Shown one piece after another: positions 1-49,004 of a stretch of DNA of 49,004 nt. How positions within the stretch are numbered: the stretch's first letter is position 1; each line of letters opens with the position of its first letter. Location: positions 1-49,004 of the forward strand of contig JAFKES010000075.1 of NCBI GenBank assembly GCA_017308495.1, written 5' to 3'. A model generated the notes under the pieces. That model was not told the origin of the DNA, made no database searches, and worked only from the letters and a program-made list of their open reading frames with translations. A program made the translations under genes and the position numbers. The DNA is from Afipia sp. (GTDB lineage Bacteria > Pseudomonadota > Alphaproteobacteria > Rhizobiales > Xanthobacteraceae).

Positions 1-878
1 AAAAAGGATTCGAGGCGGTCGGCAACATATTTTACGGGACGGCCGAGCATCATGCTGAGGCCAACCACGGCCATGTCCTCGTGATAGACATGGAGCTTCA
101 TGCCGAACGAGCCGCCGATGTCCGGCGCGATGACGCGAACGCTGGCTTCGGGGATGTCGTAGTAGCGCGAATAGATATCCTGGAATTGATACGGCGTCTG
201 CGTCGCGTGATGCACGGTCAGCTGCCGCTCGCTCGGATTGTAATCGGCAACGATGGCGCGCGGCTCCATGGTCACCGCGGTGTGGCGTCCGAAGGTGAAT
301 TCGCCTTCCACAACATGCGCGGCGCTCTTGAAGATATCGTCGATGCCGCCGGTATCGAGTTTGGCGTGAAAACACACATTGTCCCCGAGCTCGGGCGAAA
401 TGATCTCGCTGCCCGCCTCCCGCGCGGCATCGAGATCGACCACCGCGGCGATTTCCTCGAACCCGATCATCACCGCTTCGGCGGCGTCTTCGGCTTGCGC
501 GCGGGTATCCGCCACCACGGCGACGACGGCCTGGCCGGCCCACACCACCTTGCCGACCGCGAGCGGCCACTGCTCGGATGACTTCATGCCCTTGAAATGA
601 TCCAGCGTCCCGACCCAGGGCTTGCAGAGACGCGACAGGTCGTCGCCCGTCGCAACCAGGCGCACGCCCGGCATCGCTCTGGCGTCGGCGACATCGATCG
701 ACACGATGCGGGCATGGGCATAGGGGCTGCGGACAAACGCCGCGTGCAGCATGCGCGGCAACACCAGATCGGTGACATAGCGGCCGCGGCCGGCGAGCAG
801 CCGCTTCGCATTCGGCCGGGGAACGGAGCGGCCGATATAGGAATTCGGCCGGTCGATGGCGTGGAGGGGGCCGTTCAT
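1..878 (-). CDS. Molybdenum hydroxylase large (Mo-cofactor) subunit, N-terminal part; runs off the left edge
   Basis: Read on the minus strand from ATG at 878, the frame stays open to base 1, giving the first 292 residues of a protein whose family is normally about 750-800 residues. It resembles the molybdopterin-binding subunit of xanthine dehydrogenase/CO dehydrogenase-type enzymes. The N-terminal hammerhead domain shows LLAGRGRYVTD (27-37) and AFVRSPYAHARI (47-58). MEPR (204-207) and GGSFGMK (255-261) match conserved segments lining the Mo site. The start overlaps the stop of the 2Fe-2S gene (ATGA, 875-878), so the three subunits are probably cotranslated. The active-site loop that separates CO dehydrogenases from other hydroxylases lies outside the window, so the substrate cannot be named. 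Truncation is due to the window edge. Confidence 0.9.
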   Translation of the reverse strand, partial: MNGPLHAIDRPNSYIGRSVPRPNAKRLLAGRGRYVTDLVLPRMLHAAFVRSPYAHARIVSIDVADARAMPGVRLVATGDDLSRLCKPWVGTLDHFKGMKSSEQWPLAVGKVVWAGQAVVAVVADTRAQAEDAAEAVMIGFEEIAAVVDLDAAREAGSEIISPELGDNVCFHAKLDTGGIDDIFKSAAHVVEGEFTFGRHTAVTMEPRAIVADYNPSERQLTVHHATQTPYQFQDIYSRYYDIPEASVRVIAPDIGGSFGMKLHVYHEDMAVVGLSMMLGRPVKYVADRLESF

Positions 879-1411
879 GCGCCCACCTCTTCGCTCATGG
901 GCCGGTCCATTGGCCGGTTCTTGGGCCGATCCGAACCAGCCTCTCGCTGCCGCGCGACCGTCTCGATGGCATCGACGATCGCCTCATAGCCGGTGCACCG
1001 GCAGTAATTGCCCGACAGTCCGTCGCGGATCTCCTCGCGCGACGCGGTCTGGCCGGTCTTGAGCAGGTGGTAGGAGGTGACGAGCACCCCCGCCGTACAG
1101 AAGCCGCACTGCAGGGAATTGCGCTGATGGAACGCCTGCTGCAGGTCGGAGATCGCTCCGCGACCATCCAGACCTTCGATGGTTTCGATCACCATCCCGT
1201 CGGCCTGCACCGCGAACATCAGGCAGGCATGGATCGGTTTGTCATCGAGCAGGACGAGGCAGGCCCCGCACGCGCCCATCTCGCAGCCGAGATGGGTTCC
1301 GGTCAGTTGCAGCGTCTGACGCAGAAAATCCGCCAGCGTGTCGCGCGGCGCCACATGATGCGACACCGTCTCGCCGTTGACTGTCAGTGTGACGGGCGTT
1401 CTGTCGGTCAT
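875..1411 (-). CDS. Molybdenum hydroxylase small subunit, 2Fe-2S (CoxS-like)
   Basis: This 178-residue iron-sulfur subunit passes electrons from the Mo centre to FAD in xanthine dehydrogenase-family heterotrimers. A plant-type ferredoxin domain carries C43, C48, C51 and C63 (GCEMGACGAC core), and an all-helical second cluster domain carries C102, C105, C137 and C139 (QCGFC and YCRC). Both cluster sets are complete. The last 20 or so residues (after about 155) are a charged, Pro/Arg-rich tail not typical of the family and probably disordered. The gene overlaps both neighbours by 4 bp (ATGA at 1408-1411 and at 875-878), giving the order FAD subunit, 2Fe-2S subunit, Mo subunit in one operon. Family assignment is secure; the substrate is unknown. 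Confidence 0.95.
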   Translation of the reverse strand: MTDRTPVTLTVNGETVSHHVAPRDTLADFLRQTLQLTGTHLGCEMGACGACLVLLDDKPIHACLMFAVQADGMVIETIEGLDGRGAISDLQQAFHQRNSLQCGFCTAGVLVTSYHLLKTGQTASREEIRDGLSGNYCRCTGYEAIVDAIETVARQREAGSDRPKNRPMDRPMSEEVGA

Positions 1412-2268
1412 GCCGCCTCCCTCACGCGCTGGAGAAGCCGCCCCATCAGCACCCGCGCCAGATGCATCCGCATCGCGGCGGTCATGTGCGTGTCGTCCGG
1501 GGGATCGAGATCGCCCTCCAGCGCCTCCTGCGCACGCCGGATCGCCGCGGCGTCGAGGACACGGCCCGCCAGCGCGGCCTCGGCCCCTCTGGCGCGAATC
1601 GGCGTGGGGCCGACCGAAATGAACGCGATGCGCGCCTCGGCCACGGCGCTGTCGTCGAATGACGCCATCACCCCCGCGCCGACGATGGCATAGTCGCCGC
1701 GCCGCCGCGCCAGTTCGTCGAAGGCCCAGCGCTGGTTCGGCTTCACCGCCGGCACATGTAGGGCAACCAGCAGTTCGCCCGGCTCAATCGCGGTCTGATA
1801 CAGATCGATGAAGAAATCCGCGGCGGCGACGCGACGCACGCCGGATGGACCGGCGATTTCCATCTGCGCATCGAGCGCCAGCATCATTCCCGGAAATTCC
1901 GACGCCGGATCAGCTAGCGCGACGCTGCCGCCCAGTGTCCCCTTGTTGCGGATCGCCGGATGCGCGACATGCGGCGCGGCTTCGCTGAGCAGCGGGGCGT
2001 GCGCGCGGATCAGGGGATCGCTGAGCGTCTCGCAATGACGGGTCAGCGCGCCGATGCGCAGCCAGCCGCCCTCAAGGGCGATCCCCTTCATGGATTGGAT
2101 ATGGGAGACATCGACCAGCAGCGACGGCGCCTGCAGACGCATCGCCAGCGCCGGCACGAGGCTCTGCCCGCCGGCGATATAGCTCGCGTCGCCTTCCGAT
2201 CCCGCATAAGCGCCAAGCGCACCCTCGACCGTCGTCGGGCGCACATAGCTGAACGCTCTGGCTTTCAA
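1408..2268 (-). CDS. Molybdenum hydroxylase medium subunit, FAD-binding (CoxM-like)
   Basis: This 286-residue FAD subunit (family usually 280-300) is the first gene of the operon. IAGGQSLVPALAMRL and TLGGSVALADPASEFP match the two flavin-binding segments of the family, and a CO dehydrogenase flavoprotein C-terminal domain follows. I chose the TTG start at 2268 because GAGGGAGG stands five bases before it and the resulting N-terminus (MKARAFSYVRP) is the usual one for the family. An in-frame ATG at 2292 would add eight residues encoded by the ribosome binding site itself. The stop overlaps the next start by 4 bp. The upstream palindromes at 2301 and 2354 suggest control by the divergent TetR gene. 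Confidence 0.92.
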   Translation of the reverse strand: MKARAFSYVRPTTVEGALGAYAGSEGDASYIAGGQSLVPALAMRLQAPSLLVDVSHIQSMKGIALEGGWLRIGALTRHCETLSDPLIRAHAPLLSEAAPHVAHPAIRNKGTLGGSVALADPASEFPGMMLALDAQMEIAGPSGVRRVAAADFFIDLYQTAIEPGELLVALHVPAVKPNQRWAFDELARRRGDYAIVGAGVMASFDDSAVAEARIAFISVGPTPIRARGAEAALAGRVLDAAAIRRAQEALEGDLDPPDDTHMTAAMRMHLARVLMGRLLQRVREAA

Positions 2269-2300
2269 CGAAACCTCCCTCGAGGCAGCCATCCAGATTT

Positions 2301-2316
2301 GTTACCATCTGGTAAC
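2301..2316. promoter_or_regulatory. Perfect 16-bp palindrome, candidate TetR operator (site 1)
   Basis: GTTACCA-TC-TGGTAAC is a perfect inverted repeat with 7-bp arms. It lies 32 bp upstream of the proposed TTG start of the flavoprotein gene and between that gene and the divergent TetR gene. Size and symmetry suit a TetR dimer site. A second copy with the same ACCA-NN-TGGT core lies at 2354-2369. Confidence 0.65.
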
Positions 2317-2353
2317 TTTATCCAATCACGTGCCGACGGGGTCGTCAAGACAA

Positions 2354-2369
2354 ATGACCACTTGGTTAC
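2354..2369. promoter_or_regulatory. Imperfect palindrome, candidate TetR operator (site 2)
   Basis: ATGACCA-CT-TGGTTAC shares the ACCA-NN-TGGT core and 2-bp spacer of the palindrome at 2301-2316. The centres are 53 bp apart, close to five helical turns, so both could be bound on one DNA face. The site is 52 bp before the TetR ATG, suggesting autoregulation as well as control of the hydroxylase operon. Confidence 0.5.
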
Positions 2370-2420
2370 TTTGTCGCGTTGCGGTAGCGTGATGCGGAAT
2401 TCGGGAATGAGCCGGGCGCG

Positions 2421-3158
2421 ATGGCAAAAAACGCCGCCAAATCAGCAACAAAGAAAGCGCCGCCAAAGAAGAGACAGCCGCCGCGGCGGCACAATCTGCG
2501 CGCCGCTGAGCGCGAGCAGGTCATTCTCGACGAGGCCATCCGGTTTTTTGCCGAGCGCGGTTTCGAGGGCCAGACCCGCGAACTGGCCAAGCGCATGGGC
2601 ATCACCCACGCCACGATCTACCGCCACTTTCCGAGCAAGGAAGCGCTGGTCGAGCGCGTCTACGAACACATCTATCTGAGCCGCTGGAATCCGGACTGGG
2701 GCCCGCTGATCCGCGACCGCCGCCGGAGTCTCGAAGCAAGGCTGACGCAGTTCTATCTCGAATATGTCGAGCGCGTGTTCGACTACAACTGGGTCCGGAT
2801 TTTCGTGTCGTCGGGCCTGAAATCGTTCGATATCACCAAGCGCTATCTGGCCATCGTGCGCCGCGAGGTCGTCGAACCGGCCTGCCGGGAATTACGATAC
2901 GACCTGAATCTGCCGGGCGTCGACACCGTGCCGTTGTCGGAACGCGAGCTTGAGATGTTCTGGGGCCTGCACGGCCGCATCTTCTATCTGGCCATCCGGC
3001 GCTTCGTCTACGACACGCCGACGCCCGCTCACCTCGACGACATCGTGCGCGACGCCGTCACAGGCTTCCTCAACGGCTCAAAGGACCTGATGCCGGCCCT
3101 TGTGGCCGACATCGCCGCGGCCAAAAGCGCGGCGCGCAAATCCGCCGGCGCTCAGTAG
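2421..3158 (+). CDS. TetR/AcrR family transcriptional regulator
   Basis: This 245-residue protein has a basic Lys/Ala/Pro-rich N-terminal extension (1-30), then a TetR DNA-binding domain. The helix-turn-helix lies at about 51-70, with ITHATIYRHFPSKEAL as the recognition-helix signature. The C-terminal ligand domain (about 90-225) is not one I can tie to a ligand. The gene is divergent from the molybdenum hydroxylase operon, and two related palindromes in the shared spacer make that operon and itself the likely targets. Its 3' end overlaps the convergent cupin gene by 7 bp. No strong ribosome binding site precedes the ATG. Family is certain; ligand and sign of regulation are inferred. Confidence 0.93.
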   Translation: MAKNAAKSATKKAPPKKRQPPRRHNLRAAEREQVILDEAIRFFAERGFEGQTRELAKRMGITHATIYRHFPSKEALVERVYEHIYLSRWNPDWGPLIRDRRRSLEARLTQFYLEYVERVFDYNWVRIFVSSGLKSFDITKRYLAIVRREVVEPACRELRYDLNLPGVDTVPLSERELEMFWGLHGRIFYLAIRRFVYDTPTPAHLDDIVRDAVTGFLNGSKDLMPALVADIAAAKSAARKSAGAQ

Positions 3159-3583
3159 CCGTTGTCGGCGTTGCGCGCCATGAAGGTCGCGGGCGTCCCG
3201 TCTTTCGGATCGACGAAGATGATGTCGGTCGGCTCGCGCCGAGGCGTGTCGATCGACATGAAGACCACGGGATGCTCGTAAAGCTCCGGCATGGCGTGAA
3301 CGGTGCCGCGTTCGAAAAATAGCAGCTGGCCCGGCCTGAACTCGATCTTGGTCGACTCGTCTTTTGACCAGAAGGTGCCGCGGCCGGAAAAGACATACAG
3401 ATACTCGTCGCAGGTCGCATGATAATGCGGCGGCGTCGGACGATAGACCCGGAAAACACGCGCGCTCGCCTGCTCCCGATTCGTCAGATAGGTATCGACC
3501 AGCAGCGTCTTAGCGGTGTCCGGCATGGCCGCGGCAATCGCCTCGATGTCGAAGCAGCCTGTTGATTGCGAGTTATCAGACAT
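3152..3583 (-). CDS. Single-domain cupin protein
   Basis: This 143-residue protein has a conserved cupin metal-binding motif 1, HYHATCDEYLYVFSG: His-x-His, four residues, Glu, six residues, Gly. A weaker motif 2 follows around PGQLLFFERGTVHAMPE, whose histidine could be the fourth metal ligand. The ATG at 3583 has a GGGA ribosome binding site 8-9 bases upstream; a longer frame reaching 3682 lacks one. The reaction is unknown, since small cupins may be dioxygenases, isomerases or binding proteins. It is convergent with the TetR gene and overlaps it by 7 bp. A link to the hydroxylase pathway is possible only by proximity. Confidence 0.85.
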   Translation of the reverse strand: MSDNSQSTGCFDIEAIAAAMPDTAKTLLVDTYLTNREQASARVFRVYRPTPPHYHATCDEYLYVFSGRGTFWSKDESTKIEFRPGQLLFFERGTVHAMPELYEHPVVFMSIDTPRREPTDIIFVDPKDGTPATFMARNADNGY

Positions 3584-3718
3584 AAACGATCCCTGCGGGG
3601 CTGATGAGCGCAGATCAGCGCGACGTCGGTGAGGTAAAGTCTTTTCTCGCGAGATCAAGCTCGATGCCTTGATCGGGATCAAGATGCTTCACACGACGCC
3701 CGCGGCCGGTCGTCGGCC

Positions 3719-4795
3719 TCACCCCTTTTTCTTTTCTTTCGGGCTGCGCATGGTGAAGCGCGCATTGCCGAGCCCGGTGCCGATGGTGAGGATTCCCCAA
3801 CGGCGATAGTCCTGCATGAAGGGGATCTCGCTCAGGCCCTGCACCACGCCATCGTTATGCATGAGCACCACGGTGTCGTGATCGCCGATCGTCGGGATCA
3901 GGTCGATCAGGCTGTTCGGGAGGTTGAACCGGCTGCTTTCCCAGTTGCCCGGCAGGTTCTGCGCGCCTTTTTCGATGGACCCGTCCGCATCGATGGCTCC
4001 CGGACAGGAGATGCCGATGAACGGCGCAAGCTTCAGGCCCTTAGCCTCTGCCGCCTTGAGCAACCCCTTCAGCATTCCGGCGAGCGTCTTCACCGCGCCT
4101 TCCCGCGTCGGCCCGTCGTCGGCATGACACCACAGTTCGGATTTCCAGACCGACGCCTTCGACAGATCCGGCGCTTTCTTCTGGCGGGTTTCCACCACGC
4201 CGCAACGGATATTGGTGCCACCGATATCGACCGCGAGCAGGCTGTCATAGCCCTCGAAGATCCAGGACGGCGCGAGATGCGTGCAGCCGATCAGCGCGGC
4301 CTCGTCGGGATGAAAGCGGATCGGGATCAGGCCCGCCTTCACGCCCTGCGCCGCCAGAATGATGCTGGCCCGCGCAATGGCCAGTTCGCCGATCCGGCTT
4401 TGCCGGAATCCGCCGCCGACGATGATCGCCTCGGTCTTGTCCCATGCCTTGGTCTTGAGAAAGCGCTGCGTGACATAAGCCAGTTCCTGGGCGAACTCCT
4501 CGATGGCGCTATGGACCAGGGCGGCGGCTTCGACATCCGCGCCGATCAGGATTTCGTCCAGCTTCTTTTTGCTGATGTCTTCCGTGGATTTGGCGCCGAA
4601 CGGGTCTTCGCCATTTTTCTTCAATGGTTTCCGCCATTTATCCAGAATATCCTGGAACGCTCTTTTGCTGGCACGATCACCGAGAAACCCGTCGTCGTCC
4701 TTGAGCTCGATGTTGTAACTGTCAATGTCCACGGACGGCAGCCGGGAGGCGCCATGGTTGCCGATGCCTGCGGTCGTCAGCGTGTCCTCGCCCAT
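3719..4795 (-). CDS. ROK/sugar-kinase-like ASKHA protein with circularly permuted motif order
   Basis: A 358-residue actin/hexokinase-fold protein. Motifs that end a normal ROK kinase come first: a helix before IIVGGGF (124-130), then HPDEAALIGC (162-171). The motifs that start a normal ROK kinase come afterwards: phosphate-binding LLAVDIGGTN (186-195), PGAIDADGSI (265-274), NLPGNW (280-285), HNDG with the probable catalytic Asp (D315), and TIGTGLGN (337-344). The chain stops soon after the second phosphate motif. The ROK zinc motif (CxCGxxGC) is absent. ATP binding and phosphoryl transfer are plausible; the substrate is unknown. No ROK-type helix-turn-helix is seen. It stands alone between the cupin gene and rplU. 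The permutation is inferred from motif order, not from an alignment. Confidence 0.75.
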   Translation of the reverse strand: MGEDTLTTAGIGNHGASRLPSVDIDSYNIELKDDDGFLGDRASKRAFQDILDKWRKPLKKNGEDPFGAKSTEDISKKKLDEILIGADVEAAALVHSAIEEFAQELAYVTQRFLKTKAWDKTEAIIVGGGFRQSRIGELAIARASIILAAQGVKAGLIPIRFHPDEAALIGCTHLAPSWIFEGYDSLLAVDIGGTNIRCGVVETRQKKAPDLSKASVWKSELWCHADDGPTREGAVKTLAGMLKGLLKAAEAKGLKLAPFIGISCPGAIDADGSIEKGAQNLPGNWESSRFNLPNSLIDLIPTIGDHDTVVLMHNDGVVQGLSEIPFMQDYRRWGILTIGTGLGNARFTMRSPKEKKKG

Positions 4796-4923
4796 TCAGC
4801 CCCCCTTGATGATGGTAGGACAACGGTTCGGGAACCGGATGGTTGCGCCGTCCCTCAAAAGATAAGTCGCCCCAAAATCGCGCCAAACAGCCGAGAAACC
4901 TGCTATTTCCGGGGCCTTTCAGC

Positions 4924-4951
4924 TTGACTCACGGCTTTGAGCCGCTATAAA
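4924..4951 (+). promoter_or_regulatory. Sigma-70-type promoter of the rplU-rpmA operon
   Basis: TTGACT (4924-4929) and TATAAA (4946-4951) are separated by 16 bp. Initiation near 4958 would leave a leader of about 130 nt before the rplU ATG at 5091. The spacer from the ROK gene start (4795) to rplU holds no other clear feature. I could not assign the leader to a known ribosomal-protein leader RNA. Confidence 0.65.
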
Positions 4952-5090
4952 TCCCGCAACCGGCGCGGGAAAACCTCGCGCCGTGTGCTTTTGCGTGGCC
5001 GTCAAGGTCCGCATGAACCCATAACGACTGAACAAGAAGCCGGCCCGGGCATGACCCGAGCGTCGGGATCGAACACGAAGGACAAGAACG

Positions 5091-5471
5091 ATGTTCGCAG
5101 TCATCAAAACCGGCGGCCGGCAGTTCCGCGTCGCTCCGGATGATGTGCTTGAAATTGGCAAGATCGCCGGCGAAGTCGGCACGATCGTGCAGCTTGGCGA
5201 AGTACTGGTGGTGGGCGGCGACACGCCGGTCCTCGGGGCTCCGCTGGTTGCGGGCGCGTCGGTCGCGGCAGAGGTGCTGGACCACAAGCGCGGCCCGAAG
5301 GTCATCGCCTTCAAGAAGCGCCGCCGCAAGAATTCGAAGCGCAAGCGCGGCTATCGCGACGAGATCACGGTGATCCGCGTCACCGAGATCCTGACCGACG
5401 GCAAGGCCCCGACGGTGGGTCCGCGCCCGAAGAAGGCCAAGACCGAAACCAAGGCCGCTGAGGCCGCGTAA
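5091..5471 (+). CDS. rplU: 50S ribosomal protein L21
   Basis: This 126-residue L21 protein of the large ribosomal subunit starts with the family signature MFAVIKTGGRQFRV. The central basic segment FKKRRRKNSKRKRGYR (about 74-89) is the rRNA-binding region. The C-terminal tail (about 109-126) is rich in Lys, Ala and Thr and extends beyond the roughly 103-residue E. coli protein, as is usual in alphaproteobacteria. rpmA follows after 91 bp, the standard rplU-rpmA pair, and a promoter is visible at 4924-4951. Confidence 0.98.
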   Translation: MFAVIKTGGRQFRVAPDDVLEIGKIAGEVGTIVQLGEVLVVGGDTPVLGAPLVAGASVAAEVLDHKRGPKVIAFKKRRRKNSKRKRGYRDEITVIRVTEILTDGKAPTVGPRPKKAKTETKAAEAA

Positions 5472-5509
5472 GCGACCCGGCCGAAACATATCACCATCAA
5501 ACGTGACAT

Positions 5510-5526
5510 GATTCCGTCAGGGAATC
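5510..5526 (+). other. Hairpin between rplU and rpmA
   Basis: GATTCC-gtcag-GGAATC forms a 6-bp stem with a 5-nt loop and no T-run, so termination is unlikely. In the rplU-rpmA transcript it could be a processing or stability element. Functional role is inference. Confidence 0.3.
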
Positions 5527-5562
5527 GGTCTATACGCTGAAGACAAGTTTGGAGACGGAGCC

Positions 5563-5832
5563 ATGGCTCACAAAAAAGCAGGCGGTTCATCGCGCAACGG
5601 ACGCGACTCGGCAGGCAAGCGCCTCGGCATCAAGGCGTTCGGCGGCCAGCACGTGATTCCGGGCAACATTATCGCGCGTCAGCGCGGCACCACGTGGCAT
5701 CCCGGCCTCAACGTCGGCATGGGCACGGATCATACCTTGTTCGCCAAGGTCGAAGGCAAAGTCGAGTTCCGCGCCAAAGCCAACGGCCGCACCTACATCT
5801 CGGTTCTTCCGATGGTGGCCGCGGCTGAATAA
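5563..5832 (+). CDS. rpmA: 50S ribosomal protein L27
   Basis: This 89-residue L27 begins [16 protein letters not shown], the canonical N-terminal tail that reaches toward the peptidyl transferase centre. GIKAFGGQ and [13 protein letters not shown] are family signatures. There is no N-terminal cleavage extension of the Firmicutes type. GGAGACGGAG precedes the ATG as ribosome binding site. A strong intrinsic terminator lies downstream at 5892-5927, so the operon probably ends here. Confidence 0.98.
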
Positions 5833-5849
5833 ACGGTAGACACATCGCG

Positions 5850-5875
5850 TCTGCCGGTCCTGTTGAACCGGCAGA
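5850..5875 (+). other. 9-bp hairpin 3' of rpmA
   Basis: TCTGCCGGT-cctgttga-ACCGGCAGA is a perfect 9-bp inverted repeat 17 bp after the rpmA stop. It has no T-run and sits just before the terminator at 5892, so it may protect the 3' end of the mRNA or act with that terminator. Confidence 0.4.
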
Positions 5876-5891
5876 GCGCCAGATGGCTCTC

Positions 5892-5927
5892 AAGGGGAGA
5901 CGGGAAACCGGCCTCCCCTTTTGTTTT
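5892..5927 (+). terminator. Intrinsic terminator of rplU-rpmA
   Basis: AAGGGGAG and CTCCCCTT form an 8-bp stem with an inner CGG/CCG pair around a GAAA loop, followed by TTGTTTT. Strength and position fit termination of the ribosomal operon. It also argues against any acetyltransferase start upstream of 5972, because a longer frame would begin inside the T-run. Confidence 0.8.
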
Positions 5928-5971
5928 GCGCGTTCGTCGCCGTCCGGGACGAATGCGAAAAGGAGCCAACC

Positions 5972-6562
5972 ATGTTGCAGCAGAGTCCACCATCCGCGTT
6001 GCGGGAGTCGAGTCCCGTCGTCCTCGAGACCAAGCGACTGGTGTTGCGCCAGCCGACACTCGCGGACGTAAAAGCCATTGCCGCCATCGTCGGCGACAAG
6101 CGGGTGGCCGACAACCTGCGTCGGGTGCCGCATCCCTACACGCTGGACGACGCCGTCAGCTTCGTCACCACGGTGGCCCGCACCAGCGACACCGTGTTCC
6201 TGATCGAGCGAGACCGCGACGCGGTCGGCCTTGTCGGAATCAATTGGGGCAACGAGGCCGCGCCCGAGCTTGGCTATTGTCTCGGCATTCCCCACGCCGG
6301 CAAGGGCTACGCCACCGAGGCCGCGCGCGCGGCGATCGACTACGCCTTCGAGGAATTCGCCATCGACCAGTTGCTGGCGGGCGCGCGGGTGCTCAACCCC
6401 GCCTCGCGCCATGTGCTGGAGAAGTGCGGCTTCCAGTGGACCGGCGTCGAACTGCACCGCTCGCTCGCGCTGGGCTCGTCCACGCCGGTGGACCGGTTCA
6501 GGCTGGAGCGCGGGGTGTGGGCGTCGCTGAAAAGTTGGGGCAACGCGGCCCGACGGGTGTAA
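5972..6562 (+). CDS. GNAT family N-acetyltransferase
   Basis: This 196-residue protein is a RimJ/RimL-like GNAT. The family moves an acetyl group from acetyl-CoA to an amine; the acceptor here is unknown. LETKRLVLRQPTLAD opens the fold (about 19-33), and ELGYCLGIPHAGKGYATEA is the CoA pyrophosphate-binding motif A. ARVLNPASRHVLEKCGF is the typical C-terminal motif B. The ATG at 5972 has AGGAG six bases upstream. It follows the rpmA terminator, so it needs its own promoter. It sits between rpmA and obgE as in relatives, here separated from obgE by an inserted exporter patch. Confidence 0.92.
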   Translation: MLQQSPPSALRESSPVVLETKRLVLRQPTLADVKAIAAIVGDKRVADNLRRVPHPYTLDDAVSFVTTVARTSDTVFLIERDRDAVGLVGINWGNEAAPELGYCLGIPHAGKGYATEAARAAIDYAFEEFAIDQLLAGARVLNPASRHVLEKCGFQWTGVELHRSLALGSSTPVDRFRLERGVWASLKSWGNAARRV

Positions 6563-6591
6563 CCACCTCCGGCGGTTGCTGTACGCATCGA

Positions 6592-6651
6592 CCTCGTCCG
6601 CTTCGGCCTGCCGCTACGGCAGGCCGCGAGCCCCCCCGATGGCGGACGAGG
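6592..6651. repeat. Nested palindrome between convergent genes
   Basis: An inner perfect 10-bp stem CGGCCTGCCG-cta-CGGCAGGCCG (6604-6626) lies inside an outer perfect 10-bp inverted repeat CCTCGTCCGC (6592-6601) and GCGGACGAGG (6642-6651). The gap lies between the 3' ends of the acetyltransferase and the TetR gene, so it may act as a two-way factor-independent stop or be a dispersed palindromic element. There is no T-run on either strand. Confidence 0.6.
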
Positions 6652-6667
6652 TTCGCTGTCGTTAACG

Positions 6668-7291
6668 TCATTGCCTGCGGCGTGCGTTGTCCTGGACCGT
6701 CAGCGCCGCCAGGAGAAGCTTGAGGCCCTTCAGGGCCGTCGCAACGGATTGGCCGCCTGTCTGCGCGTTGACGATGGCGCCGTCCAGAGCCAGCGTTGCG
6801 GCCCAGGCGATGTCATCGGCCTTCTTGCGCGACGGAAGCAAACCCGCGATGACGGCGCACACATCCTGCTTGTGCTGCGCCGCGATTCCGAGAATGCACG
6901 GGATCGACCCGCCGAACTCGGCAATGGTATTGGCAAAGGCGCACCCTCTGAAGGTTGTCGCCGCGAGCAGCTCTCCCGCTGCGGACAGGACCGGGTCGAG
7001 GGGCGCGCGCCGTCTTTGATCGGCCGTCTGTTCGCTGGCCGCTTTTGCAATCGCATCCTTGAACCAGTCGATCCAGATCTGATGCCGCCGTTCAAGGAAG
7101 GCCTCGATCAGATCGTCCTTCGACGGGAAATGCCTGTACAGCGTAACCTTGGTCACTCTTGCTTCCGCGATGATCCTGTCGACACCGATCGCGCGGACGC
7201 CATTCTGATAAAATAAATGCTGGGCGGTGCGCAGAATGCGCTCCTTGGCCGGGAGACCGGAGAGGTCGGGTGCAGTCTGCTTCTTGACCAT
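6668..7291 (-). CDS. TetR/AcrR family transcriptional regulator
   Basis: This 207-residue regulator starts at the ATG at 7291 (MVKKQTAPDL). A longer frame to 7408 would run through the operator-like repeats and into the divergent gene. The TetR DNA-binding domain spans about 14-60, with the recognition segment VTKVTLYRHFPSKDDLI. The C-terminal part contains TTFRGCAFANTIAEFG, a segment typical of the YcdC/QacR-like TetR_C group often linked to small-molecule exporters. It is divergent from an EamA exporter gene across 71 bp with inverted repeats, suggesting it represses that exporter and itself. Ligand unknown. Confidence 0.92.
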   Translation of the reverse strand: MVKKQTAPDLSGLPAKERILRTAQHLFYQNGVRAIGVDRIIAEARVTKVTLYRHFPSKDDLIEAFLERRHQIWIDWFKDAIAKAASEQTADQRRRAPLDPVLSAAGELLAATTFRGCAFANTIAEFGGSIPCILGIAAQHKQDVCAVIAGLLPSRKKADDIAWAATLALDGAIVNAQTGGQSVATALKGLKLLLAALTVQDNARRRQ

Positions 7292-7296
7292 GGCGG

Positions 7297-7347
7297 GTAG
7301 ACAACCCTGTCTGCTTAGATTAGCGTGCTGTAGACAGATCATTCTAC
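7297..7347. promoter_or_regulatory. Operator-like repeats between tetR and the EamA exporter
   Basis: GTAGACA-accc-TGTCTGC (7297-7314) is an 18-bp palindrome with one arm mismatch. A second GTAGACA occurs at 7330-7336, with GTAGA and TCTAC (7330-7334 and 7343-7347) as a weaker inverted repeat. Repetition of GTAGACA in a 71-bp divergent spacer fits binding of the adjacent TetR protein at two sites. Confidence 0.5.
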
Positions 7348-7362
7348 CGGGGTATCCTGCCA

Positions 7363-8289
7363 GTGGCCAGCCCGACATCGCAGCCGCCGAACGCGGCCCG
7401 GGCCTCATGGTCCAGCGCCGCGCTTCTCGCCTTCGTCGTGTTGGCCTGGGGGCTCAACTGGGTCGTCATGAAGGTGGTGGTGCAGGAGATGACGCCGCTG
7501 TGGGCGGTGGCGATACGCACCATCATCGCGACCGTCGTGCTGGCTCCGGCGCTGCTCGTCACAGGACAGCTTATCGTTCCGCGACGCAGCGATATCCCGA
7601 TCGTCCTCGTGATATCGTTGTTTCATATGGTCGGGTTCGCCGCCCTGATGACGGCCGGGCTCAAGCACGTTACGGCCGGACGGGCGATCGTTCTGGGTTA
7701 TACGACACCCTTGTGGGTCGCTCCCGGCGCGTGGCTGTTCCTGCGGGAATCGATATCGCCCCGACAGATGATCGGCATCGCGCTCGGGCTGGTCGGACTG
7801 TTGCTGATGTTCGATCCAGCCGCATTCGACTGGCGGGACACCAGCGCGCTGCTCGGCAACGGATTGATCCTGCTGGCCGCGGTCTGCTGGTCGGTCAGCA
7901 TCATCTACACCCGCGCCCATCGCTGGACGGCGACCCCGTTTCAACTGGTGCTCTGGCAGACATTCCTCGCCGCCGTCGTCCTCTCGGCTCTCGCGCTCGT
8001 TTTTGAAGGGACGCCGCCACTCTCACTGAGCCCGCAGGCGTGTCTGGCGCTGGCCTATAACGGCGCGATCGGCACGGCCCTCGGCTTCTGGGCCATGACC
8101 GTCGTCAACAAGGAGCTGCCGGCGATATCGACTTCGCTTGGCGTGCTGGGCACGCCCATCATCGGCATCGGTCTCTCCGCGCTCATTCTCGGGGAGCCGG
8201 TAGACGCGAAGCTGGTGTTGTCGGCGACGATGATCCTGGCAGGCATCGCAGCGGGTGTGAGTCTCCCGGTGCGACGGACGACGCCATAG
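7363..8289 (+). CDS. EamA/DMT family transporter
   Basis: This 308-residue drug/metabolite transporter superfamily protein has two EamA repeats, about 20-150 and 165-300, and about ten hydrophobic helices. FVVLAWGLNWVVMKVVVQEM is the first helix signature. VLGYTTPLWVAPGAWLFLRE closes the first repeat, and GTPIIGIGLSALILGEPV belongs to the second. Start is GTG at 7363 with GGGG upstream. The adjacent divergent TetR gene suggests inducible export of a small molecule; substrate not predictable. The gene ends 22 bp from the convergent second EamA gene, but the two are not close copies. Confidence 0.9.
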   Translation: MASPTSQPPNAARASWSSAALLAFVVLAWGLNWVVMKVVVQEMTPLWAVAIRTIIATVVLAPALLVTGQLIVPRRSDIPIVLVISLFHMVGFAALMTAGLKHVTAGRAIVLGYTTPLWVAPGAWLFLRESISPRQMIGIALGLVGLLLMFDPAAFDWRDTSALLGNGLILLAAVCWSVSIIYTRAHRWTATPFQLVLWQTFLAAVVLSALALVFEGTPPLSLSPQACLALAYNGAIGTALGFWAMTVVNKELPAISTSLGVLGTPIIGIGLSALILGEPVDAKLVLSATMILAGIAAGVSLPVRRTTP

Positions 8290-8311
8290 CCGGCTGCAAG
8301 GCGAACGCGCG

Positions 8312-9226
8312 TCAGCCGGGCGGCGGCACCACCACCGGGTCACCGCGCATCATCCGGCGCTCGCGCAGGAAAATGTAGAGCCCGGCCGCGATGATGATCG
8401 CAGCCCCCACCAGCATCGCCACCGAGGGCACGTCGCCGAACACCACGTATCCGAAGATCACCGCCCAGATGATCATGGTGTACTGATAGGGCGTCACCAC
8501 GCTGGCTTCCGCGAGCTTGAGCGATCGGTTGACGCATAGCGCCGCGCCGATGGCAATGAACCCGGCGAAAGCGAACAGGCCGAGATCGAACCATCCCGGC
8601 GTGATCCAGCCGAACGGCGACAGCATCGCGCCGAACGCCAGAGTGCCGAGGAACTGGGCCGACGTCAGCACGATGTCCGGCGTACCGCGCAGCGAGCGGG
8701 TGATGATCATCAGCGCGGCGAACGAGGCGCTGCCCGCCAGCGCGATCATCGCCGGCCAGCTCACCGCCTCCGCCGACGGGCGCAGCGCGACGATGACGCC
8801 GGCGAAGCCGACCGCGATGGCGCTCCAGCGCCGCCAGCCGACATGCTCGCCGAGGAACAATGCCGAGGCCGCGGTGACGAAGATCGGTGCCGCCAGATAG
8901 TAGGTGATCACATCGGCCAGCGGCAGATAGACGGAGGCGAGGAAGAAGGCGGCGACCTCCAGCGTCGACAGCGCGACCCGGAGAAGTTGCAGGCCCGGCC
9001 GCTGGATGGCGCGGAACGCCCCGCGGCTGCGCCAGATCACCGGCGACAGCAGCGCCAGGCTCGCCACCGCCCGCAACAGCAGCAACTGCCCGACCGAATA
9101 GGTCGCGACGATGTATTTGCCCAGCGCGTCGCCGAACGAGAACAGCCACACCGCCAGCAGCATCAGCGCAATGCCCGCAAGTCGCGCCGAGCGGTGGCCG
9201 GCATCAAGGGAGAATTTTGCGAACAT
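8312..9226 (-). CDS. EamA/DMT family transporter
   Basis: About ten membrane helices in two EamA repeats identify this 304-residue protein. GIALMLLAVWLFSFGDALGK forms helix 1, and YYLAAPIFVTAASALFLGE ends the first repeat. TPYQYTMIIWAVIFGYVVFG ends the second. The C-terminus is a short basic tail and PPPG. I prefer ATG at 9226 (MFAKFSLDAG), since residues encoded up to 9322 look unlike membrane-protein N-termini; no clear ribosome binding site decides it. Substrate unknown. It is convergent with the first EamA gene and divergent from obgE. Confidence 0.88.
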   Translation of the reverse strand: MFAKFSLDAGHRSARLAGIALMLLAVWLFSFGDALGKYIVATYSVGQLLLLRAVASLALLSPVIWRSRGAFRAIQRPGLQLLRVALSTLEVAAFFLASVYLPLADVITYYLAAPIFVTAASALFLGEHVGWRRWSAIAVGFAGVIVALRPSAEAVSWPAMIALAGSASFAALMIITRSLRGTPDIVLTSAQFLGTLAFGAMLSPFGWITPGWFDLGLFAFAGFIAIGAALCVNRSLKLAEASVVTPYQYTMIIWAVIFGYVVFGDVPSVAMLVGAAIIIAAGLYIFLRERRMMRGDPVVVPPPG

Positions 9227-10630
<1,404 letters not shown>

Positions 10631-10671
10631 CGCCCGTTCGCTCAATCTGTCTCCGCCAAACACTGATTTCC

Positions 10672-11808
10672 ATGTCGCATCCCAAGCTCAAAAATTTCCG
10701 CCGCATCGTCGTCAAGGTCGGCTCGTCGCTGCTGATCGATTCCGCCGCGGGCGAAGTGCGCGAGAGCTGGCTCAAGGCACTCGCCGCCGATATCGCCAAG
10801 CTTCATCACGCCGGCAAGGACGTGCTGGTGGTGTCGTCCGGCTCGATCGCGCTCGGACGCAGCCGCCTGAAACTGCCGAGCGGCGCGCTCAAGCTGGAGG
10901 AAAGCCAGGCCGCCGCCGCCGTGGGCCAGATCGCGCTGGCGCGCATCTGGTCGGAAGTGCTCGGCGCCCACGGCATCGGCGCAGGACAGATTCTCGTCAC
11001 CTTGCAGGATACCGAGGAGCGGCGGCGCTATCTCAACGCGCGCTCGACCATCTCGAAACTGCTGGAATGGCGCGCGGTGCCGGTGATCAACGAGAACGAC
11101 ACCGTGGCCACCAACGAAATCCGCTACGGCGACAATGACCGCCTCGCCGCGCGCGTCGCCACCATGACCAGCGCCGATCTCCTGATCCTGCTGTCGGACA
11201 TCGACGGGCTCTACACCGCCCCGCCCGCGGTCACTCCCGACGCCAGGCTCATTCCGGTGGTCGAGGCCGTCACCGCCGACATCGAGGCCATGGCGGGCGC
11301 CGCCGCATCCGAGTTCTCGCGCGGCGGCATGCGCACCAAGATCGAGGCCGCCAAGATCGCGACCTCCGCCGGCACCCACATGCTGATCGCCTCCGGCAAG
11401 ATCGATCACCCGCTGCGGGCCATCGCCGATGGCGGCCCCTGCACCTGGTTCCTCACCCCGGCCAATCCCGTCACCGCCCGTAAGCGCTGGATCGCCGGAT
11501 CGCTGGAGCCGAAGGGCATCCTCACCATCGATGCCGGTGCGGTGGCGGCGCTGCGCGCCGGCAAGAGCCTGCTGCCCGCCGGCGTGATCCGGGTCGAGGG
11601 CCAGTTCGCGCGCGGCGACGCCGTGGTGGTGCGCGGCCCCGACACCCATGAGATCGGGCGCGGGCTCGTCGCCTATGACGCGGAGAACGCCGAACGGATC
11701 AAGGGCCGCTCGTCGTCCGACGCAGCCTCCATTCTCGGCGTCAGCGGGCGCGCCGAGATGATCCATCGCGACGACCTCGTGGTCGGCGGCCCGCGCAACA
11801 CGGACTGA
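10672..11808 (+). CDS. proB: Glutamate 5-kinase
   Basis: This 378-residue enzyme phosphorylates glutamate, the first step of proline synthesis. The amino-acid kinase domain (about 8-260) shows [37 protein letters not shown] and [26 protein letters not shown] carries conserved catalytic and proline-feedback residues. A C-terminal PUA domain (about 283-365) is complete. ATG at 10672 gives [17 protein letters not shown]; no strong ribosome binding site is visible, suggesting coupling to obgE. proA follows after 115 bp, so the first two proline enzymes are adjacent. Confidence 0.97.
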
Positions 11809-11923
11809 CCCCGCCGCGACCGGCCTCGCGCCGGTGGCCCGCGTCACCCAGCCATGCCCGCGGCCGCCTCGCCGGAGCGGAATTTCTGTGCTAGGGCATG
11901 GCGTTAGAGACCCAACAGCCCAT

Positions 11924-13225
11924 ATGACTGCCATGACCGCGCCCCTCAAAGCCCTCGACGGCACCGCCGACCTCGCCGCGCTGATGACCGCACTGGGCGC
12001 CGGCGCCCGCGCCGCCGCGCAGGTGCTGGCGCGGACGCCGACAGCGCAGAAGGACGCAGCCCTGTCCGCCATGGCCGACGCTATCCGCGCCCATGCGCCG
12101 GCGATTCTCGCCGCCAACGCCGAAGATGTGGCGGAGGCCAAAACCAATGGCGCCAGCAGCGCCTTCGTCGACCGGCTCGCGCTGACCGAGGCCCGCGTCC
12201 AGGCGATGGCCGACGGCATCGACGTGGTGCGCGCCATTCCCGACCCTGTCGGCAAAATCACCGAGAGCTGGACCCGCCCCAACGGCATGACCATCGAGCG
12301 GGTGCGGGTGCCGCTCGGCGTCATCGGCGTCATCTTCGAGAGCCGGCCCAATGTCGCCGCCGACGCCGGCGCGCTGTGCCTGAAATCCGGTAACGCCGTG
12401 ATCCTGCGTGGCGGCTCCGACAGTTTCCGCTCCTGCCGCGCCATCCACGCCTGCCTCGTCGAGGGATTGCGCAACGCCGGATTGCCCGAGCAGGCGATTT
12501 CGCTGGTGCCGACCCGGGACCGCGCCGCGGTCGGCCTGATGCTCGCCGGCCTCGGCGGCCATCTCGACATCATCGTGCCGCGCGGCGGCAAGAGCCTGGT
12601 CGCCCGCGTGCAGGACGAAGCGCGCGTGCCGGTGTTCGCCCATCTCGACGGCGTCAATCACGTCTATGTCGACAAGGCGGCGAAGCTCGACATGGCGAAG
12701 ACTGTCGTGCTCAACGCCAAGATGCGGCGGCCCGGGGTCTGCGGCGCGGCTGAGACGCTGCTGATCGATCGCGCCGCCGCCGCGAACTGCCTCACGCCGC
12801 TGGTGACCATGCTGCTCGACGCCCATTGCGAGGTGCGCGGCGACACCGAGATCCAGCGCGTGGACTCGCGGGTGAAGCCGGTCAGCGAAGACGACTGGTC
12901 CACCGAATACGAGGACGCCATCATTTCGGTGAAGCTGGTCGACGGCGTCGACGACGCCATCGCCCATATCGCGCGCTATGGCTCCCATCACACCGACGCC
13001 GTCATCACCGAGGATGCGCAGGTCGCCGAGAAATTCCTCAACGAGGTGGACTCCGCCATCGTGCTGCACAACGCCTCGACGCAGTTCGCGGACGGCGGCG
13101 AGTTCGGCTTCGGCGCGGAGATCGGCATCGCCACCGGCAAGTTCCACGCCCGCGGCCCGGTCGGCGCCGAGCAACTGACCAGTTTCAAGTACCGCATCCA
13201 CGGCATGGGACAGACACGCCCGTGA
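11924..13225 (+). CDS. proA: Glutamate-5-semialdehyde dehydrogenase (gamma-glutamyl phosphate reductase)
   Basis: This 433-residue enzyme reduces glutamyl phosphate to the semialdehyde with NADPH. It is an aldehyde dehydrogenase-fold protein with [32 protein letters not shown] and the nucleophile Cys in [13 protein letters not shown]. The start is ATG at 11924 ([13 protein letters not shown]) or ATG at 11933; the frame extends further upstream, but that sequence has no family similarity I recognise. The stop overlaps the nadD GTG start (GTGA, 13222-13225), so nadD is translationally coupled. Full-length for the family. Confidence 0.96.
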
Positions 13226-13896
13226 CCGCACCGTCCGGGACCGACGCGCCCGGGACCGACCCGGCCTGCCCGTTTCATGGCATTCCGCCATACGCGACGG
13301 GCCAGCGCATCGGTCTGCTCGGCGGCTCGTTCAATCCGCCGCACGAGGCGCACCGCGCCATCAGCCTGTTCGCGATGAAGCGGCTCGGGCTCGACCGCAT
13401 CTGGTGGCTGGTCACGCCCGGCAATCCGCTCAAGCAGGGCCGCGCGCTGCACGCGCTGCGCGATCGCATGGCGGCGGCGGAAGCGGTGGCGCGCCATCCG
13501 CGCATCGACGTGAGCTGTCTCGAAACCGTCATCGGCACGCGCTACACCGTGGACACGATTTCCTACCTGCGCCGCCGCTGCCACGGCGCGCGTTTCGTGT
13601 GGATCATGGGTGCCGACAATCTCGCGCAGTTCGATCGCTGGGAGGGCTGGCGGCGCATCGCCGACATGGTGCCGATCGCCGTGATCGACCGGCCGCCCGA
13701 CGGCTTCCGCGCGATGTCCGCCACCGCCGCTCACGCGCTCGCGCCCTATCGCATCACTGAGCGCGACGCCGCCACGCTGGCGAGCCGGCGCGCGCCGGCA
13801 TGGACCTTCCTGACCGGGCTGAAGTCCCCCCTGTCCTCCACCCGCCTGCGGAACCCGGACGGGAGCTGGAAGGAGACGCGCGCGCCACGCCGGTGA
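13222..13896 (+). CDS. nadD: Nicotinate-nucleotide adenylyltransferase
   Basis: This 224-residue enzyme adenylates nicotinate mononucleotide in NAD synthesis. [19 protein letters not shown] holds the nucleotidyltransferase phosphate motif, with HEAH in place of the more usual Hx[18 protein letters not shown] is the dinucleotide-binding segment, and [12 protein letters not shown] is the C-terminal SxSSTxLR motif. The GTG start overlaps the proA stop. The first 20 or so residues (Pro/Asp/Thr-rich) precede the fold and are likely disordered. rsfS follows after about 130-150 bp, a common pairing. Confidence 0.96.
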
Positions 13897-14042
13897 CGCT
13901 TTCCGGCCACGGCGCGCGGCAAAAGCCGGCCGCCCCATCTGGACGATTGAAACCATTCACCCCACATGCGTATTATCAACGAGGGTGCCGGGATTCGGCG
14001 CTCGCGATACAGTGAAAGGAATGGTCCCTGACCACATCTGTA

Positions 14043-14558
14043 TTGTCCAAAGCCGCTTCGCCCAAGGCTGCCTCTGCAAAGGCGGCGTCTGCGAAGGCCA
14101 GCTCAATCAAGGCTGGTTCTTCAAAGCCCGTCGCATCGAAGGATCGCAGCGCGGCCAAGCCCGCCACGGCCTCCTCTCGTACGGCTGCCCCCGGTCTCGC
14201 CCCAGCGGCGCGGCCTGACGCAGAACAGACGCTGGGCCTGATCCTCTCCCGCCTCGACGACATGAAGGCGGAAGACACGGTCACCATCGACCTTCGCGGC
14301 AAATCCTCCATCACCGACTACATGGTCGTGACTTCGGGGCGGGCCAACCGTCACGTCGGCGCGATCGCGGAGAACGTGGCGAAGGGCCTCAAGGACAGCG
14401 GAATCGCAGCGCCTCATATCGAGGGGCTTCCCAATTGCGACTGGGTGCTGATCGATTCCGGCGACGTGATCGTGCACGTGTTCAGGCCGGAAGTCCGCGA
14501 GTTCTACAATCTCGAAAAGATGTGGGACTCCGACAAGCAGGCGGCCAAGGCACGTTGA
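14043..14558 (+). CDS. rsfS: Ribosomal silencing factor RsfS
   Basis: RsfS binds L14 and blocks 30S-50S joining when nutrients are low. The conserved core (about 60-165) shows DDMKAEDTVTIDLRGKSSI, TDYMVVTSGRANRHV, and IDSGDVIVHVFRPEVREFY. The first 55 residues are a low-complexity Ala/Ser/Lys repeat and not part of the fold. The start is uncertain. TTG at 14043 has no nearby ribosome binding site, while AAGGA at 14016-14020 is 7 bp from an in-frame CTG at 14028 that would add five residues. An in-frame stop at 14013 limits any further extension. Confidence 0.92.
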   Translation: MSKAASPKAASAKAASAKASSIKAGSSKPVASKDRSAAKPATASSRTAAPGLAPAARPDAEQTLGLILSRLDDMKAEDTVTIDLRGKSSITDYMVVTSGRANRHVGAIAENVAKGLKDSGIAAPHIEGLPNCDWVLIDSGDVIVHVFRPEVREFYNLEKMWDSDKQAAKAR

Positions 14559-14723
14559 ACGGCGCGCTGAAGAAGGCTTCGACGGAGCGCAATGCACGCA
14601 TCACGGCGTGAACAGTAACGCTTGTATCGATGCGATCAATTCACCGATGCCGTAAAGTGGATTTCACGACGCGGGCATCACGCAGCGTATGAAATCGAAG
14701 GCCACCATGTTAGGTGATGATGC

Positions 14724-15206
14724 ATGCGCATTGCCATCGTCGCCATCGGTCGCTTGAAGCAAGGCCCGGAGCGGGAACTGGCCGACCGCTATCGCGAACG
14801 CTTCGACGACGTCGGTCGCAAGCTCGGGTTCCGCGGCCTCGAGATCCAAGAAATTTCCGAAAGCCGTGCGCGCGAGGCCCAGGCGCGGATCACCGAGGAA
14901 GGCGCGGCGATGGCCGCCCTCGTTCATGAAAAATCATCCATCATCGCCCTCGACGAACGCGGCGACAACATCGACAGCGTTGCTTTTGCACGACATCTCG
15001 GCCGCTGGCGCGACGAGTCCGTTCCCGACGCGGTGTTTTTGATCGGTGGCGCGGACGGACTTTCGCCCGAATTGAGGCGCAAGGCGAAGCTCAGGCTCGC
15101 GTTCGGCAAAGCGACCTGGCCGCACCAGATGGTGCGCGTCATGCTGCTCGAACAGATCTACCGCGCCGCGACCATTTTGTCCGGCCATCCCTATCACCGC
15201 GTTTGA
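14724..15206 (+). CDS. rlmH: 23S rRNA (pseudouridine1915-N3)-methyltransferase RlmH
   Basis: This 160-residue SPOUT-fold methyltransferase modifies pseudouridine 1915 in helix 69 of 23S rRNA on assembled ribosomes. MRIAIVAIGRLKQGPE starts the family, FLIGGADGLSPELRRKA is the knotted SAM-binding loop, and HPYHRV is the expected C-terminus. Length and order are canonical, and it follows rsfS as in most bacteria. The 165-bp gap before it holds no feature I can name. Confidence 0.97.
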   Translation: MRIAIVAIGRLKQGPERELADRYRERFDDVGRKLGFRGLEIQEISESRAREAQARITEEGAAMAALVHEKSSIIALDERGDNIDSVAFARHLGRWRDESVPDAVFLIGGADGLSPELRRKAKLRLAFGKATWPHQMVRVMLLEQIYRAATILSGHPYHRV

Positions 15207-15231
15207 CGTCCACCGTGAGAGCGATCCAAAA

Positions 15232-16599
15232 GTGGCCGATGTGACCGTCGCAACCGTGACCAGAGCTGCATCGACGACGCCGTGGCTGATCCGCGCCGCG
15301 GCACTGCCGCTCGCGCTGTCGTGGCTGCACGCGCCCGCCGCGGCCCAGAGCGCCGCGACACCCGCCACACCTGCAGTCAACGCCCCCGATCCGGACACGA
15401 TCAGGCAACGCACGCAGGAGCTGGAAGCCGCGCGCGAACAGCAGAAAAAGGCAGCGGAGCAGGAACAGAAGCTCAAGGCGGACATTGCGGCCATCGGCCA
15501 GGACCGCACCAAGCTGAACCAGCAGTTGATCGACATCGCCGCCCGCGTTCGCACCATCGAGACTGAGATGGCCGGCACCGAAGCGCGGCTGCGGCCGCTG
15601 GATGCGCGTGAGCTCGAAATACGCGCCTCGCTCGAAACCCGGCGCGACGAAATCGCCGAAGTGCTCGCGGCCCTGCAGCGCGCCGGACGCCATGCCCCGC
15701 CAGCGCTGTTCGTGCGCCCGGAGGACGCGCTGCAATCGCTGCGCACCGCGATGCTGCTCGGCGCGGTGGTGCCGGAGATGCGCACACGCGCCGCCAAGCT
15801 CGCCAGCGATCTCGGCGAACTCGTCAGCCTGCGCCGCAACATTGCCGAGGAGCGCGACCGGCTGGCCGCCGACCGCGACCGGCTCACCGACGACCGCACC
15901 CGGCTCGCGGCGCTGGTGCAGGAGCGCCAGAAGGCCCAGGCCGACGCCGAGCGCGACATGGAGGCGGAACGCCGGCGCGCGCTGGCGCTGTCGAAACAGG
16001 CCGACACCCTTCAGGACCTGATCGCCAGAATGGAGCAGGACGTGAAGGCGGCGGCCAAGGCCGCGGCGGCGGCCGAGGCCAAGGGCACGCCGGTGGCGAT
16101 GGGCGGCAAGCCCAACCTGGGCGCGCTGAAGGACCCCGGCCGGCTCAGCCCGGCGATCGCCTTCGCCTCCGCCAAGGGTTTATTGCCAATTCCGGTTAAC
16201 GGCACCCGGATCCGCGGTTTTGGCGGTTCCGACGGCGCCGGGGGCCAGGAAAAGGGCCTTTCCATCGCCACGCGCCCCGGGGCGCAGGTCACAACCCCGT
16301 GTGATGGCTGGGTTGTGTATGCCGGTCCGTTCCGCAGCTACGGACAACTCTTGATCCTCAACGCGGGCGGCGGATATCATGTCCTGATCGCCGGGATGGA
16401 ACGTATTTCGGTCAATATCGGCCAGTTTGTTCTAACGGGAGAACCGGTCGCGACCATGGGGACCACGTCTCAGGTCGCGTCGATTCTGGCGGCTGCATCC
16501 AGCCAGCCTGTGCTCTATATCGAGTTCCGTAAGGACGGCGCTCCAATCGATTCAGGCCCATGGTGGGCCGCAAGTGAAGGCGAAAAGGTTCGCGGATGA
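15232..16599 (+). CDS. EnvC-like murein hydrolase activator with degenerate LytM domain
   Basis: This 455-residue exported protein has a signal peptide (about 18-39, ending AAAQ), a long coiled coil (about 55-275) and a C-terminal LytM/M23 domain (about 315-445). The zinc ligands of active M23 peptidases are not conserved: EKGLSIAT stands where HxxxD is expected, and LYIEFRKDG replaces HxH. It should therefore activate an amidase rather than cut peptidoglycan, as EnvC does at the septum. GTG start at 15232. Its stop overlaps ctpA by 4 bp, so the two are one transcription unit. Confidence 0.9.
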   Translation: MADVTVATVTRAASTTPWLIRAAALPLALSWLHAPAAAQSAATPATPAVNAPDPDTIRQRTQELEAAREQQKKAAEQEQKLKADIAAIGQDRTKLNQQLIDIAARVRTIETEMAGTEARLRPLDARELEIRASLETRRDEIAEVLAALQRAGRHAPPALFVRPEDALQSLRTAMLLGAVVPEMRTRAAKLASDLGELVSLRRNIAEERDRLAADRDRLTDDRTRLAALVQERQKAQADAERDMEAERRRALALSKQADTLQDLIARMEQDVKAAAKAAAAAEAKGTPVAMGGKPNLGALKDPGRLSPAIAFASAKGLLPIPVNGTRIRGFGGSDGAGGQEKGLSIATRPGAQVTTPCDGWVVYAGPFRSYGQLLILNAGGGYHVLIAGMERISVNIGQFVLTGEPVATMGTTSQVASILAAASSQPVLYIEFRKDGAPIDSGPWWAASEGEKVRG

Positions 16600-17942
16600 T
16601 GCGCAAGACTTCCCTCATTCTTCTCAGCGCCGCAGCCGGCGCGGCTGCGACGCTGTTTCTGACCCAGCCGCGCGCAACGCTGGTGGGATCGACCGCGCGC
16701 GCCGCGTCGTCCGATACCTACCGCCAGCTCAACCTGTTCGGCGATGTGTTCGAGCGCGTGCGCAGCGACTATGTCGAGCGACCGGACGACAGCAAGCTGG
16801 TGGAGAGCGCGATCAGCGGCATGGTCACCGCCCTCGACCCGCATTCGAGCTACATGGACGCCAAGAGCTTCCGCGACATGCAGGTGCAGACCCGCGGCGA
16901 GTTCGGCGGCCTCGGCATCGAAGTCACGATGGAGGATGGCCTCGTCAAGGTGGTGTCGCCGATCGACGACACCCCCGCATCGAAGGCCGGCGTCATGGCC
17001 AACGACATCATCTCCCATCTCGACGACGAGGCGGTGCAGGGCCTGACCCTGAACCAGGCCGTCGAGAAGATGCGCGGCCCGGTCAACACCAAGATCAAGC
17101 TGCGCATCATCCGCAAGGGGCAGGACAAGCCGATCGACGTCACGCTGACCCGCGACAACATTCGCGTCCGTTCAGTGCGCGCGCGCGTCGAGGGTGATGA
17201 CATCGGCTATATCCGCATCACCACCTTCAACGAGCAGACCACCGAAGGTCTCAAGCGCGAGATGGCCAACCTGACCCAGCAGATCGGGGCCGACAAACTC
17301 AAGGGCTTCATCCTCGACCTGCGCAACAACCCGGGCGGCTTGCTCGAGGAGGCGGTGTCGGTGTCCGACGCCTTCCTCGATCGCGGCGAGATTGTCTCGA
17401 CCCGCGGCCGCAATGCCGAGGAAACCCAGCGCCGCACCGCCAAGCCGGGCGATCTCGCCAAGGGCAAGCCGGTGATCGTGCTGATCAACGGCGGCTCGGC
17501 CTCGGCGTCGGAAATCGTCGCCGGCGCGCTGCAGGATCACAAGCGCGCCACCCTGATCGGCACCCGCTCGTTCGGCAAGGGCTCGGTGCAGACCATCATC
17601 CCGCTGGGCTCCGGCAACGGCGCGCTGCGGCTGACCACCGCGCGCTACTACACGCCGTCGGGCAAGTCGATCCAGGCCAAGGGCATCACCCCGGACATCG
17701 AGGTGCTGCAGGACGTGCCGGACGACCTCAAGGCCAAGACCGACACCAAGGGCGAGGCCTCGCTGCGCGGCCACCTCAAGGCCGACGGCCAGGAGGAAAC
17801 CGGCTCGCAGTCCTACGTGCCGCCGGACGCCAAGGACGACAAGGCGCTGAAGAGCGCGGCGGATCTGCTGCACGGCATCAAGCAGACAACGTCGGCACCG
17901 CCGCCGTCGGACAAGACCACCGCCAGCAAGGCCGCGAACTGA
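16596..17942 (+). CDS. ctpA: Carboxy-terminal processing protease (S41A)
   Basis: This 448-residue periplasmic protease has a signal/anchor helix (5-24), a PDZ domain (about 95-180) with GGLGIEV and PIDDTPASKAGV, and the S41 catalytic domain. The Ser-Lys dyad is S303 in GGSASASEIVAG and K328 in RSFGKGSVQT, spaced 25 as in Prc/CtpA. GFILDLRNNPGGLL is another family motif. The C-terminal 60 residues are charged and low-complexity. ATG at 16596 overlaps the EnvC stop, implying joint control of septal wall hydrolysis. A strong terminator follows. Confidence 0.96.
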   Translation: MMRKTSLILLSAAAGAAATLFLTQPRATLVGSTARAASSDTYRQLNLFGDVFERVRSDYVERPDDSKLVESAISGMVTALDPHSSYMDAKSFRDMQVQTRGEFGGLGIEVTMEDGLVKVVSPIDDTPASKAGVMANDIISHLDDEAVQGLTLNQAVEKMRGPVNTKIKLRIIRKGQDKPIDVTLTRDNIRVRSVRARVEGDDIGYIRITTFNEQTTEGLKREMANLTQQIGADKLKGFILDLRNNPGGLLEEAVSVSDAFLDRGEIVSTRGRNAEETQRRTAKPGDLAKGKPVIVLINGGSASASEIVAGALQDHKRATLIGTRSFGKGSVQTIIPLGSGNGALRLTTARYYTPSGKSIQAKGITPDIEVLQDVPDDLKAKTDTKGEASLRGHLKADGQEETGSQSYVPPDAKDDKALKSAADLLHGIKQTTSAPPPSDKTTASKAAN

Positions 17943-17978
17943 CGCACGGCCAGAGCGGTCGACACGAATCGGATCAGG

Positions 17979-18003
17979 GCGGCCCTTCGGGGCCGCCTTT
18001 TTC
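17979..18003 (+). terminator. Intrinsic terminator after ctpA
   Basis: GGCGGCCC-TTCG-GGGCCGCC followed by TTTTT is a textbook 8-bp stem with a stable UUCG tetraloop. It ends the transcript containing envC-ctpA, and the next gene needs its own promoter. Confidence 0.93.
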
Positions 18004-18069
18004 ATGAGCCCGCCCCGGACGCCGCCGCCGTGGTAGAATCCAAACGATTGATTCGCGAGGGCGAGGGCA

Positions 18070-19287
18070 GTGACCACCGACGATCTGAGCACTCCGCTCG
18101 GACAGGACAGGCCGCGCAGGCGGCGATGGCGGTTTCCATTCACTGCGCTGCAGATCATCGCGGCGGCGCTCAGCCTGTTCCTTATGGCCTTTCTTGGCTT
18201 TGCCCTCTTCAACACCAATCCGATGGGCGGCGAGCCGGTGGCCCGGGTTGCCTACGATCCGACGGCGCTGCCGGCGCGCGCGACCGGCAAGCCTTCCACA
18301 AATGAGCCCGCAAGCGCGGCCGGCGCCGTGCCGAAGGAAGCGCCGAAAGCTGCCGCCCGGCCGCTGCTGCCGGGGCAGCAGACCGTCACCATCATCGACG
18401 GCTCGAGCGGCGAGCGCCGCGACGTCGTCATCGGCGGTGCGGACGCCACGCCCGGTGCGGATATCCGGCCGGCAACGATAGCGGGCATCAATCCGAAGCT
18501 GCTGGAGAATTCACGCCACGGCCTGATCCCGGTCGCCGCCGATGGCCTCAAGCCGTTCCGCGCCTATGCCGGAGGCAGCGATGCCGAGCGGGCGCGGGCG
18601 GCGGCGACCCCGAGCATCGCCATCATCATCACCGGCCTCGGCGTCGGCGCGGCCAAGACCGGCGACGCCATCGCGAAGCTACCGGCGGCCGTGACGCTGG
18701 CGTTCACGCCCTATGGGTCCGACCCCGGCCGGCTGGTGGAACGCGCCCGCGCGCAGAAGCACGAAGTGTGGCTGCAGGTGCCGATGGAGCCATTCGACTA
18801 TCCCGATAACGACCCCGGCCCGCAGACGCTGCTCACGACGCTGCCGGCCGCGCAGAACGTCGACCGCCTCGCCTGGCACATGAGCCGGTTCCAGGGGTAC
18901 GCCGGGCTGACGAATTTCATGGGCGCGCGCTTCGCCGCCACCGACGCCGCGATGCAGCCGATCATCAAGGATGCCGCCAAGCGCGGGCTCGCCTGGCTCG
19001 ACGATGGCAGCGCGCCGCGCAGCGTCGCCAGAGCCCTTGCCGAAGCGCAGGCCATGCCGTTCGCCAAGGCCGACCTCACCATCGACACGGTGCCGACGCC
19101 GGCCGAGATCGACCGCGCGCTGGCGCGGCTGGAAACGCTGGCGAAAGAGCGCGGATCGGCGGTGGGCACGGCGTCCGCGCTACCCATCTCTATCGAGCGC
19201 ATCGCCAGCTGGGCCAAGCAGCTCGACAGCCGGGGCATCATGCTTGTGCCGTTGACAACGGCGATGCTGAAACCAAAATCAAGCTGA
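18070..19287 (+). CDS. Divergent polysaccharide deacetylase (YibQ family), membrane-anchored
   Basis: This 405-residue protein has a cytoplasmic basic N-terminus (RPRRRRWRF), one membrane helix (about 26-47), a Pro/Ala-rich linker, and a C-terminal periplasmic domain (about 178-395) of the divergent polysaccharide deacetylase family. [25 protein letters not shown], and [14 protein letters not shown] match its strands. The metal-binding His-His-Asp of true NodB deacetylases is not evident, so activity is uncertain. It often follows ctpA in this group. GTG start at 18070, with GAGGG immediately upstream; it lies after the ctpA terminator. Confidence 0.85.
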
Positions 19288-19327
19288 GCACCCTCGACAC
19301 CCGCCCCGGACCAAAGGCTTTGACAGA

Positions 19328-19828
19328 ATGACGCGTTACGACGACCTGCCCTACCGGACCTGCGTCGGGATCACTCTGATCAATGCGAACGGGCTGGTGT
19401 TCATCGGGCGTCGTGTCGGCGGCCCGGAACATGTCGACCAGACCCACGTCTGGCAGATGCCACAGGGCGGCGTCGATGCCGGGGAGGACACCTGGGCCGC
19501 CGCCACCCGCGAGCTCTACGAGGAGACCAACGCGCGTTCGGTGGAGAAGATCGGCGAAGTGGCGGAATGGCTGACCTACGACATTCCGCGCACGGTCGCC
19601 GGCCGCGCCTGGAAGGGACGGTTCCGCGGCCAGAAGCAGAAATGGTACGCGATGCGCTTCACCGGCAAGGACAGCGAGATCAATGTCGCCGCGCCCGCCG
19701 GCCACAAGGCGGAGTTCGTCGACTGGCGCTGGGAGCCGATGAAGAACCTTCCCGAACTGATCGTGCCGTTCAAGCGCCCGGTCTATGAGCGGGTGGTGCA
19801 GGAATTCTCCCGCTTCGCCGGCGCGTGA
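19328..19828 (+). CDS. rppH: RNA pyrophosphohydrolase
   Basis: This 166-residue Nudix enzyme removes pyrophosphate from 5'-triphosphate mRNA, starting decay. [15 protein letters not shown] is the usual start. The Nudix box runs 47-69 ([20 protein letters not shown]), with E53, R61, E62, E65 and E66 in place. The Gly near the end of the box is replaced by Asn (ETNA), which is tolerated in the family. WQMPQGG is the RppH substrate loop. It ends 8 bp from the convergent downstream gene, with no room for a separate terminator. Confidence 0.95.
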
Positions 19829-19836
19829 GCGCGCCC

Positions 19837-20913
19837 TCAGACGGCGGGATCGAACGCACAGCGCAGTATATAATCGCAATGCGCCGCCACCGTCGTATGC
19901 GCGAAAGCATGATCGCGTGCGGCGGTCGCCATGGCGCGCAGATGATCCTTGTCGGCCAGCGCCGCGACGGCGCGCCGTTCCAGCCCACCCGGCTCCGGAT
20001 CGTAGTAAAGGCCGTGAACTCCCTCCAGCATCGGCGCATGCCGGATGATGGTCGGATGATTCATCAGCGGCACCGACTGGGCGATGGCAGCCTCATAATG
20101 CCGGTTGCAATCCCAGCCGAGACCCTCCGGCGACCACGCGATCCAGGAATGTGACATCCGCTCCAGATAAGCGCGGCGGTCGAGGCGCTGGGTCGGCTGG
20201 TCGATCTTGTAGCCCAGCGCTTTCAGGCGTTCGAGTTCGGGCAGCCCCGCCGCCCGCACGCTCGAATTGCCGTCGACCCCGCCGACAAAGAAGATGTCGT
20301 GGGTCTTGTCCGGAAAGTCTGCAAGCCGCATCGCCGGATCGAAGTCGATCAGCGGCAGCGAGATCGGCCTCAGCTTGCGAAGACGCCGCTGCCAGCGTGG
20401 TTTCTTGCGGAATCGAAGGGTCGGCAGATTGGGATGCGCGGATCCGTAGAACACCTGCCAGTTGTCCACCGGCAGCTCGCGCTTGAGAAACACCGCGGCC
20501 CTGTCGAGCAGAAAGATCGCGCTGCGCGGGATGCTGAACGCATCGCCCATATCGACAGCAACGACCGGCACTTTCGGATCGCGCCAGCGCAGGAGACTGA
20601 CGCCGAAGGCGCGGGTCAGGCCCGCCCACGGGTGGAGCGGGGTGGAGAGGAGACCGCGAAACCAGTAGCGCGGGTGCCACGCCGAATAGCGGTGCGGATA
20701 GGCCACGACCACATCGTATTTGCCTTCGCGCGCCTCGCGTAGCGCACGCATGACGCGGCCTGGTGTGGCCATGCCGTCGATCGCGCGCGGATCGGCCGGC
20801 GACCGCGCGCCGGTCCACAGCAACGTGGTTCGCTCGGGATATTGGCTCTTGATGTGACTGTAGTCGCCGATGACGAGAATGCGCAGCGACGAAGGATCGG
20901 GAATTCCGGTCAT
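19837..20913 (-). CDS. Glycosyltransferase-like protein, function unknown
   Basis: A 358-residue soluble protein if started at ATG 20913 (MTGIPDPSSLRILVIGDY); a TTG at 20985 would add 24 residues. I do not place it in a named family with certainty. The N-terminal part looks Rossmann-like (RILVIGDYSHIKSQYPE), and the C-terminal half resembles GT-B glycosyltransferases: IFFVGGVDGN, the segment SWIAWSPEGLGWDCNRHYEA, and a Glu-containing loop before VPLMNHPTI. It lies 123 bp after atpC on the same strand and may receive readthrough. A role in cell-surface glycan synthesis is inference. Confidence 0.6.
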   Translation of the reverse strand: MTGIPDPSSLRILVIGDYSHIKSQYPERTTLLWTGARSPADPRAIDGMATPGRVMRALREAREGKYDVVVAYPHRYSAWHPRYWFRGLLSTPLHPWAGLTRAFGVSLLRWRDPKVPVVAVDMGDAFSIPRSAIFLLDRAAVFLKRELPVDNWQVFYGSAHPNLPTLRFRKKPRWQRRLRKLRPISLPLIDFDPAMRLADFPDKTHDIFFVGGVDGNSSVRAAGLPELERLKALGYKIDQPTQRLDRRAYLERMSHSWIAWSPEGLGWDCNRHYEAAIAQSVPLMNHPTIIRHAPMLEGVHGLYYDPEPGGLERRAVAALADKDHLRAMATAARDHAFAHTTVAAHCDYILRCAFDPAV

Positions 20914-21001
20914 GGACGCATACCCGGAGTGGAATGTCGCGGCCAGATCGGGTGGCGGCGGAGCGTCATGACCTTCCCTGAACAACGGCCGCAGCCGTCA
21001 T

Positions 21002-21036
21002 GCCGGACACAGGCGGAAGCCCGCGCCGCGTCCGGC
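21002..21036 (-). other. Hairpin directly after atpC
   Basis: GCCGGAC (21002-21008) and GTCCGGC (21030-21036) form a perfect 7-bp stem with a 21-nt GC-rich loop, immediately 3' of the atpC stop on the minus strand. No T-run follows, so it may stabilise the mRNA end or only weaken transcription into the next gene. Confidence 0.35.
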
Positions 21037-21447
21037 TCAATGCATAGCCGTCGAGGTGACCTGCTGCTGGATCGCCTTGAAGTGGTCGAGGCGGGTGATG
21101 GCGCGGTCGAGCGCGTTGCCTTCCTCTTCCTTCAGGGCTTCTTCCATCTCAGTGATCTGCTGCGCCAGCAGCTCGCGATCGAGCTCCGCCAGCGAGGTCG
21201 CGGTGTCGGCGAGGACGGTGAGGCCCTTGGCGGAAATCTCGGCGATGCCGCCGAGCACGATGATCTTCTCGTGCTTGCCGCCGACAGTGACGGTGAGCAC
21301 GCCGGGTCGCACGCTCGCCACCAGCGGCGCATGGCCGGCCATCACGCCGAGATCGCCCTCGACGCCGGGAATGTCGACCTGTTCGACCTCGCCCGAGAAG
21401 GCGATCTTTTCCGGCGAGACCAGATCGAAGTGGAAGGTGTTGGCCAT
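21037..21447 (-). CDS. atpC: ATP synthase F1 subunit epsilon
   Basis: This 136-residue subunit of the central stalk couples rotor to catalytic head and can inhibit hydrolysis. [20 protein letters not shown] and [16 protein letters not shown]-type signatures (here [20 protein letters not shown]) define the beta-sandwich (1-88), followed by the helical C-terminal hairpin (about 90-130). It is the last gene of atpHAGDC, separated from atpD by 141 bp that hold a palindromic repeat. Confidence 0.96.
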
Positions 21448-21466
21448 GTCTCGATGCTTTCTCGAT

Positions 21467-21580
21467 TGTCACCCGCGGGCTTGACCCGCGAGTCCATCAA
21501 TCAAAATCACGGGAAGAACGGATTGCCGGGTCATAAGGGCGTTTACGCCCGTCTTCGACGGTCTATGCCCGGCAATGACA
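21467..21580. repeat. Dispersed palindromic element in the atpD-atpC spacer
   Basis: A 114-bp element bounded by TGTCA and TGACA. It contains a CGCGGG-cttga-CCCGCG hairpin (21474-21490). A perfect 9-bp stem, ATTGCCGGG (21522-21530) with CCCGGCAAT (21568-21576), encloses GGGCG-ttta-CGCCC (21537-21550). Elements of this look are common between genes in Bradyrhizobium relatives; I recognise the pattern but could not search for copies. It fills most of the spacer. Confidence 0.65.
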
Positions 21581-21588
21581 CATTTGAA

Positions 21589-23031
<1,443 letters not shown>

Positions 23032-23059
23032 TTAAAGCTCGGTCTGTATGGCGACGGGC

Positions 23060-23938
23060 TCAGATGGCCTCGGCGCCCGAGATGATTTCGATCAGTTCCT
23101 TGGTAATCATCGCCTGGCGCGTACGGTTGTAGATCAGCGTCTGCTTGCGGATCATGTCGCCGGCGTTGCGGGTGGCATTGTCCATCGCGCTCATCTGCGC
23201 GCCGTAGAACGAGGCGTTGTTCTCGAGAAGCGCGCGGAAAATCTGCACCGCAAGGTTGCGCGGCAGCAGGCTCGACAAAATCTCGTCCTCGGCCGGCTCG
23301 TAATCGTAGACGGCGGTGGAGGCGGCGCTGTCCGGCGCCTCGGTCAGCTCAAGCGGAATGATCTGCTGGGCGGTTGGCACCTGCGCGATCACCGACTTGA
23401 AGCGCGAATAGAACAGCGTGCAGACATCGAACTCGCCGGCGTCGAACATCGCCACGATCTTCTTGGCGATGTCCTCGGCGTTCTTGAAGCCGAGCACCTT
23501 GACCGAGCGCAGCTCGAGATTGCCGACGATCTGCCGTTCGAACTGGCGGCGGAGCTGCTCGTAGCCCTTGCGGCCGACGCAGAAGAACTTGACCTCCTTG
23601 CCCTGGTTCATCAGGGCCAGCGCGCGCTCGCGGGCGAGGCGGACGATGGAGGAGTTGAACGCGCCCGACAGGCCGCGCTCGCCGGTACACACCAGCAGCA
23701 GGTGAACCTTGTCGCTGCCGGTGCCCTTGAGCAGCGCCGGTGCGGAGCCGGACCCCGCCGCCGCGGCGGCGATGTTGGTGATCACCGCATCCATGCGCTC
23801 GGCATAGGGGCGCGCGGCTTCGGCCGCGGTCTGGGCGCGCCGCAACTTCGACGCCGCAACCATCTGCATGGCCTTGGTGATCTTCTGCGTCGCCTTGGTC
23901 GAGGCGATGCGGACACGCATGTCCTTGAGTGAAGCCAT
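23060..23938 (-). CDS. atpG: ATP synthase F1 subunit gamma
   Basis: This 292-residue rotor shaft subunit has the N-terminal helix [20 protein letters not shown] and [16 protein letters not shown], and the C-terminal helix signature [18 protein letters not shown](I)YNRTRQ. Both pair as the coiled coil inside the alpha-beta ring. The central Rossmann-like domain (about 75-225) is of ordinary size. It follows atpA after a 147-bp spacer filled by a palindromic element. Confidence 0.97.
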
Positions 23939-23990
23939 TCTCTATCTCACCCTGCCGACCCAACATCGAGCTGGGTCGAAAACCTCTCTG

Positions 23991-24083
23991 TCGTCATGCC
24001 CGGCCTTGTGCCGGGCATCCACGTCTTCCTTCGTCGCCACGCTCTCAACACGTGGATGGCCGGAATAAATCCGGCCATGACGA
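23991..24083. repeat. Dispersed palindromic element in the atpA-atpG spacer
   Basis: Two 34-bp arms (23991-24024 and 24050-24083) are inverted copies matching at 28 of 34 positions around a 25-bp centre. Each arm is itself a hairpin: ATGCCCGG-ccttgtg-CCGGGCAT and ATGGCCGG-aataaat-CCGGCCAT. The stem differences between arms are paired changes that keep base pairing. It ends 2 bp from the atpA stop and resembles intergenic repeats common in this group. Confidence 0.75.
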
Positions 24084-24085
24084 GA

Positions 24086-26178
<2,093 letters not shown>

Positions 26179-26951
26179 AGATAAGCTCTTCTAGCTGTCG
26201 AATGTCCAAAGCGGGGACCGTCGCCGCAAGACGAGCGCCGTGACGGCACCGAGCGACGCAAGTGCGATCCAAGTCCTTGGAATTCAAGCGGGACTTCGAT
26301 TTCCGGCCGGAGCGACCTGCCCGGCAGCCCAAAATCGCGGTTTTGCTAACATAGCGCGCGCGCAGGTGCAACATGACCGCGGCGGCGAAGACGCTTTTCG
26401 CGCGGCCGGGTTGTCGCATGGTCACGTCCAGGCGGCGACGGCGTCATGGCGCTCTGCCGGGATCGCACCCTCCGCGCGCTCCCGGCCCGAGCCGTCTTGA
26501 CGGCCCAGCCCGCACCGCGCCGGGAACCGCCGTCTCCGACCGGCACCATCGTGACTGCGCGCTGCGGATTTGAGACGCTGCCGCAATCGTTTCGGGAACC
26601 CAAGAGGAGCCCGAGGCGCACCGGAAGCGCACCCAAGACGATCGAGCTGCCCGCCCCGCTCATGCTGCATTGCATTTACTGCATGACAGAGCGATGTCAC
26701 AGCCGCCTGCTCTTTACTACGCGCCGCAGAAACGCTGGCGACGAATACAGTATTCAATCCGAAATTATAGTATATATCCATCAAAATTACTGATAAAATA
26801 AAGTAAACAAGATATTGGGACAAGAGGCGAACGAATACCCGATGCTATAGGGAACAACAGCGCCGCCGCCTTTATGCCTCATTAGTGGAAGACCCGTCCC
26901 TTCACGCGAGTTCTGGCTCGATCTAGCCAGCCTCCTGATCGATATACCAAG
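26179..26951. other. 773-bp divergent spacer between atpH and rlpA-like gene
   Basis: No frame here gives a recognisable protein on either strand, although open frames of 110-135 codons occur by high GC content. It must hold the atp operon promoter, but I find no convincing -35/-10 pair near atpH. The distal part (26743-26852) is strikingly AT-rich, listed separately. No tRNA-like fold was recognised. Confidence 0.6.
26743..26852 (+). promoter_or_regulatory. AT-rich island with palindrome and possible promoter upstream of rlpA
   Basis: GAATAC-A-GTATTC (26743-26755) is a perfect palindrome. It is followed by about 60 bp with very few G or C bases, including TATATATCC and GATAAAATAAAG. TGCTATAGG (26844-26852) resembles an extended -10 about 100 bp before the rlpA-like ATG, with no good -35. 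The composition contrasts sharply with its GC-rich surroundings. Confidence 0.4.
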
Positions 26952-27404
26952 ATGGGGAACCACTATATGTTGATAGCTTTCAAGGGCGCGCCGAGGCAGT
27001 CCGTGAATACCCGGAATGGCTCGATGGCACTGCTGGCTGTCGGCCTGCTCGCCTTCAGCACCTCCGCCAGCGAGGCGGCCAGCCGCAAGGGCTGGCGCGA
27101 CGCCCACGCCTCGGCCGGCACCGCTCGCACTTTCTCCGGAATGGCGTCCTATTACGGCAACGAGGCCGGCAACAAGACCGCCTCCGGCCAGCGCTTCAAC
27201 CAGCACGCCATGACCGCGGCCCATCGCAGCCTGCCGTTCGGCACCCGCCTCAAGGTGACCCATGGCAGCCGCAGCGTGCTGGTCACCGTCAACGACCGCG
27301 GCCCGTTCATCCGCGGTCGCGTGCTCGACCTGTCGAAGGGCGCCGCGCAGGCCATCGGCCTCACCGGCCGCGGCGTCGGCATGGTGGTCGCCGAAGTTCA
27401 GTAA
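26952..27404 (+). CDS. RlpA-like septal ring lytic transglycosylase family protein
   Basis: This 150-residue exported protein consists of a signal peptide (hydrophobic MALLAVGLLAFSTSASEA, about 25-42) and one double-psi beta-barrel domain (about 58-150). GMASYYGNEAGNKTASGQRF, LPFGTRLKVTHGSRSVLVTV and NDRGPFIRGRVLDLSKGAA are RlpA signatures. There is no SPOR domain and no lipobox cysteine, so it is shorter than E. coli RlpA. Peptidoglycan cleavage of denuded glycans is known for some relatives and is inferred here. ATG at 26952, or at 26967 with five fewer residues. Confidence 0.9.
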   Translation: MGNHYMLIAFKGAPRQSVNTRNGSMALLAVGLLAFSTSASEAASRKGWRDAHASAGTARTFSGMASYYGNEAGNKTASGQRFNQHAMTAAHRSLPFGTRLKVTHGSRSVLVTVNDRGPFIRGRVLDLSKGAAQAIGLTGRGVGMVVAEVQ

Positions 27405-27408
27405 GCAC

Positions 27409-27457
27409 GAGCATGATGCCGAAAAGTGCGAAGCGGTTTTCGGATCACATCATGCTC
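27409..27457. repeat. 49-bp palindromic intergenic repeat
   Basis: Outer arms GAGCATGATG and CATCATGCTC are perfect 10-bp inverted repeats. Inner arms CCGAAAA and TTTTCGG add 7 bp around a GC-rich loop. This GAGCATGAT...TTTTCGG...ATCATGCTC pattern is one I know as widespread in intergenic DNA of Rhizobiales genomes. It begins 4 bp after the rlpA-like stop. Confidence 0.75.
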
Positions 27458-27512
27458 AATCAACTCAGTTCGTAGCGTAGCGTTGTTGTGTGGCGTAGAG
27501 TAGCGTGAGTTG

Positions 27513-27545
27513 AAAGGGCCGGCGCCGGTTGCGTCGGCCTTTTTC
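27513..27545 (+). terminator. Intrinsic terminator after rlpA-like gene
   Basis: AAAGGGCCGGCG and CGTCGGCC form an imperfect GC-rich stem followed by TTTTTC. It lies between the convergent rlpA-like and priA genes, oriented for the plus strand. Confidence 0.7.
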
Positions 27546-27552
27546 ATGACCG

Positions 27553-29724
27553 TCACAAAAAGCTCTGCGGGTCGATGTCCACTTCGAGCTTGAGGCTGCC
27601 GGTCGTCTTCGGTGCGGCGGCGAGCCAGTCGCGCAGACAGCCCGACAGATCGAACGCGCGCGCGGATTTCACCAGCAGGCGGAAACGATAGCGGCCCTTG
27701 ATGACCGCGAGCGGCGCTTCCGCCGGGCCGAGCACCTGCACACGCTCGTCGCGCGGCGCCAGCGCGGCCAGTTTGCGCGCGAACCCTTCCGCCGTGGGGC
27801 GATCACCGGCCGAGACGATCAGCGCCGCCAGCCGCCCGAACGGCGGATACAGCGCAGCTTCACGCGCCGCGATCTCGCTCGCGTAGAACGCCTCGCGGTC
27901 GATCGCCACCAGCGCCTTCATCACCGGATGCTCGGGCTGATGAGTCTGCAGGAAGCCGATGCCGCGGCCCTGCTCGCGCCCGGCGCGGCCGATCACCTGA
28001 TTGAGCAACTGGAAGGTGCGCTCGGCGGCGCGCGGATCGCCGTTGCCGAGGCCGAGATCGGCGTCGATCACGCCGACCAGATTGAGCCGCGGGAAGTTGT
28101 GGCCCTTGGCCACCAGCTGCGTGCCGATGATGATATCGACCCGGCCTTCCGCGATCGCGTTCAGTTCCGCGCGCATGGTCTCGATGTCGGTGATGAGATC
28201 GCTCGACAGCACCAGCGTGCGCGCCTGCGGGAACAGCGCCGCCGCCTCCTCCTGCAAGCGTTCGACGCCGGGACCGATCGCCGCCAGCGAGTTCTCCGCG
28301 CCGCACTGCGGACACTGGTGCGGGCGCGGCATCGAGAAGCCGCAGTGATGGCAGACCAGCCGCTGACGGAAACGGTGATCGACCAGCCAGGCGTCGCAGA
28401 TGTTGCAGGAGAAGCGGTGGCCGCAGGCGCGGCACAACGTCAGCGGCGCATAGCCGCGCCGGTTGAGAAACAGCAGCGCCTGTTCCTTGCGCTCGATGGC
28501 GATCTGCACCTGCTCCGCAAGCCGCGGCGAGATGAAGCGGCCGCGCGCCGGGCCTTCGTGCCGCAGATCGATGGCCTCGATCTGCGGCATGTGCTGGCCG
28601 CCGAACCGCGACGGCAGCGCCACGCGCGTGTAGCGGCCCTTGCGCGCATTGACCTCGCTCTCCACCGACGGCGTCGCCGAGCACAGGATGACGGGGATCT
28701 TCGCGATATGCCCTCGCACCACCGCCATGTCGCGGGCGTGGTAGTGCACGCCCTCGTCCTGCTTGTAGGCCTGGTCGTGCTCTTCGTCGACGATGACGAG
28801 GCCGAGAGCGGCATAGGGCAGGAACAGCGCCGAGCGCGCGCCGACCACCACCCGCGCCTCGCCCGACGCCACCGCCGCCCAGTTGCGCGCGCGCCTTCGC
28901 GGCGTCAGCTCCGAGTGCCACTCGATCGGCCGCACGCCGAAGCGCTGCGCGAAGCGGTCGAGGAACTGGCCGGTGAGCGCGATCTCCGGCATCAGGATCA
29001 GCGCTTGCCGCCCCTTGCGGATAATCTCGGCCACCGCCTCGAAATAGACCTCGGTCTTGCCCGAGCCGGTAACACCATCGAGCAATGCAACGCCGAACGC
29101 CTCCCGCGACGCCATCTCCCGCAGCGTCGCCGCGGCGACATCCTGCTCCGGAGAGAAATCGGGCCGGGCGAATTCGGGATCGGGTTCCTCCACCGCCTCC
29201 CGCGGCATCGGTTCGGTGACCAGCGTGCCCTCGTCGACCAGACCGTCGATCACCGAGGCGCTGACGCCGGCCTCGCGCGCGGCCTCGGTCTTGGCGTGAA
29301 GCAGCCCGTCCGACAACAGCGCGATCACGCGATGGCGCGCGGACGTCATGCGCGGCGGCGGCGTCCCGACCAGCCGCACCCCCATGCGCAGACGCTCGGG
29401 GCCGAGATGCTCGCCCATGCGCAGCGTCATGCGCAGCACCATGCCGCGCGCCGACAGGGTATAGCCCGCCACCCAGTCGACAAAGCTGCGCAGTTCCTCG
29501 CGCAGCGGCGGCACGTCGAGGCGGTGGCCGACGTCCTTGAGCCGGTTGTGCAGCCGTGGATCAGGGTTCGGGTTGTCGGCCCACACCACGGCGGTGACGT
29601 CGCGGGCGCCGAGCGGCACGCTGACCACGTCGCCGGGCTTGAGGTCCGCGTCGTCGGCCACACGATAGGAATAGGTCTGGTTCAGCGCCACCGGGACGAG
29701 AACATCGACGACCCGTGTAGCCAT
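27553..29724 (-). CDS. priA: Primosomal protein N' (replication restart helicase PriA)
   Basis: This 723-residue 3'-to-5' helicase reloads the replisome at stalled forks. The N-terminal DNA-binding domain (about 5-110) precedes the helicase core with P-loop GVTGSGKT (217-224), DEEH box (313-316) and SATPS. Two zinc-binding motifs are complete: C431, C434, C440, C443, C458, C461, C471 and C474. The C-terminal helicase lobe includes IGTQLVAKGHNFP and QVIGRAGRE. It is divergent from the XerC-like gene with only 78 bp between. Confidence 0.97.
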   Translation of the reverse strand: MATRVVDVLVPVALNQTYSYRVADDADLKPGDVVSVPLGARDVTAVVWADNPNPDPRLHNRLKDVGHRLDVPPLREELRSFVDWVAGYTLSARGMVLRMTLRMGEHLGPERLRMGVRLVGTPPPRMTSARHRVIALLSDGLLHAKTEAAREAGVSASVIDGLVDEGTLVTEPMPREAVEEPDPEFARPDFSPEQDVAAATLREMASREAFGVALLDGVTGSGKTEVYFEAVAEIIRKGRQALILMPEIALTGQFLDRFAQRFGVRPIEWHSELTPRRRARNWAAVASGEARVVVGARSALFLPYAALGLVIVDEEHDQAYKQDEGVHYHARDMAVVRGHIAKIPVILCSATPSVESEVNARKGRYTRVALPSRFGGQHMPQIEAIDLRHEGPARGRFISPRLAEQVQIAIERKEQALLFLNRRGYAPLTLCRACGHRFSCNICDAWLVDHRFRQRLVCHHCGFSMPRPHQCPQCGAENSLAAIGPGVERLQEEAAALFPQARTLVLSSDLITDIETMRAELNAIAEGRVDIIIGTQLVAKGHNFPRLNLVGVIDADLGLGNGDPRAAERTFQLLNQVIGRAGREQGRGIGFLQTHQPEHPVMKALVAIDREAFYASEIAAREAALYPPFGRLAALIVSAGDRPTAEGFARKLAALAPRDERVQVLGPAEAPLAVIKGRYRFRLLVKSARAFDLSGCLRDWLAAAPKTTGSLKLEVDIDPQSFL

Positions 29725-29802
29725 GGCGGGAGGGATCCGGATTAACAGGGAACTAAGGAAAAGGGTGCGATAAACCGATTCCTGTCAAGCATCGGACATC
29801 TG
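29725..29802. promoter_or_regulatory. Short divergent promoter region, priA and xerC-like gene
   Basis: These 78 bp must hold both start regions. A perfect TTGACA hexamer is present on the minus strand (29783-29788 as TGTCAA on plus), but no good -10 at 16-18 bp is visible toward priA. On the plus strand TGCGATAAAC resembles an extended -10 for the recombinase gene. Assignments are tentative. Confidence 0.3.
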
Positions 29803-30786
29803 ATGGCCAAAGCCGCCGCGGCACCCGAACCCGATCCAGCGCATAGACTGCTGGCCTGCGCCGCGCCGGACCTCCAGGTGGAGATGGCGCGATGGCTGGG
29901 GCACCTGCGCGCCGAGCGGCGACTGTCGCCGAAAACGCTGGAAGCCTATGAGCGCGACCTGCGCCAGTGTCTGGTCTTTCTCAGCGAACATTGGGGCGGT
30001 CCGGTGACGCTCAAGCAATTCGCCGCCATCGAGGCCACCGACGTGCGCGCCTTCATGGCGTCGCGCCGCACTGACGCCATCGGCGGGCGTTCGCTGATGC
30101 GGGCGCTGGCGGGGCTGCGCTCGTTCGGCCGGTTCCTCGAACGCGAGGGCAAGGGCAAGGTCGGCGCGCTGTCCGCCATCCGCGCCCCGAAGATCGGCAA
30201 GAGCCTGCCGAAACCCATCGAGATGACGTCGGCGAAACGGATGGCCGACGCCGATATCCGCGCCGGCGAAAACCGCGAGCCCTGGATCTGGGCGCGCGAC
30301 GCCGCAGTGATGGCGCTGCTCTACGGCTCGGGGCTGCGCATTTCCGAAGCGCTCGGCCTCAAGCGCCGCGACGTGCCGCGCCCCGGCGAAGGTGACGTCA
30401 TCATCGTCACCGGCAAAGGCAACAAGACCCGGATGGTGCCGGTGCTGCGCAACGTACTGGCGCTGGTCGCCGACTATGTGGCCATGTGTCCGCATGTGCT
30501 GGCGGCGGACAGCCCGGTCTTTGTCGGCGCGCGCGGCGGCCCGCTGTCGCCGCGCATCATCCAGCTCACCATGGAGCGGCTGCGCGGCGCGCTCGGCCTG
30601 CCCGACAGCGCCACGCCGCATGCGTTGCGCCATTCCTTCGCCACGCATCTGCTGTCGCGCGGCGGCGACCTGCGCGCCATCCAGGAACTGCTCGGCCACG
30701 CCTCGCTCTCGACCACGCAGATCTACACCGGGGTCGACGCCGAGCGCCTGCTCGACGTCTACCGGACCGCGCATCCCCGCGCCTGA
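29803..30786 (+). CDS. xerC: Tyrosine recombinase XerC-like
   Basis: This 327-residue site-specific recombinase has the N-terminal SAM-like core-binding domain (about 25-115) and a catalytic domain with R179 (GSGLRISEA), K205, H273 and R276 (HALRHSFATH), H299 (LGHASLSTTQ) and nucleophile Y308 (IYTGV). All active-site residues are present. Length, the Xer-type core motif, and a chromosomal housekeeping setting next to priA favour a dimer-resolution recombinase rather than a phage integrase. XerC versus XerD cannot be fixed from this window, which has only one. Confidence 0.88.
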   Translation: MAKAAAAPEPDPAHRLLACAAPDLQVEMARWLGHLRAERRLSPKTLEAYERDLRQCLVFLSEHWGGPVTLKQFAAIEATDVRAFMASRRTDAIGGRSLMRALAGLRSFGRFLEREGKGKVGALSAIRAPKIGKSLPKPIEMTSAKRMADADIRAGENREPWIWARDAAVMALLYGSGLRISEALGLKRRDVPRPGEGDVIIVTGKGNKTRMVPVLRNVLALVADYVAMCPHVLAADSPVFVGARGGPLSPRIIQLTMERLRGALGLPDSATPHALRHSFATHLLSRGGDLRAIQELLGHASLSTTQIYTGVDAERLLDVYRTAHPRA

Positions 30787-30882
30787 TCGCATTTTGTCGC
30801 CCGGTGTGGCCCGGCCGCCCCTTGCGCGCCGCGCGCCGTTCGGTCAATCGTGGCGGCCGTTTCGATCACAGGGAACCATCAC

Positions 30883-31473
30883 ATGGGTGCGCACGAAAGC
30901 ATCGAACACGCCGAGCATGCCGAGCACGCATCCGGCTCCAACAAGAAGATCGCGCTGCTGATCGCGATCATGGCCCTGTTTCTCGCCCTGTCGGAAACGA
31001 TGGGCAAGGGTGCGCAGACCGAATCCATCAGCAGCAATGTCGAAGCCGCCAATCTGTGGGCGTTCTTCCAGGCCAAGAGCATCCGCCGCACCGTGGTGCA
31101 GACCGCGTCCGAACAGACCCGGCTGACCCTCGGCGCGATCAGCGACGAGGCGCAGAAGGCCGCGCTCGCCCGGCAGATCGACGACTGGAGCAAGACCGCC
31201 GCGCGCTATCGCTCCGAGCCGGAAACCGGCGAGGGCTCCGAGCAGCTGGCCGCCCGCGCCAAGCACGCCGAGCACGCGCGCGACCTCGCGCTGGCGCGCT
31301 ATCATCATTACGAGGTGGCGTCGGCGGCGTTCCAGATCGGCATCGTGCTGGCATCGGCCACCATCATCACCGGGATGGTCGCGCTGGCCTGGATCGCCGG
31401 CGCGATGGCGCTGACGGGACTGGCCTTCACCGCGATCGGCCTGCTCGCACCCCACGCCGTACATCTGATGTAG
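30883..31473 (+). CDS. DUF4337-like membrane protein with His-rich N-terminus
   Basis: This 196-residue protein has an N-terminal HESIEHAEHAEHASGSN segment (His 4, 9, 12, 15), one membrane helix (about 22-39, KIALLIAIMALFLALSE), a helical middle region (about 45-140), and two C-terminal helices (about 145-192). It looks like the DUF4337 family, whose function is unknown. ATG at 30883 follows AGGGA; a GTG 33 bp earlier is less likely. The repeated Glu-His-Ala could bind metal, which is inference. It follows the recombinase by 96 bp and is convergent with the next gene. Confidence 0.75.
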   Translation: MGAHESIEHAEHAEHASGSNKKIALLIAIMALFLALSETMGKGAQTESISSNVEAANLWAFFQAKSIRRTVVQTASEQTRLTLGAISDEAQKAALARQIDDWSKTAARYRSEPETGEGSEQLAARAKHAEHARDLALARYHHYEVASAAFQIGIVLASATIITGMVALAWIAGAMALTGLAFTAIGLLAPHAVHLM

Positions 31474-31482
31474 GATCGTCGC

Positions 31483-32007
31483 TCACGACGAGCGCGAGGC
31501 GTGCATGCGCCGCCGCAGCCGGCTGACGAAACCCGATGATGCGCGCCGGCGCAGACGCGCCATCCATTGCCGGATCGCGCGCCGGAACGGCGCGACCAGC
31601 GCGAGTGCCCTGGCGCGCAGATCGATGACAAACTCATAGAGCCCGCGAAACCACGGCATCAGCAGCAGCTTGTCGCGGGTCACGTCGAACACGAAGGCGA
31701 TCAGGCCAACGCCGACGACTTTGTGCGCGACCAGCAGCGCCGTGGCGGCAATGAAATACTTGTGCGCCAGCAGCCAGCCCTCGAGCAGCCCGACCGGCGC
31801 CAGCACGATGAACGGCACCGCGAACACGATCAGCGTCGCGCCCGGAGAGAGATAGGCGATGCACCCGGCCAGCCATCGCTTGAGACGGGGCAGCGGGATC
31901 AGCGCGACCACGCGCGCGATCACCGGCGCGACGCGCTCCCACAGCCACGCCTCGAGCAGGAAAATCAGTGCAAGCAACACCCACAGCGGACGCAGCCACC
32001 GACGCAT
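31483..32007 (-). CDS. Uncharacterised membrane protein
   Basis: This 174-residue protein from ATG 32007 (GAGGAT ribosome binding site) is very basic. Hydrophobic segments lie at about 5-25, 48-75, and 80-108 (IAATALLVAHKVVGVGLIAF). A C-terminal Arg-rich amphipathic region (about 125-174) has RRAIRQWMARLRRR. I do not recognise the family. The Arg-rich tail could touch membrane lipids or nucleic acid. It is downstream of nothing obvious on its strand and ends 9 bp from the convergent DUF4337-like gene. Confidence 0.75.
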   Translation of the reverse strand: MRRWLRPLWVLLALIFLLEAWLWERVAPVIARVVALIPLPRLKRWLAGCIAYLSPGATLIVFAVPFIVLAPVGLLEGWLLAHKYFIAATALLVAHKVVGVGLIAFVFDVTRDKLLLMPWFRGLYEFVIDLRARALALVAPFRRAIRQWMARLRRRASSGFVSRLRRRMHASRSS

Positions 32008-32052
32008 GACGGATCCTCGATCCCGCGCGGCCGGCACCGTGCCGGCCAGCTT

Positions 32053-33471
32053 TCACATATGGATCGCGCGCTTGTCGACCGCAAGCGCGGCTTCCTTCAC
32101 CGCCTCGGGCAGCGTCGGATGGGCATGGCAGGTCCGCGCAATGTCTTCCGACGACGCGCCGAATTCCATCGCCACCGCCGGCTCCGCGATCATGTTGCCG
32201 GCATCCGCACCGACGATATGCACGCCGAGCACGCGGTCGGTTTTGGCGTCGGCGAGAATCTTCACGAAGCCGTCGGTCTGCTGGTTGGCCTTGGCGCGGC
32301 CATTGGCGGTGAACGGGAACTTGCCGACATTGTAGGCGACGTTCGCCGCCTTGAGATCGTCCTCGGATTTTCCGACCGAAGCGATTTCCGGATAGGTGTA
32401 GACCACCGCCGGGATCACGTCGTAATTCACGTGCCCAGCCTGGCCGGCGATGATCTCGGCAACCGCAACGCCCTCGTCCTCGGCCTTGTGCGCCAGCATC
32501 GGCCCGGTGATCACGTCACCGATGGCGTAGATGCCCTTCACGCTCGTGGCGAAATGCGCATCCGTCTTGACCCGGCCGCGCTCGTCCATGGCGACGCCGG
32601 CTTCCTGCAGGCCGAGTCCTTCGGTGTAAGGCACGCGGCCGATAGCCACCAGCACCACGTCGGCGTCGAGCGCTTCCGCCGTGCCGCCCGACTTTGAATC
32701 AGATTTGGCCGGCTCGATCGTCGCCTTCAGTTTCTTGCCCGACGTATCGACGCCGGTGACTTTGGCGCCGAGCCGGAATTTCATGCCCTGCTTCTCCAGC
32801 AGGCGCTGCGACTGCCGCGCGACCTCGGAATCCATGCCCGGCAGGATGCGGTCGAGGAATTCCACCACCGTCACCTCGGCGCCGAGGCGGCGCCACACCG
32901 AGCCGAGTTCGAGGCCGATCACGCCGGCGCCGATCACCAGAAGCTTCTCGGGCACCTTGTCCAGCGTCAGCGCGCCGGTCGAGGACACCACGCGCTTCTC
33001 GTCGATGGCGATGCCCTTGAGCTGCGCGACATCGGAGCCAGTGGCGATGACGATGTTCTTCGTCTCCAGCGTCTGCGTCTTGCCGTCGCCGCCGGTGACT
33101 TCCACCTTGCCGGGAGCCGTGATGCGGCCCGCGCCGTGGACGACGTCGATCTTGTTCTTCTTCATCAGGAAGTCGACGCCCTTGACGTTGCCGTCGACGG
33201 CCTCGTCCTTGAACGCCAGCATCTGCTTGAGGTCGAGCTTGGGCTTGGAGACGCCGATGCCCATCTTCGCGAAGGCGTGCCCGGCCTCCTCGAACAATTC
33301 GGAGGCGTGCAGCAGCGCCTTGGAGGGAATGCAGCCGACATTGAGGCAGGTGCCGCCGAGGGTCGCGCGCTTTTCCACCACCGCGGTCTTGAGGCCGAGT
33401 TGCGCGGCGCGCACCGCGCACACATAACCGCCGGGACCGGTGCCGATGACGATGAGATCGTAAGAAGCCAT
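32053..33471 (-). CDS. lpdA: Dihydrolipoyl dehydrogenase (E3)
   Basis: This 472-residue flavoprotein reoxidises the lipoyl arm of 2-oxoacid dehydrogenase complexes, making NADH. The FAD motif [19 protein letters not shown] is at 5-23, the redox disulfide at C42 and C47 ([13 protein letters not shown]), the NAD motif [12 protein letters not shown] in the middle, and the C-terminal His-Glu in [11 protein letters not shown]. Full length. It is the last gene of the cluster containing sucA and odhB, so it should serve 2-oxoglutarate dehydrogenase. An SDR gene lies between it and odhB. GCAGGAAT precedes the ATG. Confidence 0.97.
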
Positions 33472-33504
33472 GACAACTATTCCTGCAAAGGTGAGGGCCG
33501 CGGG

Positions 33505-34248
33505 CTAGCGGCCACCCGAGACATCGAAGATGGTGCCGGTGACGTAGGACGCCTCGTCCGACATCAGCCAGACCACGGCGTTGGCCACCTCCTCGGCGGT
33601 GCCGACGCGCTGCATCGGCACGCTATGCGCCAGCCTCTGGGCGCGACCGGGTTCGCCGCCGCTGGCGTGAATGTCCGTATCGATCAGCCCGGGGCGGATT
33701 GCATTGACGCGAATACCCTCCGCGCTCACCTCACGGGCGAGACCGACGGTGAAAGTGTCGATCGCACCCTTGGACGCGGCATAGTCCACATAGAGACCAG
33801 GCGAGCCGAGGGTCGCCGCCACCGACGACAGGTTGACGATGACGCCGCCGGCGCCGCCATGCTTGCGCGACATCCGCTTCACCGCCTCGCGCGCGCACAG
33901 GATGCTGCCGACCACATTGACGGTCATCATTCGCGCCAGCCGCTCGGCCGACATCTCGTCGACGCGCGCGGTGCGATCCACCACGCCGGCATTATTGACC
34001 AGCGCACCGAGCCTGCCGAAGCCGTCAGCTTCCTTGAACAGATGCAAGATGTCGGCTTCGACACCGACATCGCACTTCACCGCGATGGCCTTTCCGTTGC
34101 TGGCTTCGATCGCCGCGACAACGTCGTCGGCCGCCGCCTCGTTGCTGGCGTAGCCGACCACGACTTTGTACCCAAGCTTGGCAGCGGCAAGCGCTGTGGC
34201 GCGGCCGATTCCGCGGCTGCCTCCGGTGACGATGGCGACGCTATTCAT
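33505..34248 (-). CDS. Short-chain dehydrogenase/reductase inside the OGDH cluster
   Basis: This 247-residue classical SDR has the cofactor motif TGGSRGIG (8-15), NNAG (85-88), N111, and the catalytic triad S142, Y156 and K160 (YVDYAASKG). It resembles 3-oxoacyl-ACP reductase-like and glucose dehydrogenase-like SDRs, probably NAD(P)-dependent; the substrate is unknown. It starts 15 bp after the odhB stop, and lpdA starts 33 bp after it, so it should be cotranscribed with both. No such step is part of the 2-oxoglutarate dehydrogenase reaction. Confidence 0.92.
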   Translation of the reverse strand: MNSVAIVTGGSRGIGRATALAAAKLGYKVVVGYASNEAAADDVVAAIEASNGKAIAVKCDVGVEADILHLFKEADGFGRLGALVNNAGVVDRTARVDEMSAERLARMMTVNVVGSILCAREAVKRMSRKHGGAGGVIVNLSSVAATLGSPGLYVDYAASKGAIDTFTVGLAREVSAEGIRVNAIRPGLIDTDIHASGGEPGRAQRLAHSVPMQRVGTAEEVANAVVWLMSDEASYVTGTIFDVSGGR

Positions 34249-34263
34249 AATCAGCGCCGCCGG

Positions 34264-35496
34264 TCAGAGATCGAGCACCAGTCGCGCCGGGTCCTCAAGA
34301 CTTTCCTTGATGCGGACCAGGAACGTGACGGCCTCCTTGCCGTCGATGACGCGGTGATCGTAAGACACCGCCAGATACATCATCGGGCGGATCTCGACCT
34401 TGCCGCCGATCGCCACCGGCCGCTCCTGGATCTTGTGCATGCCGAGGATGCCCGACTGCGGCGCGTTGAGGATCGGCGTCGACATCAGCGATCCGTAGAT
34501 GCCGCCATTGGTGATGGTGAAGGTGCCGCCCTGCATCTCATCGATCTTGAGCTGGCCATCGCGGGCGCGGCGGCCGAAGTCGGCGATGTCCTTCTCGATC
34601 TGGGCGATGGACTTCTGGTCGCAGTCGCGCACCACCGGCACCACCAGGCCCTTGTCGGTGCCGACCGCGACACCGATGTGGTAGTAGTTCTTGTAGATCA
34701 GGTCGCTGCCGTCGATCTCGGCGTTGACCGCGGGCACGTCCTTCAGCGCCTGCACGCAGGCCTTGGTGAAGAAGCCCATGAAGCCGAGCTTGCTGCCGTG
34801 CTTCTTCTCGAACGCATCCTTGTAGTGCGCGCGCAGCGCCATCACGTTGGTCATGTCGACCTCGTTGAAGGTCGTGAGCATGGCGGCGGTGTTCTGCACG
34901 TCCTTGAGGCGGCGGGCGATGGTCTGGCGCAGCCGGGTCATCTTCACCCGCTCCTCGCGGGCGGCATCATCGGCGGGCGACGGAGCGCGGACCTGGACCG
35001 CGGCAGCGGGCTGGCTGACCGGCGTCGGGGCGGAGGCGGCCTTCTCGATCGCCGCCAGCATATCGCCCTTGGTGACGCGGCCGTCCTTGCCGGAGCCGGC
35101 GACGGTTGCGGGATCGACGCCGGATTCGGCGGAGAGCTTGCGCACCGACGGTGCCTGCGGGGCATCCGACGGCGGCGACTTCTGGGCGGGCACGGGAGCC
35201 GCGGCGGCCGGCGCGGCCGCCTTCGCCGGTGCAGCGGCGGGAGCAGGCTTGGCGCCGCCGGCACCTTCGGTGATCTGGCCGAGCAGCGCGCCGACCGCGA
35301 CGGTCTCGCCATCCTTGGCGACGATCTCGCCGAGAGTGCCCGCGGACGGCGCCGGCACCTCGATGGTCACTTTGTCGGTTTCGAGTTCGACCAACGGCTC
35401 ATCGACCGCGACGGCATCGCCGGGCTTCTTGAACCAGCGGCCGATGGTGGCTTCGGTGACGGACTCGCCGAGTGTCGGAACGCGAATTTCAGCCAT
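34264..35496 (-). CDS. odhB: 2-oxoglutarate dehydrogenase E2, dihydrolipoyl succinyltransferase
   Basis: This 410-residue core enzyme transfers succinyl from lipoyl to CoA. One lipoyl domain (1-77) has the lipoylated K42 in [12 protein letters not shown]. An Ala/Pro-rich linker (about 80-120) follows, then the E1/E3-binding domain (about 120-157, [20 protein letters not shown]). The catalytic domain has [19 protein letters not shown] and the active-site HRVIDG ([12 protein letters not shown]). ATG at 35496 with AGAGGAAAAG upstream gives the usual start [13 protein letters not shown] terminator-like hairpin separates it from sucA. Confidence 0.97.
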
Positions 35497-35562
35497 TTTC
35501 TTTTCCTCTTGCGCCCTGAGCGGCCCGTCGGCCATCAGCGCCTGATCAATTCAACACCAATG

Positions 35563-35600
35563 AAAAACAGCGCGGCGGCGACCGTCTTGTGTGCCGCCGC
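35563..35600 (-). terminator. Terminator-like hairpin between sucA and odhB
   Basis: On the minus strand GCGGCGGC and GCCGCCGC form an 8-bp stem with a 13-nt loop, followed by GCTGTTTTTC. It sits just after the sucA stop. Such a site could end some transcripts after sucA and lower odhB expression, or odhB may have its own promoter in the 70 bp that follow. Confidence 0.55.
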
Positions 35601-35611
35601 CGTCAAGCCCG

Positions 35612-38563
35612 TCAGCCGAGCGCTTCGTCGAGCAGGGACTTCAACTGGCCGAGATGCTTGGACATCAGGCCGGTCGCGGTGGCCGCCGACGCGGCGCGGC
35701 CGGCGTAGCGCGGCCGCTTGTGGGCCCCGCCGATCTGGTTCAGGACCCATTCGAGATAGGGCTCGATGAAGTACCACGCGCCCATGTTGCGCGGCTCTTC
35801 CTGGCACCACACCACTTCCGCCTTCTTGAAGCGCTCGAGGATCTGCACCAGCGTCTTCAGCGGCACCGGATAGAGCTGCTCGATGCGCAGCAGATAGATG
35901 TCGTCGAGGCCGCGCTTCTCGCGCTCCTCGACAAGGTCGTAATAGACTTTGCCCGAGCAGATCACGACGCGGCGCATCGCGCTGTCGGCGACCAGCTTGG
36001 TCGCGCCGCCGGTCTCGGCATCGTCCTCCAGCACGCGGTGGAACGAGGTGTCCGGTCCGAACTCGGCGAGCTTCGATACCGCACGCTTGTGGCGCAGCAG
36101 CGACTTCGGCGTCATCAGGATCAGCGGCTTGCGGATCTCGCGCTTGAGCTGGCGGCGCAGCACATGGAAATAGTTCGCCGGCGTGGTGAGGTTGGCGACC
36201 TGCATGTTGTCTTCGGCGCACATCTGCAGGAAGCGCTCGAGCCGCGCCGAGGAATGCTCCGGCCCCTGCCCTTCGTAGCCGTGCGGCAGCAGGCAGACGA
36301 GGCCGGACATGCGCAGCCACTTGCGCTCGGCCGAGGAGATGAACTGGTCGAACACCACCTGCGCGCCGTTGGCGAAGTCGCCGAACTGGGCTTCCCACAT
36401 CGACAGTGCGTTGGGTTCGGCCAGCGAATAGCCGTACTCGAAGCCGAGCACCGCTTCTTCCGACAGCAGCGAGTTGATGACCTCGTAGTGGCCCTGCTTG
36501 CCGCCAAGATGATTGAACGGCGTGTAGCGGCTCTCGTCCTCCTGGTCGAACAGCACCGAATGGCGCTGCGAGAAGGTGCCGCGCTCGGAATCCTGACCCG
36601 ACAGGCGGATGTGATAGCCGTCCCTCATCAGCGAGCAGAACGCCAGCGCCTCGCCGGTCGCCCAGTCGACGCCCTCGCCGCTCTCGATGGCCTTGGCGCG
36701 GGCATCGAGGAAGCGTTGCACGGTGCGATGGATGCGGAATCCATCCGGCACCTTGGTGATGACCTTGCCGATTTCCTTCAGTTCGTTGATGGGGACGCCG
36801 GTGTTGCCGCGGCGCGGATCCTCGCCGATCTCCGCGGACTTGAAGCCCGCCCACTTGCCGTCGAGCCAGTCGGCCTTGTTGGGCTTGTAGCCGGCGCCGG
36901 CCTCAAGCTCGGCGTCGAGGCGCGCGCGCCAGTCGGCCTTGGCCTTGTCGACCTCACCCTCGGTGACGACGCCGTCGGCGATCAGCCGCCTGGTGTAGAT
37001 CTCGAGCACCGTCGGATGAGTCGCGATCTTCTTGTACATCACCGGGTTGGTGAAGGACGGCTCGTCGCCCTCGTTGTGGCCGTGGCGACGGTAGCAGAAC
37101 ATGTCGATCACGACCGGCTTGTGGAATTTCTGCCGGAATTCCACCGCCACCTTGGCCGCGAACACCACCGCTTCCGGATCGTCGCCGTTCACATGGAAGA
37201 TCGGCGCGTCGATCATCTTCGCCACGTCCGAAGGATAGGGCGAGGAGCGCGAGTAGCGCGGATAGGTGGTGAAGCCGATCTGGTTGTTGACGATGAAGTG
37301 GATCGAGCCGCCGGTGCGATAGCCCTTGAGGTCCGACAGCGCGAAACACTCCGCCACCACGCCCTGGCCGGCGAACGCCGCGTCGCCATGCATCAGGAGC
37401 GGCAGCACCGAAATGCGCTGGTCCGGCGGATCGCCGTTCTGGTCCTGCTTGGCGCGCACCTTGCCGAGCACCACGGGATCGACGATCTCGAGGTGGGAAG
37501 GATTGGCGGTCAGCGACAGATGGACCTTGTTGCCGTCGAACTCGCGGTCGGATGAGGCGCCGAGATGGTACTTGACGTCGCCCGATCCCTCGACCTCGTC
37601 GGGGTTGGCCGAGCCGCCCTTGAACTCATGGAACAAAGCCCGGTGCGGCTTGGCCATCACCTGGGTCAGCACGTTGAGTCGGCCGCGATGGGGCATGCCG
37701 AGCACGACGTCGCGCAGGCCGAGATTGCCGCCGCGCTTGATGATCTGCTCCAGTGCCGGGATCAGCGATTCGCCGCCGTCGAGACCAAAGCGCTTGGTGC
37801 CGGTGAACTTCACGTCGCAGAACTTCTCGAAGCCTTCGGCCTCGACGAGCTTCATCAGAATGGCGCGGCGGCCCTCGCGGGTGAAGCTGATCTCCTTGTC
37901 CGGCCCCTCGATGCGCTCCTGAATCCACGCCTTCTGCGCCGGATTGGAGATGTGCATGAACTCGACGCCGAGGGTCTGGCAGTAGGTGCGCTTGAGAATT
38001 GCGACAATTTCACGCAGCGTGGCGAATTCAAGCCCGAGCACGTGATCGAGGAAAATCTTGCGGTCCCAGTCCGCGTCGGTGAAGCCGTAGGAGCGCGGAT
38101 CGAGCTCCTCGTGGTCCTTCTGGCCCTCGATGCCGAGCGGGTCGAGATCGGCGTGGAAATGGCCCCGTATGCGGTAGGCGCGGATCAGCATGAGCGCCCG
38201 CACCGAATCGCGGGTAGCCTGCAGCACGTCGGCCGAGGTGTGGCCGCCGTCACCGGCCTGTACGCGAGCCGCGATCTTGGTTCCGACCGCCTTTTCGACC
38301 TGCACCCAGTTGCCGTCCAGCGCCGAGGTCAGGTCGTCACGGGGTGCGACCGGCCAGTTGGCCTTCTCCCAGGACGGGCCCCGCGCGTTGCTGGCCACGT
38401 CTGCCGGCTGGTCCTTCAGGCTTTTGAAGAATTCCGCCCATTCCGCGTCGACCGACGACGGCTCCTTCTCGTACCGGGCATAGAGTTCGTCGATATAGCT
38501 GGCGTTGGCGCCATCGAGAAAAGAAGTGAGGGCGAAGTTGGCGTTCGCATCCTGACGAGACAT
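35612..38563 (-). CDS. sucA: 2-oxoglutarate dehydrogenase E1
   Basis: This 983-residue thiamine-diphosphate enzyme decarboxylates 2-oxoglutarate and passes succinyl to E2. The N-terminal segment NFALTSFLDGANASYIDELY is the E2-binding region. Later come MPHRGRLNVL, the ThDP pocket HGDAAFAGQGVVAE, FTTYPRYSRSSPYPSDVAKM, and the C-terminal VVWCQEEPRNMGAW. Length is normal for the alphaproteobacterial enzyme. The ATG at 38563 gives MSRQDANANF; an upstream in-frame ATG at 38587 is possible. A hairpin lies 34 bp upstream of the ATG. Confidence 0.97.
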   Translation of the reverse strand: MSRQDANANFALTSFLDGANASYIDELYARYEKEPSSVDAEWAEFFKSLKDQPADVASNARGPSWEKANWPVAPRDDLTSALDGNWVQVEKAVGTKIAARVQAGDGGHTSADVLQATRDSVRALMLIRAYRIRGHFHADLDPLGIEGQKDHEELDPRSYGFTDADWDRKIFLDHVLGLEFATLREIVAILKRTYCQTLGVEFMHISNPAQKAWIQERIEGPDKEISFTREGRRAILMKLVEAEGFEKFCDVKFTGTKRFGLDGGESLIPALEQIIKRGGNLGLRDVVLGMPHRGRLNVLTQVMAKPHRALFHEFKGGSANPDEVEGSGDVKYHLGASSDREFDGNKVHLSLTANPSHLEIVDPVVLGKVRAKQDQNGDPPDQRISVLPLLMHGDAAFAGQGVVAECFALSDLKGYRTGGSIHFIVNNQIGFTTYPRYSRSSPYPSDVAKMIDAPIFHVNGDDPEAVVFAAKVAVEFRQKFHKPVVIDMFCYRRHGHNEGDEPSFTNPVMYKKIATHPTVLEIYTRRLIADGVVTEGEVDKAKADWRARLDAELEAGAGYKPNKADWLDGKWAGFKSAEIGEDPRRGNTGVPINELKEIGKVITKVPDGFRIHRTVQRFLDARAKAIESGEGVDWATGEALAFCSLMRDGYHIRLSGQDSERGTFSQRHSVLFDQEDESRYTPFNHLGGKQGHYEVINSLLSEEAVLGFEYGYSLAEPNALSMWEAQFGDFANGAQVVFDQFISSAERKWLRMSGLVCLLPHGYEGQGPEHSSARLERFLQMCAEDNMQVANLTTPANYFHVLRRQLKREIRKPLILMTPKSLLRHKRAVSKLAEFGPDTSFHRVLEDDAETGGATKLVADSAMRRVVICSGKVYYDLVEEREKRGLDDIYLLRIEQLYPVPLKTLVQILERFKKAEVVWCQEEPRNMGAWYFIEPYLEWVLNQIGGAHKRPRYAGRAASAATATGLMSKHLGQLKSLLDEALG

Positions 38564-38596
38564 GAAGAGCGTCCTGGTAATTGGCATCGCGCTGGA

Positions 38597-38620
38597 AAAT
38601 CGGGCGAAATCGCCCGATTT
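38597..38620 (-). terminator. Terminator-like hairpin between sucD and sucA
   Basis: AAATCGGGCG and CGCCCGATTT form a perfect 10-bp stem with a 4-nt loop; on the minus strand the stem ends in TTTT. It lies about 80 bp after the sucD stop and 34 bp before the sucA ATG. It is probably an intrinsic terminator that separates mdh-sucCD from sucA, or an attenuator before sucA. Confidence 0.65.
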
Positions 38621-38698
38621 GGTATCGGCATCGAGTTTGGCCGCACCTTTTACCCTATTTGGGGCAAAACTTCGCGCTGAAAAGAACCAAGGACTGAA

Positions 38699-39583
38699 TC
38701 AGCCTTTCAATTTCTCCACCAGGGTGGTGCCGAGTCGCGCCGGCGACGGCGACACGATGATCCCGGCCGCTTCCATGGCCGCGATCTTGGATTCGGCGTC
38801 GCCCTTGCCGCCGGACACGATGGCGCCGGCATGACCCATGCGCCGGCCCGGAGGCGCGGTGCGGCCGGCGATAAAACCGACCATCGGCTTCTTGCGACCG
38901 CGCTTCGCCTCGTCCTTGAGGAACTGGGCGGCGTCCTCCTCGGCGGAACCGCCGATCTCGCCGATCATGATGATCGATTCGGTCTTGTCGTCGGCGAGGA
39001 ACATTTCCAGCACCTCGATGAATTCGGTGCCCTTGACCGGGTCGCCGCCGATGCCCACCGCCGAGGTCTGGCCGAGCCCGGCCTGGGTGGTCTGGAAAAC
39101 GGCTTCATAGGTCAGGGTGCCGGAGCGCGACACGATGCCGACATTGCCCGGCTTGAAGATGTTGGCCGGCATGATGCCGATCTTGGATTCGCCGGCGGTG
39201 ACGACGCCGGGGCAGTTCGGCCCGATCAGGCGCGACTTCGAGCCCGACAGCGAACGCTTGACCCGCACCATGTCGAGCACCGGAATGCCCTCGGTGATGC
39301 AGATGATCAGCGGCACTTCGGCGTCGATGGCCTCGCAGATCGCGTCGGCGGCGCCCGGCGGCGGCACGTAGATCACGGAGGCGTCGGCGCCGGTCTTGGC
39401 CCGCGCCTCGGACACGGTGTCGAACACCGGCAGGCCAAGATGGGTGGACCCACCCTTGCCCGGCGAGGTGCCGCCGACCATTTTCGTGCCATAGGCGATG
39501 GCGGCTTCGGAATGGAAGGTGCCGTTCTTGCCGGTGAAGCCCTGGCAGATCACCTTGGTGTTTCTATCGATCAGGACGGACAT
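38699..39583 (-). CDS. sucD: Succinyl-CoA synthetase subunit alpha
   Basis: This 294-residue subunit binds CoA and carries the phosphorylated histidine. The CoA-binding Rossmann domain begins [28 protein letters not shown] is conserved near the middle, and the phospho-His is H251 in [14 protein letters not shown]. It starts 4 bp after sucC, so the two subunits are cotranslated. Full family length. Confidence 0.98.
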
Positions 39584-39587
39584 CGGC

Positions 39588-40784
<1,197 letters not shown>

Positions 40785-40840
40785 GGATTGCCCCGGAAAA
40801 TAACGAAAAGGGAAACAGCGGAGGAGGGGAAGACCGGCGC

Positions 40841-40862
40841 GGCCCGGCGTTGTCGCCGGACC
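40841..40862 (-). other. Hairpin between mdh and sucC
   Basis: GGCCCGGCG-ttgt-CGCCGGACC forms a 9-bp stem with one G-T type pair and a 4-nt loop, 24 bp after the mdh stop. No T-run follows on the minus strand. It may shape the mdh/sucC mRNA ratio by stabilising the upstream message. Confidence 0.4.
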
Positions 40863-40886
40863 GCGTCCAAGGAAGCGAAGCGCCGC

Positions 40887-41938
<1,052 letters not shown>

Positions 41939-42008
41939 GTCGCCGTTCGCCTAAACGGTCGCCGTCGGGAGGGTGAAATCCGCCGCATAACCTGCGTTTG
42001 CCGTCCTC

Positions 42009-42026
42009 TTCCCCGCAAGCGGGGAG
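42009..42026 (-). other. GC-rich hairpin after zapE
   Basis: TTCCCCGC-aa-GCGGGGAG makes a compact stem about 13 bp after the zapE stop, without a T-run. It probably separates zapE from mdh on the minus strand; weak evidence for termination. Confidence 0.4.
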
Positions 42027-42038
42027 GAAAGGCCGGCG

Positions 42039-43226
42039 TCATGTCTCGACCAGGCCGGTGGTCGCACCGCTGGCGGAAGAATCGCGGTGGCCGTGCGGCA
42101 GCGCCAGGTAGGATTCCGAGCCCATCTCGATCAGCCGCGAGGCGGTGCGCTTGAATTCGTTGGCTTCGGTGCCCTCGGTGGCGCTGTAGAGCGACACCGG
42201 ATCGGCCGCCGCCGAGGCCATCAGCTTCACCTTGTTGTCGTACAGCGCGTCGATCAGGGTGATGAAGCGCTTGGCGGTGTTGCGGTCCTCGTAGGCCATC
42301 GCCGGAATGTGGTCGATGATCAGGGTGTGATAATCGTGCGCGAGGCGCAGATAGTCCGACGCGCCGAGCGGCTTCTCACACAGGTCAGCGAAAGGAAAGC
42401 GCGCCACGCCCTGGACCGACTGCGGCACCCGCAGCACCCGCCCCTTGACGGTGAGGTCGCGCGGGCGCGGCGTCGCCCCGCCGGTCAGCCGCGACCACGT
42501 CCGGTCGAGCACAGCGTCGGCGGCATGGTCGGCGGGCACCAGCCACATCTTGATGCCGGCGAGCTTCTCCAGCCGGAAATCGGTGCGCGCGTCGAGCCGC
42601 ATCACCTCCATGCGCTCCTTCAACTGGGCGATAAAGGGCAGGAACAGCGCCCGGTTGAGGCCGCCCTTGTAGAGATCGTCCGGGGCGACGTTGGAGGTCG
42701 CCACCACCACAGTGCCAAGCTCGAACAGCCGGCTGAACAGCCGGCCGAGGATCATGGCGTCGGCGATGTCGGTGACGTGAAATTCGTCGAAGCACAACAG
42801 CCACGCCTCCTCGAAGATCGAGGCCGCGGTGAGCCGCACCGGATCGGTGTCGGAAATCTCGCCGCGCGCGATCTTCTGGCGGAAACCGTAAATCCGCTCA
42901 TGGGTGTCGGCCATGAATTCGTGGAAATGGGCGCGGCGCTTGTGGGCCACCGAACTGCTGTCGAAGAACAGGTCCATCAGCATGGTCTTGCCGCGGCCGA
43001 CCTCCCCATGGATGTAAAGCCCACGCGGCGGCGTCGAATCCCGCCGGTCGGCGAACAGCCGCTGCAACAGCCCGCCGCCCCGGCCAGGTCGGTAGCCGAC
43101 GAGCCGCGCTTCCAGCGCCGAAAACGCCTCGACGGCGTCGGCCTGGGCGGGATCGGCCTCGATGGCGCCGGACGTGACCAGCGACTGATAGCTGCGGCGG
43201 AACGAGGCGGGGGACGGAGCATTCAT
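42039..43226 (-). CDS. zapE: Cell division protein ZapE (AFG1-like ATPase)
   Basis: This 395-residue P-loop ATPase has Walker A GEVGRGKT (74-81), Walker B LLCFDEFHVTD (about 151-161) and the AFG1 segment ADTHERIYGFRQK. Family members act on the Z-ring (E. coli ZapE) or in mitochondrial protein quality control (AFG1). It is slightly longer than E. coli ZapE, with a short C-terminal tail. It lies upstream of mdh on the same strand, with a hairpin and a probable promoter between. Confidence 0.93.
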   Translation of the reverse strand: MNAPSPASFRRSYQSLVTSGAIEADPAQADAVEAFSALEARLVGYRPGRGGGLLQRLFADRRDSTPPRGLYIHGEVGRGKTMLMDLFFDSSSVAHKRRAHFHEFMADTHERIYGFRQKIARGEISDTDPVRLTAASIFEEAWLLCFDEFHVTDIADAMILGRLFSRLFELGTVVVATSNVAPDDLYKGGLNRALFLPFIAQLKERMEVMRLDARTDFRLEKLAGIKMWLVPADHAADAVLDRTWSRLTGGATPRPRDLTVKGRVLRVPQSVQGVARFPFADLCEKPLGASDYLRLAHDYHTLIIDHIPAMAYEDRNTAKRFITLIDALYDNKVKLMASAAADPVSLYSATEGTEANEFKRTASRLIEMGSESYLALPHGHRDSSASGATTGLVET

Positions 43227-43283
43227 GGTCCGCTAACGGCCAGAACATGCCGAAGAATGCAAGTGCGCTGTGGCAAGGCGCGG

Positions 43284-43820
43284 TCAGGCGCTCAGCGCAT
43301 AGGTGTCCTCAACCACGTAAGGTCCTCCGCCGACCGAAGCCCGCGACGAGAACAGCACGAAGCGCGACGCCATGAAACTGCGGGTCGGGAAATAGCCGCG
43401 CAGCGACAGATAGTCGGCCACGTCCCGGTTGGAGGCGTCGCGCAGCCGCGCCAGCGTCACATGCGGGATGAACTTGCGGCCTTCGGGATCGAGGCCGAAA
43501 CGCCGGATCAGCCGCTCGAGCTCCGCCTGCAGCTCCATCAGCGGCCGGCTTGGCACCACCGAGGCCACCACCGCGCGCGGCTTCTTGCCGCCGAAGGAGG
43601 ACAGACCCTGAAGCGCCACCTCGAACGGCTTGCGGTTGATCCGCTCCAGCGTGGAAGCGATCTCGCTGGCGGCGAGGCCGTCGATATCGCCGATGAAGCG
43701 CAGGGTGACGTGATAATTTTCGGGATCGATCCAGCGGGCGCCCGGCAACCCGCCCCGCAGATCCGAAAGGGTCCGGCCGATGTCGGCGGGAATTTCCAGC
43801 CCCGTGAACAAGCGCGGCAT
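43284..43820 (-). CDS. thpR: RNA 2',3'-cyclic phosphodiesterase (2'-5' RNA ligase family)
   Basis: This 178-residue 2H phosphoesterase has both catalytic His-x-Thr motifs: H37-V-T39 (NYHVTLRF) and H120-V-T122 (PHVTLARL). MPRLFTGLEIPADI is the usual start; an upstream frame to 43850 adds residues without similarity. The family opens 2',3'-cyclic phosphate RNA ends and joins RNA in vitro; the natural substrate is unclear. It lies 57 bp upstream of zapE. Confidence 0.93.
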   Translation of the reverse strand: MPRLFTGLEIPADIGRTLSDLRGGLPGARWIDPENYHVTLRFIGDIDGLAASEIASTLERINRKPFEVALQGLSSFGGKKPRAVVASVVPSRPLMELQAELERLIRRFGLDPEGRKFIPHVTLARLRDASNRDVADYLSLRGYFPTRSFMASRFVLFSSRASVGGGPYVVEDTYALSA

Positions 43821-43942
43821 CACTGGTCTCCTCGTGACTGGAGAGGACAACGAATCACCCGTCGTCCGTTTTTACCGCACCACCATGACAGTGCGAAGCG
43901 GCATGGCGCCGGGCACGAACCCTTCCCCACAGCGCGTCAGCT

Positions 43943-44662
43943 TCACTTCGCCACACGATCCTTCAGAAAGGCTTCGACCGTGGGCAGGATGCGCGCCACG
44001 ACGACGTCGACGCCCTCCGCGGTCGGATGCAGCCCGTCCGGCATGGTGAGCTTCGGATTCGTCGTCACGCCGTCGAGAAAAAACGGATACAGCGGCACGT
44101 CGTAGGTGCGGGCGAGATCGGGATAGATGCTGTTGAATTTCGCGCCATAATCCGCGCCGAGATTGGGCGGCGCGACCATGCCGGCCAAGAGCACCGGCAG
44201 ATTGCGCGCCTTGAGCCGCTTGACGATGTCTTCCAGCGCGTTGCGCGCCACCTGCGGATCAACCCCGCGCAGCGCGTCGTTGGCGCCCAATTCGACGATC
44301 ACCGCGCTAGCGTCGGCGGGGATCGACCAGTCGAGCCGCGCCAGCCCGCCCGAGGTGGTGTCGCCGGACACTCCCGCGTTATGGACATCGACGGCAAAGC
44401 CCCGTGCCCGCAGCGCCTTTTCCAGCCGCGCCGGAAACGCCGACGATGCCGGCAATCCGTAGCCGGCGGTGAGGGAATCGCCCAGCACCACCAGCTTGAC
44501 CGGCTTCACATCCCCGGCATTGACGGCGGCCGCCGGGGCTTGCGCCCCCGCCGGCCCCGACATCGCCATGATTGCCCCCGCTGCTGCGACGACGCACGCG
44601 GCAACAAACCTCCGGGCCCGCCTCTCGACCGCCGCGCCGAACGCCCCATATGAGAACCCCAT
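43943..44662 (-). CDS. tesA: GDSL/SGNH arylesterase (TesA-like), exported
   Basis: This 239-residue hydrolase has a signal peptide (basic ERRARRF then [17 protein letters not shown], ending near AGA-QA at 40) and an SGNH domain. The nucleophile is S63 in [12 protein letters not shown]; the oxyanion Gly/Asn are in NAGVSGDTT and [11 protein letters not shown]209 and H212 are in MPDGLHPT. It should cleave thioesters or aryl esters in the periplasm. GAGGTGAG precedes the ATG at 44662, whose codon overlaps the divergent ABC gene's start (CATG, 44660-44663). This tesA/ybbA/ybbP neighbourhood is also known from E. coli. Confidence 0.9.
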
Positions 44663-45401
44663 GGACAGTCTCACCTCATCTCCGCCGCGCGTCGCCGCCG
44701 ATGCCATTGCCATTGCAAACGTCAACCTCTCCCTCGGGAGCGGTGCCGCCCGCGTCCATATCCTCAAGGACGTCAGCCTGCACGTCGCCCCCGGCGAAGC
44801 GGTCGGCCTGATCGGCCCCTCCGGCTCGGGCAAATCCACCCTGCTGATGGTGACCGCCGGACTGGAACGCCCCGACAGCGGAGAGGTGGTGGTGAACGGC
44901 ACGTCGTTCAATGCTCTCGACGAGGACGGGCTGGCGCGGTTTCGCGGCCGCCATGTCGGCATCGTGTTCCAGTCGTTCCATCTCATCCCCACCATGACCG
45001 CGCTGGAGAACGTCGCAGTGCCGCTCGAACTCGCCGGCCGCGCCGACGCCGCCGACCGCGCAACGGCGGAACTCACCGGTGTCGGCCTTGGCCACCGGCT
45101 GCACCACTATCCGTCGCAACTGTCCGGCGGCGAGCAGCAGCGCGTGGCGCTGGCCCGCGCGCTGGCCCCGGACCCGGCGATCCTGGTCGCGGACGAACCC
45201 ACCGGCAATCTCGACGAAACCACCGGCCGCCAGATCGTCGATCTGTTGTTCACCAAGCACCGCGAGCGCGGCATGACGCTGGTGCTGGTGACCCACGACA
45301 ACGTCCTCGCCCGGCGCTGCGACCGCGTGGTGCGGCTGCGCTCCGGCCGCATCGACGACGCCGTGGAGATGCGCCCTCGCCTCGGAACGGCGGCGCAATG
45401 A
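44661..45401 (+). CDS. ABC transporter ATP-binding protein (YbbA/LolD-like)
   Basis: This 246-residue ATPase has Walker [10 protein letters not shown] (52-60), the Q-loop [17 protein letters not shown], signature [15 protein letters not shown], Walker [13 protein letters not shown] and the switch His in VLVTHDN. It is of the MacB/LolD/YbbA group that drives FtsX-type permeases. Its stop overlaps the permease start (ATGA, 45398-45401), so the two make one exporter. ATG at 44661 shares its first two bases with the divergent esterase start codon. No strong ribosome binding site is seen. Confidence 0.93.
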
Positions 45402-47980
45402 CCTCGTCCCCCCTCGACGCGCCACGCAGACCTACCGCGACGCTGGCGCTGCGTTATGCGCTGCGCGAACTGCGCGGCGGCCTGCGCGGCTTCTACGTTT
45501 TCATCGCCTGCATCGCGCTCGGCGTGATGGCGATCGCCGGGGTCGGATCGTTGGCCGGGAGCCTCAATCAGGGCCTCGACCGGCAGGGCCGCATCCTGCT
45601 CGGCGGCGACGTCTCGTTCGCACTGATGCAGCGCGAGGCCAGCGCGGACGAGCGCGCCTTTCTCGACGCCCGCGGCCAGGTCTCAGCCGCCGCGATAATG
45701 CGCGCCATGGCACATTCATCGGCGCACTCGGCCAAAGACGAATTCGCGCTGGTCGATCTCAAGGCCGTCGACGGCAACTATCCGATGCTCGGCGCGGTGA
45801 TGCTGACGCCGGCAATGCCGGTCCACGACTTGCTGGCCGAGCGCGACGGCGCGTTCGGCGCGGGCGCCGACGCGGTACTGCTGGCGCGCCTTGGCCTCAA
45901 CCCCGGCGATCGCATCACCGTCGGCAACGCCACCTTCGAAGTCCGCGCAACAGTCGTCTCCGAGCCCGACAAGCTCGCCGGCGGCGTCGGCCTCGGACCG
46001 CGCCTGCTGGTCAGCGAACGGGCGCTACGCGCCACCGGCCTGTTGCAGCCGGGCTCGCTGGTGCGCTGGATCTACCGCCTGCGGTTGCCGGATGCAGTGG
46101 CCGGCGACAGCGCCACCCGTGATCTGGTCAAGGCCGCCGAGGCGGCGCTGCCGCAGGCAGGATGGGACATCCGCACCCGCGACAACGCCTCGCCGCAACT
46201 GGAGCGCAGCATCACCCGCTTCACCCAGTTTCTCACGCTGGTCGGGCTCGCCGCGCTGCTGGTCGGCGGTGTCGGAGTCGCCAACGCCGTCCGCAGTCAT
46301 CTCGACGCGCGGCGCGAGGTGATCGCGACCTTCAAGGCGCTGGGCGCGACGGGACGCGAGGTGTTCGCCATCTACCTCACCCAGGTGATGATGCTGGCGA
46401 TCCTGGGATCGCTGATCGGCCTCGCCCTCGGCGCGGCGCTGCCCTTCGCCCTCGTCGGCCTGTTCGGAAAGATCCTGCCGCTGCCGGTGGAGGCCACTCT
46501 CCATGGCGGCGAACTGGCGCTAGCGCTGGCCTACGGCCTGCTCACGGCGCTGGCCTTCGGGCTGTGGCCGCTCGGCCGCGTCCACGACGTCGCGGTGGCG
46601 ACCCTGTTCCGCGAGGAGGTCGTCGCCGAATTCCGATGGCCGCGCCGGCGTTACCTCGCGCTGATGGCCGTGGTGATCGCGCTGTTGATCGCGGTCGCCA
46701 TCGGCCTCGCTTACGACCGGCGGATCGCAACCGTGTTCGTCATCGCCAGCATCGCGGTGTTCGCGCTGCTGCGCGCCATCGCGTCGGCGCTGATGCAGGC
46801 GGCGCGGCGCCTGCCGCGGCCGCGCTTTCCGATGCTGCGGCTGGCGATCGCCAACATCCATCGCCCCGGCGCGCTGACGCCATCGGTGGTGATGTCGCTC
46901 GGGCTTGGCCTCGCGGTGCTGGTGACCATCACCCAGATCGACGGCAATCTGCGGCGGCAGTTCATGGCGGCGCTGCCGGAGCACGCGCCCTCGTTCTACT
47001 TCATCGACATTCCCGCCACCGACGCCGCGCGGTTCAAGACATTCCTGCAGCAGAACGCACCGGCCGCCACCGTCGAGATGGTGCCGATGCTGCGCGGCCG
47101 CATCGTCTCCGCCCGCGGCGTCAAGGCCGAGGAGTTGCAGCCCGCCCAGGACGCCGCCTGGGTACTGCAGAGCGACCGCGGCCTGACCTATACCGGCGAG
47201 ATTCCGCGCGGCTCCAAGGTGGTCGCAGGCCAGTGGTGGGGCGCCGACTATCGCGGGCCGCCGCTGGTCTCGCTGGAGAAGAAGATCGCCGACGGCCTCG
47301 GCCTCGCGATCGGCGACGACATCACCGTCAACGTGCTCGGCCGCGACATCACCGCGAAGATCGGCAACCTGCGCACGGTGGACTGGCAGAGCCTCGGCAT
47401 CAATTTCGTGCTGGTCTATTCGCCAAACGCCTTCGCCGGCGCGCCGCATACCGACATCGCCACCCTGACCGAGGCGGCCCCCACCGTCGCCGGCGACACC
47501 AAACTGGTGAAGGCGGTGGCCGAGGCCTTTCCCATGGTCACCAGCGTGCGCGTCCGCGAGGCGCTGACCACCATCGGCGCCATGGTCGCCAACCTCGTGC
47601 TGGCGATCCGCGGCGCAAGTTCGGTGACGCTGATCGCCGCCATCCTGGTGCTGGGCGGGGCGCTGGCGGCCGGCCACCGCCACCGGGTCTATGACGCCGT
47701 GATCCTCAAGACCCTGGGGGCGACCCGGGTCCGGCTGCTCGGCGCCTACGCACTGGAATACCTTTTGATCGGCCTGGCCACCGCGGTGTTCGGCGTCGCC
47801 GCCGGCTCAATCGCCGCCTGGCAGATCGTGACCCGGCTGATGACGCTCGGTTTCGTGTGGCAGGCGGGCAGCGCGGCGGCCGTGGTGCTGGCGGCGCTCG
47901 CCGTCACCGTGGGGCTAGGCCTCGCCGGAACGTTACTGGCCCTTAACCAAAAGCCGGCGGCGGTGCTGCGCCACTTATGA
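45398..47980 (+). CDS. FtsX-family ABC permease (YbbP-like)
   Basis: This 860-residue permease has an N-terminal membrane helix (about 27-48, FYVFIACIALGVMAIAGVG), a large periplasmic domain, and a first FtsX block (about 270-400, LVGLAALLVGGVGVANAVRS). Two central helices (about 425-470), a second periplasmic region and a C-terminal FtsX block (about 740-855) follow. This two-block layout with about ten helices is typical of YbbP. With YbbA it forms a predicted envelope exporter or lipid/lipoprotein extractor of unknown substrate, here beside the TesA-like esterase as in E. coli. Confidence 0.92.
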   Translation: MTSSPLDAPRRPTATLALRYALRELRGGLRGFYVFIACIALGVMAIAGVGSLAGSLNQGLDRQGRILLGGDVSFALMQREASADERAFLDARGQVSAAAIMRAMAHSSAHSAKDEFALVDLKAVDGNYPMLGAVMLTPAMPVHDLLAERDGAFGAGADAVLLARLGLNPGDRITVGNATFEVRATVVSEPDKLAGGVGLGPRLLVSERALRATGLLQPGSLVRWIYRLRLPDAVAGDSATRDLVKAAEAALPQAGWDIRTRDNASPQLERSITRFTQFLTLVGLAALLVGGVGVANAVRSHLDARREVIATFKALGATGREVFAIYLTQVMMLAILGSLIGLALGAALPFALVGLFGKILPLPVEATLHGGELALALAYGLLTALAFGLWPLGRVHDVAVATLFREEVVAEFRWPRRRYLALMAVVIALLIAVAIGLAYDRRIATVFVIASIAVFALLRAIASALMQAARRLPRPRFPMLRLAIANIHRPGALTPSVVMSLGLGLAVLVTITQIDGNLRRQFMAALPEHAPSFYFIDIPATDAARFKTFLQQNAPAATVEMVPMLRGRIVSARGVKAEELQPAQDAAWVLQSDRGLTYTGEIPRGSKVVAGQWWGADYRGPPLVSLEKKIADGLGLAIGDDITVNVLGRDITAKIGNLRTVDWQSLGINFVLVYSPNAFAGAPHTDIATLTEAAPTVAGDTKLVKAVAEAFPMVTSVRVREALTTIGAMVANLVLAIRGASSVTLIAAILVLGGALAAGHRHRVYDAVILKTLGATRVRLLGAYALEYLLIGLATAVFGVAAGSIAAWQIVTRLMTLGFVWQAGSAAAVVLAALAVTVGLGLAGTLLALNQKPAAVLRHL

Positions 47981-48187
47981 CAATTTGTAGCAGCGATGAC
48001 AGGGTTTTGCGACATTCGGCCGCGCGCCCATGCTTGTGCGTGACGTGTTAGTTTCCCACATACCGAGCGGGTTCAGATTCCGGCTTGATGCCATCACAGG
48101 ATGGTCTAACAATCGGAATTCTGGGACAAAATCATTTCTGGCGGCGCCGACCCTTCGCGCTCGCCAGTCAAACACGAGGTTTCGACA
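47981..48187 (+). promoter_or_regulatory. Promoter region of the Bax inhibitor-1 gene
   Basis: Two candidate starts are visible in this 207-bp spacer. CTTG followed 18 bp later by CCCACAT (around 48032-48060) loosely resembles an alphaproteobacterial RpoH promoter. TTGATG with TAACAA 16 bp later (around 48086-48113) is sigma-70-like, and its spacer holds the small hairpin CCATC-acag-GATGG. Neither is strong. Confidence 0.3.
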
Positions 48188-49003
48188 ATGTCGGACTTAG
48201 ACCGCAACTACGCTTCTCCTTTCGGCCGGGCCGCCGGTCGTGCGGACGCTGCGACCGTCGACGCCGGTCTGCGCTCGTACATGCTCAAGATCTACAACTA
48301 CATGTCGATCGGCCTCGCCATCACCGGCTTCGCGGCGCTGGGCGTCTACATGTGGGCTGTCACCGGTGACGTGTCCGCGGCGGCGAAGTCCGCCACGGGC
48401 GCGGCGTTCCGCGTCTCGGAAGGCCAGTTCCTGACGCCGTTCGGCGTACAAATGTTCGTGAGCCCGCTGAAGTGGGTGTTCATCCTCGCGCCTCTGGTGA
48501 TGGTGTTCGCCATCTCCTTCGGCATCAACCGCCTCAAGCCCGCCACCGCCCAGATGATGTTCTGGGTGTTCTCGGCGCTGATGGGCGTGTCGCTGTCGTC
48601 GATCTTCCTCGTCTACACCCACACCTCGATCGTGCGGGTGTTCTTCATCACCGCCGCCTCGTTCGGCGCGCTGAGCCTCTACGGCTACACCACCAAGCGC
48701 GACATGACGGGCATGGGATCGTTCCTGATGATGGGCCTGTTCGGCGTCATCATCGCGAGCCTGGTCAACCTGTTCATCGCCTCCTCGGCGCTGCAGTTCG
48801 TGGTCTCGGTGGTCGGCGTGCTGGTGTTCGCGGGCCTCACCGCCTGGGACACCCAGCGCCTGAAGAACGACTACATCTACGGCTACGCCAGCCAGGGCGG
48901 CGAAGTGGCGGAGCGGGCGGCCATCACCGGCGCGCTGTCGCTCTACCTCAACTTCATCAACCTGTTCACGCTGCTGCTGCAGCTGCTCGGACAGCGCAAC
49001 TAG
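48188..49003 (+). CDS. Bax inhibitor-1/YccA family membrane protein
   Basis: This 271-residue protein has about seven membrane helices after a 25-residue soluble N-terminus. MLKIYNYMSIGLAITGFAAL is helix 1, and VFSALMGVSLSSIFLVYTHT carries the usual BI-1 segment. TAWDTQRLKNDY before the last helix is a strong family signature with the conserved Asp. Members include E. coli YccA and YbhL, substrates or modulators of FtsH, and pH-sensitive calcium leak channels in Bacillus. Its role here is unknown. The gene is complete; the stop ends one base before the window edge. Confidence 0.94.
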   Translation: MSDLDRNYASPFGRAAGRADAATVDAGLRSYMLKIYNYMSIGLAITGFAALGVYMWAVTGDVSAAAKSATGAAFRVSEGQFLTPFGVQMFVSPLKWVFILAPLVMVFAISFGINRLKPATAQMMFWVFSALMGVSLSSIFLVYTHTSIVRVFFITAASFGALSLYGYTTKRDMTGMGSFLMMGLFGVIIASLVNLFIASSALQFVVSVVGVLVFAGLTAWDTQRLKNDYIYGYASQGGEVAERAAITGALSLYLNFINLFTLLLQLLGQRN

Positions 49004-49004
49004 A

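Follow-up and report, generated by a model that had tools for sequence, protein, structure and literature searches.

Genes at the locus and the coding strand

The window, that is the whole stretch of DNA analysed, is a contig of 49,004 bases from a 4.02-Mb genome and carries a gene for a ROK-like protein of 358 residues (Table 1). On one side it is flanked by genes for a cupin and a TetR regulator, and on the other by a divergent group that comprises the genes for ribosomal proteins L21 and L27, a GNAT acetyltransferase and Obg. Beyond the TetR gene, the minus strand encodes 2Fe-2S and FAD-binding subunits of the molybdenum hydroxylase type (CO or xanthine dehydrogenase-like, 875-2292). The differences between the gene and its relatives fall mostly on the third codon position of the minus-strand frame (18/9/75 for the three positions against the relative L002, with the same pattern across five relatives), which identifies the minus strand as the coding strand. 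The 356-residue open reading frame on the plus strand (3857-4927) is thus a shadow. Long antisense frames also overlie the gene in distant relatives.

Table 1. Coordinates of the gene, its parts and its neighbours in the window, with the promoter-type motif found upstream of relatives (L numbers denote loci)
Feature	Position	Strand	Basis
Permuted ROK-like gene, whole, 358 aa	3719..4795	minus	ORF call and family conservation
Residues ~19-173, putative C-terminal part of an ordinary ROK (rest of C-lobe)	4277..4741	minus	Pfam match of L029; profile score 54.7-54.9; model of residues 11-183
GGG, residues 127-129, putative adenosine-motif glycines of the old C-lobe	4409..4417	minus	invariant in 36 sequences
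Putative linker from old C-terminus to old N-terminus, residues 174-184	4244..4276	minus	secondary structure of model
Residues 185-350, putative ROK N-lobe, catalytic ND segment and first C-lobe hairpin	3746..4243	minus	
Phosphate 1 motif DIGGTN, residues 190-195	4211..4228	minus	D[IV]GG[TS]N in 135/135
HND, residues 313-315, with putative catalytic Asp315	3851..3859	minus	135/135
Phosphate 2 motif GTGLGN, residues 339-344	3764..3781	minus	135/135
New C-terminal tail, residues 351-358, and stop	3719..3745	minus	
Cupin gene	3152-3682	minus	neighbour of the permuted gene
TetR regulator gene	2421-3158	plus	neighbour of the permuted gene
Ribosomal protein L21 gene	5091-5471	divergent from the permuted gene	
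Ribosomal protein L27 gene	5563-5832	divergent from the permuted gene	
EcfG-type motif GGAAC-N16-17-CGTT	59-124 bases before residue 1		L213, L215, L217, L219, L222, L223, L138, L027, L121, L122, L124, L125, L127, L128, L130, L132, L135, L140

Order of the ROK motifs and of the two halves

The sequence-only reading had claimed that the motifs of ROK (repressor, ORF, kinase) sugar kinases occur here in rotated order, and this is borne out: all the motifs it named lie in the translation where it had placed them (IIVGGGF 124-130, HPDEAALIGC 162-171, LLAVDIGGTN 186-195, PGAID 265-269, NLPGNW 280-285, HND 313-315 and TIGTGLGN 337-344). The rotated order (GGG before D[IV]GG[TS]N, HND and GTGLG) is found in all 135 distinct family sequences and the linear order in none. 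[AVI]GGG[FLM] is present in 134 of the 135, as are GGG[FLM] and the LIG motif, and the phosphate 1, ND and phosphate 2 motifs of the ROK family are retained throughout. The ND motif carries the catalytic aspartate in ROKs, and we take Asp315 of HND to have this role.

The zinc motif CxCGxxGC, also correctly read as missing from this protein, occurs in 0 of the 135 sequences; it is not universal in ROKs either, a pattern search having picked it up in 13 of the 22 compared. The ROK motifs GExGH and GCxE serve as ligands for sugar and zinc. The new termini of the permuted family fall within this zinc and sugar-binding region, and the zinc cysteines are lost. His14, Gly39 and Asp40 are invariant in 36 family sequences; His14 and Asp40 lie in the ROK sugar-binding region, one or two positions off the GExGH/GCxE residues in two alignments that disagree with each other. 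The C-terminal tail is longer and rich in Lys, Glu and Asp in several relatives, and the last block of the model has a mean pLDDT of 60.

The window protein scores 17.3 bits against the Pfam ROK profile (PF00480), under the curated cut-off of 22.9, with residues 187-277 aligned to profile positions 2-78; its own first half gives no match to this profile. Two relatives score above the cut-off, L029 with 36.7 bits in two stretches and L142, when rotated, with 32.2 bits. The second half of L029 aligns with profile positions 2-143 and its first half alone (residues 44-177) with 179-291 (E 0.048). Rotation of single sequences did not merge the two stretches into one match in the Pfam ROK search.

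A profile of 36 family sequences was then compared by hhalign with 22 ROK sequences, the frames of which were taken from the matches themselves and two of which (L171, L175) have no intact phosphate 1 motif. In native order the family profile gave two separate matches, the second half scoring 90.3 over 133 columns and the first half 54.7 over 96 columns, the latter on the C-terminal part of the ROKs. Joining the halves in ROK order, a test proposed from the sequence, produced an end-to-end match: rotated at its natural junction, the profile gave a single 281-column alignment with a score of 127.6 (E 1.6e-17). The natural junction was the best of 13 cut points, with scores that climb towards it (94.2, 110.4, 122.1) and fall just past it (91.4), and 100 profiles with shuffled first-half columns scored between 87.7 and 92.9. 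These two controls indicate that the rotated match is more than chance. A less clean ROK set, in which 7 of 27 loci had no ORF and the 20 kept include a Glk-type glucokinase (L158) and a few wrong frames, gave 124.7 rotated versus 88.9 and 51.0 native. A comparison with six ROKs likewise used an unclean set, and it is the 22-ROK comparison that supplies the scores we quote. With sets of four ROK sequences, the best score for the set rokB rose on rotation from 41.4 to 65.3, whereas the set rokA showed no gain (110.8 native, 109.6 rotated).

Structure prediction, another check that had been proposed, points the same way. The models were compared with ROKs part by part, in structure lists where the absence of a family does not exclude that family. 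Residues 182-350 of the predicted structure match the N-terminal part of ROKs (26% identity, 1.9 Å). The first half, modelled alone (residues 11-183), matches the C-terminal part with a modest Z, and its 13 best rows are ROK-type proteins. The two parts of the model thus appear to correspond to complementary ROK parts in swapped order. A linker of about 15 residues had been expected between them; the model does contain one, although at about 11 residues (174-184) it seems slightly shorter. The Pfam halves, the rotated profile and the part-by-part predicted structures all favour the view, first suggested from the sequence, that a ROK-type kinase has undergone natural circular permutation, and on these sequence comparisons and models we regard a permuted ROK fold as very highly probable.

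Distribution of the family and genomic context

A scan of species genomes confirmed at least 567 stretches that encode the family, the best 80 of which were retrieved. Afipia, Rhodopseudomonas, Bradyrhizobium, Tardiphaga and Nitrobacter are among the genera named for the close relatives. Counting the window's own genome each time, the relatives set has matches in 31 of its 61 genomes, the order set in 40 of 297 and the phylum set in 16 of 299; some are fragments (G011, G017, G263, G266), and three phylum-set genomes with a match (G360, G512, G529) belong to another class. Plasmids contribute 206 matching records out of 72,556 (Rhizobium 111, Sinorhizobium 79), and the annotated plasmid copies among the matches listed are mostly called 'ROK family protein'. 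In one genome a fragment that corresponds to the family's first 40 residues (L147, G207:C151:167222-167341) lies about 3.6 kb from a full copy and is possibly the remnant of a duplication.

An unpermuted form was sought with the rotated profile in the 299 phylum genomes, at most six candidates being scored per genome, and none was found. The profile hit the permuted genes as two pieces, divided at the expected place. Its other matches, with E above 1e-9 (best 4.2e-8), cover only the N-terminal part of the profile; the four inspected (L209-L212) are ordinary ROKs with the zinc motif.

Longest-ORF calling and clustering showed no conserved neighbours past close relatives, an approach that misleads in GC-rich DNA, where antisense shadow ORFs take the place of real genes. 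A tblastn search that started from annotated neighbours found otsB, which encodes trehalose-6-phosphate phosphatase, at 19 of the 169 loci tested, three of which duplicate another's place; many of the tested loci have only 1.5 kb of flank, so that more distant copies would escape. At 15 distinct loci no more than 724 bp separate otsB from the match, with otsB divergent at 13 of them and on the same strand at 2; at L041 it is 3.65 kb from the permuted gene. These 15 loci are outside the window's bacterial family, on Rhizobium and Shinella plasmids and in genomes of three other families (f20, f2, f24), and perhaps represent three or four independent lineages rather than 15. At L182:2993-6436 (G126) the permuted gene comes after an OtsA-like gene (517 bits, where the curated cut-off is 565), a PfkB kinase and otsB, in that order; this trehalose cluster holds two unrelated sugar kinases, one PfkB-type and one permuted. 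The divergent neighbour on two S. meliloti plasmids is the NAGGN osmoprotectant peptidase, and in Phyllobacterium neither otsB nor this peptidase is near the permuted gene. A ferritin-like gene (DUF892 in L187) is at most 813 bp away at three distinct loci, and a fourth has one at 5.4 kb.

The EcfG motif of R. etli is GGAAC-N16-CGTT (available portion of PMC3892343). With a spacing of 16-17, relatives with less than 70% identity carry it in 18 of their 35 distinct 150-bp upstream regions (4 antisense; background 2 of 1124), but closer relatives in 1 of 100, a plasmid copy (background 1 of 3496). A looser count gave 20 sense and 8 antisense motifs among 136 upstream regions. We looked for the motif upstream of the window's own gene, where it is absent. 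In the window's bacterial family the chromosomal permuted gene has neither an EcfG promoter motif nor, within the available flanks, an otsB neighbour, so its role there may differ; a trehalose-phosphatase gene is present elsewhere in the window's genome. In B. diazoefficiens trehalose synthesis is under EcfG (general-stress) control and is needed for normal symbiosis, according to the accessible sections of PMC8092242, the main text of which does not contain the words ROK and glucokinase.

Searches of the window's genome gave no match to PF00480 or PF02685 above the cut-offs; a Hexokinase_1 search gave zero matches but carries no information, since its controls gave none either. Among 23 genomes of the genus, 13, including the window's, have no Glk-type glucokinase match and 10 have one, so hexose phosphorylation varies within the genus. 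The proposal that the permuted protein is the missing glucokinase of the genus is weakened, since 9 of the 10 Glk-bearing genomes also have a full-length permuted gene.

A probable permuted ROK-type sugar kinase and its alternatives

The permuted family has the phosphate 1, NLPGW-like, ND, phosphate 2 and GGG motifs in common with ROK kinases such as the ROK glucokinase (TIGR00744) and the N-acetylmannosamine kinase domain of human GNE (2yhw), and both of its parts appear to match ROK profiles and folds. It differs from ordinary ROKs not only in its order, its zinc motif and its termini but also in longer HND-adjacent and linker segments. Glk-type glucokinases (PF02685) are likewise ASKHA sugar kinases with a DIGGTN loop; the profile match to four of them covers 15 columns only, at the phosphate 1 loop, and the window protein has no match to PF02685 up to E 1.

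The best explanation, which we hold to be probable, is a naturally circularly permuted ROK-type sugar kinase that would serve sugar phosphorylation around stress-induced trehalose synthesis in the lineages where it lies by otsB. The parts of this reading differ in strength. The protein is likely to be an active kinase. Where the otsB/EcfG context occurs, a role linked to trehalose or other osmolytes is an even proposition; it is proposed from the adjacency of otsB and the EcfG-type motif in many relatives outside the window's family, from which we infer a putative stress-linked sugar kinase. Glucose is a tentative candidate for the substrate.

A permuted ROK might instead have given up catalysis and regulate stress or trehalose metabolism by sensing a sugar or a nucleotide. 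The region that binds sugar and zinc in ROKs is indeed altered and holds the new termini, with the zinc motif gone and the sugar-binding Glu and His unaligned, and some ROKs are repressors (5f7r and 1z05 are among the structure matches). We consider such a sensor rather unlikely, since the whole family keeps the three phosphate and catalytic motifs and the two lobes use up the chain in the model, which would leave no room for an extra DNA-binding domain. A permuted polyphosphate- or ATP-dependent glucokinase/mannokinase of the PPGK type is improbable. The inorganic polyphosphate/ATP glucomannokinase (1woq) and the polyphosphate-glucose phosphotransferase (NF045942) have the ROK fold in common with the family and comparable weak profile scores; they differ from it in their linear order. 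The ROK glucokinase TIGR00744, however, scores slightly better, and many ROKs score alike.

It is very improbable that the protein is an unpermuted, collinear ASKHA protein with its first half as lobe I and its second as lobe II, the resemblance of the lobes mimicking rotation. Such structure matches have 9-14% identity at 3.2-4.8 Å, against the closer ROK match of the second half; in this arrangement it would be lobe II that carries the phosphate 1 loop, and lobe I would lack such a loop; and the profile alignment requires rotation, the first half matching the C-terminal and not the N-terminal part of ROKs. An unrelated N-terminal domain fused to a truncated ROK N-lobe would account for the weak similarity of the first half to ROKs and for the missing Pfam match in the window protein, but is hardly credible given that the first-half profile matches the C-terminal part of ROKs (54.9, E 1.4e-7), that ROK-type proteins head the list for its model and that the GGG[FLM] and LIG motifs are so widely conserved.

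In a permuted ROK-type kinase the old termini would be joined through the short linker, and the new ones would have opened inside the C-lobe, just past the phosphate 2 hairpin (GTGLGNARF), at the point from which an ordinary ROK continues into the sugar-binding and zinc region. Within a single chain, the lobes are predicted to come together again as an ordinary ASKHA clamp that has its phosphate 1, phosphate 2, adenosine and ND motifs in position. Phosphate would most likely be passed from ATP to a sugar hydroxyl, and this reaction could take place near stress-induced trehalose synthesis, for example in the supply of glucose-6-phosphate for OtsA. We speculate, as a possibility we would not press, that a permuted ASKHA kinase was recruited to the alphaproteobacterial general stress response and phosphorylates sugar that is destined for trehalose and other osmolytes or recovered from them. 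In such a permutant the chain ends come to lie on the sugar side of the cleft, which could allow the variable, charged tail to act as a gate for the site or to react to ionic strength.

Neither a circularly permuted ROK nor any other permuted ASKHA sugar kinase was found described in the open-access literature searched, which included the accessible parts of PMC1976428, PMC1079889, PMC12667903 and PMC6200981; PMC12667903 mentions a permuted pair of ribonuclease H-like domains, and kinase, actin and ROK are absent from its main text as available. A search for ROK with Rhodopseudomonas palustris, EcfG or RpoE2 likewise found no paper on the permuted gene in the literature covered, including the accessible part of PMC11387232. 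The circularly permuted ROK-type family is thus apparently undescribed so far. Its members are annotated merely as 'ROK family protein', and order-dependent tools detect only half of the protein. The family would offer a natural way to ask whether an ASKHA clamp can withstand a cut in the C-lobe beside the phosphate 2 hairpin, and the otsB genes and EcfG motifs near some of its members suggest that an unexamined protein takes part in rhizobial stress sugar metabolism.
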